Assembly: GCA_951812745.1 (NCBI GenBank)
Contig: OX638327.1
Coordinates: 1,787,914 to 1,851,913 of the forward strand
Length of the DNA stretch: 64,000 nt
Direction of reading: 5' to 3'
Source: an uncultured Nitrospirales bacterium
GTDB lineage: Bacteria; Nitrospirota; Nitrospiria; Nitrospirales; UBA8639
Made by a program: the position numbers and the translations under genes. Position 1 is the stretch's first letter. Each line of letters opens with the position of its first letter. The notes beneath the pieces are model-generated. The model did not search any database. It saw nothing but the letters and a program-made list of their open reading frames with translations, and had not been told where the DNA came from. Of the stretch, positions 1 to 64,000 are shown one piece after another.

Positions 1-276
1 ATCGATCAATATATAGTCGATTTTTATTGCTCAGAATTAATGCTTGCTATCGAGATAGACGGCGATACACATGCCGAACAACAACGATACGACGCAACCA
101 GAACCCAAAGACTGAATAAGCTGGGCATCGAAGTCTTTCGCTATCCAAACACGGAGATACTGAATAATCTTGAAGGCGTTTATGAAGATCTCCTGAAACG
201 TGTTGCCGAAAGAACATCCCCCCGAACAGGCTACAGGACGCTAGACGAACAGGCAGGCCTCTCCTGTCCCCCCTGA
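1..276 (+). CDS. DUF559-type endonuclease-like protein, 5' end outside window
   Basis: The frame is open from base 1 and reads IDQYIVDFYC...LAIEIDGDTH, the hallmark of DUF559 proteins, which are related to very-short-patch-repair (Vsr/PD-(D/E)xK-like) endonucleases. The later GIEVFRYPNTEIL and NNLEGV segments match the family C-terminus. The true start lies before the window; the first ATG at 40 is internal to the domain. The last ~20 codons run into a copy of the CCCCCTGATAAGGGG repeat, so the natural C-terminus may have been rewritten by repeat insertion. Biochemical role is unknown for this family; nuclease activity is inferred from fold similarity only. Confidence 0.75.
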   Translation: MDQYIVDFYCSELMLAIEIDGDTHAEQQRYDATRTQRLNKLGIEVFRYPNTEILNNLEGVYEDLLKRVAERTSPRTGYRTLDEQAGLSCPP

Positions 277-300
277 TAAGGGGAGCCAGGGGGGTTCTCT
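251..300. repeat. Partial copy of repeat family A
   Basis: Contains the CCCCCCTGATAAGGGG core followed by a CCAGGGGGGTT arm, as in the larger elements at 9673, 11740, 19033 and 24327. It overlaps the 3' end of the DUF559 reading frame. Confidence 0.6.
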
Positions 301-374
301 CTTACGACAAGCATAAACCGAATTAATTTTCGCCAGATACGAAAATAGGGCCGCCCAAAGGTCTGATTCCTCCC

Positions 375-1811
375 ATGAACCTTGACCAACACATTGATGA
401 AGCGATCTCGCCGATTACGGGTGCCCTCTCCGACGTCATATTTTTTTCGGTCACTATTGCCGGTCTTGACGTGCCGGTGATCGCCTTTTGGCTGATTACG
501 GCTGGATTCATTTTCTCGCTGTATTTCCGCTTTCCGAATATCCGCCATTTCGGTTTGGCGCTGAGAATTGTGCGCGGCCAGTACACGCGTGCCGACGAGC
601 CCGGCGACCTCACCCATTTCCAGGCGTTAAGCGCGGCTCTGTCCGGAACGGTCGGGGTCGGAAACATCGCGGGAGTCGCCGTGGCTATTTCGATCGGCGG
701 TCCCGGCGCCATGTTCTGGATGATCCTGGCAGGCCTCCTCGGCATGACGACCAAGATGGTGGAATGCACGCTCGGGGTCGCCTACCGCCGGATCAATGCC
801 GACGGTACCGTATCGGGAGGCCCCATGCATTACATTCACAAGGGGCTCGCAGAGCGCGGCTTTGCGAAACTCGGGCCATTCCTTGCCACCCTCTTTGCCG
901 TTTTCGGCATCGGGGCCAGTATTACGCTCTTCCAGGTCAACCAGGCGTTTACCCAATTTTCGGAAGCCACGGGCGTACAAAACGGCCTTGCGTTTGGGAT
1001 TATCATCGCGTTCGCGGTCGGATTCGTGATCATCGCCGGCGTCCGCGTGATCGGAGTGGTCGCCCAGGCACTCGTTCCCCTGATGGCCTTCCTCTACCTA
1101 GCGGCTGGCTTCATCATCCTCTGCCTGCACGTCGAACAGGTGCCGGCGGCGTTTGTCAGCATTTTTGTCGGGGCCTTCGCCCCGGAAGGGGTGAGCGGCG
1201 GGGTCATCGGCGCCACGATCATCGGCCTCCAACGAGCCGTGTATTCGAACGAGGCCGGCATCGGTTCCGCCGCGATTGCGCATTCCGCCGTGAAGACGAG
1301 GGAACCGTCGAGCGAAGGGCTCGTGGCCTTGCTCGAACCGTTTATCGACACGATTGTCGTCAGCACGATGACCGCGCTCATCGTGATCGTCACCGGGGCC
1401 TACAAGATTCAGGGGCTTTCGGGGATTGAGATTACGTCGGCGGCCTATGCCTCCGTGTTTCCATGGTTTCCAAACATTCTTGCGGTGGCCGTCATCCTCT
1501 TTGCCTATACGACGATGCTCACCTGGTCCTATTACAGCGTCAAATGTTGGACCTATCTCGCGGGTGAATCGTACTGGACCGATCTCGGGTACAAGCTTGT
1601 CTACTGCCTGCTCTTGTCGACGGGCGCCGTCGTCTCCATGAAGGCGGCGCTCGAGTTCGCCGATGCGATGTTTTTTGCCATGGCCATCCCGAACGTGATC
1701 GCCCTGTATATTTTAGGGCCTCGAGTCAAACGCGAGATCGAAGGGTACGTCGCCCGTATCAAAAGCGGTGAAATCCGGCGCGTCGAAGACGTTACCGGGA
1801 ATGCCGATTGA
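375..1811 (+). CDS. Sodium:alanine (AGCS family) symporter
   Basis: Predicted cation-coupled amino-acid carrier of the inner membrane, most likely alanine or glycine with Na+. The 478-aa protein has about eleven hydrophobic segments. It carries the family signature region around residues 90-125 (GTVGVGNIAGVAVAISIGG followed by GAMFWMILAGLLGMTTKMVE) and the later block QRAVYSNEAGIGSAAIAHSA near residue 290. Length is normal for AGCS carriers (450-540 aa). It stands alone between the DUF559 gene and a repeat-rich gap. Substrate specificity cannot be read from the sequence. Confidence 0.92.
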   Translation: MNLDQHIDEAISPITGALSDVIFFSVTIAGLDVPVIAFWLITAGFIFSLYFRFPNIRHFGLALRIVRGQYTRADEPGDLTHFQALSAALSGTVGVGNIAGVAVAISIGGPGAMFWMILAGLLGMTTKMVECTLGVAYRRINADGTVSGGPMHYIHKGLAERGFAKLGPFLATLFAVFGIGASITLFQVNQAFTQFSEATGVQNGLAFGIIIAFAVGFVIIAGVRVIGVVAQALVPLMAFLYLAAGFIILCLHVEQVPAAFVSIFVGAFAPEGVSGGVIGATIIGLQRAVYSNEAGIGSAAIAHSAVKTREPSSEGLVALLEPFIDTIVVSTMTALIVIVTGAYKIQGLSGIEITSAAYASVFPWFPNILAVAVILFAYTTMLTWSYYSVKCWTYLAGESYWTDLGYKLVYCLLLSTGAVVSMKAALEFADAMFFAMAIPNVIALYILGPRVKREIEGYVARIKSGEIRRVEDVTGNAD

Positions 1812-2203
1812 ATGCGAAAAAGACAACCCCCTCAATCCCCCTTATCAGGGGGACTTCAGTTCAGGCAACCGGAAGTTCGTCTACAATACACCACCTCCCT
1901 TCTCCTTCCGCCTTTTCAGGGGGACTTCATGCAACAACCTGGGGGAGAGGCTCGGCGACTTTTTTCCCTGCAATCCCCCTTATCAGGGAGCTTCATGCAA
2001 CTAAGCGGAGAGTCGAACAGACGATGAACATGATCTCTCACTCCACTGATAAGACGGACCAGAAGAGCAAAACTCAACGTGACACCTCCAAGAAACCCAA
2101 GCCACTAGCAACCCCCCTGATAAGGGGGGCGGGAGGGTTGGGGGCCAGGGGGGTTTTATCCCATACGACAAGGCCCTGACCCACAAGGCGCGTAAAAATC
2201 GAA
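1812..2203. repeat. Repeat-rich intergenic gap with degenerate family A copies
   Basis: No credible gene. At least three partial copies of the family A core are present: about 1823-1857 (CCCCCTCAATCCCCCTTATC), 1970-1999 and 2107-2158. The phrase GGGGACTTCATGCAAC recurs (about 1920 and, with one change, 1986). Short open frames across here are translations of the repeats. Confidence 0.6.
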
Positions 2204-2674
2204 CTAGATCTCCGCCAAGTACGCAGCCACGAGCAGGACGGCCAGGGTCGTCACGATGACGGCTTTTTGCAGAATATCGGCGCGAGTAAAGACGGTTGGT
2301 GACGAGGCCGGCGGCGAAGCGTCCTGAGACGGCGGGGCATACGGATCGATGATGAAATCGTGAATAAGGAGAAGCCCGAAGGCGATGGCGAACAGGAACA
2401 GCTTCAGCATCAACACCACGCCCCAAGTGGTTTCGATCCGGACCGCTCCGCTCTCGTTCAACATCTGATACGCCCCGGTCAGGATCAGGACAATGAGACT
2501 GACCCACGCGATGGTTCGAAAGCGGCGGCCTGCCAAGCGTACGACTTCCCGGGATTTTGCATCGGCTGGCGCATCCCGTGCTACCGGAGTGAGCACCAAT
2601 TGGGAATACAGCAACCCGCCGATGAGGACGATGGCCGCGGCGAGGTGTACCCAGGTAATCAGATAGTCAGGCAT
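2204..2674 (-). CDS. CopD-like integral membrane protein
   Basis: The 156-aa protein has four predicted membrane spans: residues ~5-28, ~55-73, ~85-104 and ~133-154. It resembles the CopD/DUF2269-like membrane domain, with an N-terminal WVHLAAAIVLIGGLLYSQLV segment and basic RxFRTIAWVSL entry to span 2. Such proteins are linked to copper handling or have unknown function, and no copper-binding gene is adjacent, so the role is unassigned. It is divergent from citrate synthase, with 170 bp between the two starts. Confidence 0.6.
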   Translation of the reverse strand: MPDYLITWVHLAAAIVLIGGLLYSQLVLTPVARDAPADAKSREVVRLAGRRFRTIAWVSLIVLILTGAYQMLNESGAVRIETTWGVVLMLKLFLFAIAFGLLLIHDFIIDPYAPPSQDASPPASSPTVFTRADILQKAVIVTTLAVLLVAAYLAEI

Positions 2675-2844
2675 AATCGCGTGGAAGAGGAGTGTTCAAC
2701 CATGTGCCAAGACGTTACCTACCAAGGTTTTTGCCTTGGCGGCAACCCCGTGACTTTGCCTGACAGCCATCTCCCGATATGTTTTCGGTAGAATATAACA
2801 GAGGTCCTTAACAGGAAATTCTGTATTCTCAAGGAGGTTCTCCG

Positions 2845-4137
2845 ATGAGCCGACTCTCCACACTCCACGTTGCCGACCAAACCGTTACCCTCCCCGTTGT
2901 CACCGGAACCGAAGGCGAACGGGTGCTTGACGTCACCACGCTACGCGCCCAAACGGGTCTCACCGCCTTTGACCCTGGGTACGTGAATACCGCCTCCTGT
3001 TCCAGCGGCGTGACGTTTGTCGACGGAGACCGGGGGATTCTTCGATACCGGGGGATTCCCATTGAGCAATTGGCCGAACAGTCGAATTTTTTGGAGACCG
3101 CCTACCTCCTGATGTACGGCAACCTGCCCACCCAGCCTGAATATCGGGGATTCGCAAATGCCATCACCCGGCACACGCTGCTGCACGAAGACGTGAAACG
3201 TTTTTACGACGGGTTCCCCAAGGATGCACACCCCATGGCGATTTTGTCGGCCGTGATCGGCGCGCTTTCGACGTTTTACCAGGACAGCCACGACCCGACC
3301 GACCCTCAACAGGTCGAGTTGTCCGCTCATCGTCTCCTTGCCAAAATCCCGACCATCGCCGCCTATTCGTATAAAAAATCGATCGGGCAGCCCTTTGTCT
3401 ATCCCGATAACGCGCTGGACTATTGTTCCAATTTTCTCCGCATGATGTTCTCGGTGCCTTCCGAGCCATACGCGGTGAATCCCATTGTGAGCCAGGCCTT
3501 GAACCTGCTGTTCATCCTCCATGCCGATCACGAGCAGAATTGCTCGACCTCCACGGTGCGGCTCGTCGGGTCGTCGCATGCGAATCTCTTTGCGTCCGTG
3601 TCTGCCGGCATCTATGCGTTGTGGGGACCACGACACGGCGGTGCGAATCAACGAGTCATGGAGATGCTCGAAGTCATCCATGCCGACGGAGACAACGTGC
3701 GGAAATATATCGAACTGGCCAAGGATCGAACCCATCCTTTCCGCCTCGCAGGGTTCGGCCACCGCGTCTACAAGCACTATGACCCCCGTGCCAGAATTTT
3801 AAAACGGGCCTGCGAGCAAGTCCTGGCCGTTCTCGGCATTCATGATCCGTTGCTCGACGTCGCCAAACGCCTGGAAGACGCCGCTCTCACGGACGACTTC
3901 TTCGTCTCGAACAAATTGTATCCCAACGTCGATTTTTACAGCGGGATGATCTACAAGGCGATCGGGTTCCCCGTGAACATGTTCACGGTCTTGTTTGCGA
4001 TCGGCCGGTTACCCGGATGGATCGCCCATTGGCGGGAAATGATGCGGGAACCCCACGTCAAGATCGGCAGACCTCGACAACTGTATACCGGCCGGACCTG
4101 CGCCGACTACGTTCCCATGGATCAAAGAACAGAATAA
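2845..4137 (+). CDS. gltA: Citrate synthase
   Basis: Condenses oxaloacetate and acetyl-CoA to citrate in the cytoplasm. The 430-aa length and N-terminal beta-rich segment match the GltA type found in Gram-negative bacteria. Active-site motifs are visible: LHADHEQNCSTSTVRLVGSS and LWGPRHGGANQ, the catalytic His in AGFGHRVYKHYDPRA, and the Asp in LYPNVDFYSG. A strong Shine-Dalgarno (AAGGAGG at about 2831) precedes the ATG. It is convergent with lemA, 21 bp apart. In an rTCA organism it could run in a biosynthetic branch, but the sequence alone does not say so. Confidence 0.97.
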   Translation: MSRLSTLHVADQTVTLPVVTGTEGERVLDVTTLRAQTGLTAFDPGYVNTASCSSGVTFVDGDRGILRYRGIPIEQLAEQSNFLETAYLLMYGNLPTQPEYRGFANAITRHTLLHEDVKRFYDGFPKDAHPMAILSAVIGALSTFYQDSHDPTDPQQVELSAHRLLAKIPTIAAYSYKKSIGQPFVYPDNALDYCSNFLRMMFSVPSEPYAVNPIVSQALNLLFILHADHEQNCSTSTVRLVGSSHANLFASVSAGIYALWGPRHGGANQRVMEMLEVIHADGDNVRKYIELAKDRTHPFRLAGFGHRVYKHYDPRARILKRACEQVLAVLGIHDPLLDVAKRLEDAALTDDFFVSNKLYPNVDFYSGMIYKAIGFPVNMFTVLFAIGRLPGWIAHWREMMREPHVKIGRPRQLYTGRTCADYVPMDQRTE

Positions 4138-4158
4138 TTCCGTGGGCTGATGGCGACC

Positions 4159-4731
4159 CTAAAATTCCACCTTGGGCGTGGCTCGGGCTTCTTCGCCTAT
4201 TTCGAAGTATTCGGCTTGTCCGACGCCGGCCAGCCCCGCATAGAGCCGCCCCAGCAATTTCCGGATAAAGGTGTTCAGGACCCGCACGCTGTCGTTATAC
4301 CGTTTGCGTTCGACCGCCAATCGATTCTCCGTCCCTTCCAGTTGGTCCTGGAGCTTTAAAAACGATTGATCGGATTTGAGTTGGGGATAGGCTTCCCGCA
4401 AGACCAACAGCCGCGAGAGCGCCGACTCAAACCCGCCCGCCGCGCGCGCTTTCTCATTGACCGATTGCGCCTGAAAATAGGCTTTGCGTGCATTTGCGAC
4501 GCCCAGATAAATCTTCTCTTCCTGGCTCGCCACGCCTTTGACGGTATTGACCAAATTGGGGATTAATTCAAACCGTCGCTGCAATTGATTTTCCACCTGT
4601 GCCCATTGGCTCTTCACCGCTTCATCCATCTCGATGACCTGGTTATAGCCGGAATAGACACAGCCACCAAGCATCAAAATCAGGATGAGCAACCCGCCGA
4701 AGACCATGAGTAAGATGCGTCCAGCGCTCAT
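4159..4731 (-). CDS. lemA: LemA family protein
   Basis: The 190-aa protein has one N-terminal membrane span (residues ~5-25, rich in Leu/Gly, ending near CVYSGYNQ) followed by the helical LemA domain. Family signatures are VKSQWAQVENQLQRRFELIPNLV and the VANARKAYFQA region. LemA proteins are membrane-anchored and of unknown molecular function, very often encoded next to TPM-domain proteins as here. It is last in a three-gene minus-strand run, 51 bp after the TPM gene. Confidence 0.93.
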   Translation of the reverse strand: MSAGRILLMVFGGLLILILMLGGCVYSGYNQVIEMDEAVKSQWAQVENQLQRRFELIPNLVNTVKGVASQEEKIYLGVANARKAYFQAQSVNEKARAAGGFESALSRLLVLREAYPQLKSDQSFLKLQDQLEGTENRLAVERKRYNDSVRVLNTFIRKLLGRLYAGLAGVGQAEYFEIGEEARATPKVEF

Positions 4732-4782
4732 GATTGTTTCCTTCCGTTACGTATGCCGTATTCGACGCAGGCAACCGCCTCA

Positions 4783-5610
4783 CTACCAGCCCGCGCCGCC
4801 CCCGCCCCCACCGAAACCGCCACCGCCGCCGAACGATCCGCCGAAACCTCCTCCGAATCCCCCGCCAAAACCGCCGCTTGATACGCCCCACGGGCTTCTC
4901 CCCGTGACGCCACCCAAGGCGCTGCCGAGCAGCATGCCTCCAACCATGCCTCCGGCCAATCCGCCGCCACCCCACGTGGAATAATGCCGGCGACGGCGAC
5001 GCATGTTGGAAAACAACATGAACAGGAAAAACAACGGGATGAGCAACGAGCCCAGAACCGAACCGCCGCCTCCTCCACCCCGGCTCGGCCGATACCGGTG
5101 TTGGGGAATGCCGGTGAGCTTGACCCGTTGGGAGTCCGCGACCTGGTTAGCCGTCACGACCGCCAATTGGAGAAGACCCTGGGCATATTGGCCCCGTTTA
5201 AAGAATTGCGAGGCCACCGCACGGGACGCCGAGCCCGCCCACGAATCGGGCAGCGCACCTTCCAATCCATACCCTGTATGAATGCGGACCTGTCGCTCCT
5301 TGAGAGCCAACGCGATCAGGGCGCCGTTGTCTTTCCCTGCTTGGCCGAGTTTCCATGCTTCGGCGTGCCGCTGGACAAAGTTGAAAAACGGTTCGCCCTG
5401 GGTCGACCTCACGGTCAGCACTTTCACCTGCGCCGTGGTCTTCTGTTCGAGTTCGCGTAGCCAGCCCTCCAACTGCCGCTCGGTCCCGGGGTCGATGATG
5501 CCGGCGCTGTCCACGACGTAGGTGCCGGGGTCCGGCACAGATACCTCGCCCCAACTCAACGCGGGCAGGACCAGCAGCACCGCGACGGCTAGCCAGGATT
5601 TCCCGCCCAT
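4783..5610 (-). CDS. TPM-domain (YgcG-like) membrane protein
   Basis: A signal peptide (residues 1-21) is followed by the TPM domain (~25-155) with VVDSAGIIDPGTERQLEGWL, DNGALIALALKERQVRIHTG and GLEGALPD. A membrane span follows (~186-201), then an RRRRR stop-transfer patch. The C-terminus (~215-275) is a glycine/phenylalanine-rich low-complexity tail of GGGFGG units, typical of YgcG-type proteins. Roles in photosystem repair and phosphatase activity are described for plant and bacterial TPM members; here only membrane location and partnership with LemA can be inferred. The start lies 5 bp after the upstream ORF's stop. Confidence 0.9.
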   Translation of the reverse strand: MGGKSWLAVAVLLVLPALSWGEVSVPDPGTYVVDSAGIIDPGTERQLEGWLRELEQKTTAQVKVLTVRSTQGEPFFNFVQRHAEAWKLGQAGKDNGALIALALKERQVRIHTGYGLEGALPDSWAGSASRAVASQFFKRGQYAQGLLQLAVVTANQVADSQRVKLTGIPQHRYRPSRGGGGGGSVLGSLLIPLFFLFMLFSNMRRRRRHYSTWGGGGLAGGMVGGMLLGSALGGVTGRSPWGVSSGGFGGGFGGGFGGSFGGGGGFGGGGGGAGW

Positions 5611-5615
5611 GGTCG

Positions 5616-6341
5616 TTACCAGCGATCCGCCACGGTTTTTAAGCCGTCGATTTCATCGTAAAGACGTGTAAAATCACTCCAATCATGATGGCGGTTTTCT
5701 TCCAGCGCCGCACGAATACCGGGAAGGGATCGATCGGTTTCCTGCTCGATCCGGCCGACGACCTCAATCGCCGACAGGTAGTCGTATTGTCCGTGAAGCC
5801 ACAAAAGCCCGCGGAGCGTGCGGACCAACCGCTCGGCAATATCGCCTTCCATGATCCCAAAGAGTTTCTCACGACCCGCGGCCGCGAGGAGGCCCTGCCG
5901 CATGCCGATCAGGATGGTTTTCAATTCGCGCTCGCATTGCAGCCGGACGTGACGTTCCTCAAACGAAAGATCTGCAAAATAGTCGGTGCCGGCGAAACAC
6001 ACGTGGCATTGCTGAATCTCCAGGAACTCCAACGGAAAAGTATCCAGGGATCCGGCAATGTAGACGGGCGTCATGATCAGGGGGGCGGCGATTTTGGCTT
6101 TTCCGAGTTTGACCCCGTCCTTGGCCAGTTCCCGGAGCATGGCCAGATCAATCGTTTCCAGGACCAGGACGCTCCGTGCGGTATGCCGGGCCGGATCGAA
6201 GCCGGACGTGGCAATGGCGCCGACTCCGATCACCGCCAAACAGTTTGCCCCGCCGAGCGTCTGCACGCGATCAAGAAACCGTTTCATCGGCTCCTGCATG
6301 CCACTGACGACTCGTTCGAGATTCATCACGGAATGGGTCAT
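5616..6341 (-). CDS. Uncharacterised protein, first gene of the LemA/TPM operon
   Basis: The 241-aa soluble protein is not confidently recognised. The middle (GANCLAVIGVGAIATSGFDP, then SVLVLETIDLAMLRELA) has an alternating hydrophobic pattern that could form a nucleotidyltransferase-like alpha/beta core. The C-terminal ~100 residues are helical and charged, resembling a nucleotidyltransferase substrate-binding helical domain. The catalytic GS...D.D pattern of that superfamily is not clear, so function is left open. It is separated from the TPM gene by 5 bp, so the two are very likely co-transcribed and translationally coupled. Confidence 0.7.
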   Translation of the reverse strand: MTHSVMNLERVVSGMQEPMKRFLDRVQTLGGANCLAVIGVGAIATSGFDPARHTARSVLVLETIDLAMLRELAKDGVKLGKAKIAAPLIMTPVYIAGSLDTFPLEFLEIQQCHVCFAGTDYFADLSFEERHVRLQCERELKTILIGMRQGLLAAAGREKLFGIMEGDIAERLVRTLRGLLWLHGQYDYLSAIEVVGRIEQETDRSLPGIRAALEENRHHDWSDFTRLYDEIDGLKTVADRW

Positions 6342-6690
6342 GGGTTGTGACTCAAAATTTCCATTGGGAAACTATCGCTGGTCCTGCCCGATCAGGCTAA
6401 CGCACAAGGAGACCCCTTGCAAGAGAGAAAACCGAGGTGGACAGACTGAAAAACTGTCATGCTGAGCCCACGTCATAGGCCATTGCATGTGTAGGACCGC
6501 ATCTCATGCGGCTCACCAAGTCTCCAGGAGGCCTGTCTCTACCTCAGAGCAGTAAGGCCGCGGCGACAAGAAGGAGGCTCTTAAACGCCGCCATTCATTG
6601 TCAGACCATTCCCTGGCTCACGTGGGGAATCGGCTCTCAGCCCGAATACTATCCCGCTGCCACCAAGCACGGCAAAAGAGCCGTGAGTCC
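6342..6690. other. Intergenic region without a recognised gene
   Basis: No supported coding sequence was found. A perfect inverted repeat CACGGC-aaaaga-GCCGTG lies at about 6667-6684, just past the 3' end of the minus-strand outer-membrane gene. It may act as a weak 3' hairpin, but it lacks a clear U-tract. Confidence 0.5.
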
Positions 6691-7659
6691 TTAGAAATGA
6701 TACTTCAGGTTCACGCTGACGCCGAAAAATTCGACGTTGTCGGTCTTGAGCCTGCCCGATACGGGTTCGCGGTCGCTTGCACCCGGCTTCCGAAGATACG
6801 GCGGGTGACCCCGTAGCGGATTCCAGATGAAGTCGTCACTGAAGGAACCGAACCTGACCCAACGCCCCTTGAGTCCCAGCGACACCGCCTGCGTGATGGC
6901 GTAATCCACCCCGAACAGGACCTGGAACCCCAAGAGCACGTCGCTGAGCGTGGCTTGCCCGACGCTGACCGTGTTGGCGAGGTTCCGGCGGATTTCGTCA
7001 TAATTGGGCAAATCCGCACCGGTCGAGATCTTGTATGAACCGTCGGCGTTCATCGAATCTTCGTTCCGCGCCCACACGCTTCCATACTCCATATCGGTGA
7101 ATCCGACCCCACCGCCAATCCCGATATAAGGTGTGAAACGGCTGGTGTTGACGAAGTCGTAAAACAGGTTCCCGAACAGGTTGTGCGAGGTGATGCTGCC
7201 TATCCGATCCGTTGCCTGCACGATTTCATCCCTGAGTTTGTCCTGTTGTGTGCCCGCTCCACCAAAAATGTCGGCTGTCTGATCATAGTTCGATTGCCGG
7301 TAGAAGTATTCCAATTCCACGCGAAGACCGCCCAAGGGATTGTTCTGGTTGTGCCCCGCAAAACTGTAGCCTGCCGCCGCTCCGGCCAGAATACCCGTTG
7401 CCCCGTCGAACTCGTTCTCCCATCTGCCACCCACACTGCGATCGGGGCCCGTGCAGCGCTCGTACTCATTGTGACGTGGGTTGATGTATTCATCGCACCA
7501 ACTGGCGCGGTCGTTGCTGGTTCCGGTGGTATCCAAGCCCATGGCGAAGTTGGCTCCGACCTCGCCGCTGACGTAGAACCCCGAGCCCGCCTGCGCCGAG
7601 CCTAGTGCCACTACCCACGTGACAATGACGAACGCCAAGAATGGAAGAATGTATTTCAT
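6691..7659 (-). CDS. Outer-membrane beta-barrel protein, copy 2
   Basis: The 322-aa exported protein has a Sec signal peptide (residues ~1-24, cleavage near AQAGSG). The mature part is rich in aromatic and alternating hydrophobic segments and ends in VNLKYHF, with the terminal Phe typical of barrels inserted by BamA. Landmarks are SNDRASWCDEYINP, YFYRQSNYDQT, SRFTPYIGIGGGVG and LFGVDYAI. The cysteine pair CDEYINP...CTGP could form a disulphide in an external loop. It is a tandem paralogue of the gene at 7761-8744, separated by 101 bp. Ligand or pore function cannot be assigned. Confidence 0.85.
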   Translation of the reverse strand: MKYILPFLAFVIVTWVVALGSAQAGSGFYVSGEVGANFAMGLDTTGTSNDRASWCDEYINPRHNEYERCTGPDRSVGGRWENEFDGATGILAGAAAGYSFAGHNQNNPLGGLRVELEYFYRQSNYDQTADIFGGAGTQQDKLRDEIVQATDRIGSITSHNLFGNLFYDFVNTSRFTPYIGIGGGVGFTDMEYGSVWARNEDSMNADGSYKISTGADLPNYDEIRRNLANTVSVGQATLSDVLLGFQVLFGVDYAITQAVSLGLKGRWVRFGSFSDDFIWNPLRGHPPYLRKPGASDREPVSGRLKTDNVEFFGVSVNLKYHF

Positions 7660-7718
7660 TGATTTCTCTCAGGAGAAATTAAAGCCGATGAGAGGCACGA
7701 ACCGGGGTCATGGAGTCA

Positions 7719-7743
7719 GCCGGCCCGGTCGTCACGGGCCGGC
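7719..7743. terminator. Strong hairpin between the two outer-membrane paralogues
   Basis: Perfect 9-bp inverted repeat GCCGGCCCG / CGGGCCGGC around a 7-base loop. No U-tract follows on the minus strand, so it may be a processing or attenuation hairpin that separates expression of the paralogues rather than a full intrinsic terminator. Confidence 0.5.
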
Positions 7744-7760
7744 GAAAAAGCGCGGTCTTC

Positions 7761-8744
7761 CTAGAAATGATACTTCATGTTCACGCTGATACCGAAAAAC
7801 TGAATGTTGTTGGTGGTCTCGATCCCACCCGAAACCGGTTCACTTTCGTCCAGCCGTAGATTCGGTGGATGACCCCGTAGCGGGTCCCAAACGAGACTCC
7901 CTTGACCACTATCGAAGGAATTGAACCTGACCCAGCGTCCCTTGAGACCCAGAGACATGGCCTCCGTCACCGCATAATCCACCCCGAACAGGATTTGGAG
8001 ACCCCAGAGCGTGTCGCTGAAAATGGTGTCCTCAAAGCTGGCCTTACCGGCGAGATTATTTCGTATGTCGTCAACATTGTCCAACCCTGCCCCCGTCGTA
8101 ATCCTGCTCGCGGCGCTGTTTCTCGCCCAGAGGCTTCCATACTCCATGTTGGTAACCCCGACGCCTCCGCCGATCCCGATGTAAGGCGTAAACCGGCTGG
8201 TGTTGGCGAAGTCGTAATACACGTTCCCGAAGATATTGTGCGAGTCCATGCTGCCTATCCGATCCGTCGCGGTCACAAGTTCCTGCGCGAGCTTGTCCCC
8301 ACTCTCGCCCGACGCGTCTTTAACGTCGGATGTCTGATCATATTTTGATTGTCGGTAAAAGTATTCCAACTCAACGCGAAGTCCGCTCAAGGGACTGTTC
8401 GGATGTCCCTTTGCAAAACTGTAGCCCACCGCCGCTCCGGCCAGGATGCCCGTTGCACTGTCGAAATTGTTCTGCCAGTCACCAGTTGAACCGCGATTAG
8501 GACCCGTGCAGTTATAGTCCCCGTATCCCATAGTCCCCTCGACCTGATCGTACATTGGATTGATGTACTCATCGCACACACTGGCGCGGTCGTTGCTGTA
8601 TCCGTTGGTATCGATCCCCGAGGCGACATTGAGGCCGATGTCAGTACTGATGTAAAACCCCTTCGAGTGGGCCTGCGCCCAGCCTGGCGCCAGCACAAGC
8701 GTGGCGAGGACGAGCATCAAGATTGGAGAAATAAATTTTTTCAT
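7761..8744 (-). CDS. Outer-membrane beta-barrel protein, copy 1
   Basis: The 327-aa protein has a signal peptide (residues ~1-25, ending WAQAHS). It shares the repeated landmarks of its downstream paralogue: SNDRASVCDEYINP, CTGPNRG, LSGLRVELEYFYRQSKYDQT, PYIGIGGGVGVTNMEYGSLWARN, LRGHPPNLR and the C-terminal MKYHF. A good ribosome site (AAAGGAGAAAACA) precedes the ATG. It is probably an abundant outer-membrane porin-like protein. The extra Tyr/Gly-rich insertion in the first loop (GTMGYGDYNCTGP) distinguishes it from copy 2. Confidence 0.87.
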   Translation of the reverse strand: MKKFISPILMLVLATLVLAPGWAQAHSKGFYISTDIGLNVASGIDTNGYSNDRASVCDEYINPMYDQVEGTMGYGDYNCTGPNRGSTGDWQNNFDSATGILAGAAVGYSFAKGHPNSPLSGLRVELEYFYRQSKYDQTSDVKDASGESGDKLAQELVTATDRIGSMDSHNIFGNVYYDFANTSRFTPYIGIGGGVGVTNMEYGSLWARNSAASRITTGAGLDNVDDIRNNLAGKASFEDTIFSDTLWGLQILFGVDYAVTEAMSLGLKGRWVRFNSFDSGQGSLVWDPLRGHPPNLRLDESEPVSGGIETTNNIQFFGISVNMKYHF

Positions 8745-8916
8745 TGTTTTCTCCTTTTTTTTCGGGATTTATCAAAATAAAAGAATAAACTTAAGTATAG
8801 ACTTATAGTGTTTTAGTCAGTTTTAGTCAGTTTTAGTCAATAGTGCCATTAGTTTTATTGTGGAATGCACGGTTGGAAAACAAATTTTTACGTGATCGGG
8901 GAAAAACCCTGCAATC

Positions 8917-9579
8917 CTACGGAATGTCCGAAAATTCCACGTCGAACGAAACCTCGTCCCCTTGACTCGGGAACACCATGATCGTGGTCTTCGCTTTCGC
9001 ATCGAAGGCGTCATACCGAAAAGAGCCGATCACTTTGGCCTTGTAGCGAGGAGCATCAGGCCAGACTTTCGTCCGCTGGGCCACCCCGTCGAATCGCACG
9101 TTGAGGGGCTTCACCAGTTTCTCGCCTTGCTTCAACACGAGGTAACTGTTGTCGGCAAAGGTCGGGGTTTCGCCGAAGATCGTCACGCTCACGAGCATGG
9201 TTTCCTCGGCGAGGATACGCTGGATTTCCGTTTCGGAAGGCGTTTCTCCCCGCAGCCCGAAATGGCTCGCCATCACGGTCAGGCCGTTCATTTTGGTCAT
9301 CAAAAACCCCTTGGGGCGTAATTCCTGATCCGACCCGAACCACGTATAGAGTCGATTCGGCAACACGCGATCTTTGGCCGCCCGGAGCCCTTGCTCCACG
9401 GCTTGCTCGACCTGCCCATTCGTCGGAGACACCTCGATCGCCCGGCTTTCCATCGCCGGAACGCCAAGGGCTCCCACGATACAGAACGTACAGCCAACCA
9501 GAAGAGACACCTTGGGCCGCCACTGGGGGACGTCCCCTACAACGCGTGCTGCATGCAACCGGGATTTCGACAACGGCAC
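8917..9579 (-). CDS. Predicted exported protein, unrecognised
   Basis: The 220-aa product has an N-terminal hydrophobic stretch (residues ~24-42, VSLLVGCTFCIVGALGVPAM) that acts as a signal peptide or anchor. The polar domain that follows includes LPNRLYTWFGSDQELRPKGF, ETMLVSVTIFGETPTFADNS and a beta-rich C-terminus with DEVSFDVEFSDI. The body looks like a periplasmic beta-sandwich. No family was identified. It follows the porin pair in the same orientation but is the farthest upstream and probably has its own promoter. The start could also lie at a downstream Met. Confidence 0.65.
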   Translation of the reverse strand: MPLSKSRLHAARVVGDVPQWRPKVSLLVGCTFCIVGALGVPAMESRAIEVSPTNGQVEQAVEQGLRAAKDRVLPNRLYTWFGSDQELRPKGFLMTKMNGLTVMASHFGLRGETPSETEIQRILAEETMLVSVTIFGETPTFADNSYLVLKQGEKLVKPLNVRFDGVAQRTKVWPDAPRYKAKVIGSFRYDAFDAKAKTTIMVFPSQGDEVSFDVEFSDIP

Positions 9580-9635
9580 CCCCTTTTTCGCCGATGCACA
9601 CCGTATACGGCTTTGGTTGCAGATTCAAACAAGAA

Positions 9636-9672
9636 AAAGACCCTGGATCCTCGATTAAAAACGTCAAGGATT
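9636..9672. repeat. Repeat family C (GGATCCTCGATTAAAAA)
   Basis: The string AAGACCCTGGATCCTCGATT and following AAAAACGTCAAGGAT recurs inverted at about 58918-58953 with two changes. The unit is a short interrupted palindrome (ATCCTCGA...TCGAGGAT in the better copy). It directly abuts the family A element that starts at 9673. Confidence 0.6.
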
Positions 9673-9963
9673 GTAAATGTTCAATCATTCGTTGACAGAA
9701 TGAAGGGGCTGCCCACAAGAGAGGAACGCGGAAAGAATGGCCAGCTTTTCCCTCCTCGTCTTCCTGGTCGAGTCCATTTTTGAAGCGGTCGGTCGGCGGG
9801 TGGTGGGCGGAAGAACTGAACCCCCCTGGCCCCCCTTATCAGGGGGGCGAGAAACTCTGCCGTCCCCCTGATAAGGGGGATTGAGGGGGTTGTCTGACAA
9901 AGCCGGGGCGCTGGGGCTCCAAAGGAAGCGGTGAACATTGTCAACGAATTACTGAACACATAC
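9673..9963. repeat. Repeat family A, full-length MITE-like element
   Basis: Terminal inverted repeats are GTAAATGTTCAATCATTC at 9673-9690 and GAATTACTGAACACATAC at 9946-9963. The interior has the double palindromic core CCCCCTTATCAGGGGG / GTCCCCCTGATAAGGGGG and the conserved flank TTGAGGGGGTTGTCTGACAA. The right end continues with AAGGACGAC, conserved as AAGGATGAC after other copies. Open frames here are repeat translations. No transposase is encoded. Confidence 0.75.
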
Positions 9964-10252
9964 AAGGACGACAGAAAGAAAATCCGAAGAGCAGGCACAG
10001 GGGCCTGCCCCTACCGAAATGAAGAATGATGCGATAGAACCTGACCCTGCCCCGTAGGGAACGGCCCCCGTGCCGTCCCGAATGAATAACGCCGCTACAA
10101 CTGTAAAAGAACGAAAAGAAAGCGCCATGAGATGGCGCGGCTACAAGAAAAAAGTGGGAAGGGTGAACACGCACGCTTCGTTGACAACGACGATAAAAAA
10201 TTGATAGATAGTCGGCTTATTCATTGTTTCATCTGTCTGGGGAGGATTTCGT
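9964..10252. other. Intergenic region upstream of the ChdC-like gene
   Basis: No gene seen. It contains short low-complexity repeats (CAGGGGCCTGCCCCTAC) and a perfect hairpin GCGCCAT-gag-ATGGCGC at 10122-10138. The promoter of the downstream gene presumably lies in the AT-rich stretch about 10180-10230. Confidence 0.5.
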
Positions 10253-10960
10253 ATGGCTGCAGGAGAACAACCGGCCAAACGGCAATTCGTCAACTTCATT
10301 TTTTTCAAGGTGGATCCGGCCTGGCGGAGGCTCGCGCATGACGAGCGACAAGCCGGCAAGCAGGAGTTCCTCCGGGCCATTGAGGAATTTACCGGCAAAG
10401 TCATTGTCGTCCCTTATTCCACGATCGGCATTCGCGGCGACTGTGATTTCTTGCTCTGGCGGATTACCTACGAACTCGAGCTCTTTCAGGAGCAAATGTC
10501 CAAGGCCTTAGCCACCGGGCTTGGCAAGTATCTGACGATCCCCTATTCCTATCTCTCGATGACGAAACGCTCGGTGTACGTGGACCATCACGTGCACGAA
10601 GGCCAGGAAAGCCGGCGACTGAAGATTACGCCCGGTCGCAGCAAATACATTTTCATCTATCCCTTCGAGAAAACCCGTGAATGGTACCTCCTGACCAAGG
10701 CCGCCCGGCAGGGGATGATGGACGAGCATATTGAAATCGGCCACAAATACCCGTCGGTGAAACTCAACACGACCTACTCCTTCGGACTGGATGATCAGGA
10801 ATTCGTGGTGGCGTTTGAAACCGACGAACCGCAGGACTTTCTCGATCTCGTCATGCACCTTCGCGAGGCGGAAGGGAGCCGATACACGAAGAGGGACATT
10901 CCCATCTTCACCTGCGTCATGAAGAGCCTCAAGGAGGCCCTCGACACGCTCGGCGGGTAA
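10253..10960 (+). CDS. chdC: Chlorite dismutase-family haem protein, ChdC/HemQ-like coproheme decarboxylase
   Basis: This 235-aa protein belongs to the Cld/Dyp-type haem fold. Its blocks match the actinobacterial-type ChdC pattern: SMTKRSVY, SKYIFIYPFEKTREWYLL, MMDEHIEIGHKYPSVK and FGLDDQEFVVAFETDEP. The Tyr in IYPF (Tyr136) sits where the ChdC catalytic Tyr lies, and His159 is the expected proximal haem ligand. The distal position that is Arg in true chlorite dismutases aligns to Leu171 by eye, arguing against chlorite breakdown and for decarboxylation of coproheme to haem b. A GGAGG site precedes the ATG. It stands alone; no other haem gene is adjacent. Confidence 0.82.
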   Translation: MAAGEQPAKRQFVNFIFFKVDPAWRRLAHDERQAGKQEFLRAIEEFTGKVIVVPYSTIGIRGDCDFLLWRITYELELFQEQMSKALATGLGKYLTIPYSYLSMTKRSVYVDHHVHEGQESRRLKITPGRSKYIFIYPFEKTREWYLLTKAARQGMMDEHIEIGHKYPSVKLNTTYSFGLDDQEFVVAFETDEPQDFLDLVMHLREAEGSRYTKRDIPIFTCVMKSLKEALDTLGG

Positions 10961-11049
10961 ACCCGTCGAGGCTACTTCCCGCTTCTCACTGCCAACCGGC
11001 CGTTCTCGATCCCGCCCGGGCAAGTGTTCTCCTGACGGCTTGGTACCCC

Positions 11050-11730
11050 ATGCAGCAACCGGATCCACCTGCAACGCCCGCCCGACCATCATCCATCAAA
11101 GGGGCGATCCTGTCTTCCCTGATCCCGAGTCTGGGACACTGGGTGCGTGGCTATCCCCTCCACGCGGTGCGGGTCCTTGCCACGGGCGGACTACTGGGGG
11201 GCATCACCTGGGGACTGAGCCAACTCGGAGGAACCGGCGCGGGGTTCTTTTTTGCCCTGATGATCATCGTGCCCTGGTGGTGCCTGCAAGCCTATGAAGC
11301 CTCTTTCCCCAGCCCACCGGGTCAGATGGAAGCCCTGAAAACGGCTTGGCGTCGTGCCCACGATATTCGATACCTGGGCGGATTGTTTCTCTTTACGGCG
11401 TTCACGGACCTCTACATTATTCTGGCAAACCCCGAATACAGCCTCACCCTGTTCTGTGCCAAACCCGAGGGCGTGCCCGGTCTCCTGGCCAAGGCCCAAT
11501 CCCCCACCCTTCACCTGGCCATCGGCTATGGGTTCCTCAAGCTTCGACCATGGGCGCTGCTGGTGTACATGGCCTACGCCGGGTTCGGCTTGTGCAATGC
11601 CATGGCCAATTTCGCCTGTTTCGGGTATGGACGCATCCGCACGGCGTTCTTTCTGTCGTTGGTGGCGTTTACGGTTTACGTCTTTTGGCGTCGATCCTGT
11701 TTTCAATCCCGTCGCACCAAGACGACATGA
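11050..11730 (+). CDS. Predicted multi-span membrane protein, unknown
   Basis: The 226-aa protein has about five hydrophobic segments (~18-50 weak, ~58-80, ~105-123, ~150-175 and ~187-212). There are no recognised motifs. The short N-terminal proline-rich leader QQPDPPATPARPSSIKGA is cytoplasmic-like. It sits 89 bp after chdC in the same direction and might be co-transcribed, though the gap contains an inverted repeat (GGCGGGTaaACCCG at the end of chdC). Function is unassigned. Confidence 0.65.
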   Translation: MQQPDPPATPARPSSIKGAILSSLIPSLGHWVRGYPLHAVRVLATGGLLGGITWGLSQLGGTGAGFFFALMIIVPWWCLQAYEASFPSPPGQMEALKTAWRRAHDIRYLGGLFLFTAFTDLYIILANPEYSLTLFCAKPEGVPGLLAKAQSPTLHLAIGYGFLKLRPWALLVYMAYAGFGLCNAMANFACFGYGRIRTAFFLSLVAFTVYVFWRRSCFQSRRTKTT

Positions 11731-11739
11731 GTGGGGCGG

Positions 11740-11905
11740 GCGAACACATAGGTTCGCCCCTACTGAGCCCCCCTGGCCCCCCTTATCAGGGGGGCCAGGA
11801 ACTCTGCCGTCCCCCTGATAAGGGGGATTGAGGGGGTTGTCTGACAAAAGCAGGGAAGGAAAGGGCGACAATTGTCAACGAATGACTGAACACTACAGGG
11901 ATGAC
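11740..11905. repeat. Repeat family A, left-truncated copy
   Basis: Carries both palindromic cores (CCCCCCTTATCAGGGGGG and GTCCCCCTGATAAGGGGG) and the TTGAGGGGGTTGTCTGACAA flank. The right terminal sequence GAATGACTGAACACTAC lies at 11880-11896, followed by AGGGATGAC. The left terminal repeat is not present, so this copy is truncated. Confidence 0.7.
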
Positions 11906-12009
11906 AAAGGATGCCCCTTTTTCATACCTTGGGCGCCCTGCACGAGAGATGCTTTTGACAGCGTTGATTCCGGTATGTTATCCGAAAAGCACCGTGTTTC
12001 GTGAGGCTC

Positions 12010-12231
12010 ATGGAAGAGACGCATGATCAAGAAAAGGATATCCTGTTCGTGTACAGGCATCCGGACGGCGCCGTTACCCTGTATTCCGATGAGGAATGGG
12101 CGCTCGAGCGCGGCATAAAACTGGAAGACCTGCACGTCGTGGAAATTCCTCGAAAACTATACTCCGAAGGAACGATTCAGGACGTCCGGGAATACGTCGC
12201 CCAATATTTGGAAACGAAAGACGAAGCGTAA
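12010..12231 (+). CDS. Small hypothetical acidic protein
   Basis: The 73-aa product starts at ATG 12010 (a GTG nine bases earlier is also possible). The sequence (ILFVYRHPDGAVTLYSDEEW, then QDVREYVAQYLETKDEA) looks like a small alpha/beta protein with no known signature. Its stop is 5 bp before the next ORF's ATG, so the two are probably translated from one message. Function unknown. Confidence 0.6.
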   Translation: MEETHDQEKDILFVYRHPDGAVTLYSDEEWALERGIKLEDLHVVEIPRKLYSEGTIQDVREYVAQYLETKDEA

Positions 12232-12236
12232 CGACC

Positions 12237-13427
12237 ATGACCACAGCCATCACTCATTCGCCGCTCACGTTTGAACTCATCGAAACCGTCGTTGAGACGC
12301 TTCCCGTCCAAAGCCGGATCATGATTCGCCTGCTCCTGCTTCAGTATCTGGAACCGTCTGAAGACGATATTCAATTCATCGTGGAGGATCAGCCGGACTC
12401 CCGTTTTATGGCCGGGGATCAACCTGAGAAAAAAACTTCGCTTGTGGCTGCTATCCATGAGGTGACTGGGCGCATCGGACAATACAGCGGGTTTCTTCGT
12501 CAAAAGCGCGAACGGCCCTGGCTCCAAGTCGAATGCCTGAAGAAGCAGTTGGACCTGAGTGATTTAACCATTCTGGCGGCTGAAGGGTTGCTCACGTCGA
12601 AATTTCACGTGGACCGGACGGAGTTGAAGGAACGCAATAAGGCTGCCGTATCCGCGCTCCCGAGACCGGAACTCCGGCGCTTGGATCGCGCATTGGAACA
12701 GGAAGAAATCTCTGAAGACGACTTTCACCGCGAACGGCTGCTCGTTGAATATCAGACCCTGCTCCGACGGCGGGAACGACAACGACGACGGCTGAAAAAT
12801 GCCGAGCAGGAGTACGAACACTCAGGCATCTCTCCCCTCCAGGACCACGAAGTCGCTCATATTTGGGGGATCCCGCTGGGAAGCCTTTCCGCAAGAAAGG
12901 TCAAGGCGTTGACCCAATACATCACGGCTCTCCAGGCAAAACTCGATCAGGAGTCGGCGTCATCCGACTCGCATCAGGCCTATGCGGATCTCTGGAGAGA
13001 GACGTTGCGCGTTCTTTCGAGAAAGCCTTCACAACGCTCGATCGTCACCTTCATCCCGGGCATTGAGCGAACGGAAGAGGCGTTGATTGAAAAACTCACA
13101 ACCTTCGCGGACGGTTCCATGCCGGAAGGGGTCGAATCAGGCTTTTGGCAGTTGATCACTCGCGTTCATGACAGTGAACATAGTGGACCCTGGCACAGCC
13201 ACGCCCGGGCCATCTTTGCTTTGCAACGGTTGTTTGCCATTCAATCCGATTCCGAACCGACGCTGGATGAACTCGAAGAGGAACTCCTCAGAGCCACGAG
13301 ACCAAAGTCCAAGGACGATGCACTCCCCGCCCACCAAGCCGATGAGCAACCGGCCGAACTCAGTGAACAGGCGCTCGGTGTTTTGAATGCCCTGGCCGGT
13401 GAAATCGACGACAAACGCACCACTTAG
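12237..13427 (+). CDS. Hypothetical helical protein with coiled-coil centre
   Basis: The start at ATG 12237 is chosen because it lies 5 bp after the upstream stop; the longer frame would overlap that gene. The 396-aa product is soluble, charged and mostly helical. Residues ~115-200 are rich in Glu/Arg/Lys heptad-like runs (RRERQRRRLKNAEQEYE), suggesting a coiled coil. The last ~60 residues are acidic and low complexity. No catalytic motif was recognised. With the small upstream gene it forms an unknown two-gene unit. Confidence 0.65.
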   Translation: MTTAITHSPLTFELIETVVETLPVQSRIMIRLLLLQYLEPSEDDIQFIVEDQPDSRFMAGDQPEKKTSLVAAIHEVTGRIGQYSGFLRQKRERPWLQVECLKKQLDLSDLTILAAEGLLTSKFHVDRTELKERNKAAVSALPRPELRRLDRALEQEEISEDDFHRERLLVEYQTLLRRRERQRRRLKNAEQEYEHSGISPLQDHEVAHIWGIPLGSLSARKVKALTQYITALQAKLDQESASSDSHQAYADLWRETLRVLSRKPSQRSIVTFIPGIERTEEALIEKLTTFADGSMPEGVESGFWQLITRVHDSEHSGPWHSHARAIFALQRLFAIQSDSEPTLDELEEELLRATRPKSKDDALPAHQADEQPAELSEQALGVLNALAGEIDDKRTT

Positions 13428-13501
13428 ATTGATTGCACTATCAGGCGCATGGCGTCGTCGTGTCCCGCATCCCGCCGGCAAATCAATCACAGGTTCTTTA
13501 G

Positions 13502-13614
13502 TGGATTGTAGGTCGGGTAGGTCGGATTAGCGTAGCGTAATCCGACAAGAACTTGCGTCATCCGACGGTTGGGCAGGCTGTCGGGTTACGCCGCCGGCTA
13601 ACCCGACCTACGGG
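13502..13614. repeat. Repeat family B (GTAGGTCGGATTAGC palindromes)
   Basis: Two adjacent palindromes: GTCGGATTAGCG-tagcg-TAATCCGAC and GTCGGGTTACGCC-gccgg-CTAACCCGAC, each joined to GTAGGTC. The same pair, in the opposite order, lies at 55738-55828. This resembles REP-type dispersed intergenic repeats. Confidence 0.7.
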
Positions 13615-13720
13615 AACTATCACCATAAATCATGGGGGCGTTATCCGCGAAAGGCGTTCCCGAACAACGGAATTGTCGAAACCTCATACCTTGTGGTATA
13701 TCCGTCATGGAACGAAACGT

Positions 13721-13796
13721 GGCGGTGTAGCTCAGTTGGTAGAGCAGCGGACTCATAAGCCGCGGGCCGGGGGTTCGAAACCCTCCACCGCCACCA
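13721..13796 (+). tRNA. tRNA with CAT anticodon (elongator Met or lysidine-modified Ile)
   Basis: The 76-base cloverleaf with encoded CCA starts GGCGGTGTAGCTCAG and ends CACCGCCACCA. The acceptor stem GGCGGTG/CACCGCC is fully paired, which excludes initiator tRNA. The D-arm is GCTC...GAGC, the anticodon loop CTCATAA and the T-arm loop TTCGAAA. The anticodon CAT could be elongator Met or tRNA-Ile2. The last anticodon-stem pair (31-39) is an A-G mismatch. An integrase remnant lies just downstream, suggesting the 3' end served as an integration target. Confidence 0.95.
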
Positions 13797-13913
13797 AATC
13801 CTTTCTCTTCCCACATATTTCCCGATATGCTCAATCCTCTCAAACCTGCTCCCCTTTTATCCAAAATCCACTTAAACACCAATAAATAGAGTTGATGTAA
13901 AACTTTTTTGATA

Positions 13914-14066
13914 TGTTTAGCTATTGAAAGAGAGGTTGCCGAAGCCGCTCTTTCGCACGTAGCCGGAACCGTTGAGCAGGCGTATCAACGGAGCGATTGA
14001 CTTGAAGCGAGGCGGGAAATCATGGAATCCTGGGCGGCGTACCTGGGAACGCAGGAAGCCACATGA
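13914..14066 (+). pseudogene. Remnant of tyrosine (P4-type) integrase C-terminus
   Basis: One frame reads EREVAEAALSHVAGTVEQAY, then QRSD, a stop (TGA 13998-14000), then LEARREIMESWAAYLGTQEA and TGA at 14064. This matches the end of P4-like prophage integrases (…AEAALAHV.G…AY.RSD…KRR.LM..WA.Y). The catalytic core and N-terminus are absent and the frame carries an internal stop, so it is a dead relic. It is 117 bp after the tRNA 3' end, the usual location for such integrases, so an integrated element was probably lost here. Confidence 0.8.
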
Positions 14067-14095
14067 CGGAAGAAAGCCCGCTCACGTACAGATCA

Positions 14096-14133
14096 AGAAA
14101 GCCGTTCATCATTCTGTGAGCGGCTTTTTTGTA
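14096..14133 (+). terminator. Hairpin with T-tract after the integrase relic
   Basis: AAAGCCG pairs with CGGCTTTTTT around a 16-base loop at about 14097-14131. It looks like an intrinsic terminator that ended the integrase transcript. Confidence 0.55.
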
Positions 14134-14161
14134 TCCATTCATGCAGCACAGAGGAACTCGT

Positions 14162-14395
14162 ATGATCAATCAAGGTGAGTATGATAACTTACAAAGCAAA
14201 GCCAAACCGGACGGTATTTTCTTCCAGCCTGTGACGCGGCAACGCGACGGCGTGACGGAGCACGGGTATACGCCGCATGATTACAACCTTGACACAGGGT
14301 ATGTATCGGAGCACCCGATAGTGACGGAAGAAGACGGAACCCCAAAGTTTTTCACATATGACGACGCGTTGAGGTTTTTGGGAAGTCAATTCTAA
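14162..14395 (+). CDS. Small hypothetical protein
   Basis: The 77-aa product starts at ATG 14162, preceded by GAGGAAC as a ribosome site. It reads like a compact polar protein (DGVTEHGYTPHDYNLDTGYV, then KFFTYDDALRFLGSQF). There is no recognised family. It lies between the integrase relic and a DUF4143 ATPase, so it may be a leftover of the lost integrative element. Confidence 0.55.
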   Translation: MINQGEYDNLQSKAKPDGIFFQPVTRQRDGVTEHGYTPHDYNLDTGYVSEHPIVTEEDGTPKFFTYDDALRFLGSQF

Positions 14396-14701
14396 GTGAA
14401 AGCTGGTGGCTCTGGCCGGTGTGTCCGGCGGGGCCGTCATGCCGTCATATAGAAAAGAAAAATCCGTAATCGGAGTAGGAGTGTTTTGAAATTGTCTTTC
14501 AATTTTGAAACAGGATTTCTGAGGGAAGTATTCACGAAAGAAATCTTTTTCTTTGATGAAACCGTGTTCGCTCCTCTCTCCGCCGCCATTTTCCCTGCAG
14601 GCTCCTGAAAAATCCCGCCTCACCTGCCGGTCTACCGCTCCAAGAGCAGTCCTTCAACAAAATAACCCCTGTTTTCTAACCGTTTGTAAGCAAGCACAAC
14701 G
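14396..14701. other. Intergenic region, nothing recognised
   Basis: AT-richer, with no supported gene. Only short non-conserved frames and a few small inverted repeats are seen. Confidence 0.5.
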
Positions 14702-15925
14702 CTACAGGTCGGCGAAAGGCAGCGCGGTCACGCCGGGACCGAGGGGTAGGCGTATGTCACCGGGATGCACCACGTATCCGGGCATCGCCGCGCTTTTCAT
14801 GTCCCCTTGGAACGTCCTGATGGCGTCCCCCATGGCCGACCGTGGCGTCGCGGACATCTTCACCTCGATGGGAATCAGCCCCGCACCGGTCTCGACGACG
14901 AAATCCACTTCCGTTCCTGCCATGGTCCGCCAAAAATAGACTTGCGGATCGATTCCCCGATGCGTCAGCGTTCTGACGATTTCGGACAGCACCGCCGTTT
15001 CCATGATGGCCCCGCCCATGGGGCCGGAGGCCGCATGTTCGGGATCCTTGAGACCCGCCAGGTAGCAGAGCGTCCCGACGTCGCTGAAATACACTTTCGG
15101 GGTCTTGACGAGCCGCTTCCCGACGTTGGCAAAATACGGGCGCAACACGATCACCTGGTAAGTGGCTTCAAGCACGGAGAGCCAGGCCTTGATGGTGTTG
15201 ACCACGACCCCGAGGTCTCGGGCCACGTCGCTTAGATTCACGAGCTGCGCGTTGCGCGCTGCCAGCACGCGGAGGAAATTCTGATACTGGGTCAGGTCCC
15301 CGATCTGCCGGATCGAGCGTACGTCCCGTTCGAGATAGGTCTGGATGTAGCTGGCATGCCAAAGGGAGACATCCCGGTTGGGTTGTATCGCAAGCTCCGG
15401 GTACCCGCCTCGAAGGAAGCCCTTCCACAGTTCACCAAAAGCATGCGACGACCGTAAAGACGATGGGCGCTTGCGCTCCCAGACCAAGGCCAGCTGCGGC
15501 CGGCCAGCCGCTTCCCGCCTGGACAGCGGAAACAGGCGAAGCATCGCCGCGCGGCCGGCCAATGACTCCGTGACCTTCTCGGTGAGCAACAGATGCTGGG
15601 AACCGGTCAACAGATATTGACCCTTTCTGGCGCGGGCCGCGTCAATCTTTTCCTTGATGTAAGGAAACAGATCGGGGGCGTACTGCACCTCATCGAAGAT
15701 GACCGGCGACGGGTAAAGCTCCAGGAAACCGCGCGGGTCTTCCGTGGCGGCTGCACGCACGTCCGGCGGCTCCAGGGAGACGTAACGGTAACGGCTGCCG
15801 AAGAGACGTTGCAGGAGAGTCGTCTTGCCGGATTGGCGCGGCCCGGTCAGGACGACGGCGGGAAACTCGGAGGCCGCTTTTTTGAGAACCGGCTCCAGCG
15901 AGCGACTGATGTACAACGAAGCCAT
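14702..15925 (-). CDS. AAA-family ATPase with DUF4143 domain
   Basis: About 407 aa from ATG 15925 (an ATG at 15940 is also in frame). The N-terminal P-loop VVLTGPRQSGKTTLLQRLF (~25-43) and Walker B-like SPVIFDEVQYAPDLFPYIKE mark the AAA_14 domain. The sensor region is YLLTGSQHLLL. A winged-helix/DUF4143 nuclease-like C-terminus contains VYFSDVGTLCYLAGL and EVDFVVETGAGLIPIEVKMS, where the D...E.K residues resemble a PD-(D/E)xK site. Such proteins are widespread, often horizontally moved, and of unclear function. It is near the tRNA/integrase scar, and a palindrome overlaps its start. Confidence 0.9.
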   Translation of the reverse strand: MASLYISRSLEPVLKKAASEFPAVVLTGPRQSGKTTLLQRLFGSRYRYVSLEPPDVRAAATEDPRGFLELYPSPVIFDEVQYAPDLFPYIKEKIDAARARKGQYLLTGSQHLLLTEKVTESLAGRAAMLRLFPLSRREAAGRPQLALVWERKRPSSLRSSHAFGELWKGFLRGGYPELAIQPNRDVSLWHASYIQTYLERDVRSIRQIGDLTQYQNFLRVLAARNAQLVNLSDVARDLGVVVNTIKAWLSVLEATYQVIVLRPYFANVGKRLVKTPKVYFSDVGTLCYLAGLKDPEHAASGPMGGAIMETAVLSEIVRTLTHRGIDPQVYFWRTMAGTEVDFVVETGAGLIPIEVKMSATPRSAMGDAIRTFQGDMKSAAMPGYVVHPGDIRLPLGPGVTALPFADL

Positions 15926-15933
15926 GCAGAATT

Positions 15934-15952
15934 TTTGCATTTTTAATGCAAA
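15934..15952. promoter_or_regulatory. Perfect inverted repeat upstream of the DUF4143 gene
   Basis: TTTGCATT-ttt-AATGCAAA, 8-bp arms, ends 9 bases before the ATG at 15925 and covers the alternative ATG at 15940. It could be an operator or an mRNA hairpin. Function is inferred from position only. Confidence 0.4.
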
Positions 15953-15979
15953 TTATCAACCTCAAGCTCTCCGCCAGTT

Positions 15980-17422
15980 TTAGGCCTCGCCGGTTGCTTC
16001 GGAATAGTAGCTCTCCAAGAGGTTGCTTCGCTCTTGATCCAGGATCACGATTTGCCGTTGATCAAAGGTATTCGCCCAATACAGGTAATGGAAATTTCCG
16101 GCGCAGCGGCCGTATTCGATGTGACGTTGTCGCCCTTCCGCCTCCTCGTCGGTCTGCTGTCGCAGGACCACACGATCCGGAAGCTTTCGCCACACCTGCT
16201 CGGCCATAGGGAAATGGTTTTCGTAAAGAGGGGCCTCTTCCGGCGGGCCGCTCGCCGGCTCCGGCCAGATACGCGCAAGTCGCGTCTCGATAGGCTCTTG
16301 GCCTTGCGTCAGTTCATGTCTGACAAGTTCGAGCATCAGGGCTTGCATTTCCATCAGTCCGACCAGAAGACCGGAAAACGTCTCATGAATCATGAGACGG
16401 ACATAGCCCAATCCCCCGCCCGTTCGACCCGTTTCGTACCAGCCTTGCTTGTCTCCGAACTTCACAACCACTTTTTCCGAATGCGCCTCATCTTTCGGCA
16501 ACCTGGCATACACGAAATCCGCATGGGCGCCTTGGCAACGATAGAGCCCCTGTTGCGGATCGTGCCGCACGTCCTCCCGTATCGCCACGGCAGGAGAAGC
16601 GGGGCCTCGCTGCATGACGTACAAAGGCCCTTCCTCGACCGGCTCCCCAAGTTCCAAATACGTCAGCAGTTGCGGATCGGCAATGGGAACACACTCTCTC
16701 GCTTCCAATGCTCGCTGGAACAACACGCGCCTCCCCAGGTGAACGGCTTTTTCAAAGAGGACGACCCTGCCCGTGGGTTCCAGCACTTGCAACAGCCGAT
16801 CCAAACGAGGACCGATGCCCGTCCGCTCTTCCAGAGCACGTTGTTGCTGTTCATCCCGAGCTCGTTCAAAGGTCGTCCAACTCCGGCTCGGCAGCCCCGG
16901 ATCGGATTCCGACTGAAACAGAGCCTGCGTGGACACGATGGTATCGAAGGTCCCGGGGATCTCGTGTTGCGGAATTTCACAATGGCGGAAACTGACGTTC
17001 TCGAGATGGCATGCTTGAGCGAACTCTCGCGCCACTTCAATCGATTTCAGAGACCGATCGATGCCCAGGAACGTCACGCTCGGGAAACAGGTCGCGTACC
17101 AGGTCGTGAGAATCCCGACGCCGCACCCGACGTCCAACACGCGCTGTGCCTTCTCCAGCACGTTCGCGATCGCCGGGCCGAGCAGGTGATAGTAGCCGTA
17201 TCGCTGGCTGTATAAAACGGGAAGCACGTCGGGAGACGCCGCCAGATCATAGAAGGCTTGATCCGCGCCCCCTCCGTCGTGTCGGGTTTGAGCCGTTTGC
17301 TGGAGAAGCCGAAGTCGCTCTCCGGATAAGGATTGCCGCTGCCAGGCATAATAGGAGGCTTCATCAGGAAACCTGCGAAGTCCCCATTGGGCAAGATGCC
17401 GGACAATATCCAATTCGGCCAT
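15980..17422 (-). CDS. Class I SAM-dependent methyltransferase with extra C-terminal domain
   Basis: In this 480-aa protein the central Rossmann fold (~95-210) shows motif I VLDVGCGVGILTTWYA, motif II VTFLGIDRSLKSIEVA and a motif IV-like FDTIVSTQAL. The N-terminal ~90 residues are helical. The C-terminal ~200 residues form a separate alpha/beta domain without a known signature (VVVKFGDKQGWYETGRTGGG, then WANTFDQRQIVILDQ). The substrate is unknown. It is downstream of proA on the same strand with a 163-bp gap, so co-transcription is uncertain. Confidence 0.85.
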   Translation of the reverse strand: MAELDIVRHLAQWGLRRFPDEASYYAWQRQSLSGERLRLLQQTAQTRHDGGGADQAFYDLAASPDVLPVLYSQRYGYYHLLGPAIANVLEKAQRVLDVGCGVGILTTWYATCFPSVTFLGIDRSLKSIEVAREFAQACHLENVSFRHCEIPQHEIPGTFDTIVSTQALFQSESDPGLPSRSWTTFERARDEQQQRALEERTGIGPRLDRLLQVLEPTGRVVLFEKAVHLGRRVLFQRALEARECVPIADPQLLTYLELGEPVEEGPLYVMQRGPASPAVAIREDVRHDPQQGLYRCQGAHADFVYARLPKDEAHSEKVVVKFGDKQGWYETGRTGGGLGYVRLMIHETFSGLLVGLMEMQALMLELVRHELTQGQEPIETRLARIWPEPASGPPEEAPLYENHFPMAEQVWRKLPDRVVLRQQTDEEAEGRQRHIEYGRCAGNFHYLYWANTFDQRQIVILDQERSNLLESYYSEATGEA

Positions 17423-17585
17423 GGGAGAAAAACCGGACTTTGCGCCCTAAGAACGCAACGGGAGGCTTAAGAAAGCTCTGATTTTCTCGTTCCCTCCCCT
17501 TTGCCTATCCTTACAAAGGAGGGGAAGAAAAAGCCTGGCCCCGACATTTGCAATCGGGATTTCTTAATCGTGGAGCAGCAAGTTC

Positions 17586-18941
17586 CTAGAATTTCGCCGA
17601 TAACATCATCGCGTCTTCGTAGGCCTGAGGAACGGGATGAGGTTGTCGTAATTGACCGTTCCCGAACCCGACGTATTTTTCAGTCGTCAGGGATCGGAGC
17701 GTCAACGGCCCTCTCACGTGGAAATGAGCTGTATTCACTCCCAGTTCCTCGCCCAAATCCATCTGCGGGCCTGAATGCAAGCGGGTCGAGGCATTCACCA
17801 GCACCGAGCCGGAATCCACTTCCCGGACGAATCGCATCGCGGTGCCATAATGACGGGTCACGATGGTATCGGTATGTCCGGGCCCGAACGCCGCGATGTG
17901 AGCAAGGCCTTCGTCGAGATCCTTGACGATCTTAATGCCCAACTCCGGCGCTTGCCTTTTTTGTTCCCAATCCTCGTCCGTGGCTGCTCGAATCCCCTTA
18001 TGCCCGGTCATGGCCATGATGCCCATCATGGAGACGGTTTTCGGACAGCCGATGAGATCCACCGTAAATTCACTGAGCAACCGCCGGAGCAAGCCCGGCA
18101 GCAACTGCCGCGCGATGGCCTGATGGACCAACACCGTATCGGCGGCATTGGTGGCAACCGGATCCTGAATCTTGGAATTCACCACGATCCCTTGAGCCAA
18201 CGGCACGTCCGCGTCTTTGTCGACGTAGACGTGACACACGCCGCCGTCATACCCCAGGACCGGGACCCTCGACTGCTCCATCACGGTTTTACGCAGGCTC
18301 GCTTTTCCCCTGGGAACGACGCCATGCACCACGTTGCGCAACCGGGTCAGTTCAAGGACTCCCTCACGATCGGGACGATCCACAAACGTCAAAGCCCCTT
18401 GAGGCACACCGTGTTGTTCCGCCGTCTCACGCAAGACCCTGGCTAGCGCGGAATTGGTCAAAAACCATTCTTTCCCGCCCCGCACCACACACACGTTTCC
18501 CGACCGGAGACACATGGCCATCGATTCGGCGACCACGGACGGACCATATTCGGAAATGACGGCAATCACCCCAATGGGAACACGAACTCGATGGATTTGC
18601 AGACCTTCTTGCGTCAGCCATCCCTCCGACACTTCCCCCGTGGGGTCCGGTTCCTCTGCAATCCTGCGAATAAAGGCCACGATTTCGAGCAGGTGTTCTT
18701 CCGTCACGGAAATTTGTTCCCTCGCCTTCCGATACTCGTCCGGCCCCCACTCCTTGGGAATGGCATCGAGATCCTGTTTATTGGCCGACAACACGTCTTC
18801 AATACTCGCTTCCAACTGGTCCGCCATGGCCTCGAGCGCCATGGCACGCGCATGACCCGTCATCAGCGCCAAGGCGCGAGTCGCGGCGTTGGCTTGTTTG
18901 GCAAGACCCTGAACGTACAGCTTGATAGGAACTTCAACCAT
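17586..18941 (-). CDS. proA: Gamma-glutamyl phosphate reductase (proline biosynthesis)
   Basis: Reduces L-glutamyl-5-phosphate to glutamate-5-semialdehyde with NADPH, the second step of proline synthesis. The 451-aa length is slightly above the usual 415-430. Signatures are EGLQIHRVRVPIGVIAVISE, LRSGNVCVVRGGKEW, the catalytic-Cys region YDGGVCHVYVDKDAD and the C-terminal STRLHSGPQMDLGEELG. GAGG precedes the ATG. The partner kinase proB is not in the window. Confidence 0.96.
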   Translation of the reverse strand: MVEVPIKLYVQGLAKQANAATRALALMTGHARAMALEAMADQLEASIEDVLSANKQDLDAIPKEWGPDEYRKAREQISVTEEHLLEIVAFIRRIAEEPDPTGEVSEGWLTQEGLQIHRVRVPIGVIAVISEYGPSVVAESMAMCLRSGNVCVVRGGKEWFLTNSALARVLRETAEQHGVPQGALTFVDRPDREGVLELTRLRNVVHGVVPRGKASLRKTVMEQSRVPVLGYDGGVCHVYVDKDADVPLAQGIVVNSKIQDPVATNAADTVLVHQAIARQLLPGLLRRLLSEFTVDLIGCPKTVSMMGIMAMTGHKGIRAATDEDWEQKRQAPELGIKIVKDLDEGLAHIAAFGPGHTDTIVTRHYGTAMRFVREVDSGSVLVNASTRLHSGPQMDLGEELGVNTAHFHVRGPLTLRSLTTEKYVGFGNGQLRQPHPVPQAYEDAMMLSAKF

Positions 18942-19698
18942 TCTTCGAACCTCATTTCAAAAAATTGTAAATAACGCATGGTTCTGTTGACTGCTCAAAA
19001 GTCTTCACACCTGACCCCGTTTTGTTATTCCGGTATGTGTTCAGTCATTCATTGACAATTTCTGCTTTTCCTTCCCCGCCTTTGTCAGACAACCCCCTCA
19101 ATCCCCCTTCTCAGGGGGACGGCAGAGGTCCTCGCACCCCTGAGAAGGGGCAAGGGGGGTTCAGCGCTGCCGACCCCCAACCAACCGCTTCGCCAGCTAC
19201 AACCCCACGAGAAGAATGGACTCAACCAGGAATACGAGCGGGAAAAGCTGGCCTGTCTGTCCGAGTTCCCTTCTTGTGGGCAGCCCCTCATGCTGTCAAC
19301 GCCTGTCCTGAGCGCAGTCGAAGGGAATGACTGAACACATACAAGGATGACCACTCTGACATCTTGGCTCAGGGCGACAAATGGGTACCCAAAAGAACGG
19401 GCATACAGAGATCATCCACCACGTAACAAAGCACTCTACCGACATTCGGGAATCGCCGTCAAAACTTCACGCTCCCCAACGGAAATCCATGATTGCGCTC
19501 ATTCCTCCCTCGTTTTACTCTTCCGCAGGAAGTCCTGGCAATTGACCTTGCAATAAAAACAAGGGTTGTGTTAAATCTTGTTGGTTTGAGTAGGCGGACT
19601 CGCCACGCTCCTTGTGGCGTATTTTCACCTGAGCACCTATTGAAATGATGGCTGTATTTCCTAATATTTCTACTTGAATGGAGGCGAAAAACCCCAAT
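18942..19698. other. Long intergenic region containing a family A element and the rpsB leader
   Basis: No credible gene. The family A element occupies 19033-19342. The remainder (19343-19698) is the divergent promoter and leader of rpsB. It includes a hairpin CGCCAC-gctcctt-GTGGCG at 19601-19619 followed by TATTTT, which might be an attenuator or a site for ribosomal protein feedback. Confidence 0.5.
19033..19342. mobile_element. Repeat family A, full-length MITE-like element with perfect 18-bp terminal inverted repeats
   Basis: GTATGTGTTCAGTCATTC at 19033-19050 is exactly repeated in inverse at 19325-19342 (GAATGACTGAACACATAC). The 310-bp interior contains the GACAACCCCCTCAATCCCCC flank, the CCCCCTTCTCAGGGGG palindrome, the second arm CCCCTGAGAAGGGG and a GTGGGCAGCCC block shared with the copies at 9673 and 24327. 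The element is inverted relative to those copies. No target-site duplication is obvious and no transposase is encoded, consistent with a non-autonomous element. Confidence 0.8.
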
Positions 19699-20487
19699 AT
19701 GGTATCGATCAAAGACATGTTAGAGGCAGGCGTACATTTTGGGCACCAAACCAATCGCTGGAATCCCAAAATGAAGTCGTATCTCTTCGGAGAAAGAAAC
19801 GGCATCTATCTTATTGATTTACAACAAACCGCCAAATTCTTTTTCGATGCCTATAATTTTGTCCGGGATACCGTTGCGGCCGGGGAATCGGTGCTCTTCG
19901 TGGGCACCAAGCGTCAAGCCGTCGACATCGTTGAAGAAGAAGCCACGCGATGCGGCATGTACTACGTCACCCAACGCTGGTTGGGGGGCATGCTCACCAA
20001 CTTCGAAACGATCAGAAAAAGTATCAACCAACTCAAGAAACTCGAAGCCGCGCAAACCGATGGAACCCATGAACGGCTGAAGAAAAAAGAAGTGCTGCTG
20101 ATGGAAAAAGAGCGGGGAAAGCTGGAGAAATATCTGAGCGGCATCAAGGCGATGGAAGGTTTGCCCGGGTGCATCTACGTGCTCGACACTCGCATCCAAC
20201 ACATTACCGTCAAGGAAGCCAATCGGTTGGGTATTCCCGTCGTCGCCATTGTGGATACCAATTGCGACCCCACCCGAATTGATTATCCGATCCCCGGGAA
20301 TGACGATGCCATTCGCTCCTTGAAACTCTTTACCGCCCGGATTGCAGACGCGTGCCTGGAAGGCTTGGACCTTCGAAACAAGCAGGAGGATTCGGGTGGA
20401 GGAGAAGAAGACACCCTGATGACCGACTTGATCTCTGCCCGTTCAACCGACAATCAGGTGGAAAGCGTTCAAGTGCCTTCCTCATAG
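19699..20487 (+). CDS. rpsB: 30S ribosomal protein S2
   Basis: Starting at ATG 19699 gives 262 aa, beginning [20 protein letters not shown] as in most S2 proteins. The ATG at 19678 lies before the GGAGG ribosome site at 19680 and is therefore unlikely. S2 motifs are [32 protein letters not shown] and the C-terminal [13 protein letters not shown] and [11 protein letters not shown]2 is a small-subunit protein needed for 30S assembly. It heads the classic rpsB-tsf-pyrH-frr run. Confidence 0.98.
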
Positions 20488-20551
20488 AACCTCGCAACAC
20501 GTCGTCAGCCATATTTTTTCATCCTAGCCAAATAAGGGAGAAGGATACACG

Positions 20552-21148
20552 ATGTCCAGCATGGGTACCTTGGTGAAAGAACTACGCGGCAAAACAGGAG
20601 CCGGAATCCTCGACTGTCAAAATGCGCTGAAAGAAACCGATTCCGATATTGAAAAAGCCATTGATCTCCTGCGTCAACGCGGTCTGGCCGCGGCTCAAAA
20701 GAAAGCCGGCCGGGAAACCAGGGAAGGTGTCGTCTCATCCTACATCCACGCCGGCAGCAAAATCGGTGTCCTTGTCGAAGTCAATTGTGAAACGGATTTC
20801 GTCGCCCGCAATGAAGAATTCCAGGAATTGGTCAAAGACGTCGCCCTGCAGATTGCCGCGGCCAATCCGTCCTACGTCAAACGCGAGCAAGTCGCTGCCG
20901 AGCAGGTCGAACGGGAAAAGGCGATTTACCTGGCACAGGCGAAAGAACTCGGGAAGCCTGCCGCCGCCATAGAAAAAATCGTGAAAGGCAAATTGGAAAA
21001 ATTCTACCAGGAAAATTGCCTCCTGGAGCAAAGTTTCATCAAAGACCCCAACGTCACGATCACCGAAATCCTTACGCAAAAAATTGCCAAGCTTGGCGAA
21101 AATATTACCATTGCCCGGTTTACGAGATACCAATTAGGCCAGGAATGA
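20552..21148 (+). CDS. tsf: Elongation factor Ts
   Basis: Guanine-nucleotide exchange factor for EF-Tu. The 198-aa protein is the short form. The N-terminal UBA-like module is [20 protein letters not shown], then [19 protein letters not shown], and the core shows [16 protein letters not shown]. The usual second dimerisation subdomain is abbreviated, as in Thermus-type EF-Ts. AGGGAGAAGG precedes the ATG. It lies 64 bp after rpsB and its stop overlaps the pyrH start (ATGA). Confidence 0.98.
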
Positions 21149-21876
21149 CGCCTGTTCAGTACCGCCGCATTCTCCTCAAAATCAGTGGGGAAATGCTTGC
21201 AGGGGACCAAACCTACGGCATTAACCCCGATATCCTCACGACGCTTGCCGATGAGGTGAGTGAGGTCGTGAACATGGAAGTCGAGGTCGCCCTGGTGATC
21301 GGCGGCGGCAACATTTTTCGAGGCCTGGCCGCCAGCGCAGACGGGATGGAACGCGCGGCGGCCGACTACATGGGCATGCTCGCGACCATGCTGAATGCCC
21401 TTGCGTTCCAAAACGCGCTTGAAAAAGCCGGGGTGACCACGCGTGTGTTATCGGCCATTGAAATGCGGCAGTTGGCCGAAAGCTACATCCGCCGGCGAGC
21501 CATCCGGCACCTTGAAAAAAAACGGGTCGTGATTTTTGCCGCCGGCACCGGGAACCCCTATTTTACGACGGACACGGCCGCGGCCCTGCGAGCGATGGAA
21601 ATCAAAGCCGACGTCATCCTGAAAGGTACCAAGGTCAACGGCATTTATGATGCCGACCCGCTGGATCACCCGTCGGCAAAAATGTTTGATGAGCTGCCGT
21701 TTCTTTCCGTCCTCAACAAAAGCCTGAAAGTCATGGATGCCACGGCCATTACGCTGTGCATGGATAACAACCTTCCCTTGATCGTGTTTAATCTCACCGA
21801 ACGGGGCAATCTGAAACGCGTGGTCATGGGAGAGAAAATCGGGACCCTCGTCAAACAGGACGCGGTCCTCAATTAA
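21145..21876 (+). CDS. pyrH: Uridylate kinase
   Basis: Phosphorylates UMP to UDP with ATP; hexameric and cytoplasmic. The 243-aa product begins at the ATG overlapping the tsf stop. Motifs are [11 protein letters not shown] (phosphate loop), [28 protein letters not shown] and the UMP-binding [17 protein letters not shown]. The C-terminal [14 protein letters not shown] is typical. Coupling to tsf by 4-bp overlap suggests co-regulation with translation factors. Confidence 0.98.
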
Positions 21877-21888
21877 CCGGGATTCAGC

Positions 21889-22449
21889 ATGCCGTCTCAG
21901 AAGACGATTGACGCGCTCACACAAAAGATGGATGGAGCCCTCGAGCACCTCAAGAAAGAATTGGCCTCGATCAGAGGCAGCCGGGCTTCCTTGTCGCTCT
22001 TCGATCATATCAAAGTGGATTACTACGAAACGCCGACCCCCTTGCAACAGGTGGGAAGCCTCTCGATGCCGGACAGCCGATTGATCATGATCCAGCCATG
22101 GGACCCCACAAGCATTAAAGACATTGAAAAGGCCATTCTTTCCTCGGATCTCGGCTTGAATCCGTCCAACGACGGGAAGGTGATTCGCATTCCGATTCCC
22201 GCCTTAAGCGAGGAACGTCGGAAAGAATTCGTGAAGGTGTGTCGAAAATACGGGGAAGAGACGAAAATCCACATTCGGGGCATTCGTCGAGAGGGGAATG
22301 ATGAACTCAAGCGCCTCCAAAAAGACTCAACGATTACCGAAGACGACTTGCGACGCGGCGAGGCGAACATTCAAAAAATCGTGGATGCCAAGATCAAGCT
22401 GGTCGATGAACTGCTCAAGAAAAAGGAGGAAGAGATCCTAGAGATTTAA
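21889..22449 (+). CDS. frr: Ribosome recycling factor
   Basis: Dissociates post-termination ribosomes together with EF-G. The 186-aa length is standard. Signatures are MDGALEHLKKELASIRGSRA, VDYYETPTPLQQVGSLS, QPWDPTSIKDIEKAILSSDL and the C-terminal DAKIKLVDELLKKKEEEI. It starts 12 bp after pyrH. Confidence 0.98.
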   Translation: MPSQKTIDALTQKMDGALEHLKKELASIRGSRASLSLFDHIKVDYYETPTPLQQVGSLSMPDSRLIMIQPWDPTSIKDIEKAILSSDLGLNPSNDGKVIRIPIPALSEERRKEFVKVCRKYGEETKIHIRGIRREGNDELKRLQKDSTITEDDLRRGEANIQKIVDAKIKLVDELLKKKEEEILEI

Positions 22450-22465
22450 CAACCCGGAATCTATC

Positions 22466-23653
22466 GTGTCCTCTACCGCTTCTCCAACCTCCGTGACCAC
22501 CTCTTCGGCACTGTCCCCGACTCTGGCGACCATTCATCTTGACGCCCTCGCTCACAACCTTCGTGAACTTCGTCGCGTTCTCGCACCACATGTCGACGTT
22601 TTAGCGGTGATCAAGGCAGACGGCTATGGCCATGGGTACAGGGCCGTGGCCGAAGCCCTGTCGCAACTCGGCGTCCGACGGTTCGGCGTGGCCACGGTAC
22701 ACGAGGGGGTGCTCCTGCGGGAAGCCGGAAGACTCGAAGACATTATCGTGATGGGAGGCATCCTGCCGGGGCAAGTCAAAGATCTCGTGCAAGCCAACCT
22801 CATTCCCACGCTCTCGGATGCCGACACCATGCATGCCCTGAGTCAAGAAGTTACACAACACGTTCGCCCCTATCCCGTTCACGTCAAGGTGGACACCGGC
22901 ATGAGACGATTGGGCTTTACCACCAAGGAGGCGCTCCCCCTCCTGCAATCACCTGCGTTTTCCCACTCCCTCTTGTGTCAGGGGCTCATGACTCATCTGG
23001 CCGATGCCGATAACCCGGACCCGGAGTTTACCCTTCACCAACTCGACCGATTTCACGAAACCGTTTCAAGCCTGCCGGTTAATGGTCCTCGGCCCTGCCG
23101 TCATGCTGCCAACACCGCGGGGATACTCTGGCACCCTCAGACGCACTTGGACATGGTTCGTCCCGGACTGCTGTTATATGGGTACACGCCGGCACCGGAC
23201 AGGGATGCCCCTGTTTCCCTTCAGCCGGTCCTGTCCCTGAAAACCAAAGTCGTGCACCTGAAAACGGCCGGAAAAGGAGAACCCGTGAGTTACGGTGATC
23301 TCTACCGGACGAGGCGGGATTCGCGGTTGGCGATCCTTCCCATCGGCTATGCCCACGGGTATAATCGCCGGCTCTCCAACACGGGAGAGGTCATCATTCA
23401 CGACCGACGCTTCCCGATCGTCGGGCGAGTCTGTATGGACATGACCGTCATCGACGTCACCGACGACCCCGCGATCAAACCGGGCGACGACGTCATTTTG
23501 ATGGGCAAATCGGCGACCCAGGCCATCACGGCCTACGACCTGGCGAACTGGCAGGACTCGATTCCCTATGAGGTCCTCTGCAATCTCGGACCCAACGTTC
23601 CTCGCGTGTATGAACCCCTGACGGAACTCCGTGAAGAATCAGGAATCCATTGA
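22466..23653 (+). CDS. alr: Alanine racemase
   Basis: Interconverts L- and D-alanine for peptidoglycan; PLP enzyme, cytoplasmic. 395 aa from a GTG start at 22466, 16 bp after frr. The PLP lysine is in VLAVIKADGYGHGY. Other motifs are VKVDTGMRRLGF, ANTAGIL with the following MVRPGLLLYGY, the second catalytic Tyr region LPIGYAHGYNRR and VCMDMTVIDVT. The first ~20 residues are Ser/Thr-rich and dispensable-looking, so the true start may be further in. Likely part of the rpsB-frr transcript. Confidence 0.96.
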   Translation: MSSTASPTSVTTSSALSPTLATIHLDALAHNLRELRRVLAPHVDVLAVIKADGYGHGYRAVAEALSQLGVRRFGVATVHEGVLLREAGRLEDIIVMGGILPGQVKDLVQANLIPTLSDADTMHALSQEVTQHVRPYPVHVKVDTGMRRLGFTTKEALPLLQSPAFSHSLLCQGLMTHLADADNPDPEFTLHQLDRFHETVSSLPVNGPRPCRHAANTAGILWHPQTHLDMVRPGLLLYGYTPAPDRDAPVSLQPVLSLKTKVVHLKTAGKGEPVSYGDLYRTRRDSRLAILPIGYAHGYNRRLSNTGEVIIHDRRFPIVGRVCMDMTVIDVTDDPAIKPGDDVILMGKSATQAITAYDLANWQDSIPYEVLCNLGPNVPRVYEPLTELREESGIH

Positions 23654-23657
23654 CGAA

Positions 23658-23677
23658 ATTCCCGTAATTATGGGAAT
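23658..23677. promoter_or_regulatory. Near-perfect 20-bp palindrome before vapB-like gene
   Basis: ATTCCCGTAA/TTATGGGAAT, a single mismatch across two 10-base halves, ends 8 bases before the antitoxin ATG. Position and symmetry fit an autoregulatory operator for the RHH antitoxin. No Shine-Dalgarno is seen between it and the ATG. Confidence 0.55.
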
Positions 23678-23685
23678 ATGGGTTC

Positions 23686-23937
23686 ATGAAAACCACTATC
23701 GAACTCCCTGACGCCACGTTCCGGCAAGCCAAAGCCCTTGCCGCCGGCCGCGGCATGACGTTGAAGCGGTTCTTCACCGAAGCGCTTGAGGAACAACTCC
23801 GTCGCTGCTCCGGCAACACTGAGACGCCCTGGATGGCCGGGTTCGGCGCGCTCTCCGACCTTTCGGTTGAAAACCGCCGAGTCCTTGCCGTCATCGAGCA
23901 GGAATTCGAGACTCTCTCCCCCGAAGACCTCGCATGA
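23686..23937 (+). CDS. Type II antitoxin, ribbon-helix-helix (VapB-like)
   Basis: The 83-aa product has an N-terminal MKTTIELPDATFRQAKALAA typical of RHH/CopG DNA-binding domains (beta strand then two helices). The acidic C-terminal tail (VLAVIEQEFETLSPEDLA) would bind the toxin. Its stop overlaps the toxin's ATG (ATGA). It is expected to neutralise the PIN toxin and repress its own promoter. Confidence 0.9.
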   Translation: MKTTIELPDATFRQAKALAAGRGMTLKRFFTEALEEQLRRCSGNTETPWMAGFGALSDLSVENRRVLAVIEQEFETLSPEDLA

Positions 23938-24311
23938 TCCTCGACACCAATGCCTTATCCGCGTGGGTGGAAGGGTTGGCGACGGTAGAGGATGCTTTTC
24001 GATCCGCCGACCGGCTCGTCGTGCCGAGCGTGGTTCTCGGTGAGTATTATTTCGGCATTCGCCAATCGCGGCATCGCAGCCGCTATGAGGAATGGCTACG
24101 CCGCTATTTGCCGTTGGCTGAAATCGCCGCCGTGACTTCGGCCACGGCAGATGCCTACGCCGACATTCGCCTGGAATTGAAACGGCTGGGCCATCCCATC
24201 CCGCCGAATGACGCCTGGATCGCGGCGCTGGCCCGCCAGCACGCGCTCCCGGTATTGAGCAACGATACGCATTTCGACGTGGTCGACGGCGTCCGGCGTA
24301 TCGCTTTTTGA
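23934..24311 (+). CDS. Type II toxin, PIN-domain ribonuclease (VapC-like)
   Basis: The 125-aa PIN-domain protein has its acidic Mg2+ site visible as D4 in MILDTNALSAW, the Glu in VLGEYYFGIRQS, the Asp in PNDAWIAALA and the Asp in LSNDTHFD. VapC toxins cleave tRNA or rRNA. It overlaps the antitoxin by 4 bp and forms a complete pair, inserted between alr and a family A element. Confidence 0.92.
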   Translation: MILDTNALSAWVEGLATVEDAFRSADRLVVPSVVLGEYYFGIRQSRHRSRYEEWLRRYLPLAEIAAVTSATADAYADIRLELKRLGHPIPPNDAWIAALARQHALPVLSNDTHFDVVDGVRRIAF

Positions 24312-24326
24312 TCTCTTCAGGCTAAG

Positions 24327-24558
24327 GTAAACGTTCAGTCATTCGCTGACAAAATGAAGGGCTGCCCACAAGAAGGGAGGGCGGACAAACGTTCGCTTCG
24401 CTCAGGGCAGGCTCCGGTCCGCCCCTACTGAACCCCCCTTGCCCCTTCTCAGGGGTGCGAGGACCTCTGCCGTCCCCCTGAGAAGGGGGATTGAGGGGGT
24501 TGTCTGACAAAGGCGGGGAAGGAAAAGCGGAAATTGTCACCGCATTGGTAAAGCGTTA
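24327..24558. repeat. Repeat family A, copy with degenerate right end
   Basis: The left terminal sequence GTAAACGTTCAGTCATTC (24327-24344) matches the 18-bp terminal repeat with two changes. The right end TCACCGCATTGGTAAAGCG is degenerate. The interior has CCCCTTCTCAGGGG, GTCCCCCTGAGAAGGGGG and TTGAGGGGGTTGTCTGACAA. Its right end reaches the stop codon of the DUF77 gene. Confidence 0.7.
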
Positions 24559-24864
24559 CGTCTTCAGTTTCTTCTTCAGCCGTTTTTCCACGCTGGCCAC
24601 TTTTCCGCTGAGGCGCCCGGTGTGGCCTTTCCGGTAATCAACCTTCATCGTACAGGAGATGCGGCCGCAATCCTTCTTCATCCGTTCATAACATTGCCGC
24701 ACCACGTCAAACACGTCATCCCATTCTCCTTCAAGCACCGTCCCCATGGGATTCAGGCGGTACTCGACTCCGCTCTTGTCGATAATCTGCAAAGATCGGG
24801 ACACGTATTTCCCCACGCTTTCGCCTTTTCCCAGGGGAGACATGCTGAATTCCAATAAGACCAT
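24556..24864 (-). CDS. MTH1187/YkoF-type thiamine-binding (DUF77) protein
   Basis: The 102-aa product matches the DUF77 fold: VLLEFSMSPLGKGESVGKYV, YRLNPMGTVLEGEWDDVFDV and the C-terminal basic tail. Family members form tetramers that bind thiamine or related ligands; a physiological role is unsettled. It is 15 bp downstream of the siroheme synthase gene, so they are likely co-transcribed. Confidence 0.88.
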   Translation of the reverse strand: MVLLEFSMSPLGKGESVGKYVSRSLQIIDKSGVEYRLNPMGTVLEGEWDDVFDVVRQCYERMKKDCGRISCTMKVDYRKGHTGRLSGKVASVEKRLKKKLKT

Positions 24865-24879
24865 ACTGCACCATCCTCG

Positions 24880-25512
24880 TTACGAATCAGATGAGGCTTT
24901 CTGCGCCATCCAGGCAGCAGGATACTCGACCGTTCCGGCCAACCGGAATCCTTCCACCGCCGCTTTCAATCGCTCTCGTCTTTTTGCCATGCTCGGTTCA
25001 TTGGCTTGGACGTCTTTGCGTAATTCGCCCAACCAGTCCAAATACCTTTCAAATTCTTCATCAAAGATCTCTTCGCCGTTCCGTCGTAAGGTGCCGGCGA
25101 GCGCGGGAGACGCCCCGCCCGTACTGATCGCCATGCGAAGCGCCCCTCGTCGGACCAGGGCGGGCATCATGAAATTCGACAACTCCGGCTGATCAATCGA
25201 CCAGACCAGAAACCGTTCCGTTTCCGACAAGTCACGCAACGACTTTGCAAGATCCGAATCGTCCGGCAGGGTGTTGAGAACAACGAAGGCCCCCTGGGTA
25301 TCCGTCGAACGAAACCGGCGGCCCCGATGCAGGACTTTTCCCGCAGCCGTGAGTTTCCGAAGCTCCACGTTCAAAGCGGGATTCACCACGGTGACCTTGG
25401 CCCCCACGTCCAACAACAGGCCGGTCTTGTGTGCCGCTTCGTCCTCGCCACCGATCACCACGCACAAGCGGCCATACAGATCCAACGAAATTTGAAAGCC
25501 GGCATTATTCAT
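24880..25512 (-). CDS. Precorrin-2 dehydrogenase/sirohydrochlorin ferrochelatase (siroheme synthase N-terminal type)
   Basis: 210 aa from ATG 25512, which overlaps the HNH stop by 8 bases; a longer frame exists but would run deep into that gene. The NAD-binding start ISLDLYGRLCVVIGGEDEAAHKTGLL, with VTVVNPALN and the LNTLPDDSDLAKSL block, resembles Met8p/CysG-N. Known homologues oxidise precorrin-2 to sirohydrochlorin and may insert Fe2+. The C-terminal FMMPALVRRGALRMAISTGG and SPALAGTLR match the family. It links tetrapyrrole metabolism to the nearby B12 genes. Confidence 0.88.
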   Translation of the reverse strand: MNNAGFQISLDLYGRLCVVIGGEDEAAHKTGLLLDVGAKVTVVNPALNVELRKLTAAGKVLHRGRRFRSTDTQGAFVVLNTLPDDSDLAKSLRDLSETERFLVWSIDQPELSNFMMPALVRRGALRMAISTGGASPALAGTLRRNGEEIFDEEFERYLDWLGELRKDVQANEPSMAKRRERLKAAVEGFRLAGTVEYPAAWMAQKASSDS

Positions 25513-26035
25513 CGGAGTCCAATTCCATGTGCCAGTAGAGGTAATCCCGCCAACTTTCCGGAGCATTCCGGATACCGATCATGATGGTGAGGGTGGGGTT
25601 CCATCTAGGCTTTTGCGGTTTCTTCTTCAAGCGCATGTGGGCTTCTTCCGGGGTTCGTCCGCTCTTTTTATTATTACAGCGCCAACACGCCGTCACGATG
25701 TTTTCCCAGGTTTTTGTACCGCCTTTCGCAATCGGCACCACGTGGTCGAACGTGAGTTCTTCAGTGCGAAACCGTTTACAACAATACTGACACGAATATT
25801 TATCGCGGGTAAAAATATTGATCCGGGAAAACTTGACGGCCCGGTGATTGGATTTGAGCTTGACGACTTTCAGCAGCCGCATCACCGAGGGCAGTTTGAA
25901 AGTGATCGAGACCCCTCGAATGTCCCGATCATAGAATTCAAGGACTTCGACCTTCCCTTGGCAAAGCAGGGTTACGGCCTTTTGCCATTGCACGACCCGC
26001 AAGGGTTCATATGTGGCATTTAACAAGAGCGTCAT
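25505..26035 (-). CDS. HNH endonuclease family protein
   Basis: The 176-aa protein has a C-terminal HNH domain. Zn-binding pairs C82/C85 (SCQYCC) and C117/C120 (CWRC) flank FDHVVPIAKGGTKTWENIV, which holds the catalytic His98, and NN at 121-122. The N-terminal ~70 residues (LLLNATYEPLRVVQWQKAVT) are typical of widespread stand-alone HNH proteins of unknown biological role. It is first in the run HNH-siroheme synthase-DUF77. Confidence 0.92.
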   Translation of the reverse strand: MTLLLNATYEPLRVVQWQKAVTLLCQGKVEVLEFYDRDIRGVSITFKLPSVMRLLKVVKLKSNHRAVKFSRINIFTRDKYSCQYCCKRFRTEELTFDHVVPIAKGGTKTWENIVTACWRCNNKKSGRTPEEAHMRLKKKPQKPRWNPTLTIMIGIRNAPESWRDYLYWHMELDSDE

Positions 26036-26167
26036 AGGCTGCCCCGGAGTTTGAACGCTTGTATAGCATCAGGAACGATACCGAAGCAACAACGGCCCCC
26101 ATTCACGGCTTGCGCCAAAACAAACGGCCTTGGTAATGTTCGCACTCTTTCGGAGAAATTTACCGTT

Positions 26168-26494
26168 ATGCAATATCGCGACATTGCCAAACTGGAAGAC
26201 CTCGAACCCGGAACGTGCCTGTCGGTTGAAGTCGACGACGCTCCCGGCGTGGCCTTATTCAACGTGGACGGAAACATTCTGGCCTTGGATAATACGTGCC
26301 CTCACGCGGGAGGCCCGCTCGGGGAAGGGACGCTGGAGGGAGAGGTCGTCGAATGCCCGTGGCACGGCTGGGAATTCAACGTGCGCACGGGACAATGCGT
26401 GGAAAATCCCACACCGGAGTGGACAGTGCCCTGTTTTCAGACACGCGTGGAAAACGGCGTCATCCAAGTCGCGTTTCCGGTTGAGACGCCATGA
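26168..26494 (+). CDS. Rieske-type [2Fe-2S] ferredoxin
   Basis: 108 aa from ATG 26168; earlier in-frame codons give a leader without similarity. Cluster ligands are visible: C44-P-H46 in NTCPHAGGPLGEG and C63-P-W-H66 in ECPWHGWEF. This is the short NirD/dioxygenase-ferredoxin-like form, cytoplasmic and a likely electron carrier. Its partner is unknown because no oxygenase or reductase is adjacent. The 3' end overlaps the convergent gene at 26460 by 35 bp. Confidence 0.95.
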   Translation: MQYRDIAKLEDLEPGTCLSVEVDDAPGVALFNVDGNILALDNTCPHAGGPLGEGTLEGEVVECPWHGWEFNVRTGQCVENPTPEWTVPCFQTRVENGVIQVAFPVETP

Positions 26495-26936
26495 GGAGCC
26501 CCGATATCTGATCCTGATGCGGCAACGGCGGCAACTCATGAAAAGGCATAAAGTGAATAGCGGCCAGGGAAATCACCCTGACGGTTTTATCCTTTAACGT
26601 GACCCGCCAGGCAAACTCCCGTTCAATCCATTCATTAAACCCTTTCTCTCGAACCAGCATCCTGACCGCATAGACCCCGGGGCGTTCTTTGCCCACCTGC
26701 CACTCGCCTTGATGCAGAGGCGTTCCCTGCGCGCTCAACTTTTCGACGTACTGATTGATCGCATCCTCCAACGTAGGTGCATTTCGGGCAGGATGGGAAC
26801 GCACCAACTCCAGGGCTTCGTGCGCATCGGGATCGTCCGGCACATCGGGCGTTCCCCCCTGAGGACGGGAAAACACGAAACCCGCAACGATCAGCAAGGC
26901 AAGAATACCAAATCCGATCAGGCTTCGAACGTTCAT
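26460..26936 (-). CDS. Membrane-anchored hypothetical protein, last gene of the B12 run
   Basis: The 158-aa product has an N-terminal membrane span (residues ~5-23, LIGFGILALLIVAGFVFS). The polar domain that follows includes APTLEDAINQYVEKLSAQG, then GVYAVRMLVREKGFNEWIER and REFAWRVTLKDKTVRVISLA. It could be anchored facing the periplasm. There is no known family. Its ATG overlaps the cobC stop by 4 bp, implying translation coupling with cobalamin genes, but its role in that pathway is not evident. Confidence 0.7.
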   Translation of the reverse strand: MNVRSLIGFGILALLIVAGFVFSRPQGGTPDVPDDPDAHEALELVRSHPARNAPTLEDAINQYVEKLSAQGTPLHQGEWQVGKERPGVYAVRMLVREKGFNEWIEREFAWRVTLKDKTVRVISLAAIHFMPFHELPPLPHQDQISGLLMASQPETRLG

Positions 26937-28051
26937 GGTTGCGCCTTCACCACGTGCTGCAAGTGTTTCACCAATCGAGCGTTTTCGTTTGACGTTCTCA
27001 CGGCGACCCGCAGCATACGTTCATGGAGCCCCGGATAGTTTGAGCAGTCCCTGACAAGGAAGCCGCGTTCCATTAACGTTGCCTGCACCTGCCGACTCGT
27101 CAGCGATCCGGGCAACTCGACGAGAAAATAATTTGCTGATGAAGGATATACCCGAAACCCCTGAATCCGCTCAAGCGCCCGTCTGAAGACCGGACGCTCC
27201 TTTTCAAAAAACCGTAACGTCCTTTGTTGGTAACGAGTGTCCTGCAAACAGGCCAGGGCGGCCTCCTGGGCCAATGTGTTCACGGACCAGGGTGGCAGCC
27301 GGTTCCTGATGGCCTGAAGCCGTTTTTCCGTCCCGACGGCGTACCCGATCCGAAGACCCGGAATCCCGTAAAACTTGGTGAAACTTCTCAGCACCAGCAA
27401 CGAATCATCGGAAACGGCCCGGCGGATCACGGACTTCTCCTCGCAGAACTCCACGAACGTCTCATCGACGATCATGCATCCTTGGTGCCGTTTGACGGCT
27501 GCCAAAAGACGATAGATGCTGTTCCGTGAAACACCCTGTCCGGTCGGGCTGTTCGGATTGCAGAGAAACACGGCATCATTCGGCAATCGCCGCTGGCCGG
27601 AACCAAAGGAAGGTGGTGATTTCACCCTTTCCAACACGTCGCGGAGGGGCGGACGAAACTCATCTTCCGAACGTGCCAACACAGACGTCACGCGGGCATT
27701 CGACAACCTCAACGCCCGTTCATATTCAGAAAAGGTCGGCCCAACGATCAACCCGTGTCTGGTATTCAAAGCGGCAGGAATCGCGTAAATCAGTTCCACC
27801 GTTCCATTCCCCAGCAACACGTTGCCGGGTGCAATGCGATGGCGTCCGGCAATGGCTTCGACTAATGCCAGACCGTCGGGGTCCGGATAATGCTGAATCC
27901 TGCCGATGGCGGTTTGCAGGACACGTTGCGCGGCAAGAGGAACGCCCAAGGGATTGATGCTGGCGCTGAAATCACAAAAATCCGACGCGTCCCGGGATGT
28001 TGCCCGGGCGGCGTGATACACGTTCCCACCGTGGCTCAAATACCGTTCCAT
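26933..28051 (-). CDS. cobC: Threonine-phosphate decarboxylase-like PLP enzyme
   Basis: 372 aa from ATG 28051 (an in-frame start at 28102 is also possible). Makes (R)-1-amino-2-propanol phosphate for the cobalamin linker in known homologues (Salmonella CobD, Pseudomonas CobC). The start HGGNVYHAARAT, the IQHYPDPDGLALVEAIAGRH block and NGTVELIYAIPAAL match this branch of histidinol-phosphate aminotransferase-like enzymes. The PLP Lys lies in SFTKFYGIPGLRIGYAVG. It overlaps the cbiB 3' end by 16 bp. Distinguishing it from HisC rests on the neighbourhood. Confidence 0.92.
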   Translation of the reverse strand: MERYLSHGGNVYHAARATSRDASDFCDFSASINPLGVPLAAQRVLQTAIGRIQHYPDPDGLALVEAIAGRHRIAPGNVLLGNGTVELIYAIPAALNTRHGLIVGPTFSEYERALRLSNARVTSVLARSEDEFRPPLRDVLERVKSPPSFGSGQRRLPNDAVFLCNPNSPTGQGVSRNSIYRLLAAVKRHQGCMIVDETFVEFCEEKSVIRRAVSDDSLLVLRSFTKFYGIPGLRIGYAVGTEKRLQAIRNRLPPWSVNTLAQEAALACLQDTRYQQRTLRFFEKERPVFRRALERIQGFRVYPSSANYFLVELPGSLTSRQVQATLMERGFLVRDCSNYPGLHERMLRVAVRTSNENARLVKHLQHVVKAQP

Positions 28052-28992
28052 AACGTCGCATAGGCCACACCAAGCACGATGGCCAATCCGAATGAGGTCC
28101 ACATCAACGCAATGACCAAGGGAACGTGCCGGGGATGCGGGGCAGTCGTCGAATCACCCAATGAGGGGCGTTCGACTTGAATACCGTTGTAGACACTCGG
28201 CCCGCCCAACAGAATCCCTAACGCACCGGCCATGGCCGCCTCGGGATGCCCGCTGTTGGGACTGACATGTTTGGCGCAATCCCGTCGATAAATGTCCCAC
28301 GCATTGGCTGCGGCGGCACCGCAACAATATGACGACAGCACCAGCAACACTGCGCTCAATCGAGACGGAATGACATTGGCGAGATCATCCAGTTTGGCTG
28401 ATGCCCAGCCAATGTCGCGATACGATGCGTCATGATATCCGATCATCGAATCCAGGGTATTGATGGCTTTATAGGCTAGCGCCAACGGCGGGCCTCCAAT
28501 GACCAGATAGAACAACGGTGCAACCACACCGTCAGACGTATTCTCGGCCACGCTCTCGATGGTGGCTCTGGATATCTCGGTTTCCGTCAACCGGTCGGTA
28601 TCCCGTCCGACCATGAAGGACACGGCTTGCCGGGCCTCCCGTACTGATCCGGCGTGAAGATGGTGATAGACCTCCCACGCGTGATTAGCCAAGTCCTTCG
28701 CCGCCAACGTGGTGTAGCCCAGCACAATCCACAGAAGATCACCGAGCCATGGATGCACCAGAACAGCCAGTTTCAAGGCACACCATGCCGACAGGAAGCT
28801 CAGACCCGGGACGAACACAGCCAGGAGGAATCCTGCAGTGCGCCGGCTCGCAGCGGAGATGAACCGGGTTCTGATCACCGGCTCGCAGCGGTTGATGAAC
28901 GCACCCATCCACCTGACCGGATGCGGCATCCACCGCGGATCGCCCACTAACCCGTCCAGGGCACAGGCTGCCAAAAGATTGATGGCGATCAT
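28036..28992 (-). CDS. cbiB: Adenosylcobinamide-phosphate synthase
   Basis: Membrane enzyme (CbiB/CobD type, 318 aa) that attaches aminopropanol phosphate to adenosylcobyric acid. The conserved start is LDGLVGDPRWMPHPVRWMG. Other family blocks are SFMVGRDTDRLTETEISRAT, ESVAENTSDGVVAPLFYLVI and NSGHPEAAMAGALGILLGGP. About four to five hydrophobic stretches. It is 11 bp after the small Cys-rich gene and upstream of cobC. Confidence 0.96.
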   Translation of the reverse strand: MIAINLLAACALDGLVGDPRWMPHPVRWMGAFINRCEPVIRTRFISAASRRTAGFLLAVFVPGLSFLSAWCALKLAVLVHPWLGDLLWIVLGYTTLAAKDLANHAWEVYHHLHAGSVREARQAVSFMVGRDTDRLTETEISRATIESVAENTSDGVVAPLFYLVIGGPPLALAYKAINTLDSMIGYHDASYRDIGWASAKLDDLANVIPSRLSAVLLVLSSYCCGAAAANAWDIYRRDCAKHVSPNSGHPEAAMAGALGILLGGPSVYNGIQVERPSLGDSTTAPHPRHVPLVIALMWTSFGLAIVLGVAYATLWNGI

Positions 28993-29003
28993 ACACTCAA
29001 CAA

Positions 29004-29198
29004 TCAGCCGACGTTGCGATCAAGGTCGCCCGCGCACAGGGCCTGCAAGCATGACGGGCACAGGCAATCCGCGAACCGTTCGACTATGGCCGCGTATTGG
29101 GCGTCGGAAACCGGCACGTCGGCACACCAGCACCCGTACAGCCCGCACGTGAACGCACCGCCGCATCGTCCGCACGTTTTCTGGAGATGGCGTTTCAC
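29004..29198 (-). CDS. Small cysteine-rich CWC-type protein
   Basis: The 64-aa protein has eight cysteines in CGRCGGAFTCG, CWCADVPVS and CLCPSCLQALC, matching the cysteine-rich CWC family of unknown function and likely binding Zn. The GTG start is 3 bases after the cobS stop, so translation is probably coupled. Its position between cobS and cbiB suggests a link to B12 or metal handling, but nothing in the sequence proves one. Confidence 0.8.
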   Translation of the reverse strand: MKRHLQKTCGRCGGAFTCGLYGCWCADVPVSDAQYAAIVERFADCLCPSCLQALCAGDLDRNVG

Positions 29199-29201
29199 GA
29201 A

Positions 29202-29966
29202 TCAGAACACCGCCAGCATCAGGATCAACGGAGCGGCAAACAGAAACAGAATTTCCGTGACTTCATTGATCGAGCCCAACACGTCTCCCGTGATGCCGCC
29301 GAAGACGCGAGAGCACACACAAACCATCCCGCGTCCCACAACGACGCCGAGCCCCAGTAGCAACACGCCCGCTTGCCACCCGAGGGTCACACAGAGAAAC
29401 ACTCCGGCCCAGAGGGTGGCCCACAGCACGTCCCTCAACCGGATTTCGTTCAAAAAGTCGGAGGCGAGACCACCGCCTGCCCGGGCATGCGAACTGCCGA
29501 ACGTACTGACCACCATAGCCCATTTCCCCATCACCGGCATGCATAATAACAGACCCGTTCGATCAGGAATGGGCAGATGCAGGATGCCTGCGAATCGCAA
29601 CCCCAGTACCAGTATCAAACCGGTCGCACCCAAGGCGCCGATACTCCCGTCTTTCATGACCGCCAACCGCTCCGCCGGACTGCCACGTTTACCCAACCCG
29701 TCGATGGTATCGGCCAATCCGTCCTGATGTAACCCTCCGGTCAGGACCACCAGGACACACAGGACCAGCAGCGACGTCACGTCCCCCGGCAAGAGGAGGT
29801 TGAATAGGGCATCACCGGCAACGAGTATGCCCCCGATAACCAAGCCCACCGCAGGGTACCATTGCATGGAAGACGCCAGTTCCCGCGGGGCGGACTGAAC
29901 GTGCGATGACTTGCGAAGTGGAATGATCGTGAGAAAATGCCACGCCAACAGGGAGGATTTGATCAT
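29202..29966 (-). CDS. cobS: Adenosylcobinamide-GDP ribazoletransferase (cobalamin synthase)
   Basis: 254 aa from ATG 29966. Joins adenosylcobinamide-GDP and alpha-ribazole in the membrane. The signature GGLHQDGLADTIDGLGKRG (acidic Mg2+ site) is followed by AVMKDGSIGALG. Six to seven hydrophobic stretches (LLAWHFLTIIPL at the start). It lies between cobT and the Cys-rich gene in the B12 run. Confidence 0.96.
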   Translation of the reverse strand: MIKSSLLAWHFLTIIPLRKSSHVQSAPRELASSMQWYPAVGLVIGGILVAGDALFNLLLPGDVTSLLVLCVLVVLTGGLHQDGLADTIDGLGKRGSPAERLAVMKDGSIGALGATGLILVLGLRFAGILHLPIPDRTGLLLCMPVMGKWAMVVSTFGSSHARAGGGLASDFLNEIRLRDVLWATLWAGVFLCVTLGWQAGVLLLGLGVVVGRGMVCVCSRVFGGITGDVLGSINEVTEILFLFAAPLILMLAVF

Positions 29967-29985
29967 GAACGTCCAGGCTCCGGAC

Positions 29986-31056
29986 TTATGGTTGAGGCAG
30001 CGAACCGGAAACCCGTGCCTCCTCAAACGTGGCCATTTCACGATAGACTTTCAAGGCAGCGTGAATGAGCGTCACGGCCAGACAGGCGCCGGTCCCCTCG
30101 CCGAGCCGCATCCGCAAATCCAGCAACGGATCAAGCCCCAGATGATCGAGCACGATCCGGTGGCCGGGTTCTTGGGACAGGTGCGACGCGATGAGATACT
30201 CCCGGCACCGGGGTTCCAGCGCCACGGCGAGCAGCGCACTCGCTCCGGTAATAAAGCCATCCAGCACCACCGGCACCTGACGGATCGCCGCCCCGAGCAT
30301 CAGACCGGCCATCCCGCCGATTTCGAATCCCCCGACTTTCGTCAAGACTTCAATGGCGTCGGAGGAAGACGGGTGATGCAACGCAAGCGCCTGCTGAACA
30401 ACGGCAATTTTACGCTTCAGCGCTTGATCATCGACGCCGGTTCCCCGGCCGGTGACCGCTTCCACGCTTTGCCCGGTCAGCACCGAAACGATGGCGGCAC
30501 TCGCCGTCGTATTGCCGATGCCCATTTCACCGACGGCAATAAGATTCTTCCCGTCCGCGCAAGCGGCTTTTGCCAAATCCATTCCAACCTGAATCGACTG
30601 CAAGGCCTGTTCGCGAGTCATCGCGGGTTCGCGTAGAAAATTGTTGGTGCCAAAGGCAATCTTCCGATCCAACAGGCCGGCAACTTTCCCGAGATCCTCA
30701 GCTACTCCCATGTCCACCAAACACAGGGATGCTTCGGCATGACGAGCCAGGACGTTCACCGCGGCACCGCCATGGACGAAATTCTTCACCATTTGCCCTG
30801 TCACGGATTGCGGATACGCGCTCACCCCCTCAGTCGTGACGCCGTGGTCAGCCGCCAGCGTAAACACAACGGGATCGAGACTTGGAGCGGAGGCACTTCC
30901 GGTCATCGCCAGATAGTGCGCGGCCACTTCCTCGAGTCGGCCCAGACTCCCCACGGGTTTGGTGAGCGAATCGAGCCGGGCTTGCGCCTGAAGTCGAACG
31001 GCCTCGTCGGGAAGCCTCAAGTCCGGAAAGATCAGATCAATACCGTCTTCACTCAT
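29986..31056 (-). CDS. cobT: Nicotinate-nucleotide-dimethylbenzimidazole phosphoribosyltransferase
   Basis: Makes alpha-ribazole phosphate from DMB and nicotinate mononucleotide. The 356-aa length is standard. Motifs are LTKPVGSLGRLEEVA near the start, VFTLAADHGVTTEGVSAYPQ, GEMGIGNTTASAAIVSVLTG, VLTKVGGFEIGGMAGLMLGA and a late catalytic-Glu region. It sits 19 bp before cobS. Confidence 0.97.
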   Translation of the reverse strand: MSEDGIDLIFPDLRLPDEAVRLQAQARLDSLTKPVGSLGRLEEVAAHYLAMTGSASAPSLDPVVFTLAADHGVTTEGVSAYPQSVTGQMVKNFVHGGAAVNVLARHAEASLCLVDMGVAEDLGKVAGLLDRKIAFGTNNFLREPAMTREQALQSIQVGMDLAKAACADGKNLIAVGEMGIGNTTASAAIVSVLTGQSVEAVTGRGTGVDDQALKRKIAVVQQALALHHPSSSDAIEVLTKVGGFEIGGMAGLMLGAAIRQVPVVLDGFITGASALLAVALEPRCREYLIASHLSQEPGHRIVLDHLGLDPLLDLRMRLGEGTGACLAVTLIHAALKVYREMATFEEARVSGSLPQP

Positions 31057-31082
31057 ATTGCACCCAACATCCGAAGAGACCG

Positions 31083-31616
31083 TTACTTCAATTTCATAGG
31101 GAGACCGCTCACGGTAAAATATACGGTATCGGCGGCCGCGGCGACGCGTTGATTCATGATTCCCGCGAGGTCTCGAAATTGTCGTGTCACGGCGTCACCA
31201 GGAACAATGCCCATGCCCACTTCATTACTCACCAACACCACCGTGCCGGGAACCATACGAGCCGATTGCATCAGCTCATCCGTACAGGCAAGGATTTGTG
31301 GCGGCTGAACCCCGCTGCCGAGAAGATTCGACAACCACAAGGTCAGGCAATCGATCACAACCGTCTTATACGCCGCCCCATGGGTTTTGAGCCAACCGCT
31401 CACCTCAGTGGGAATTTCCTTGGTTTCCCAGGTTGGGTCGCGATCCTCCTGATGTTTACGGATACGCGCGGCCATCTCCTCATCACCGGGTTCTGCGGTC
31501 GCGACAAAGGCCCTGGGCAAAGCCTGCCCCGCCAACGTAAAAGCCAACCGGCTTTTCCCGGACCGCGCCCCTCCGAGAACGAAACACAAATGAGAAGAAC
31601 CGTTACCGGCATTCAT
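31083..31616 (-). CDS. cobU: Adenosylcobinamide kinase/adenosylcobinamide-phosphate guanylyltransferase
   Basis: 177 aa from ATG 31616; a longer frame to 31670 lacks similarity. Bifunctional CobU/CobP enzyme. The P-loop is VLGGARSGKSRLA, followed by FVATAEPGDEEMAARIRKHQ (with the guanylylated His), VIDCLTLWLSNLL and VLVSNEVGMGIVP. It is 26 bp before cobT. Confidence 0.96.
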   Translation of the reverse strand: MNAGNGSSHLCFVLGGARSGKSRLAFTLAGQALPRAFVATAEPGDEEMAARIRKHQEDRDPTWETKEIPTEVSGWLKTHGAAYKTVVIDCLTLWLSNLLGSGVQPPQILACTDELMQSARMVPGTVVLVSNEVGMGIVPGDAVTRQFRDLAGIMNQRVAAAADTVYFTVSGLPMKLK

Positions 31617-31676
31617 GGAAAACGACGTACGCCGGAGGACAAACAGGAGTCGGACGTGAAACGTTGACAACGCATC

Positions 31677-32258
31677 TCAGGTTTCCCGTTCCCATAAATA
31701 CTCGGGTTCCCCTTGCGTTTTCGCAACCCATCGCGCCAACACGAACAAGGTATCGCTCAACCGGTTCAAGAATCGCACAAGCTCAGCGGGAACCTTTTCC
31801 TCACGGGACAAGCTCACGCAGAGACGTTCGGCTCGCCGGCAAACGGTTCGGGCCTGGTGCAAAAAACCGGACACCTTTCCGCCTCCCGGCAGGATAAATT
31901 CTTTTAACGGCTCCAGGTCTTCCTGACAGGCATCAATCAGACGTTCCAACCGGACCACGTGATCGGCCGTTACCGCAGGCATATTCTTGAAGGTCTCTCC
32001 CGGAGCCGTGGCCAGGATCCCGCCGACGTCGAACAACTTGTTTTGAATCCACCTCAGGTGCTCTTCGAGTTTCTCCCTGGTCGCGACCGTCTTCGGGTGC
32101 TCGGCATTCAACGCCCTGGCAATGCCGATAACCGAATTGAGTTCATCGACCGTTCCATAGGCTTCCACGCGCAAGGAGTCCTTCCACACTTCCTGCCCGC
32201 CGGCAAGACGTGTTTTCCCGGCATCGCCCGACCTGGTATAGACTTTACTGATTCGCAT
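31677..32258 (-). CDS. pduO: PduO-type ATP:cob(I)alamin adenosyltransferase
   Basis: Adenosylates cob(I)alamin or cobinamide. The 193-aa protein has the PduO start VYTRSGDAGKTRLAGG, then VEAYGTVDELNSVIGIAR, QNKLFDVGGILAT and the C-terminal LPGG and RTVCRRAERLCVSLS. It lies 60 bp before cobU and 32 bp after btuB. It is unrelated to the CobA/BtuR type. Confidence 0.96.
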   Translation of the reverse strand: MRISKVYTRSGDAGKTRLAGGQEVWKDSLRVEAYGTVDELNSVIGIARALNAEHPKTVATREKLEEHLRWIQNKLFDVGGILATAPGETFKNMPAVTADHVVRLERLIDACQEDLEPLKEFILPGGGKVSGFLHQARTVCRRAERLCVSLSREEKVPAELVRFLNRLSDTLFVLARWVAKTQGEPEYLWERET

Positions 32259-32290
32259 ATTGGTGTTCCCCTGCCGCGGAGCATACCATA

Positions 32291-34264
32291 CTACTTCATA
32301 CCTGACCCAAACGGCAGATCAAAATTCGCTCGAATCCCGCCGAAGACAGAGCGACTGGGCGTACCGAAAAACAAGATTTCTTCATATTCTTCGTCGAACA
32401 GATTATCCACGCGGACGTAGGCCTGGAATTGATCGGACAGGTCATAGTTCACGGCCAGATTGACCACGTTAAACGAGCTGACAGGCTGAGTATTTTCCCT
32501 GTCATTGAATTGTGAGCCCGCAAAACGAAAATCAAGGATCATGTTCAGGGAATCCACCGGTTGATAATACAGGCTCAGACTGGCCTGATCGACCGGCCAA
32601 CGCCGCAATCTGGTACCGGTCATCAGGTCACGCGTCAGGGTCATGGTGTATTGCCCTTTCAGCTCCAACCGCTTCATCCAGGGTTGTTCCCGGACCATGA
32701 CAATATTCACCGAGCCCTCCCACCCTTGCGATTTAGCCGAAGCGACGTTGATGGGACAATAATTGGCCCCAAACGGGCCCGTCCCACAAACCGGTGCGCT
32801 CAGAATGGTCTGAATGAGATCGCGATACCGATTCCAGAAATAGCCGCCGCTGATGGTCACCCGATCGGCGAACAAGGTCTGATCGACGCCCACGTCGAAA
32901 CTCTGACTTTTTTCCGGCTCCAGATCTGGATTGCCAAAGTCCGGCCAAAACAATTCATTGATCGTTGGAGCCCGGAATCCCGTGGCATAGCTACTGCGTA
33001 TTTTTGTGTTCGTCTCCTTGACCAAGTATCCGCCGGTGACGCGATAGGTTGTGGCATCGCCAAACACATTATACGCATCATGCCTCGCCCCGGCAGTGGC
33101 AAGGAATCGATCAAACAGATTGAATTGTATTTGGCCGAACCCTGCATGGGAGGAAACGATCTTCTCCGACAGACCCGTATCGTTCTCTCCTAATTGCTCT
33201 CGCAATTGATAGCCGGCGGTCACCGTGACGTATTGATTGAGGCGAAAGTCGTGTTGGCTTTCGATCCGGTTCGCCACGACGCGCGTTTCATTAGGGCCAC
33301 CAAAGGGAACCCTCGTCATTCCGGTCGACAAATTGCGCTGCAACGTTCCGGGATCGAACAGGCCTGCGTCTTGGGAACGAGAAAGTGTCAACGCGTGAGT
33401 CCACCAATCGGTCCATGATTGCCGGTATTGACCGCTGAAGATAAATCGCTCGCTGTCATTTCTGGCCCCGATCACATCCGAGGGACCGTAACTTTCGTCG
33501 ATATTGAGCGAGGCCTTCCACCATCGAAAATTGAAGTCGAGCCGGCCGTCGTGAGGCAGGGCCATCCCCACCCGGGAAGAAGCCTGCCAATTCCGATAGG
33601 CATCGCGTTCGGTAGCCCCTCTTCGATCATTGATCTGCGAGATGCCGGTCGTATCCCACCGGGAGAGGGCGAGGGAAACATCAAACGGCCCCTTGCTGCC
33701 GGAAATATGCCCGCCTTCCCGCAACGTATTGAACGATCCGTACTCGAAAAACCCACCGGCCTTCAGGGGACCGCGTCCCCGTTTGGTCGTGATATTGATC
33801 ACGCCACCCATGGCATCGGCACCCCACAGCGTGCTCTGGGCACCTCGAACGATTTCAATTTTCTCAATGTTGTCGGTGGTCAAGTGTGCGAAATTGAAAC
33901 TCCCCAACGTCGCGCTATTCACAATCGCTCCATCGATCAAAACCAAGGTCTGACTGCTCGTCCCACCTCGCATCCGTACGTTTGCGATACCTCCCGGACC
34001 ACCGTTTTGCAATACCGCCGTGCCTTGCGTCAGTCGAAAGGCCTCCAGCAGCGTCTTGACCTGACGCTGCTGGAGATCCTCTTCAGTCACGACCTCAACC
34101 GCACTCGTGACCTGGCGAAGGGGAACCGGCGTTTTCGTGGCGCTCACGACCACGGGGTCCAAAGTCTGAACGTCCGAAGCAGCGGTATCAGACTCACCAA
34201 AAGCAAATGCGGGGAGCAAAAGCATGTGGAGAAGAAGATAGATGAAAACAAACCGATGAAACAT
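32291..34264 (-). CDS. btuB: TonB-dependent vitamin B12 receptor
   Basis: The 657-aa outer-membrane receptor has a signal peptide (residues 1-23), a TonB-box-like LDPVVVSATKTPVPLRQVTS, then a plug domain (GTAVLQNGGPGGIANVRMRG, IEKIEIVRGAQSTLWGADAM). The long barrel contains SYATGFRAPTINELFWPDFG and ends DEEYEEILFFGTPSRSVFGG and a terminal basic segment. A cobalamin riboswitch directly upstream and B12 assembly genes downstream identify the ligand as a corrinoid. GGGAGG precedes the ATG at spacing 6. Confidence 0.95.
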   Translation of the reverse strand: MFHRFVFIYLLLHMLLLPAFAFGESDTAASDVQTLDPVVVSATKTPVPLRQVTSAVEVVTEEDLQQRQVKTLLEAFRLTQGTAVLQNGGPGGIANVRMRGGTSSQTLVLIDGAIVNSATLGSFNFAHLTTDNIEKIEIVRGAQSTLWGADAMGGVINITTKRGRGPLKAGGFFEYGSFNTLREGGHISGSKGPFDVSLALSRWDTTGISQINDRRGATERDAYRNWQASSRVGMALPHDGRLDFNFRWWKASLNIDESYGPSDVIGARNDSERFIFSGQYRQSWTDWWTHALTLSRSQDAGLFDPGTLQRNLSTGMTRVPFGGPNETRVVANRIESQHDFRLNQYVTVTAGYQLREQLGENDTGLSEKIVSSHAGFGQIQFNLFDRFLATAGARHDAYNVFGDATTYRVTGGYLVKETNTKIRSSYATGFRAPTINELFWPDFGNPDLEPEKSQSFDVGVDQTLFADRVTISGGYFWNRYRDLIQTILSAPVCGTGPFGANYCPINVASAKSQGWEGSVNIVMVREQPWMKRLELKGQYTMTLTRDLMTGTRLRRWPVDQASLSLYYQPVDSLNMILDFRFAGSQFNDRENTQPVSSFNVVNLAVNYDLSDQFQAYVRVDNLFDEEYEEILFFGTPSRSVFGGIRANFDLPFGSGMK

Positions 34265-34299
34265 ACGTTACCTCCCTTTGGCTCGAAGGGTTGGTCCAG

Positions 34300-34460
34300 A
34301 GGTCAACGACAGTTGGGTCTCCTGACTCGCGGATCATCACTACCCTGCACCTTCCCATGAACGTTCCGTTCACAGTGGTCTCTTGCAGATCATTCCCCGC
34401 TTACAGTGGCGGCACCGTGATGGGTTTGCACCATCTTCCCCGTCGCTGTCGTTGTTTTTT
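34300..34460 (-). promoter_or_regulatory. Cobalamin riboswitch (upstream of btuB)
   Basis: On the minus strand: GGTGCAAACCC, GCCGCCACTGTAAGCGGGGA, GGGAAGGTGCAGGGTAG and the B12 box GAGTCAGGAGACCCAACTG at about 34310-34327. This order matches the AdoCbl aptamer. A following ACCTC (about 34299-34303) could pair with GAGGT of the btuB ribosome site (34269-34273), which suggests control of translation. The nine genes from btuB to 26460 are spaced so that they could share this leader. Confidence 0.92.
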
Positions 34461-34580
34461 CCTTAGGAACGCCTCCTGAATGGTTGAATGTGAAATACGT
34501 GCGGTGAACGTGTCGAGGCCGTCACCACGTCGGCCATCCTAAACAAATGCGTTGAGCGATCCCGTTCTCGCCGTTCATGG

Positions 34581-35414
34581 TCACACCGGCAAAGTAACCC
34601 TGGGCTGACCGGATTGCGGATGTCGATCGACGAGAACGGGGCAGTCGTAAACCCGTTCCAGAGATTCACCGGCAATGACTTCCTCCGGTGAGCCCATGGC
34701 CACAATCTCTCCTTCCCGTAACAGCAACAACCGGTCGCAATATTGACTGGCTAAATTCAGATCATGGGACACAAGCACGACGGTCAACCCACGTTCTTGA
34801 TTCAAACGACGAATGATTCGCGCAATCTCCAATTGGTGATGGAGGTCCAGAAAGGCCGTCGGCTCATCCAACAGCAGAATCTCCGGCTCCTGCGCCAAAG
34901 CCCGGGCAATCACGGCTCGCTGTCGCTCCCCACCGGAAACGTTGGTAATCAGCCGCCCTCCCAGATGGGACACGCCCAGGTCGCTCATCGCTTGCATGGC
35001 CACGGCACGATCCTCCGAGCTTTCCCAACCCGGACCCCACGTTCGATTGTGGTGAGGATACCGTCCCATCAACACCATTTCGCTGATCGTAAAAGGAAAG
35101 GCTTGCTGGGTTTCCTGCGGAACGAAGGCCACGCGGCGGGAAATCTCGGCCTGGGAAACCGCATCATGAGCGTGACCAAACAGTTTCACTCTCCCCTGTT
35201 GAGGAACCAGGATTCTCATGAGCACTTTCAGCAAGGTGCTTTTCCCTGAGCCGTTGGGACCCAGGATACCCAACACTTCTCCGGATGCAATCGTGAGGGA
35301 GACGTTTTTCAAAACCGGAGACTGTTCCGCCGTTTCCTTTCGCCCGAACCCGAAGGTCACGGCATCCACGACAAACGGCGGTTGACGGTTTGGCGTTTCC
35401 GGACGTTCGCTCAC
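34581..35414 (-). CDS. btuD: Cobalamin ABC transporter ATP-binding protein
   Basis: 277 aa from a GTG at 35414 that overlaps the permease stop (GTGA). Walker A is GILGPNGSGKSTLLK, the Q-loop FVPQETQQAFPFT, the signature NVSGGERQRAVIARALA, Walker B ILLLDEPTAFLD and the H-loop VLVSHDLNLA. FecE/BtuD-type ATPase that powers corrinoid import. A longer frame upstream to 35876 lies inside the permease gene and is not real. The substrate is inferred from the riboswitch and btuF. Confidence 0.94.
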   Translation of the reverse strand: MSERPETPNRQPPFVVDAVTFGFGRKETAEQSPVLKNVSLTIASGEVLGILGPNGSGKSTLLKVLMRILVPQQGRVKLFGHAHDAVSQAEISRRVAFVPQETQQAFPFTISEMVLMGRYPHHNRTWGPGWESSEDRAVAMQAMSDLGVSHLGGRLITNVSGGERQRAVIARALAQEPEILLLDEPTAFLDLHHQLEIARIIRRLNQERGLTVVLVSHDLNLASQYCDRLLLLREGEIVAMGSPEEVIAGESLERVYDCPVLVDRHPQSGQPRVTLPV

Positions 35415-36577
35415 GAGACGATTCTCCTGCGTTGCCGGACAAGCAGATATAAGAAAATCGGTCCTCCGACCAAAGCCGTCACGACGCCCACGGGGATTTC
35501 CGTCGGACTCAACAGCGTCCTGGCCAGGGTATCCGCCAGCATGAGGAAGATGCCTCCGACTATGCCCGACGCAATCAACAATAGCCGATGGTCGGCGCCG
35601 AACACCAGGCGAACCGCATGGGGCACGATGAGGCCGACAAATCCGATCAGGCCGCTGAAGGCCACGACCGATCCCGTCAAAAGCGCGGCCGCCGCAAAGA
35701 GAACGCGTTTGACTCGTTCGACCTCGACGCCCAACGACCGGGCAGCCTCTTCGCCAAGCGTGAGGAGGTTCAAGGCAGACGCCTGGGAAACCAGGACGGC
35801 CACCCCGAGAAGCAGATACACGGCCAGGATCAGGACGGTTGGGAAATCCGGACCCGTCAACGAGCCCATGAGCCACGCATACATCCCCGAGGCCTTATAC
35901 GGATCGGCCAGGGTCGTCAGAAACAGGATGAGCGCCGAGAAGATCGCATTCAGCACCACCCCGCCCAGCAACAACGTATGAATCGAAAAACTCCCATAGG
36001 ACACGGCGATGCGATAGACAATGAGGAGAGAAAGCAAGGCCCCCAGGAAGGCATAAAACGGCAAAACCGACAAACCGAGAATGGACAGGCCGATGCCGAA
36101 CAGGACGGCCACGGCCGCGCCGAGTGCGGCCCCGCTCGAAATGCCGATGACGTAGGGATCGGCCAAGGGGTTCCGAAGCAACGCCTGAAGCGACGCCCCC
36201 ACGGCAGCCAGACTGCCGCCGACCATAAAGGCGAGCACGACACGGGGGACCCTGACTTGCCAGAGAATAATGTAGTGGGGGGCGTTCCGGATCTCACTTT
36301 CGGCAAACGGACCCTGAGCCAAAAGCGCCGCCACGTTCGCAAACGAAATGGTTTCCGTGCCAAATCCCAGACAAGCCACAAAGGTTACGAAGGCCAACGC
36401 CCCCAATGCGCCGGACACGCCGAACCATTTAATGGGAGAAAGCGTGGCAACTGCTTGCGCGGATCGAAAACCTTCCGCAACGGAAGCCGGCTCCGGCCCG
36501 GAGAGAAAACCCGGTGCCGGCACGGCAGACGCGCCCCCGGCATGGGCTTTTCCTGAATGAGAAGTGACAGAAGCCAT
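35411..36577 (-). CDS. btuC: Cobalamin ABC transporter permease (FecCD family)
   Basis: 388-aa inner-membrane permease with about nine to ten spans. Family blocks are RVPRVVLAFMVGGSLAAVGA, LQALLRNPLADPYVIGISSG, AALGAAVAVLFGIGLS, FSGLIGFVGLIVPHAVRLVF and the C-terminal PTEIPVGVVTALVGGPIFLY. The N-terminal ~50 residues are Ser/Pro/Ala-rich and longer than usual, so translation may begin later. It is 10 bp after btuF. Confidence 0.94.
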   Translation of the reverse strand: MASVTSHSGKAHAGGASAVPAPGFLSGPEPASVAEGFRSAQAVATLSPIKWFGVSGALGALAFVTFVACLGFGTETISFANVAALLAQGPFAESEIRNAPHYIILWQVRVPRVVLAFMVGGSLAAVGASLQALLRNPLADPYVIGISSGAALGAAVAVLFGIGLSILGLSVLPFYAFLGALLSLLIVYRIAVSYGSFSIHTLLLGGVVLNAIFSALILFLTTLADPYKASGMYAWLMGSLTGPDFPTVLILAVYLLLGVAVLVSQASALNLLTLGEEAARSLGVEVERVKRVLFAAAALLTGSVVAFSGLIGFVGLIVPHAVRLVFGADHRLLLIASGIVGGIFLMLADTLARTLLSPTEIPVGVVTALVGGPIFLYLLVRQRRRIVS

Positions 36578-36587
36578 GACTCTGCGT

Positions 36588-37613
36588 TCATTCTTCCTGC
36601 CCTGCCGCGGATGGAACCGCGCCAGGGTGGAGTATGGTAATGAGAGCTTCCAGGGCCTCGATCACTCGGGGACCCGGTCTATTCAGAATGTCACTGTCGA
36701 TTTGCACGAATTGGTCCCGTTTGACCGCTTCAAGCGACGTCCACCGCCGCCATTGATCTTGCTCGGCTTGTGGAATGCCCTCGAAAGGACCCATCGGGAA
36801 CAACAAAAACTCGGGGTTTTGCCGGAGCACTTCTTCGATGCTCAGACGAGGATAAGCAGTCCCCGCGTGTTCCGCAGCGTTTCTCGCTCCTGCCAGTTCG
36901 ATCAATTGATGAATATAGCTCCCCGGTCCGACCGTGATAAGCGGATCGGTGTTGATCACGAATAACAGCGTGGGGCGCGGACGCCCTTCCAATTGGGCGG
37001 TCAGCACGGTCATCTGCTTTCGGATCGCTTCCGTCACCTTGATGGATTCGGGGACCCGGCCCACCATGCGGCCCAACAGTTGAATGTGGCGCAAAATATC
37101 TTCGACGGTTTGGGCATCCAATAGGAGCGTCGGGATCTTCAATTGCTCCAACCGGTTTAGCAAGTCGACTCTCAGGAAAGACTTCGGCGCCACGATGAGC
37201 TCAGGCCGTAGCGCGACAATGGACTCCAGATTGGGTTGAGCATACCCGACCTTCGGCTTGTCCAGGGCCGCAGGCGGATAGTTGCAAAATTCCGTGACGC
37301 CGACAATTTCCTGATTGAGGCCAAGGGAAAACAACATTTCCGTGATACTCGGAGCCAGCGACACGATGCGCTTCGGTGGTTGGGCAAGATAGAGCTTACG
37401 GCCAAGGTCATCGACGAAGGTGCGAGGGGCCACGTTGGCCATAAACGGCATGCCGGTGAGAATACCTTGTTGGCGACGTTTCATGGTCTTGGAAGGATCG
37501 GAGGCACCTAAAAGGGGATCACTGGCAAGAACACCCAAACACGCGAACGTCAGGAAGACAAGCCACGTCCTGACTCCCCGGCAATATCGGAAAGTCCGGC
37601 AACCCGACAACAT
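36588..37613 (-). CDS. btuF: Corrinoid-binding periplasmic protein
   Basis: 341 aa, with a signal-like hydrophobic segment (~15-31, VRTWLVFLTFACLGVLA). The periplasmic-binding fold shows PKRIVSLAPSITEMLFSLGL, then VGVTEFCNYPPAALDKPKVG and ALRPELIVAPKSF. Binds corrinoid and delivers it to BtuCD. The ATG at 37613 lies directly after a U-run of a terminator hairpin, and GGGGA in that hairpin is the only candidate ribosome site, so folding would block translation too. Confidence 0.92.
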   Translation of the reverse strand: MLSGCRTFRYCRGVRTWLVFLTFACLGVLASDPLLGASDPSKTMKRRQQGILTGMPFMANVAPRTFVDDLGRKLYLAQPPKRIVSLAPSITEMLFSLGLNQEIVGVTEFCNYPPAALDKPKVGYAQPNLESIVALRPELIVAPKSFLRVDLLNRLEQLKIPTLLLDAQTVEDILRHIQLLGRMVGRVPESIKVTEAIRKQMTVLTAQLEGRPRPTLLFVINTDPLITVGPGSYIHQLIELAGARNAAEHAGTAYPRLSIEEVLRQNPEFLLFPMGPFEGIPQAEQDQWRRWTSLEAVKRDQFVQIDSDILNRPGPRVIEALEALITILHPGAVPSAAGQEE

Positions 37614-37616
37614 AAA

Positions 37617-37652
37617 AAAATCCCCAAGGCCTGAACGACCCTGAGGATTGTT
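37617..37652 (-). terminator. Riboswitch-linked terminator/sequester hairpin before btuF
   Basis: Minus strand AATCCTCAGG pairs with CCTTGGGGATT around a 10-base loop, followed by seven U. It lies about 100 nt after the B12 box and ends 3 bases before the btuF ATG. The 3' arm contains the only ribosome-site-like GGGGA. It is the likely expression platform of the second riboswitch. Confidence 0.7.
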
Positions 37653-37744
37653 CCCGCGTCTTCATCCTCACCCGCTCCCCAGCCCACGAGGGATCGAAGG
37701 TCGTGAATCCCGGCCGCCGATCCGATTCGGCGCCACGGAATTCT

Positions 37745-37895
37745 CCGCTCGGGTAGGTCTTCTGGCTTCCGGATCCTAACCTACTTCCCGCACCTTCCCG
37801 TCAGTGTTCCGACAGTGGTTCTTGCGGGGTTCGTTTCCGGTTACAGCGGCGGGACCGCGAAGGATTTGCACCTTCTTCCCTGCACCCGGGCAACA
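37745..37895 (-). promoter_or_regulatory. Cobalamin riboswitch (upstream of btuF-btuC-btuD)
   Basis: Minus strand: GAAGAAGGTGCAAATCCTTC, GCCGCTGTAACCGGAAACGA, GGGAAGGTGCGGGAAGTAGG and the B12 box GAAGCCAGAAGACCTACCC at about 37751-37769. It fits the AdoCbl aptamer. It lies between the cobQ stop and btuF. Confidence 0.92.
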
Positions 37896-37934
37896 CACTG
37901 TTGGCGGAACTGTAGGGAACCCTGAATCCGTTTG

Positions 37935-39452
37935 TCAAGCAGCGGGGAATTGCAGAGCCTGCAATACGGTCTTCATATCGACGTGCTGAGCAACGTGATC
38001 GGCCCACTGATCAAGCGCCGACGTCAATCGTCGAGTCACGGCCCTGGAATCCGCGACGGCACGCGGAGCCAACCCTTTGCGGACGCGCACGCGATTGATC
38101 CAGGCCCGACGAAAAGACGGATCATCGAACACGCCATGAATATAGGTACCCCACACCAGACCATCCGGGGATACGGCGCCGTCGTCCCGATCTCCGCCCT
38201 CGTCGAAAATTCGGAAACACGGATTGCCCTGACGACGAGATGTGAGCCCCACGTGAATTTCATAGCCCCGGACCGTTTCCGCGTCTGACACGCCGGGCAC
38301 CAGGGAATTCGCCCTCACTTGCCTCGTCTGTTTTTCATGATGCAGTTCGGTGTCGATCGACAACAGCCGGAGACCTTCCGTTTGCCCGCCGCCCTCGATT
38401 TGATGAGGGTCGTCAATCCGTCCTCCCAGCATTTGAAAGCCGCCGCACAGGCCGACGATCTCCCGTCCGGCCCGAACGTGCGAGGCCACGACCGGCGCGA
38501 ACCCCTTCTGCTTGACGTATTGAAGATCCTGAATCGTCTGTTTGCTGCCGGGAAGGATAAGCACGTCCGCGTCGACCACGTCCTCGGGAACCCTGGCATA
38601 CCGCAACGCGACGTCGGATTCCGCGGCCAACGCGTTAAAATCCGTAAAGTTGCTCATACGAGGCAACAGGACGACCGCCACGTTCACCGTCTCCGGCGAA
38701 AAGGAGGCCTCGGTCGAACTAGATTCGATCGTCACGCTGTCTTCCTGATCCAGCACAAGGTCGCGTAAAAACGGCAGCACGCCGAGGACAGGGATACCCG
38801 TTCGCTGTTCGAGAATCGCCACGCCGTCATCGAAGAGACGTCGATCCCCGCGAAACTTGTTGATCACGACGCCCAGCAGCCGCTCCCGTTCGTGAGGTTC
38901 CAACAAATCCAGGGTGCCGATGACCTGGGCGAAGACCCCACCCCGATCGATATCCGCCACGAGGATCACCTTGGCGTCCGCCATCTGTACGACCGGCCAA
39001 TTGACGATGTCCCGATCGCGCAGATTCACCTCGGCCGCACTGCCCGCACCCTCAATGACGATCAACTCGTACTGCGCAGCCAACCGTTCGTAACTCTGCC
39101 GTACATAGTGAAACAGTTCCGTTTTGGAGTCGAAATAGCTTCCGGCATCCTGACTTCGCCACACTTTCCCTTGGACGATGACCTGCGAGCGACGATCGGC
39201 TTCCGGTTTCAGCAGGATGGGATTCATGTCCACGTGTGGACGAAGTCCACATGCCTGCGCTTGAAGGACTTGAGCGCGGCCCATCTCCCCGCCCTCCGCG
39301 GTCACAAACGAATTCAGAGACATGTTTTGGGATTTGAACGGGGCTACCCTGATTCCGGAGCGATGGAAGCACCGACCGAATCCCGCCGTGACAAGACTTT
39401 TCCCCACGTCGGAGCCCGTTCCGAGAATGGCAAGGGCTTTAGCCATGGGCAA
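37935..39452 (-). CDS. cobQ: Cobyric acid synthase
   Basis: Amidates adenosylcobyrinic acid a,c-diamide at four side chains using glutamine and ATP. 505 aa, standard. The N-terminal dethiobiotin-synthetase-like domain shows ILGTGSDVGKSLVTAGF and APFKSQNMSLNSFVT. The C-terminal amidotransferase shows the nucleophile Cys in VGLCGGFQMLGG, with the catalytic His in the final region (WGTYIHGVFDD). It ends 40 bp before the second riboswitch and has its own upstream region. Confidence 0.97.
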   Translation of the reverse strand: MPMAKALAILGTGSDVGKSLVTAGFGRCFHRSGIRVAPFKSQNMSLNSFVTAEGGEMGRAQVLQAQACGLRPHVDMNPILLKPEADRRSQVIVQGKVWRSQDAGSYFDSKTELFHYVRQSYERLAAQYELIVIEGAGSAAEVNLRDRDIVNWPVVQMADAKVILVADIDRGGVFAQVIGTLDLLEPHERERLLGVVINKFRGDRRLFDDGVAILEQRTGIPVLGVLPFLRDLVLDQEDSVTIESSSTEASFSPETVNVAVVLLPRMSNFTDFNALAAESDVALRYARVPEDVVDADVLILPGSKQTIQDLQYVKQKGFAPVVASHVRAGREIVGLCGGFQMLGGRIDDPHQIEGGGQTEGLRLLSIDTELHHEKQTRQVRANSLVPGVSDAETVRGYEIHVGLTSRRQGNPCFRIFDEGGDRDDGAVSPDGLVWGTYIHGVFDDPSFRRAWINRVRVRKGLAPRAVADSRAVTRRLTSALDQWADHVAQHVDMKTVLQALQFPAA

Positions 39453-39481
39453 CTAAGGAATAGGACACGCGTTCTGAACGT

Positions 39482-40834
39482 TCACGGTAAAACATCAATC
39501 GTCACTTTGACGGGAAAGAGGCCATCAACGTCTTGGCGGCGGCGCACGTCGCGGAGCAGCGTCTCGACTCGGGGTGTCACCATGCCCTGAAAACTGGTCC
39601 GGCCGTCGGTCACCACAGTCACCGGTCCGGAAAAATCGATCAGTGCGTCGTTCAAAAAGAGGGTGTATCGCCGGACCCGGTCGGTTCTGACCTCAAGATG
39701 ATTCTCGCCTCTCACTTCAACCGCCAGCCTCGCATAAACCTTGTTTTTGATCAGGTCACCGTGCTGATCGATCAACTGCTCTGAAAACATGGCGATACGG
39801 TCAGTGGCATCGATGCGCACCCACCCGAAATCCGTCAAGTGGCTCGCGTCACGAACCACGGTCAATTTCCGCGGATACGGATCACGGCGTTGATGCTCAA
39901 ACCACTCCACCAGGGCCGGCAACTCCTGGCGAGGGAAAAAATGGCCCCCGGCATGCGGATGCGACCACTCATGTTCACGATACGTAAACGCGATACCCAG
40001 CCGGGCCAACTCATTCGTGATGTTCCGGCTCAGCCAGACCGGCATGATACGATCCTTGGCCCCATGGATCACGTACACCGGCGTATGTCGAAGATTTTCC
40101 AGAAAGGGATACAAGACATCATCGATTCCACCGGCCATCGGCGCCACCGCCGCAAACCGCGGCGCGTGATGCATCCCGATAATCCACGCGCCGATGCCGC
40201 CGTTCGACATGCCCGTCAGGTAAACGCGATCGGGATCGATGCGATAGTGCGCGCGGACGTTCTTGATGGTCGCGAACACCAACTCCTCGCTCGACCTGGT
40301 CCACCACGTCCCCGCCATGGCCGTCGGACAGGCAAGAATATGGGACTCGCCCAACCGCTTTGCCCACCGCTCCAGGTACGAGTCTCCCGTAAACCCCGCT
40401 CCATGCAGACACACCACCAGGGGAAAGGCGACCTCAGGATCATAGGCAGACGGCACGAACAATCCATACGACAAGGTTTGTCCACGTACCCGAACCGGTT
40501 GACTCGGAAGCATGCCCACCGGAGCCGCCTCATAGATTCGTCGTTCTCGCAGGACCTCGCGTACTCCTTCAAGACTCGCTTGAGGATGAACCAGAATCGC
40601 CTGCAACAAGGACTCGGCCTGTTCACGATCTTCGTTCGTCAGATACTGCGGAATGAGCGTCGCCAGGGATTGGGCTGAAACCTGGGGCGGCACGGCCGCC
40701 GAACCTGACCGCGAGGCCTGCCCCGACGCACCGGCATCAATGGACAGCCCGTCAACGGCCAGTAATCCGAGAAAAAGCACGAATCGCAGCACCATCACCA
40801 AGCCACGGCGAGCAAAGGTCCCTCTATGCACCAT
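39482..40834 (-). CDS. Exported alpha/beta hydrolase (esterase/PHB depolymerase-like)
   Basis: 450 aa from ATG 40834, which overlaps the recQ 3' end by 11 bp; a later ATG at 40795 is also possible. A hydrophobic export signal ([16 protein letters not shown]) is followed by the hydrolase fold: [20 protein letters not shown] (oxyanion HGAG), the nucleophile elbow [14 protein letters not shown] (Ser), [11 protein letters not shown] (acid) and [13 protein letters not shown] (His). Resembles predicted peptidases/esterases with a C-terminal beta domain. The substrate is unknown. Confidence 0.85.
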
Positions 40835-42662
40835 CACGCTCCGCGAATACGTGTTCCCGCACGACCCGTAAAAACGCCTCACCATACTTCCTCAGTTTAT
40901 GCTCGCCAACACCTTGGATTTGTTCCATTGCTTCCCGCTTCAGAGGCTTGAGCCGCACCAACTCACGCAGGGTCGTGTCGTGAAACACGACGTAAGGCGG
41001 CACTCCCTGCTCCTTGGCCAGGGCCGTACGCGCCTTCCGCAAAGCCTGCCACAGGATCTCGTCGCTTGGCGTCATCGGGACAGGGGACACGGCAACCTTT
41101 CCTTTCTTCACCGTGGCGGCACGCCGCAACCGACGCAGGGTCAGCCCACACTCGCCGCGCAACACCGGAAACGACTGATCCGTCAGGCGCAGGGCATCGA
41201 AACGCTCGGCGTCCACCCGAAGGCAGCCCTGGGCAATGAGCTGGCGAAAAATGGAGCGCCACTCGGTGGCGCTGTGTTCCGCGCCAATGCCGAACACTTC
41301 CAGCCGGTCGTGGCGCCACTCGCGGATGCGCGCAGTGTCCTTACCGATGAGCACGTCGACCAGGTAGTTCACGCCGAAGCGCTGGCCGGTGCGGGAGACG
41401 CAGGTCATGGCCTTCTGCGCGGCCTCGGTGCCGTCCCAGGTCTGCGGCGGGTCCACGCAGTTGTCGCAATTGCCGCAGGACTCCCCCGGCTCTTCCCCGA
41501 AGTAGGCGCGAATGGCACGACGGCGGCAGGTAGCGAGTTCGCACAAGCCCACCATGGCTTCCAGTTTCTGGTGCTCCACCCGCTTATGCGCCGCGTCGGC
41601 TTCGGACTCGGACAACCACTGGCGGAAGACGATGATTTCCTTCAGGCCGTAATTCATCCACGCGCTGGCCGGCAGGCCGTCGCGGCCCGCACGCCCCGTT
41701 TCCTGGTAATAGGCCTCGATACTCTTCGGCAAGCTGAGGTGAGCGACAAAGCGCACGTCGGGTTTGTCGATGCCCATGCCGAACGCGATCGTGGCGACAA
41801 TCACCACGCCATCCTCGCGCAGAAACCGTTCCTGGTGCCGCCGACGCGTGTGATCCGCAAGGCCTGCGTGGTAGGGCAGCGCATCGCGCCCACGGGCTCG
41901 CAGCCACTCGGCGGTCTCCTCTACTTTTTTGCGCGACAGACAATAGACAATACCGGCGTCGTTGGGATGCTCGCTTTGGAGAAAGCGCCACATGCGCTCG
42001 CGACCGTTATCATCGTCGGAGATGGTGTAGCGAATATTGGGACGATCACAACTGTGGAGATAGACGTTGGCTTTTTCCAGTTGCAGTTGAGAAATGATTT
42101 CCCGGCGGGTCGCCTGGTCGGCGGTGGCCGTCAGGGCGATGCGCGGGACCGAGGGATACCGCTCGTGCAGCACCGACAACTGCAAATACTCCTCACGGAA
42201 GTCGTGCCCCCAGCGCGACACGCAATGCGCTTCGTCAATGGCGAACAACGCGATGGTTTGCCGGTCCAGCCATTCCAGGGTCCGCTCCTGCAGCAGGCGC
42301 TCCGGCGCGACGTAGAGGACATCCAGCTTCCCGCCGTTCACTGCCGCCTCCACCGACCGTACCTCCTCAAAATCCAGGGTGGAGTTCAGGCAGGCCGCGC
42401 GTACCCCGCACTGGCGAAGCGCGTCCACCTGGTCCTTCATCAACGCAATCAGGGGCGACACCACGACGCCTACCCCGTCACGCATCATGGCCGGTATCTG
42501 GTAACACAACGATTTGCCCCCGCCCGTCGGCATCAGGACCATCGCGTCCCTGCCGGCCAGCAGGTCCTCAATCACTTCCTCCTGGCGCAAACGAAACGAC
42601 GAATGCCCGAACACGGTCCGGAGAAGACGAAGAGGCTCGTCAGTGGATCTGAGCAGTTCCAT
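40824..42662 (-). CDS. recQ: ATP-dependent DNA helicase RecQ
   Basis: 3'-5' helicase in recombination and repair, 612 aa. Walker A is [16 protein letters not shown], the DEAH box [15 protein letters not shown] and motif VI-like [13 protein letters not shown]. The Zn-binding RQC module has [17 protein letters not shown] followed by CGNCDNC. A winged helix and the C-terminal HRDC domain ([20 protein letters not shown]) follow. All expected domains are present. GAGG precedes the ATG. Confidence 0.97.
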
Positions 42663-42907
42663 TGCGTGTGTTCCTCAATTCCTGTTCCAGCCCGATGAGG
42701 CGGTTGACGGTCAATCCGCGTTACCGGCGCATTATAGCAGAACGACAATTGAGGCGAAGGATAGACGGATTCGTTAGTGATTGGGATATAATATTTCTTT
42801 AACCTGATCACCAATAGCAACCATTATTGAGGCTAACCCCATGAGCAAATGCGTGCAAGCCCGCCCTGAGGTGGACGCTGAAACCTGGACAGAGAATTGA
42901 CTTATAT
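42663..42907. other. Left edge of the AT-rich island
   Basis: Composition drops in GC from about 42770. A promoter-like TATAAT occurs at about 42786-42791 (GGGATATAATATT). A 19-codon ORF (42841-42900, MSKCVQARPEVDAETWTEN) could be a leader peptide or a truncated end of a lost gene. No inverted repeats of a transposon were recognised. Confidence 0.4.
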
Positions 42908-43585
42908 GTGAAAAAGAGGGCGCTCTTAAAAGGTATTTACCCCGACAAAATGCTTACAACAGAACAACAAAATGTCTTCGATTGGCTAAACGACAAGCTC
43001 CAAGTACCGGTGTTTGCTGAAGCGTACAAAGGAGCACTGGATCTCCTAGACGAGAAGCCGCCGGGTTACATTACCTTCGTGGCTCATACTGGTAGGGACA
43101 TAATGAACCTTCTTGCCCGAACCATCACCGGCACTGAGGGTGGTTTGGTTGAGTATCGCATGCATGTCAACAAGTTACAGGCTAAATGGCAACCCGAATG
43201 GGGAGGTCAAGGATTAACAACATCCGATAATGCTCAAGTGGGACATTTGATTCCTTACGATATATGCCAGATTATAAAAGACCTGATTGCTGATCACGAA
43301 ACAGGTCAAAAAAGAGAGAACATGGCTGATATCCTCTTTTTTAGAACCTTTTTGGATTATGACGACAAAGACAGAATACCCCAAAATTTTTTGAAGGAAT
43401 GGAAGGCGGCAAAAAAATGGTTTCTGGCCCACGCCCATCTACGACCAAGAAGGTTTGCCGCGGATGCGCCATCTGAAGTGACAAGGCATTTTCAGGCGTT
43501 GGATGGCTTACTATACGTGGCTGCAAGCAGCGAATTCGAACGAATAAGGGGCATCCATGAAATCTTGGAAGAAACCAACGGATGA
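42908..43585 (+). CDS. Uncharacterised island protein, partner of the 968-aa gene
   Basis: 225 aa from a GTG at 42908 (ATG 42950 is an alternative). There are no membrane spans and no known catalytic motif. The most distinctive block is PPGYITFVAHTGRDIMNLLA near residue 50, followed by a charged helical region and a C-terminal HLRPRRFAADAPSE. It overlaps the next gene by 29 bp, indicating a fixed two-gene unit. Base composition is lower in GC than its neighbours, which suggests acquisition by transfer. Function is unknown; association with defence is a hypothesis based on context. Confidence 0.75.
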   Translation: MKKRALLKGIYPDKMLTTEQQNVFDWLNDKLQVPVFAEAYKGALDLLDEKPPGYITFVAHTGRDIMNLLARTITGTEGGLVEYRMHVNKLQAKWQPEWGGQGLTTSDNAQVGHLIPYDICQIIKDLIADHETGQKRENMADILFFRTFLDYDDKDRIPQNFLKEWKAAKKWFLAHAHLRPRRFAADAPSEVTRHFQALDGLLYVAASSEFERIRGIHEILEETNG

Positions 43586-46463
43586 ACTGATAGATAAGGC
43601 CCTGACGTCAGTAAAAAAAGAAACTGACCGTCAGTATTTCTTCTCCCGGTTGAAAAACCCTCTATGGATTCAACCGTTAGCTGAGCGTGACTATTTTCAA
43701 TATCCTCCAGGAGTCAGACATTTGCCTGACGGTTATGTTCAATTACCGTTCTGGCCAGAACTTCAATACCTGAAGAACATGTCTATTCATGCGCCAGACG
43801 AAGTCATTGAAATAGTACTACGGCTTCCCAAAGTCGATAACCCACGGGTCTACGATGACATTCTCGATATCGCATTGCGAATTCACGGCCATCAATCCGC
43901 AAGACTTAAACCCAAGATACTTGAATATACTGGCATAGAGTACCAGTTGTTCGCAGACAGATACGCAGATTTGTTAGCCCATTGGACAGCAGAGAATCAA
44001 ATACAGGCTGCTTTGGAGCTATTACAGATACTCATCAAGTTTATGCCTGACCCTCAATCAAAACAGAAGCAAGCGCAACGTAAGAAGAACCCGGTTGATA
44101 TGCCTCGACCGCTGGAACCTGTTCCACGATTCGATGAATGGAAATATGTGAAGATATTGGAGAAAGGTGTCCGTCCGCTGGTTGAAAAAGAACCACTCAA
44201 AGTTACCTGCATCCTAATTGACGCTACGGCTGATATGTTTGATCTGCACAAGGATCAGGATGAGCTTGACAAGGGCAAAGACGAGGACTCGTCTGAAATT
44301 TGGTGGCCTCGGCTCGATGAACAAGATAGCGATTGCCAGGACGCCAAAACAGCACTTATTCATACCCTGATTTTTGCATGCGAGGAGGTTTACCAAGAAT
44401 CCGCTGGATCTATCACGCCGTTGGATGAAGTTCTATGCAAGCAGCGTTGGAAGGTTTTTAAACGCCTTCGCCAGCACCTTTACGCCCTGCACCCAAACGA
44501 GCAAACCAAACCCTGGATCAGAGAGTTGATCCTGGCACATGGAGATTACGCTCGATGGGAATACCCTTACGAATTTCAGCGAATGATACGGATCGTCTGT
44601 GAACACTTCGGCACGGAGTTGCTCACGGAAGAAGAGCTTACACCAATTTTCAATGCCATCCGTAGCGGTCCGTCAAAAACGAATTGCCGCGAATCGATGG
44701 GCGATCAATTCACCGAAGAGCTTTTCATACAACGTCAGCGGCATTTCCAGAGGATGCAGTTCAAACCCTTTGCTTCTGTATTATTTGGCGAATATGCGAC
44801 CTACTTCCAAGAGTTGGAGATTGAAGCCGACAAACAGATTTCCGATGAGACTTATTCCCCTGTTATATGTCGCGTCGGAACGATGTCTTCTCAGAGCCCG
44901 AGATCACAAGAAGAACTCGAAAACCTCCCAGATGAAGAGCTACTCACCTACACTAACGAATGGCAGGAAGAACATCACGATAAGGATGACTGGTTGGTAG
45001 AGATTAACATCGCAGCCCTCGCAGAAGCGTTTCAAACCGTTTTCAGTAAATCAATCATCCCGGATGCAAGTAGGCTCAAGTTTTGGCTCGACAATTGCGA
45101 ACGGATCGAGCGGCCCATTTACATCCGGGCAATGGTCGATGAGATGAAAGAACACGTCAAGGCGAAAACCTTCGACAAACTCAAAAAATGGTTAATGTTT
45201 TGCGAATGGGTACTTTCGCACCCGGACCAGGACCCGGAAGAAGAAGGCACCGGACTCAGCGACGAGTCCCGGGAGCATCCCTATTGGCATAGCTCACGGC
45301 GGGCAGTCGGTGACTTTATAGGAGTCTGTATAGAAAAAGACGTGCCAATTTCCGCTCAGAGGCAACTAGCCAAGCTTTTGGAAATACTATGTACGCAATT
45401 TGATTGGAGACTGGATCGGAATAAGCCGGTCCTTTCGCACCACGAAGACCAACTCACAGAGGCTTTTACCAATATTAGGAGCCGTGCACTACGAAGTCTT
45501 GTTGATTTCGGTTTCTGGTTGCGGAGACATGACCACACGACCGACATTGCCATGGTAACGACGATTCTTGAAAAACGCTTCGCCCCTGAAACGGAATATC
45601 CTTTATCACTGCCTGAACACGCAATTCTGGGCAGGCACTACGGACATATTTTCAATCTTGATGAGACGTGGGCAACTGAGCACAAATCAGACTTTTTCCC
45701 GCAAGATAAATGGCCTGCATGGATAGAGGCATTCAAGGGCTTCGTCTGCTCTAACCGCCCGTTCAAGCAAATATTCAATATTCTTCGCGATGATTTCGAT
45801 TTTGCGTTGGAACATCTGGGCAAATTCAAAGATCAAGAAAGCTTTGGCGAAAATCCGATTGAGATTCTCGGACGACACCTGTTCACCTATTATTTGTCGG
45901 GCGTGTACCCACTCAACGGAGAAAGAAGCCTGCTTGACCGATATTATCAGCACACAGATGACAATCGAATCTACTGGGCTAGTTTGTTCGACGATGTCGG
46001 CAAATGGTTACGGAACAGCGGGAAGACTCTTGATGCTGCTTTGCATGAAAAGATTATAGAGTTCTTCGACTGGCGGTTTGAAGTTGGAGAGGCGACGGAA
46101 CTACAGAACTTTTCATTCTGGTTGGAAGCCGAATGCCTGGATACTGAGTGGCGGTTGAAAGCCTATTCCAAGGTTTTGGATGTCTGCATATCGAAAAACT
46201 TAGCACCTTCAGGTAACGATAGAGGGTTAGATCCATTAGTTAGAATGCTTGCAGATCACACTGCAAAGGTGGTCGAATGCTTTGCCAAGTTTACCGATTG
46301 TGCTCTCAAGCACAAGATGTACATTGTTGAAACCGCTAAGGCGCGCACTATCTTGAAAGCGGGCCTTGAAAGCAGCGACGCAAGCGTCCGTCAGAACGCC
46401 GAACGTGCCCGGGAAAACCTACTTCGTGTCGGCCACTTCGATTTCTTGGATATGGAAGATTGA
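43557..46463 (+). CDS. Large uncharacterised helical protein (968 aa)
   Basis: The protein is predicted to be almost wholly alpha-helical and acidic, without membrane spans, P-loop, SIR2, TIR or nuclease motifs that I can see. Repeated helix pairs with W/F-rich borders (WEYPYEFQRMIRIVCEHFG; WPAWIEAFKGFVCSNRPFKQ; GRHLFTYYLSGVYPLNGE) recall the C-terminal helical sensor regions of large STAND-type defence proteins, though no NTPase domain is attached. A Lys/Gln-rich linker lies near residue 175 and an acidic stretch near 225-240. The first 29 bp overlap the upstream gene. AT-rich codon use suggests recent acquisition. Confidence 0.75.
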   Translation: MKSWKKPTDELIDKALTSVKKETDRQYFFSRLKNPLWIQPLAERDYFQYPPGVRHLPDGYVQLPFWPELQYLKNMSIHAPDEVIEIVLRLPKVDNPRVYDDILDIALRIHGHQSARLKPKILEYTGIEYQLFADRYADLLAHWTAENQIQAALELLQILIKFMPDPQSKQKQAQRKKNPVDMPRPLEPVPRFDEWKYVKILEKGVRPLVEKEPLKVTCILIDATADMFDLHKDQDELDKGKDEDSSEIWWPRLDEQDSDCQDAKTALIHTLIFACEEVYQESAGSITPLDEVLCKQRWKVFKRLRQHLYALHPNEQTKPWIRELILAHGDYARWEYPYEFQRMIRIVCEHFGTELLTEEELTPIFNAIRSGPSKTNCRESMGDQFTEELFIQRQRHFQRMQFKPFASVLFGEYATYFQELEIEADKQISDETYSPVICRVGTMSSQSPRSQEELENLPDEELLTYTNEWQEEHHDKDDWLVEINIAALAEAFQTVFSKSIIPDASRLKFWLDNCERIERPIYIRAMVDEMKEHVKAKTFDKLKKWLMFCEWVLSHPDQDPEEEGTGLSDESREHPYWHSSRRAVGDFIGVCIEKDVPISAQRQLAKLLEILCTQFDWRLDRNKPVLSHHEDQLTEAFTNIRSRALRSLVDFGFWLRRHDHTTDIAMVTTILEKRFAPETEYPLSLPEHAILGRHYGHIFNLDETWATEHKSDFFPQDKWPAWIEAFKGFVCSNRPFKQIFNILRDDFDFALEHLGKFKDQESFGENPIEILGRHLFTYYLSGVYPLNGERSLLDRYYQHTDDNRIYWASLFDDVGKWLRNSGKTLDAALHEKIIEFFDWRFEVGEATELQNFSFWLEAECLDTEWRLKAYSKVLDVCISKNLAPSGNDRGLDPLVRMLADHTAKVVECFAKFTDCALKHKMYIVETAKARTILKAGLESSDASVRQNAERARENLLRVGHFDFLDMED

Positions 46464-46634
46464 TAACGCCGTGCAAAGGTTCAGGGCTTGCTACCGAAAC
46501 TCACCATACACATGACATTCTTATTTCATCTTTTGGCGTAAGTGTTAATATTATAAATCACCCTCAGAGGACAGACCTAGTATTCTGTAAGATCCTGTTC
46601 TTCTTGTTTCTGACATCTTCACAAAGCAGATGAC

Positions 46635-46874
46635 ATGCCAACGGTTCCCAATATCACAGGCCCCTACCGTCTTTTCTTTTATAGCTTTGACTGTCATGAA
46701 CCTCCGCATGTCCACATACGTCGAGAACGAATGACATGTAAGTTTTGGCTGGAGCCGGTTGCGTTAAGCATGAATCATGGGTTTTCACCTCACGAATTGA
46801 ATCGTATACGGGCAATAATTTTGGAGCATCAAGACTCCATCATGGAGGCGTGGCATGAGCATTGTAGCGAGTAA
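46635..46874 (+). CDS. DUF4160 protein (putative toxin-antitoxin component)
   Basis: The 79-aa product has the DUF4160 motif YRLFFYSFDCHEPPHVHIRR with conserved His residues, followed by FSPHELNRIRAIILEHQ. DUF4160 and DUF2442 genes are very often paired and are suspected toxin-antitoxin-like modules without confirmed activity. The 3' end overlaps the next gene by 20 bp. Confidence 0.88.
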   Translation: MPTVPNITGPYRLFFYSFDCHEPPHVHIRRERMTCKFWLEPVALSMNHGFSPHELNRIRAIILEHQDSIMEAWHEHCSE

Positions 46875-47130
46875 CGATCCACGGATTATGACGGTAGAGG
46901 TGACTGACGACCTCATCATCGCTCATCTCGCAGATGGCCGAACGGTCAGCGTGCCGCTGGCGTGGTCGTGGCGTTTATCCAATGCGACGCCAGCGCAACG
47001 TCAGCACTTTGACATTATCGGGACAGGGCAAGGGGTCCACTGGCCGGATATTGATGAGGATCTCAGCGCCCTCGGCATGCTCACCGGCGTACCCGCCCCG
47101 CCGCCGAAGCATAAGGCATTGTCAACCTAG
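46855..47130 (+). CDS. DUF2442 protein (putative partner of DUF4160)
   Basis: The 91-aa product shows the DUF2442 pattern: LIIAHLADGRTVSVPLAWSW, then the IGTGQGVHWPDIDEDLSALG ending typical of the family. It is the presumed DNA-binding or antitoxin half of the pair. It overlaps DUF4160 by 20 bp and marks the right end of the accessory island. Confidence 0.9.
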   Translation: MSIVASNDPRIMTVEVTDDLIIAHLADGRTVSVPLAWSWRLSNATPAQRQHFDIIGTGQGVHWPDIDEDLSALGMLTGVPAPPPKHKALST

Positions 47131-47141
47131 AAAGCCCCCCC

Positions 47142-47795
47142 TTACGCCATCTTGAGCAATTCGGCGATGGCGCCGCTCACGCCTTCGAAAATCTGGTGCG
47201 GCTTGGCCGTTCCGTACATGTACGCCGGAGTGGTGATCACCTTATTTGAGGAATCCACCACGAACTTCTCGACCGCGCAATTGGTATGCTTGGCCCCGGT
47301 TTTTTCGACTTCAGACGCCGTGCCTTGGTCCTCGCCGATCGTGACGTTCACCCCCTTGTCGCCGAATGCCAAGGCCATGATCGCCGGGGCGATACAAATC
47401 GCGGCAATGGGTTTCCGGCCGTCGTGAAATTCCTTCACGATGCGCAGGACTTGCGGATCGATCTCTCCACCGCTGCCCTTCTGCGCAAAATCACACAAAT
47501 GCAGCGCCGCCCCAAACCCACCGGGAAACGCCAGGGCGTCGAAGTCCTGCGCATGAAGTGCTTCGAGGGGCTGAATGTCCCCTCGCGCAATCCTGGCGGC
47601 CTCCTGCAGCACGTTTCTGTTTTGGCCGGTGGCCTGCTGCGTCAGGTGGTTCGTCTCGGCCGCGTCCTTATCCGGTGCGAAACACTGATAATCCGCACCG
47701 TGTTGACCGATCGCCACCAGCGTGCTGATCGCTTCGGTGATCTCCGCTCCATCCAAAAACCCGCAGCCCGATAAAATGACAGCAACTTTTTTCAT
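47142..47795 (-). CDS. elbB: Isoprenoid biosynthesis glyoxalase ElbB-like (DJ-1/PfpI superfamily)
   Basis: The 217-aa protein shows the ElbB start VAVILSGCGFLDGAEITEAI, FPGGFGAALHLCDFAQKGSG and the nucleophile-elbow Cys in PIAAICIAPAIMAL. ElbB-type proteins have weak glyoxalase activity and an unclear physiological role. GGGAGGG precedes the ATG. Confidence 0.94.
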   Translation of the reverse strand: MKKVAVILSGCGFLDGAEITEAISTLVAIGQHGADYQCFAPDKDAAETNHLTQQATGQNRNVLQEAARIARGDIQPLEALHAQDFDALAFPGGFGAALHLCDFAQKGSGGEIDPQVLRIVKEFHDGRKPIAAICIAPAIMALAFGDKGVNVTIGEDQGTASEVEKTGAKHTNCAVEKFVVDSSNKVITTPAYMYGTAKPHQIFEGVSGAIAELLKMA

Positions 47796-47854
47796 GACAC
47801 CCTCCCTGAATGCTGAACAGTTGATGTTATATCCCGATGACGGGCTGATCTTCC

Positions 47855-48976
47855 TTATAGGTCTCCCGTGATGAGCACGTCCTCGCCAAGCGATTGAAGA
47901 TGAAGATTGGACACCGGCAGGATTTCGGCCAACCGTCGGGGCGAGCGACCGGCCAGCAGGCCTTTGGTCTCTTGGCCGCCCAACAAGGCCGGAGCCACGT
48001 AAAGAGCCACCCGGTTCACCAGGCCTGCACGCAGAAACCCGGCATTCAACTCACTCCCTCCTTCCAGCAGTAAACTGGTCATCCCCATTTTCCCAAGGGC
48101 TTGAAGACACTTGTCGAGAGAGACACGGGTGCCTTTTCGAGGCAACACCAATACCTGTACACCCATCTTTCGTAACCGTTCAACTTTCCGGGGGCCGGCC
48201 AGTTTCGTGGTGGCAATGACCGTCGGGGCCTGTTCGAGCCCCTGAAGCACGCGCGCCTTGAACGGAATCCGCAAGCGGCTGTCAAAGACCAGCCGAACCG
48301 GTTGACGGATGCCGGGGGCGGACCGCTTGCCGGCAGAGACCCTGACCGTCAATTGCGGATCGTCCGTGAGAACCGTCTCCACGCCCACGGCAATCACGTC
48401 GACCTGGCTTCTGAGTTGGTGGACGTGCGCCCGGGCCTTGGCTCCCGTGATCCACTGCGATTCACCGGTCGCCGTGGCAATCTTCCCGTCCAGCGTCATC
48501 GCCGCCTTGAGCACAACGAAGGGCCGGCCGGTTTGAATCCAATGAAGATAGACCTCATTGAGCGTGGCTGTTTCGTTGCCGAGACACCCGACGTCCACGG
48601 AAAGCCCCGCCCGCCGGAGTTGCCGGATGCCGCGACCCGCCACGTGGGGATTGGGATCGCGCATCGCCACGACGACGCGACGCACGCCCGACGCCAAAAT
48701 CGCCGGCACGCAGGGCGGGGTACGCTTATTCGTATGGCAACAGGGTTCGAGCGTGGTATAGAGGGTGGAGCCCCGCGACCGTGTCCGGGCTTGCCGTAAC
48801 GCGACGATTTCCGCGTGGGGGCCGCCGGCCCGCCGGTGATAACCGGACCCCACGACCGTGCCGTTCGCCACGACCACGGCACCGACCATGGGATTCGGGC
48901 GAACCGTTCCCCGGCCTCGTGCCGCAAGCCTGAGGGCCTGTCTCATGAAAAGGACGTCTTGCTCGACGTCGTTCAC
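47855..48976 (-). CDS. ribD: Riboflavin biosynthesis protein RibD (deaminase/reductase)
   Basis: Bifunctional: deaminates the pyrimidine (diaminohydroxyphosphoribosylaminopyrimidine) and reduces the ribose. 373 aa. The deaminase Zn site is HAEIVALRQA and EPCCHTNKRTPPC. The reductase domain starts at VLKAAMTLDGKIATATGESQ and ends SLLLEGGSELNAGFLRAGLV. It overlaps the ppdK 3' end by 4 bp (ATGA), an unusual pairing. No FMN riboswitch is visible. Confidence 0.97.
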   Translation of the reverse strand: MNDVEQDVLFMRQALRLAARGRGTVRPNPMVGAVVVANGTVVGSGYHRRAGGPHAEIVALRQARTRSRGSTLYTTLEPCCHTNKRTPPCVPAILASGVRRVVVAMRDPNPHVAGRGIRQLRRAGLSVDVGCLGNETATLNEVYLHWIQTGRPFVVLKAAMTLDGKIATATGESQWITGAKARAHVHQLRSQVDVIAVGVETVLTDDPQLTVRVSAGKRSAPGIRQPVRLVFDSRLRIPFKARVLQGLEQAPTVIATTKLAGPRKVERLRKMGVQVLVLPRKGTRVSLDKCLQALGKMGMTSLLLEGGSELNAGFLRAGLVNRVALYVAPALLGGQETKGLLAGRSPRRLAEILPVSNLHLQSLGEDVLITGDL

Positions 48977-51816
48977 CGGCGGGATCTGGTTGTGCGTGAC
49001 CGCCCTCGGGCTTTCGACGTGGATGGAGGGCTGGCGGCGCTCACGCGACGGGAACGTGGCTTGGCCGACGCCTTCACTGCTTTGGTCTTCAGCTTGGCCG
49101 CCGGCCTTTCACCTTCGGCATTCAACGCGGCCTGGGCCGCGGCCAACCGGGCGATGGGAACCCGATACGGAGAACAGCTCACGTAGTCGAGCCCGAGGTC
49201 ATGACAAAATTCGACGGAACTGGGGTCCCCGCCGTGTTCCCCGCAGATCCCGAGTTTGATATCGGGACGAGTGGTTCGTCCTTCACGCATGGCCAACCGC
49301 ATCACCGCGCCCACGCCTTCCCGGTCGAGCACGGCAAACGGATCGAACGCCAACAGGTTGTGGTCCCGGTAAAAGCCCGTAAACTTGGCGGCATCGTCCC
49401 TGGAAAAGCCGAACGTGGTCTGCGTCAGGTCATTCGTGCCGAACGAAAAGAACTCGGCGTCTTCGGCGATCTGTCCGGCCGTGACCGCGGCCCGAGGCAA
49501 CTCGATCATGGTGCCGACCAAATAGGTCAGGGTCTTCCCGTAGCGTCGCATGGTTTCGTCGGCGACCTCTTTGATCAGAGCTTTTTGCGCCTTCATTTCC
49601 GAGGCCATGCCCACCAGGGGAATCATGATTTCCGGCACGATCTTTTTCCCTTCCCTGGCCACTTCGCAGGCCGCCTCCATGATCGCCCGCGCCTGCATGC
49701 GCGTGATTTCAGGCATGGTAATGCCCAGACGGCAGCCCCGGAGTCCCAGCATGGGATTGAATTCATGCAACTCCTCGACCCGCGCCAGCATTTTTCGCTT
49801 GTCGTCGATCTCCGGCGAATTCGCGTTCGCGGCTTCGGCCCGCGCGATCTCGACCATGAGTTGTTCGCGTTTCGGCAAAAACTCGTGCAAGGGTGGATCC
49901 AACAGCCGGATGGTGACCGGGTACCCTTTCATTTCCCGGTAAAGCCCGATGAAATCCCGTTTCTGGAGAGGAAGCAGTTGTTCCAGATATTGCTCGCGCA
50001 CTTTCCGGGTCGAGGCCAGGATCATCGCCTGCATGATCGGCGCACGGTCCTCGGAAAAGAACATGTGTTCGGTTCGACAGAGACCGATCCCTTCCGCACC
50101 GAACCCGCGTGCGATTCTGGCCTGATCCGGGTCATCGGCATTCGCCCGGACGTTGAGGCGCCGGACCTCATCCGCCCATTTCAGGATGGTGAAAAAATAG
50201 CGGATCTTGTCCGATCGCGCGGCCGAACGTGTGCCTTGGAGCACCTGGATCACTTCCGAATCCACCACGGACAACATCCCGCCGTAAACGAAACCGGAGA
50301 ATCCATTGATGGAAATGTAATCCTCTTCCTTAAAGACCGAGGGTCCGATGCGGACCTTGGCTTCCTCCTCGAAGACTTCCACGTCTTCACACCCGGCGAC
50401 ACACACCTTGCCCATTTGCCGGGCAACCACCGCGGCATGGGAGGTCATGCCTCCCGTGGCGGTCAGGAAGCCTTCCGCGGCGTGCATGCCGTGAATGTCG
50501 TCCGGGCTGGTTTCTTTCCGGACCAGCACGGCTTTTTCTCCCCGGGCCCTGAGGGCCACGGCATGATCCGGCGTGAGGGCGATTTTCCCGCAGGCGGCTC
50601 CCGGCCCCGCCGGCAACCCTTTGCCGATCGGTTGAAACTTCTTTTCTTCGGCCTCTTCAAACACGGGATACAGGTACTGCGCCAACTGTTCCGGTTCCAC
50701 CCGGCGCACGGCTTCCCGTTTATCGATCAGCCGTTCCTTGACCATATCCACGGCCACCCGCACCGCGGCGATCCCCGTTCGCTTGCCGGCCCGCGTTTGC
50801 AGCATGTAGAGCTTACCTTCCTGAATCGTGAACTCCATATCCTGCATGTCACAATAATGCTTCTCCAGAGTCTTTTGGGTGGTCATGAGGGATTTGTAGG
50901 CAGCGGGCAACGCATCCTTCAGTGCGGATACGGGAAGGGGCGTGCGAAGACCCGCCACCACGTCTTCACCCTGGGCGTTCAAGAGACATTCCCCGAAGAT
51001 CGCTCGCTCGCCCGTGGAAGGGTTTCGGGAAAACATGACGCCGGTGCCGCTGGTCTCACCCATGTTGCCGAACACCATGGCCACGACGTTGACCGCGGTG
51101 CCCCACGCGTCCGGAATGTCGTAGATCTTTCGATAGGTCACCGCCCGGTCACCGAACCAGGACGCAAAGACCGCCCGGACCGCCATGTCGAGTTGCTCGA
51201 GCGGATCCTCGGGAAACACCCGGCCGGTTTCCTGCTGCACGAGGCGCTGATACGCGGCGACCAACTCGCGGAGGGCTTTCGCGGACAGGTCGGTATCGGT
51301 CGCGGCCCCGACCTCCTGCTTTTTGCTTTCCAGGACCTCGTCGAATTTTTCACGCGGCACGTCCATCACCACGGAACTGAACATCGTGATGAACCGGCGG
51401 TACGAATCCATGGCAAAGCGGGCGTTGTTCGTCCTGTCGGCCAACCCCGCGACGGTCTTCGAGTTCAAGCCGAGGTTCAACACCGTATCCATCATCCCGG
51501 GCATGGAGGCCCGCGCGCCGGACCGTACGGACACCAACAACGGGTTGCGGGGATCGCCGAACCCCGCGTTCATCAACCGCTCCACCCGCTTCAGCCCTTT
51601 CAGGGTCTGGTCCCACATGCCAGCCGGGTACCGTTTTCGGGTGCTGAAATATTCGAGGCAGGCCTCGGTCGTGATGGTAAAGCCCGGAGGGACGCAAATC
51701 TTCAGATTGGTCATTTCCGCGAGGCCGGCGCCCTTCCCCCCGAGCAGCGCCTTCATGGTACCGGTGCCTTCGGCCTTGCCGTCTCCGAAGGAATAAACGT
51801 ACTTCCTGTTACGCAT
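48973..51816 (-). CDS. ppdK: Pyruvate, phosphate dikinase
   Basis: Interconverts pyruvate, ATP and Pi with PEP, AMP and PPi. 947 aa from ATG 51816 (AAGGGGGAG upstream); a longer frame to 51879 starts without a ribosome site. The ATP-grasp part shows GGKGAGLAEMTNLKICVPPG. The phospho-His domain has TATGGMTSHAAVVARQMGK. The C-terminal PEP-binding barrel has MIELPRAAVTAGQIAEDAEF and GICGEHGGDPSSVEF. The last ~45 residues are an atypical basic Lys/Arg/Ser/Ala tail (AKLKTKAVKASAKPRSRRVS). Confidence 0.96.
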   Translation of the reverse strand: MRNRKYVYSFGDGKAEGTGTMKALLGGKGAGLAEMTNLKICVPPGFTITTEACLEYFSTRKRYPAGMWDQTLKGLKRVERLMNAGFGDPRNPLLVSVRSGARASMPGMMDTVLNLGLNSKTVAGLADRTNNARFAMDSYRRFITMFSSVVMDVPREKFDEVLESKKQEVGAATDTDLSAKALRELVAAYQRLVQQETGRVFPEDPLEQLDMAVRAVFASWFGDRAVTYRKIYDIPDAWGTAVNVVAMVFGNMGETSGTGVMFSRNPSTGERAIFGECLLNAQGEDVVAGLRTPLPVSALKDALPAAYKSLMTTQKTLEKHYCDMQDMEFTIQEGKLYMLQTRAGKRTGIAAVRVAVDMVKERLIDKREAVRRVEPEQLAQYLYPVFEEAEEKKFQPIGKGLPAGPGAACGKIALTPDHAVALRARGEKAVLVRKETSPDDIHGMHAAEGFLTATGGMTSHAAVVARQMGKVCVAGCEDVEVFEEEAKVRIGPSVFKEEDYISINGFSGFVYGGMLSVVDSEVIQVLQGTRSAARSDKIRYFFTILKWADEVRRLNVRANADDPDQARIARGFGAEGIGLCRTEHMFFSEDRAPIMQAMILASTRKVREQYLEQLLPLQKRDFIGLYREMKGYPVTIRLLDPPLHEFLPKREQLMVEIARAEAANANSPEIDDKRKMLARVEELHEFNPMLGLRGCRLGITMPEITRMQARAIMEAACEVAREGKKIVPEIMIPLVGMASEMKAQKALIKEVADETMRRYGKTLTYLVGTMIELPRAAVTAGQIAEDAEFFSFGTNDLTQTTFGFSRDDAAKFTGFYRDHNLLAFDPFAVLDREGVGAVMRLAMREGRTTRPDIKLGICGEHGGDPSSVEFCHDLGLDYVSCSPYRVPIARLAAAQAALNAEGERPAAKLKTKAVKASAKPRSRRVSAASPPSTSKARGRSRTTRSRR

Positions 51817-51924
51817 GCAAAAATTCTCCCCCTTGACCGGCACGAGACGACGGCTCTGTTCCTGCCGGTGAACCTGCAAAATGAAAATTTAACACAACGA
51901 TCGGATTCCCCTCAAAAAATTTAT

Positions 51925-52374
51925 TCAACGCTCATGTTGTCGAAGACGCGTTTCGTACCAGGTCAACAGCACGCGCTTGGTCCACATGCCCAGAAAGATG
52001 ACCGCCACGGTAAACAACAACAGCCCCAAGGCCCATTGATCGGCATTTCTGGCGTTTTCATAATACAGATTCCCCTCGACGCTCATGGCCAACGGCTCTC
52101 CTGCCAGTAATGAATGGACGCGCCCGGTGGGATCGGTCGTATCCAACCATTCCGAACACACCCGGATCGGCCCATCCACCCCGGACACGTCAGCCCAGGC
52201 GACCCCCACGCAATGGGCCGATTCCGGATGGTAGAGCTCGGAAGTGGTCAGCACAAAATCCAGATCCAGACCGGAGCCCCACAAAGCCGCCAACAGCACC
52301 ACGTTACAGACGACGATCAAGCCCAGCGTCACCCCACGGCGAAACCATCGGAATCCGGACTCGGAATAAGTCAT
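51925..52374 (-). CDS. Small predicted membrane protein, unknown
   Basis: The 149-aa protein has two membrane spans: residues ~16-36 (VTLGLIVVCNVVLLAALWGS) and ~115-130 (WALGLLLFTVAVIFLGM). The loop between is extracytoplasmic-like, with two Cys (HCVGVAWADVSG and VCSEW). No family recognised. The promoter region upstream carries phased T-tracts (52403-52484). Confidence 0.65.
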   Translation of the reverse strand: MTYSESGFRWFRRGVTLGLIVVCNVVLLAALWGSGLDLDFVLTTSELYHPESAHCVGVAWADVSGVDGPIRVCSEWLDTTDPTGRVHSLLAGEPLAMSVEGNLYYENARNADQWALGLLLFTVAVIFLGMWTKRVLLTWYETRLRQHER

Positions 52375-52402
52375 GGCAACAAACCAGAGACGCGATGGAG
52401 CT

Positions 52403-52484
52403 TTTTAGCGTACATTTAGCATCCTTTTAGGTTCTTTTTGGCATACCATTAGATGCTTTTCTGCTCCTTTTAGATACCTTTTGG
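52403..52484. repeat. Helically phased T-tracts (probable curved DNA)
   Basis: Eight T-tracts, mostly TTTTAG or TTTTTG, recur at about 10-12-bp spacing: tract ends at about 52408, 52419, 52430, 52440, 52452, 52463, 52473 and 52483. Phasing near one helical turn is the textbook signature of intrinsic bending. It lies between glyS and the promoter side of the minus-strand membrane-protein gene. Confidence 0.65.
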
Positions 52485-52492
52485 CTCCTACT

Positions 52493-54673
52493 CTACTGGC
52501 CCTGCACCTGGATTTGCGACAAATCCCCGAATACCGAAAACAGGTCATCGACTTGGCGCAACAACGACAACCGGTTCGCCCGCACCTCGGGTTCCGGGGC
52601 ATTCACCAGCACCCCATCGAAAAACTGGTCGATGGGACTTTTCAACCCGATGAGTTGCTTCAGAGCGCCGTGATAATCATGGGCGTCAAGCGAGTGCGCG
52701 ACCGCACGTTTCGCCGTTTCCACGGCCTGCTGTAACGTTTGCTCCGTGGGATGCGTCAACAGCGCGGCCTCAACGGTCCTGGTCGTCCAGGCTTCTTTTT
52801 CCACGATCCGGTGCGCCCGCTTGAACCCGACGATCAGCGAGTCGAAGTCCGGTTGACTCGTGATCGCCTGCAACGCCTCCATGCGCAAAAACAAATCGCG
52901 GAGATCGAGTGAGTCGCCATCGGCACGGCCCAGGACACTGTCCATCACGTCTTCACGATAGCCCGCCATGATCCGGCCGTAATAGCGAAGCCGCTCCTCC
53001 AAAAATTGATGTAGGGGCGGACCGGCGTGTCCGTCCGCCTTGACGCCCTGCTGCGCGAGCCGTTGTTCCGCCTGCTGGAGGACGGCACCCAGGTTGATGT
53101 TCAACCCGGCTTCAATCACGATCCGAATCACGCCGAACGCACTGCGTCGAAGGCCGAAGGGATCTTCCGAGCCGGACGGAACCATCCCGGCGTAGAAAAA
53201 CGCCGCCAGGGTATCCAGCCGGTCGGCCAGCGCCAGCAGCCGGCCCACTGTGGTCTCGGGGATCGCGTCATCCGGCGTGCGAGGCCGGTAGTGTTCCCCG
53301 ATGGCTTGACAGACTTCAGCGGGTTCCCCATCGTGCGCCGCATAGTGTTCGCCCATCACGCCCTGGAGCCCGGGGAATTCCCCGACCATCCCCGTGACCA
53401 GATCGGCCTTGCTCAAGAGAGCCGCGCGTTGGCCTGAGGCCTTCACCTCCGGAACCCCGGCAGCCTCAGCCAACACCCCAGCCAGGACAACCGTCCGTTC
53501 GGTTTTCTGGTACAGGGAGCCCAGTTGCTTGTGAAACACGACCCCATTCAATTCAGGCAGACGATCGGCGAGTTTCACCTTGCGATCCTCGTCGAAAAAA
53601 TACCGGGCGTCCGCCAAGCGCGCGGCCAGAACCCGCTCGTTGCCGACCCTGATCAATTCCATGTTTCTCACGTCCATGTTGGTCGGCGCGAAAAACCGGG
53701 GAAGCAGTTCCCCTTTCCGATTGACGACCGAGAAAAACCCCTGATGCTCTTCCATGGAGGCAATCAGCACTTCCTGCGGCACGGCCAGGTAAGTCGGGGC
53801 AAACGTCCCGCACACAACATTGGGGCATTCCAATGAAAACACGGCCTGCTCAAGGAGTTCCTCATAATTGGCCTGGTACACCTGTCCTTTGACCGAACGG
53901 GCAAGCTGCTTGAGCTGTCCAGCCAGGACCTCTCGCCGCCAAACCGGATCAACCACCACGCCGGAGCCAGCCAAATCCGCTTCATACAGTTCCGGCCGTG
54001 GGATCTTGAGCCCTTGACTCGCCGCACCGGATTTTCCACCCGACAAGAACCGATGCCCCCACGACCGGGCCCCGGAACGTACCCCGGCGAAATCGAAGGA
54101 CAACGCTTTGGAACCCACGAGCGCGACCACCCACCGGATAGGCCGGGGATACCGGACCCCCGACGCATTCCATTTCATGGTTTTCGGAAACGTGAGTTGT
54201 TGAAGAAGATTGGGGAGATGCTGGGTCAAGACCGTGGCCGCGGGCAAGCCCTTCTCCTGTTTGACCGCGCAGAGGTAGACGCCTTTCGATGTTTCCCGGG
54301 TCTCCAATGCGCCGACATCCACGCCTTGAGATTTCGCAAACCCCTGAGCGGCCTTTGTCGGATGGCCCTGGGCATCAAACGCCACGGCTTTGGACGGACC
54401 CAGCGTTTCCTGCAGGATCGAGGTTTGCTTGGTAGCCAGTCCGTCGACCAGGATGGCCAAACGACGCGGGGTCCCGAACGTTCGTATCGAGTCTTGGGAA
54501 AGACGGTGATTCGCCAAAAAGCCTTCCAGCAACTGAGCGAGTTGCATCATGGCCGGATGGATCGTCTGCCAGGGCAACTCCTCTGACCCGATTTCCAGGA
54601 GAAAGGACGTTGTGGGGAGACGGTTTCGTTTCGGGTGTTTCGTGGATGCTGGAGTGGACCGTCGGGATGACAT
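52493..54673 (-). CDS. glyS: Glycyl-tRNA synthetase, beta subunit
   Basis: 726 aa from ATG 54673 (the upstream TTG at 54691 gives a poor start). Forms the alpha2-beta2 enzyme with GlyQ. Markers are SFLLEIGSEELPWQTIHPAM, FGTPRRLAILVDGLA, KTMKWNASGVRYPRPIRWVV and a C-terminal anticodon-binding HD-like/ALPHA domain (FFDGVLVNAPEPEVRANRLS). It starts 18 bp after glyQ. Confidence 0.97.
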   Translation of the reverse strand: MSSRRSTPASTKHPKRNRLPTTSFLLEIGSEELPWQTIHPAMMQLAQLLEGFLANHRLSQDSIRTFGTPRRLAILVDGLATKQTSILQETLGPSKAVAFDAQGHPTKAAQGFAKSQGVDVGALETRETSKGVYLCAVKQEKGLPAATVLTQHLPNLLQQLTFPKTMKWNASGVRYPRPIRWVVALVGSKALSFDFAGVRSGARSWGHRFLSGGKSGAASQGLKIPRPELYEADLAGSGVVVDPVWRREVLAGQLKQLARSVKGQVYQANYEELLEQAVFSLECPNVVCGTFAPTYLAVPQEVLIASMEEHQGFFSVVNRKGELLPRFFAPTNMDVRNMELIRVGNERVLAARLADARYFFDEDRKVKLADRLPELNGVVFHKQLGSLYQKTERTVVLAGVLAEAAGVPEVKASGQRAALLSKADLVTGMVGEFPGLQGVMGEHYAAHDGEPAEVCQAIGEHYRPRTPDDAIPETTVGRLLALADRLDTLAAFFYAGMVPSGSEDPFGLRRSAFGVIRIVIEAGLNINLGAVLQQAEQRLAQQGVKADGHAGPPLHQFLEERLRYYGRIMAGYREDVMDSVLGRADGDSLDLRDLFLRMEALQAITSQPDFDSLIVGFKRAHRIVEKEAWTTRTVEAALLTHPTEQTLQQAVETAKRAVAHSLDAHDYHGALKQLIGLKSPIDQFFDGVLVNAPEPEVRANRLSLLRQVDDLFSVFGDLSQIQVQGQ

Positions 54674-54691
54674 AGGGCAGGCTATAAACAA

Positions 54692-55615
54692 TTATGATAC
54701 AAGACGTTTCGACTTTCCTTTGGCAGACGCGGCAGGCTCCGCCCCTGATCCGGCCAGTAACGGAAACCCCAGGCTCTTTCGTCGCTCGACGTACGCATCC
54801 GCACAGCCTCTCGCGAGCCCGCGCACGCGTCCGATATAGCCCGTTCGTTCAGCCACGCTCAGCGCACCCCGGGCATCCAGCACGTTGAACAGGTGCGAGG
54901 TCTTCATACAATAATCATAGGCTGGCAGAACGAGCCCCTGTTGCAACAACGCGCGGCATTCTTTCTCACAGGACGCAAACATCGTCCGGATCATCTCAAT
55001 ATCCGCAACCTCGAAATTGTATTGCGAGAACTGGACCTCCGAATCATGGAATAAATCCCGATAACTGACTCCCTTCGACCACTCAAGATCGTACACGTTG
55101 TCCACCCCCTGCAAATACATCGCAATCCGCTCCGTCCCATAGGTGAGTTCCACGGTCACCGGATCGAGGGCATGCCCGCCGGCTTCCTGGAAATAGGTAA
55201 ATTGGGTAATCTCCATGCCGTCAAGCCGGACTTCCCACCCCAGCCCCCACGCGCCTAACGTGGGCGATTCCCAATCATCCTGCCTGAACTGGATATCATG
55301 TTTGCGGGGATCGATCCCCAGCGTCGAGAGACTGTCGAGGTACAACGACTGGATCGCGTCCACGCACGGTTTGATGATCACCTGGTACTGATAATAATGC
55401 TGCAAGCGGTTGGGGTTCTCGCCGTACCGGCCGTCGGTGGGACGGCGACAGGGCTCGACGTAAGCCGCGCGCCAGGGCTCCGGCCCCAAGGCACGCAAAA
55501 AGGTCGCCGGGTTGAACGTGCCGGCACCCTTTTCCAAATCATACGGCTGATAAATGATACAGTTGTGATGTGCCCAGAACTGATGAAGAGAGAGGATAAG
55601 ATTTTGAACGGTCAC
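54692..55615 (-). CDS. glyQ: Glycyl-tRNA synthetase, alpha subunit
   Basis: 307 aa from GTG 55615, matching the usual start near [16 protein letters not shown]; an in-frame TTG at 55663 is less likely. Class II catalytic subunit: [59 protein letters not shown] and [17 protein letters not shown]. Bacteria with separate GlyQ/GlyS use this bacterial type instead of the single-chain enzyme. Confidence 0.97.
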
Positions 55616-55737
55616 GAGGATCGTTGCCGCCAGGCTCCGATAGCCGTTCGACCTGACCGGCAAAAAAGGCCTAAATAATGAAACCTAGCAACAAGCCCCA
55701 ATAGTGTCAAGCACGGGGCTCTGATGGGGAATCCGGC

Positions 55738-55828
55738 GAATTGTCGGGTTACGCCTCCGGCTAACCCGACCTACCACAGAAGACCCTATCCTCGTAGGTC
55801 GGATTAGCGCAGCATAATCCGACACAAA
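55738..55828. repeat. Repeat family B, second copy
   Basis: Contains TTGTCGGGTTACGCCTCCGG with CTAACCCGACCTACC, then GTAGGTCGGATTAGCGCAGC with ATAATCCGACA. The same two palindromes as at 13502-13614 in swapped order. It occupies the gap downstream of the TonB receptor gene. Confidence 0.7.
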
Positions 55829-55830
55829 GG

Positions 55831-58785
55831 CTAAAGGAAGTTGGCCGTCAGTCCGATGAACAGGTACCGACCCAGCACGTCGTAGAGACCGGGAAAAGTG
55901 CCGCCATTGCCGGAGATACTGGGCCCGGCCTTCTGGCCGGCGACCGGAGGCTCTCGATCAAACAGGTTGTTGATGCCAACCCGAAAGCTGGCGTAATCGG
56001 CGAAATCCCAAATCGCAGCCAGATCGATATAATGTCGTTCCCCGAGATCGACCCCGCCGTCTCTCAGGGCTTCGACGCCGCTGACGTACCGCCACATGAG
56101 GCTGGGCCGCAGCCCCCAGGGCGTGATCCAGGTGGCCCGCAGATTGTTGCGCACATCCGGGGTCGGCGAGCCGCACGTAAGCCCCCATTTACCGAGGCAA
56201 TCTTCTATCGGCGCACCTTCCAACTCCTGCCGGTCCCACGTGGAGGTGATCGAGAGGATATCATTGAAGTTCAACCGCCCCCACTCGCCCACGTCATAGT
56301 CATAGAGGGCGCTGATGTCGTATCCCTGCACTTTCAAGCTAGCCAGGTTGTCCAACACGGACACGATGTGGCCGCTGCGGTCCACGTCGGACCCCAGCCA
56401 CAGATCACCGCCCTGCCCGCGTCTGATCTTGGCGCATTGTACGGCATTTCCGTTCAGGCATTCATTCAGGATCAACTGCGGGTTCACATTGTTGATCCAT
56501 TTCCCGACGTTGATGGAATAGTAATCCACGCTGAAGGTAAGCCCGTCGACGAAGCGGGGCGTCCACACCAGACCGAAGGAGTAGGTATCAGCTTCTTCCG
56601 GCGCCAGATCCGGGGTCCCCCTTTGCAGCATGTTGTACTGGTCGGCCGGCGAGTGGGCGATATTGCCGAACTGGGCAGCCGTGACCCCGCTCCGGGCGCA
56701 CTCCTCGAAGGTGCGGCCCGCGGCCGTTCGGCCATCGGTCACGGGACCGCCACAGGGATCAGCGGGCATATCGAACAGGTTCAAGCCCTGCGGCAAAAAC
56801 CGTTCCCGCACGTTCGGTGCACGGACCGCCCGTTGAAAACTGGCCCGTAGTTTGATACCCGAATTGACGTGCCAACCCGAACGGACACCAAAGGTATTGG
56901 TTTGCACATTGAAGTTGTTATCGAAGCCGTAATCCGAGTAGCGATAGCCCACGTCGAGTCCCAGTTCTTCCGCATACGGGGCGCCTTCGATCAGTGGGAT
57001 GCCCGCTTCAAGAAAAAATTCCCTGATGTCGGTCCCACCGCCGATCGGAGGGCTGGCGCCGCCCTGCCCGGCGCCGTCGCCGTTACGGTAAGCCTCGTCC
57101 GGATTGAACGTGAGGCTCTCCTCGCGGTATTCACCACCCAGCACCACGTCCACGCTGGTGTCGGCGAAGGGCGATGTGATGCCGTATTGGCCCAGATGAC
57201 CGGAAAGGTACCCGGACACCACCGTCTGGTCCGTCGACCCCTCAGCGGACAGCGGCAACGTCAGGTAGTTCACCATGTCAGGCGTCACCGCGCCTTCCCG
57301 GAAGATGTTCCAGGGTACACAGTCCGGGTCGGAGCGATCCCGCACGGACTGGCACACGGGTTCACCGGTTCCCGGATGTGCCACCACGTCCAGGGCCCGC
57401 TTGATCCGGGTGATCGACAGATCGTTCCGGTAGGTGTTCTTCATGTTCACCTTGGAGTATTGATAGTGCAGTTCATACCGCCAGCGATCATTCAGGTCGC
57501 CGCGCAGCCCGAACACGCTACGATAGGAGGTGTGACGCAGATCGTTTTGCCGGCTGCCGCCCTCGACGTTGCGCCGGCCGATGTTGACCGTCTGGCTATC
57601 GTCCTTGCTCAAACCATAGGCGCCGCATAACGCTTCGAACTGTTGCGGGGACAGTAAAGGATTGCCGCAGTTCAGCGTGTCGGTGACGAAGAACGCCCCG
57701 GAGGGGGCGATCTGGGCCACCGACCGGTCGTCCATGAACATGAACTCGGTGAAAGCCTGGACCTTGTCGTGCACGTCATAGTGCGCAAACAGGCCGGCGG
57801 TCCAGCGCCGGTCGGGACGCTGGAAATAGTTCGTCGGCGCATAGTTGTACAGCGTGTCTTCACGGGGCACGAATTGGTCGCCCTCCACTTTGTAATCGAA
57901 GCTCTTCAACCCCTCGCTGCTCAACGCGCCGGCGTCGGAGAAGGTCCCCTGCGGCGTCGTGGCCGATCCACCGCACGCGGTCAGGCCCTCGACCAAGTCA
58001 CACGAACTGTAATCGCGGTCCCCCTGGGTAATCGCGGCAATGTTGCGATAGGTCCCGTAGACCGTGACGTTGCCGCGCCCGCCAAAATTCTTCCCCATGA
58101 CCAGGGCGACGTTCGAGATATCGCCGTCCCACGTCGAGCCGGCAGGAGCCGAGTACCCGGCGTCCCGGACGACTGCCTGCAACCTGCCGTTGTCGTTGTT
58201 GTGCTGATACTGGCTGAACTGGTAATCGAACTTGACGCCCTCGAAGTCATCGATCATCAGGAAATTGACCACCCCGGCCACGGCATCGGCCCCGTAGGTC
58301 GCCGAGGAACCGCCGGTCAGCACCTCGACGCTTCTGATCAACGATCCGGGGATCTGGTTGATATCGGCGCCGGCCCCGTGGAGGGGTGAGCCGACCGGAA
58401 GGCGCCGGCCGTTGACCAGTACCAACGTCCGCTGCGTGCCCAGGTTGCGCAGATTCAGGGTGGCCGTCCCGGTGGCGCCGTTGGAGATACCGGCGTTCTG
58501 CGTGGAGAACACTTGCGGCAGGAGGCGCAACGTATCCTCCACCCGGGTATTGCCCTGGAACGTCAAGGCTTCGGCGTCGATGTGGTAGATCGGGCTGGCG
58601 CTGGACAGATTGGGCATGTGGATGCGGGAACCGGTCACCACCACCTCTTCCAACCGCACCGGCGCTTCGTCAAGGACAACCCCCGGCGGTTCCTCATCCG
58701 CAGCAAGAACCGGCGAGGCGACCACAGCCAGCAGCAGTGCCGCACCCACCGCAACCCCTCTCCACAAAACAACCTTATTCGACAC
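55831..58785 (-). CDS. TonB-dependent outer-membrane receptor, large
   Basis: About 984 aa from GTG 58785 (GGAGGGG upstream, in-frame codons further 5' lack a ribosome site). A signal peptide ends ...VVASPVLAADE. The TonB box is VRLEEVVVTGSRIH and the plug shows TATLNLRNLGTQRTLVLVNG and SVEVLTGGSSATYGADAVAG. The barrel contains RASFQRAVRAPNVRERFLPQ, FGLVWTPRFVDGLTFSVDYY and a late YASFRVGINNLFDREPP. This is the large receptor type that often takes up siderophores, glycans or peptides. No adjacent transporter, so the ligand is unknown. Confidence 0.93.
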   Translation of the reverse strand: MSNKVVLWRGVAVGAALLLAVVASPVLAADEEPPGVVLDEAPVRLEEVVVTGSRIHMPNLSSASPIYHIDAEALTFQGNTRVEDTLRLLPQVFSTQNAGISNGATGTATLNLRNLGTQRTLVLVNGRRLPVGSPLHGAGADINQIPGSLIRSVEVLTGGSSATYGADAVAGVVNFLMIDDFEGVKFDYQFSQYQHNNDNGRLQAVVRDAGYSAPAGSTWDGDISNVALVMGKNFGGRGNVTVYGTYRNIAAITQGDRDYSSCDLVEGLTACGGSATTPQGTFSDAGALSSEGLKSFDYKVEGDQFVPREDTLYNYAPTNYFQRPDRRWTAGLFAHYDVHDKVQAFTEFMFMDDRSVAQIAPSGAFFVTDTLNCGNPLLSPQQFEALCGAYGLSKDDSQTVNIGRRNVEGGSRQNDLRHTSYRSVFGLRGDLNDRWRYELHYQYSKVNMKNTYRNDLSITRIKRALDVVAHPGTGEPVCQSVRDRSDPDCVPWNIFREGAVTPDMVNYLTLPLSAEGSTDQTVVSGYLSGHLGQYGITSPFADTSVDVVLGGEYREESLTFNPDEAYRNGDGAGQGGASPPIGGGTDIREFFLEAGIPLIEGAPYAEELGLDVGYRYSDYGFDNNFNVQTNTFGVRSGWHVNSGIKLRASFQRAVRAPNVRERFLPQGLNLFDMPADPCGGPVTDGRTAAGRTFEECARSGVTAAQFGNIAHSPADQYNMLQRGTPDLAPEEADTYSFGLVWTPRFVDGLTFSVDYYSINVGKWINNVNPQLILNECLNGNAVQCAKIRRGQGGDLWLGSDVDRSGHIVSVLDNLASLKVQGYDISALYDYDVGEWGRLNFNDILSITSTWDRQELEGAPIEDCLGKWGLTCGSPTPDVRNNLRATWITPWGLRPSLMWRYVSGVEALRDGGVDLGERHYIDLAAIWDFADYASFRVGINNLFDREPPVAGQKAGPSISGNGGTFPGLYDVLGRYLFIGLTANFL

Positions 58786-58917
58786 GCTCACCCCTCCCGA
58801 ACAGCAATCCGTACGCACTCCTTTTCCAAATTCTGGCGAAACTGTAGCACATTAATTAAGTAGACGCGATAATACGTGCTGCTGATTCTTGTCTGTCATC
58901 CTCGACCTTCCTTCTGT

Positions 58918-58953
58918 CATCCTCGACATTTTTAATCGAGGATCCAGGGTCTT
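58918..58953. repeat. Repeat family C, inverted copy
   Basis: ATCCTCGACATTTTTAATCG then AGGATCCAGGGTCTT is the reverse complement of 9636-9668 with two differences. ATCCTCGA...TCGAGGAT forms a short palindrome. Confidence 0.6.
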
Positions 58954-59052
58954 TATTTTCTTCTTCTCATTGAACAGAAAAACCTGCATTCCCGCTTTCG
59001 CTGGTGCGAGGTGTGAGGCAAAAACGCCCTGATTGACAGGTCCGATGCGAAG

Positions 59053-59072
59053 TGGTACTATTTGGTACTATT
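59053..59072 (+). promoter_or_regulatory. Tandem 10-bp direct repeat upstream of higB-like gene
   Basis: TGGTACTATT occurs twice in direct succession (59053-59062, 59063-59072), one helical turn apart. An AT-rich TATATTATTATATT follows, which could hold a -10 element. The repeats may be an operator for the HigA antitoxin. Confidence 0.45.
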
Positions 59073-59118
59073 TTGGGAGCATTTTATATATTATTATATT
59101 GGGAACAATTAAGACGCC

Positions 59119-59412
59119 GTGCGCATTCTCTCCAAGAAGGCGCTCCGGATGTTCTGGGAGCAGTACCCAGGCGCCATGGAACCGCTGCTGGCATGGTATC
59201 ACGAAGTCCTCAAAGAGGATTGGGATACGCCGGCCAAGGTCAAGGCGAAGTATGGCAACGCCAGCATCGTGGGCGACAATCGTGTGGTCTTCAACATCAA
59301 GGGCAATACCTACCGGCTGGTGGTGAAGATCAACTATCCCTACCGCATTGTCTACGTGCGGTTCGTCGGTACGCACGCGGAATATACCGCAGTAGACGTA
59401 GAGGAGGTGTAA
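59119..59412 (+). CDS. HigB-type toxin (RelE superfamily mRNA interferase)
   Basis: 97 aa from GTG 59119. The HigB pattern is visible: MRILSKKALRMFWEQYP, AWYHEVLKEDWDTPAKVKAK, then NRVVFNIKGNTYRLVVKINY and IVYVRFVGTHAEYTAVD. RelE-fold toxins of this kind cut ribosome-bound mRNA. It is 1 base before the antitoxin ATG, the reverse (toxin-first) order usual in HigBA. Confidence 0.92.
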   Translation: MRILSKKALRMFWEQYPGAMEPLLAWYHEVLKEDWDTPAKVKAKYGNASIVGDNRVVFNIKGNTYRLVVKINYPYRIVYVRFVGTHAEYTAVDVEEV

Positions 59413-59413
59413 C

Positions 59414-60673
59414 ATGCACAACATCAAACCAGTCCGCACCGAGGCGGACTATGAAGCCGCGCTGGCCCGCATTGACGAGTTGATGGACGCCGCGCTCGAC
59501 AGCCGGAAAGGGGCGGAACTCGATGTTCTGGCTGACCTGGTCGAGTTGTACGAAACCAAGCACGAACCTATGGGGTATCCCAGCCCTGTCGCTGCGATCG
59601 AGTTTCGTATGGACCAGGCCGGCCTCCGGCCGCGCGACTTGGTTCCCTTCATCGGTAGCCGCGCCAAGGTCTCCGAGGTGCTTTCCGGCAAGCGGACACT
59701 CACCATGCCGATAGCGCGCGCGCTGCATAAACATCTTGGGATTCCAGCGGAGGTGTTGCTCAGTAAGCCGGACACACCCTCTGACAAGCCGTTGGACAGC
59801 ATCGAGTGGCAGCGGTTTCCGCTTAGGGTAATGGCCAAGCGGGGATGGATTCCAAACGTCACCAACCTCGCCAAGCGTGCTGAGGAGTTGATCGGCGAGT
59901 TGATCGAACGGGCCGGAAGTCCGGCCTTGGCGCCCGCCGCGCTGTACCGCAAAAACGACCATCTCCGCGTCAACGCCAAAACGGATGAACATGCCCTCAA
60001 GGCATGGTGCTGGTACGTCCTGGCAAGAGCGAACGAAAACCCTCCCACGAATACCTACCGACCCGGCACGGTCAAGTTGAACTTTCTCAAGCAGGTCGCC
60101 CGATTGAGCCCGCATGCAAATGGACCGCTACGCGCACAAAAATTTCTGGCGAAGCACGGCATCGCGCTCGTGATCGTGCGCCACCTGAACAAAACGTATC
60201 TCGACGGCGCGGCACTCCGGCTCGGCGACGGCCGGCCCGTCATCGGCTTGACCCTGCGTTATGACCGCATCGACAATTTCTGGTTCTGCCTGCTGCATGA
60301 ATTGGCCCACGTGGGCCGCCATCTGGACCACAACCAAGGCGATACGTTCGTCGACGATCAGACGCTACGCAGGATGGAAGGCGCGCGGGTGGACCCGCGA
60401 GAGGCGCAGGCCGACGAATGGGCCGAAGAAGCGCTCATCCCGCGAAAAAGGTGGGAAGCAAGCCCAATTCAAAAGCGGCCCAAGCCCCAAGTCGTCATTG
60501 ACCTGGCTCACGAACTGCAAATTCATCCTGCCATCGTAGCGGGCAAGGTTCGGTACGAACGACAAAACTACCGGCTATTGTCGCAATTCGTCGGAACCGG
60601 TGAAGTCAGGTCACAATTCCCTGAACCATCACGAGGCAAAAGAACGAAACGGAGGAGGAGGACGAGGCCTTGA
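59414..60673 (+). CDS. HigA-like HTH protein fused to ImmA/IrrE peptidase domain
   Basis: 419 aa, much longer than a simple HigA (90-140 aa). Residues ~1-120 form the antitoxin/HTH portion (AAIEFRMDQAGLRPRDLVPF and VSEVLSGKRTLTMPIARALH). The C-terminal ~150 residues hold the HExxH zinc-protease motif in LLHELAHVGRHLD, typical of ImmA/IrrE (COG2856) peptidases, with a downstream EAQADEWAEEALIP Glu. It ends in a basic tail. The fusion suggests stress-controlled cleavage of the antitoxin or a repressor, an inference only. Confidence 0.9.
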   Translation: MHNIKPVRTEADYEAALARIDELMDAALDSRKGAELDVLADLVELYETKHEPMGYPSPVAAIEFRMDQAGLRPRDLVPFIGSRAKVSEVLSGKRTLTMPIARALHKHLGIPAEVLLSKPDTPSDKPLDSIEWQRFPLRVMAKRGWIPNVTNLAKRAEELIGELIERAGSPALAPAALYRKNDHLRVNAKTDEHALKAWCWYVLARANENPPTNTYRPGTVKLNFLKQVARLSPHANGPLRAQKFLAKHGIALVIVRHLNKTYLDGAALRLGDGRPVIGLTLRYDRIDNFWFCLLHELAHVGRHLDHNQGDTFVDDQTLRRMEGARVDPREAQADEWAEEALIPRKRWEASPIQKRPKPQVVIDLAHELQIHPAIVAGKVRYERQNYRLLSQFVGTGEVRSQFPEPSRGKRTKRRRRTRP

Positions 60674-60718
60674 AGTAATGCAGGGGGAAGCGTCTGCAAC
60701 CGGAAGCCCCCCAGGCGA

Positions 60719-60768
60719 TGTAAACCATGTCCCCGGTTTAAAATGTAAACAATGTACCCGGTCTGTAC
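60719..60768. mobile_element. Relic of an insertion-sequence end (two TGTAAAC repeats)
   Basis: Two ~25-bp direct repeats, TGTAAACCATGTCCCCGGTT... and TGTAAACAATGTACCCGGTC..., resemble the terminal region of IS481-like elements from memory. No transposase is present here, so this is a solo end or decayed copy. Confidence 0.4.
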
Positions 60769-60800
60769 CCTCACCCTACCCTCTCCCAGGGGGAGAGGGA
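60769..60800. repeat. Short palindrome with CCCTCTCCC / GGGAGAGGG
   Basis: CCCTACCCTCTCCC pairs with GGGGGAGAGGG around a short loop (60775-60800). Such sequences are dispersed in many genomes. Role unknown; may act as a hairpin at the 3' side of the cupredoxin gene. Confidence 0.4.
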
Positions 60801-60819
60801 GTGAAGGCCAGTGGCCGGA

Positions 60820-61299
60820 TCATGCGCGAGCGGGCGTTTGGACCACGATCATTCCCCTCATCCCACGGTGTCCTTTAATCGGACACCGAAAGTGATAGAC
60901 GCCCGGCGGTAGGGTCAACACGAGTTCAAGGCGTTGGCCGGGGGCCAGAGGAAACCCGTGCTCAACCGAGTCGGCCGGCTTGCCGGCATCCGCCACGACG
61001 TCGACCCGGGGGTGAGCAAACAGAGCACTGTGAAACCGATGGAGTTCCCGGCCTTGATTCCTCACCAGCAAATGCACGGGTTGCCCGGCCTGCACGTCCA
61101 CCCGAGCCGGAGAGAATCGAAAATCGTCAACGACGATCTTCACCTCCTGATACTCGGAGGAACAGGCGCCGAGGCCGAGCACGAGGAACATCAAGTAAAG
61201 GACCAGACTTCCAGCCTTCCCCAACAGGGGCGGCGAACACAACCGACCCTGCGTCCCTTGCTTGTCAGTGAGACGGGGCCGCATTCCAGCCACCTTCAT
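60820..61299 (-). CDS. Cupredoxin-domain lipoprotein
   Basis: About 159 aa from ATG 61299 (or 61284); the longer frame overlaps the next gene and lacks similarity. A lipoprotein signal ends LVLGLGAC, so it is probably membrane-tethered in the periplasm. Copper ligands of a type 1-like site are visible: His in ELHRFHSALF and the C-x4-H-x5-M pattern in FRCPIKGHRGMRGM. It would be an electron carrier or copper protein of EfeO/plastocyanin-like fold. No partner oxidase is adjacent. Confidence 0.78.
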   Translation of the reverse strand: MKVAGMRPRLTDKQGTQGRLCSPPLLGKAGSLVLYLMFLVLGLGACSSEYQEVKIVVDDFRFSPARVDVQAGQPVHLLVRNQGRELHRFHSALFAHPRVDVVADAGKPADSVEHGFPLAPGQRLELVLTLPPGVYHFRCPIKGHRGMRGMIVVQTPARA

Positions 61300-61435
61300 A
61301 CACCCTACCTGTGCTGCTGGTTCAACTTCCACCAACAAATCGAGAGCCTTGTCTGAACGAAAACGCCTCCCGAGAGCCGATCCGAAACGCGCAAGCTCTC
61401 GTACCTGATCGCACAATTTTATCACGCCTTCTGCG

Positions 61436-62263
61436 TTACGGCGGTAAGGACGATTGGCCTCTTCCTTGCCTTCCAAAGTCAGGACCCGTCTTGGGGGGAT
61501 GCCAGGGATACTGGACACGATAGGCATAGAGCGCCATGCCCGCGGCGACGACGGCATTGAGGGATTCAACCGAGTCCGTCATGGGGACGGCGAGCCGTGT
61601 CCCCGACGAGCGGGGCGGCAGGCCAAGCCCTTCTTCGCCGATCAACAGTCGAACATCTTTCGGCCAGCGATACGCGGGCAGACTCTCACCCTGCGCATCC
61701 AGGGTGACCCACGTGACCGCTTCCGGCAGATCCCTGATCGAAGGCCCCTGAGCCAGGGACACCGTGAACGTCGTTCCGCTGGCCGCCCGGATGGCTTTGG
61801 GGTGAAAGGGATGGGCCGATTCCTTGAGCAGGATGACCCGCTCGACGCCCATGGCTGCCGCTGTCCGGATCACGGCCCCCACGTTCGCCGGATCTCCCAA
61901 GGGGCACAGGATCTCGAGGCCCCGCGGTCGAGCCTCAAAGTCCGCGGCGGGAAAGGGAGGGACCTGGCAAACCAGGATAGGAGCCCCCGTGCCGAAGAGA
62001 TCGATCTTCTCGAAGAGTGGTGCGGCCAGGGCATAGGTTGTGACGTGGCTTGGAATCGAGAAAGGCACGGGCGTCCCGGCGCGGTGGAGGAGTTCGAGAC
62101 CCTGCGCGGGGTGCTGCACCAGGGTTTCCCGAACGACCTTTTTCCCCGGGACGAGGCATTGCCGGAACCGTTCAATCCCGCGAGCCTCCTGCAACGCCAC
62201 CCATCGCTTCACGTGGGCATTCTGCGCGCTACTGATGGATCGAGTCGTTGAAGGCGACGTCAT
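61436..62263 (-). CDS. TrmH/SpoU-family RNA 2'-O-methyltransferase
   Basis: 275 aa from ATG 62263. SPOUT knot blocks are GLEILCPLGDPANVGAVIRT, VERVILLKESAHPFHPKAIR, RLLIGEEGLGLPPRSSGTRL and AVPMTDSVESLNAVVAAGMA. The N-terminal substrate-binding part reads SAQNAHVKRWVALQEARGIE. It methylates rRNA or tRNA ribose; the target cannot be named. The upstream in-frame extension to 62335 lacks similarity. Confidence 0.93.
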   Translation of the reverse strand: MTSPSTTRSISSAQNAHVKRWVALQEARGIERFRQCLVPGKKVVRETLVQHPAQGLELLHRAGTPVPFSIPSHVTTYALAAPLFEKIDLFGTGAPILVCQVPPFPAADFEARPRGLEILCPLGDPANVGAVIRTAAAMGVERVILLKESAHPFHPKAIRAASGTTFTVSLAQGPSIRDLPEAVTWVTLDAQGESLPAYRWPKDVRLLIGEEGLGLPPRSSGTRLAVPMTDSVESLNAVVAAGMALYAYRVQYPWHPPKTGPDFGRQGRGQSSLPP

Positions 62264-62486
62264 TGAGGGAGGGTGCTCTGTGCCTGCCGATGCCCGGGCA
62301 AGCGATGTCGGGTCTCTTCTCTTTTGAGACACCACCGTAAAGAAACAGCAAGAAACTTCTCAACTGCTTATGAACCGGTTGTGATCATGCCTGGGGCGAA
62401 CCGTGCCATTGATGGACGGGTCTATCGTCAAGTATCATGGCCCCCGATTGAGAGCGAGATGCGGACCCATCTATGGGAGAGAACAC

Positions 62487-63056
62487 ATGAAACACATCGC
62501 GGGGATTTGCAGTCTTTGCCTCCTGCTTGCGGCTTGGCCGGCCAATGGCGCGGACTGTGACAACTGGAACACCAAGGAGTTTTTCGAGACCGCCACGCCG
62601 AAGGCCGTGACCGGTTGCCTGCAAGCCGGGGCCGACCCCAAGGCGCCAGATGAGGCAGTCGGCGGCACCCCCCTGCATTGGGCGGCCCGGTTCAACGAAA
62701 ATCCCGCTGTCATCACCGCGTTGCTGGACGAGGGCGCCGACCCCAAGGCGCGGGATGAATTCTTCGACGCGCCTCCCCTGCATCAGGCAGCCGGGCACAA
62801 TCACAATCCTGCTGTCATCACCACGCTGCTGAACGCCGGGGCCAACCCGAACGCGCGGGACAAATCCGGCGCGACCCCCCTGCATTGGGCGGCCGGGTTC
62901 AACCAACATCCCGCCGTCATCACGGTACTCCTGGATGCGGGCGCCGACACGGCGGCACAGGATGAGAAGGGCCATGTCCCCTCGGACTACGCCGAGAAAA
63001 ACGAGGCGCTCCAGGGCTCCGACGTCTATTGGCGGCTGAAGGCCGGGCGGTTTTGA
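62487..63056 (+). CDS. Exported ankyrin-repeat protein
   Basis: 189 aa from ATG 62487 with a signal peptide (residues 1-21, ending NGA). It contains about three to four ankyrin repeats with GADPKAPDEAVGGTPLHWAA, LLDEGADPKARD, NPAVITTLLNAGANPNARDK and NQHPAVITVLLDAGAD. The repeat DNA itself is partly duplicated (NPAVIT units), so expansion is recent-looking. Probably a periplasmic protein-binding scaffold; partner unknown. Confidence 0.88.
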   Translation: MKHIAGICSLCLLLAAWPANGADCDNWNTKEFFETATPKAVTGCLQAGADPKAPDEAVGGTPLHWAARFNENPAVITALLDEGADPKARDEFFDAPPLHQAAGHNHNPAVITTLLNAGANPNARDKSGATPLHWAAGFNQHPAVITVLLDAGADTAAQDEKGHVPSDYAEKNEALQGSDVYWRLKAGRF

Positions 63057-63064
63057 GCCTGCCT

Positions 63065-64000
63065 TTAAAATGAAGAGAAGGACTTCCCTTTCCCGCGGAG
63101 TCGCAGGTCAGGGGTGTGGATCACGACTTCCCAATCCTCACGATTTCGGTCGGTCACGTGCCCGAGGCGGTAGGCTTGTTTCCCGGACTTTGTGACCAAG
63201 TCAAGCGTCCGGTCGGCTTGGCTGTCCGGGACCACCAGACAGAAGCCGATTCCCATGTTGAACACCTCGAACATTTCCGAGTCGGCGATGCCGCCCAGTT
63301 GTTGAAGGAGGGAGAAGATCGGAGGCGGCGAGGGAAACGTCTCGATCACAAACGTGACCTTGGATGGGACGCGGCTGAGGTTCAGAAACCCGTCGCCGGT
63401 AATGTGCGCCAGGGCCTTGACGTCGATGTCCTGTTCCGGGTCGAGGAGCGGCAGGACTTCCTGCGTGTAGATATGCGTCGGTTGGAGTAATGCTTCACCC
63501 AGGGACCGGCCGAGTTCGGGGAAGGTTTTTTCATACAAGGACACGTCGGTTCCAATCGCCTTTCGTGCCAGGGTGAGCCCGTTGCTGTGCACCCCGTTGC
63601 TTTCAATGCCGATGATCACGTCGCCCGGGCAAACACGGTCCCCTACGACGATCCTGTCCAAATCCACGATCCCGATGGCCGACCCCGCCAAATCGAAGCC
63701 TTCGCCGTCCTTGCCCGCTTCACTCTTGATGACGTCCTTGACTTGCGCGATTTCCCCGCCGGGGATGGAGATGCCGGCACGCAGGGCTCCCTCGGTCAAC
63801 CCCTTTGCCAGTTCTCCCAGGCAGCCCGGATCGAGCGTTTGCACCGCGATGTAGTCCACCATGGCCAGGGGGGTCGCTCCGACGCAGAGCAGATCATTGA
63901 CGTTCATGGCGATGCAATCGATACCGATGGTGTCGTATTTTCCCATGCGCTGGGCAATCAGGACCTTGGACCCGACGCCGTCCGTGGTCATGGCGATGCC
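63065..64000 (-). CDS. purM: Phosphoribosylformylglycinamidine cyclo-ligase, 5' end outside window
   Basis: Closes the imidazole ring in purine synthesis (FGAM to AIR). The frame is open to the window edge; the first ATG at 63991 is internal to the family (TTDGVGSKVLIAQ is preceded by more residues in full PurM). Blocks are YDTIGIDCIAMNVNDLLCVG, GGEIAQVKDVIKSEAGKDGE, VIGIESNGVHSNGLTLARKA and LAHITGDGFLNL. The C-terminus is complete. At least 311 codons are seen of a usual ~340-350. Confidence 0.95.
   Translation of the reverse strand, partial: GIAMTTDGVGSKVLIAQRMGKYDTIGIDCIAMNVNDLLCVGATPLAMVDYIAVQTLDPGCLGELAKGLTEGALRAGISIPGGEIAQVKDVIKSEAGKDGEGFDLAGSAIGIVDLDRIVVGDRVCPGDVIIGIESNGVHSNGLTLARKAIGTDVSLYEKTFPELGRSLGEALLQPTHIYTQEVLPLLDPEQDIDVKALAHITGDGFLNLSRVPSKVTFVIETFPSPPPIFSLLQQLGGIADSEMFEVFNMGIGFCLVVPDSQADRTLDLVTKSGKQAYRLGHVTDRNREDWEVVIHTPDLRLRGKGKSFSSF

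Follow-up and report, generated by a model that had tools for sequence, protein, structure and literature searches.

Among the described systems closest to the one considered here, DSR2 has a SIR2 effector that is switched by a C-terminal sensor, and its trigger is the tail tube protein (PMC10981675). DSR1 (defence-associated sirtuin 1; PDLC04166/PDLC04167) acts without cell death, according to a review (PMC10952713). The locus analysed here, in a window of 64,000 nucleotides (the whole stretch of DNA under study), encodes a small helical protein and a large sensor related to that of DSR1. We judge it probable that this pair is a two-chain DSR1-like immune receptor in which the solenoid senses and the small protein is the effector, most likely a nuclease.

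The gene pair and its genomic setting

Two ORFs in different frames, 42908-43585 (225 aa from a GTG) and 43557-46463 (968 aa from an ATG), overlap by 29 bp (Table 1). A Shine-Dalgarno-like AAGGGG lies just upstream of the large gene's ATG, and no convincing consensus promoter was identified in the leader at 42663..42949. ATG 42950 is the probable start of the small gene, which then encodes 211 aa: a relative with 89% identity (in genome G010) has an in-frame TAG just before the matching ATG; that the gene is broken in this relative was rejected, as the TAG sits 5' of the real start. The GC content is 45.6% for the small gene and 47.0% for the large gene, on an island of ~47% in a genome of ~57%; the remaining segments of 3.5 kb average 57.5% (sd 2.1, minimum 52.4%; n=210). 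Among the neighbours, the DUF2442 gene has a normal GC content of 58.7% and the DUF4160 gene 46.2%. The original prediction had described two genes with a 29-bp overlap on a low-GC island, and both ORFs and the composition were confirmed. Its small gene is likewise a real ORF, with the PPGYITFVAHTGRDIMNLLA block present in the protein, but the 225-aa product from the GTG probably has to be shortened.

Table 1. Features of the locus, with positions counted from the first nucleotide of the window.
Feature	Position	Strand	Basis or remark
recQ, one hotspot border	40824..42662	-	gene order across genomes
Intergenic leader, recQ (divergent)/small gene, 47.4% GC	42663..42949	+	presumed promoter region
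5' extension of small ORF, probably untranslated	42908..42949	+	GTG start; TAG interrupts in close relative G010
Small gene, predicted effector module, all-helical	42950..43585	+	probable true start ATG 42950, 211 aa
Overlap of small and large genes, 29 bp	43557..43585	+	EILEETN(G) in small frame, MKSWKKPTD in large frame
Large gene, 968 aa, DSR1-type alpha-solenoid sensor subunit without SIR2	43557..46463	+	PADLOC Dsr1 PDLC04166, E 5.6e-22
DUF4160 (DhiT-like) gene, separable neighbouring cargo	46635..46874	+	Pfam 2.3e-21
DUF2442 gene, separable neighbouring cargo	46855..47130	+	Pfam 2.1e-19
Class-I-glutaminase/DJ-1-like gene, other hotspot border	47142..47795	-	family assigned by inspection

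Within the genus, the pair is carried by 3 of 14 species. Four genomes (G005, G008, G011, G012) have nothing between recQ and the DJ-1-like gene, one (G006) has DUF4160/DUF2442 only at this site, with the pair absent, and another (G013) has an AAA ATPase and a DUF3226 protein that correspond to PADLOC PDC-M38A/B. An apparently frameshifted gene for a DUF1016 nuclease (PDC-S02) lies upstream of the pair in G001, and the pair in G010 is located on the opposite side of recQ, with a DUF3800 gene nearby. This gene order marks the interval as a hotspot for cargo, with candidate defence genes among its occupants. Because DUF4160/DUF2442 is found without the two genes in G006, it is separable from them; G001 and G010 carry it only in part, and it was rejected as part of the system. 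Its adjacency, which the original prediction had counted as support, therefore carries no weight.

The genes have dN/dS values of 0.19-0.30 when compared species against species within the genus, and the 29-bp overlap is kept in four related loci (L015, L016, L017, L021). The pair, its order and its overlap recur at only ~25% identity, which, together with the dN/dS values, is more than chance. In an uncontrolled tally of 130 genes neighbouring relatives elsewhere, MADS components and type II methyltransferases are recurrent. A SIR2 and sensor pair from Vibrio adjoins McrBC, and a Streptomyces copy adjoins Tn7-like transposition genes; such contexts are mobile or defence-like, as the check proposed with the original prediction had asked. 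The transfer of the two genes as a unit is supported. A search for phage and plasmid copies of the pair found none save one on a Streptomyces plasmid. One neighbour in L015 had been taken by eye for SLATT, an assignment unsupported by Pfam and PADLOC.

Overlapping genes on an island beside a DhiT-like DUF4160/DUF2442 pair could also be a toxin-antitoxin or stress module without phage sensing, the small protein being toxic and the large one its restraint. This seems improbable: known antitoxins do not resemble a DSR1-type sensor of 968 aa, the two chains are naturally fused in many phyla, and the TA-like pair can be separated from them.

Pairing and effector exchange on the DSR1-type sensor

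Neither protein gave a match of note in Pfam or NCBIfam. The PADLOC Dsr1 profile matched the large protein (Table 1) and more central relatives with E-values down to 1e-47. Of the 1227 profile positions, 4-279 cover SIR2, and the sensors of the large family align at ~300-1225. Since the family aligns only to the part of the profile after SIR2, the large protein is the C-terminal, non-SIR2 part of DSR1, homologous along its length. No SIR2 match was obtained in either protein of the window, and the upstream partner belongs to the small family; because the SIR2 feature is missing, the pair is not classed as DSR1. The same two proteins were searched against Pfam and NCBIfam for P-loop NTPases, and no NTPase family was found in either. 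A HepC glycosyltransferase match on the large protein (E 0.004) fell far under the family cut-off and was rejected. A profile search of the PDB, DSR2 structures included, returned no sequence relative of the large protein, and no sensor relatives were found in phage and viral collections.

A naturally fused homologue (L036, from a Nitrospira defluvii contig) was modelled with AlphaFold2 from alignment A7, and the model is all helical (pLDDT 78, pTM 0.47). The PDB structures that it matches are karyopherins, CAND1 and MMS19, all at low TM-score, which suggests a HEAT-like solenoid class and no specific relative. HEAT-like solenoids are common as scaffolds, and the pair might form a scaffold or have a housekeeping role, its AT-richness being incidental. 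We consider this highly improbable, because the distribution is patchy (3/14 species of the genus, ~1-2% of sampled genomes), the empty sites are precise and defence effectors ride on the same sensor. The check for a housekeeping fold that had been proposed with the original prediction revealed none for either protein. The prediction had also likened helix pairs of the large protein to sensor regions of STAND-type defence proteins and had suggested a sensor/effector split lacking a recognised NTPase. The sensor proved to be that of DSR1, haloarchaeal relatives bear it behind AAA/STAND NTPases, and the split without an NTPase family agrees with the searches. That neither protein belongs to a recognised family still holds for the small protein but not for the large one, and "undescribed" is too strong for the whole, as the family of the sensor is already known from defence.

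Searches that started from the small protein or from its profile yielded 18 full-length copies: 8 in 396 genomes of its own phylum, 2 in a Nostoc sample of 292 and 8 in a Chloroflexi sample of 350, a prevalence of ~1-2% of sampled genomes. The sensor is fused to the small protein (five cases) or encoded directly downstream, mostly overlapping, in 18 of 18. The pairing that the original prediction had put up for checking is thus seen throughout and is obligatory in these sequences. A ninth match in the same phylum (G378) is a fragment of 59 aa. A genome scan based on the large protein, using alignment A2, gave 31 further loci, in Cyanobacteria, Patescibacteria, Chloroflexi, Poribacteria, Planctomycetota, Actinomycetota and others. 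Several loci from MAGs have interrupted frames, perhaps through assembly error. The Nostoc loci L029/L032 (two genes) and L033/L035 (one chain) are set apart by a single base in the overlap, and the sensors of L029 (split) and L033 (fused) are 90% identical; these sequences indicate that fused and split forms interconvert.

Other modules precede the same sensor elsewhere. SIR2 is encoded by a separate gene adjacent to the sensor gene in L023, L028, L031, L093-L095, L096, L097 and L101, TIR is fused to the sensor in L092 (TIR_2, 2e-21) and a PIN nuclease in L102 (PIN_12, 2.7e-23). AAA or nSTAND NTPases are found before the sensor in haloarchaeal plasmids, and DUF255 lies upstream of it in two actinobacterial MAGs. 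The small protein thus sits in the effector slot, where DSR1 has its SIR2 NADase. On a sensor tree (a quick tree with a midpoint root) the effector labels are interleaved, with at least four changes each needed for the small type and for SIR2; the proportions of the effector types are skewed, as the search patterns were derived from small-type sensors. The PIN-bearing L102 nests within the clade of the window's sensor. L102 and L109, the latter with the small module, have sensors that are 76% identical, so effector swaps are recent. Between the window and L015, dS is 0.15 for the small gene vs 0.64 for the large gene, and between the window and L016 it is 1.18 vs 0.30. From this discordant divergence among the window and its two congeners it follows that effector and sensor have been reassorted between species by recombination. 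On balance we lean, by a modest margin, towards regarding the DSR1 sensor as a general receptor platform with at least six effector-side modules (SIR2, TIR, PIN, AAA/STAND NTPase, DUF255 and the small protein), fused or separate, and the small family as a catalytic effector across many phyla that is swapped at the effector/sensor junction by recombination.

The small protein family and its possible chemistry

An alignment of 32 small-family members, otherwise 12-30% identical, contains Arg49 and [DE]50 in 32/32 sequences and His46 and His163 in 31/32 (numbering from the Met at 42950); the window protein has H46, R49, D50 and H163 at these positions. The sequence with Tyr at 163 (L050) lies beside an interrupted sensor ORF. 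The AlphaFold2 model of the small protein has seven helices and is all-helical (pLDDT 81). Foldseek comparison of this model with the PDB and BFVD gave no fold match, and direct family and PDB searches with the protein gave nothing useful; matches to 6r1j and FtsE were dismissed as chance.

Comparison of the small family with pP_pnuc_1, a template of only three sequences, gave an hhalign probability of 87% (P 4e-6), and the controls (column shuffles, the alignment in reverse, 22 segments taken from the large family) reached at most 0.9%. Because the value drops to 29-35% without the closest small subfamily, the small family is probably a distant relative of pP_pnuc_1 and not a member. At the pP_pnuc_1 cut-off of 26.3 bits no protein qualified: the window protein had no match at E<=1, and the best relative scored 22.8 bits. 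One pP_pnuc_1 protein also matches PADLOC Aga_Nuclease (2.5e-7). The small protein is perhaps, then, an effector with nuclease activity.

The helix with His, Arg and [DE] and the separate histidine are reminiscent of HEPN sites. An all-alpha effector with this arrangement might have a chemistry other than that of pP_pnuc_1, such as that of a HEPN-like metal-independent RNase or of a nucleotide-degrading enzyme. We hold this to be possible but unlikely: the Rx4-6H motif of HEPN is not kept, with no conserved Arg ahead of the second His, Pfam gives no HEPN match above threshold for the small family, and a profile comparison with DUF4145 gave 0.2%, which left a DUF4145/HEPN identity unsupported.

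The small protein might instead have no enzymatic activity and be an adaptor or oligomerisation module; the pair would still be an immune receptor, but killing would fall to another factor or to the blocking of an assembly. Two Planctomycetota proteins have ~400 extra residues N-terminal to the small module, which could for this reason be an adaptor, and the all-helical model without a catalytic-fold match would suit such a role. We rate the adaptor as slightly less likely again than the other chemistry, since four near-invariant polar residues stand out amid such divergent sequences, the small protein swaps one for one with SIR2, TIR and PIN, and most members have neither another domain nor a constant third gene. 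A catalytic effector, most likely a nuclease, remains our preferred reading.

Proposed mechanism and comparison with known systems

What the sequences establish is the homology of the sensor, the constant pairing, the exchange of the small module with SIR2, TIR and PIN, the switching between fused and split forms, and the hotspot. From the sensor-switched SIR2 effectors of DSR1 and DSR2, we infer that the solenoid senses phage and activates the small protein, and with this a defence role for the pair and catalysis by the small protein. The two subunits would be co-produced through a translation start inside the overlap and would form a complex that holds the small protein inactive. The solenoid would then bind a component of the phage, which is most likely a protein, structural or of another kind, and not nucleic acid. 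The bound complex would rearrange and activate the small protein, and infection would be halted. The small protein would most likely act as a nuclease on phage and/or host nucleic acid, using the helix with H46, R49 and [DE]50 together with H163.

If this is correct, DSR1 would no longer be a single "sirtuin" system but an instance of a receptor platform on which effectors are exchanged, and the small family would be a new effector family for bacterial immunity. The same sensor with a PIN or a small effector, fused or split through one base, would offer a natural experiment, in which the signalling from one alpha-solenoid sensor to enzymes of unrelated kinds would be directly testable. The sensor is already known; in the literature searched, which covered few subscription papers, we did not find the combination of this sensor with this effector, the effector family or the breadth of exchange described.

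With Avs/STAND receptors, the pair shares a modular effector-sensor logic with exchangeable effectors, but its proteins have no NTPase core. Haloarchaeal AAA/nSTAND proteins (L003-L005, L024-L026) have the same sensor (Dsr1 profile E 1e-29 to 1e-40 for L003-L005), whereas an N-terminal NTPase replaces the small module in a single chain of 1360-1480 aa. DSR2 is alike in outline, with an N-terminal effector and a large helical C-terminal sensor (PMC10981675), but the window's sensor has no detectable sequence similarity to DSR2 chains in the PDB. With pP_pnuc_1 (PF18165, predicted pPIWI-associating nuclease), profile comparison suggests a distant similarity of the small family in the HxxR[DE] helix that extends further in one subfamily. 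It differs in that every small-family member tested scores under the Pfam cut-off and in having a DSR1 sensor, not PIWI, as its partner; pP_pnuc_1 is itself an uncharacterised, predicted nuclease. The closest likeness in sequence is to DSR1: the large protein is homologous to the entire region after SIR2, the effector-sensor order is the same, and several relatives consist of a SIR2 gene and a sensor gene in tandem. The pair of the window departs from DSR1 in having, in place of a SIR2 domain, an unannotated helical family in the effector slot and in being divided into two chains.

Occupancy of the recQ/DJ-1-like hotspot

In the sister species G013, the hotspot position of the window's pair is occupied by an AAA_21/AbiLi/AriA-like ATPase gene and an adjoining DUF3226 gene, both within the recQ to DJ-1-like interval, which together constitute the PADLOC candidate PDC-M38A/B. 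The DUF4160 (DhiT-like) and DUF2442 genes that neighbor the window's pair are intact and stand alone in the congeneric genome G006; only DUF2442 remains in G001, beside the small/large pair, and in G010, near recQ.

Genes upstream of the pair

The pair in G001 is immediately preceded by a DUF1016/YhcG nuclease gene (PADLOC PDC-S02), apparently split into two ORFs by a frameshift. At two other loci, DNA methyltransferase-like genes, assigned by eye, stop a few bases before the small gene begins and are perhaps restriction components co-transcribed with it.

N-terminal additions

Two Planctomycetota proteins of about 1510 aa carry roughly 400 extra, unassigned residues ahead of the small module and sensor; Pfam returned a weak MarR match and no other family for these proteins. 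At the start of the open frame of another small-sensor fusion, Pfam recognizes an integrase Arm-DNA-binding domain (1.1e-24), which may be left over from an integration event. In two actinobacterial MAGs, a thioredoxin-like DUF255 protein of the YyaL type (about 680 aa) is fused ahead of the DSR1-type sensor; it is an unusual candidate effector.

Coordinates of the genes and fusions described
Feature	Locus	Position
DUF4160/DUF2442	window	46635-47130
ATPase/DUF3226	L190 (G013)	4760-6444
DUF1016/YhcG nuclease	L016 (G001)	14869-15881
Methyltransferase-like	L083	5634-7025
Methyltransferase-like	L084	5895-7379
Planctomycetota protein	L056	3055-7599
Planctomycetota protein	L090	969-5483
Arm-DNA-binding fusion	L124	7625-11521
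DUF255-sensor	L039	7946-12838
DUF255-sensor	L043	4590-9467
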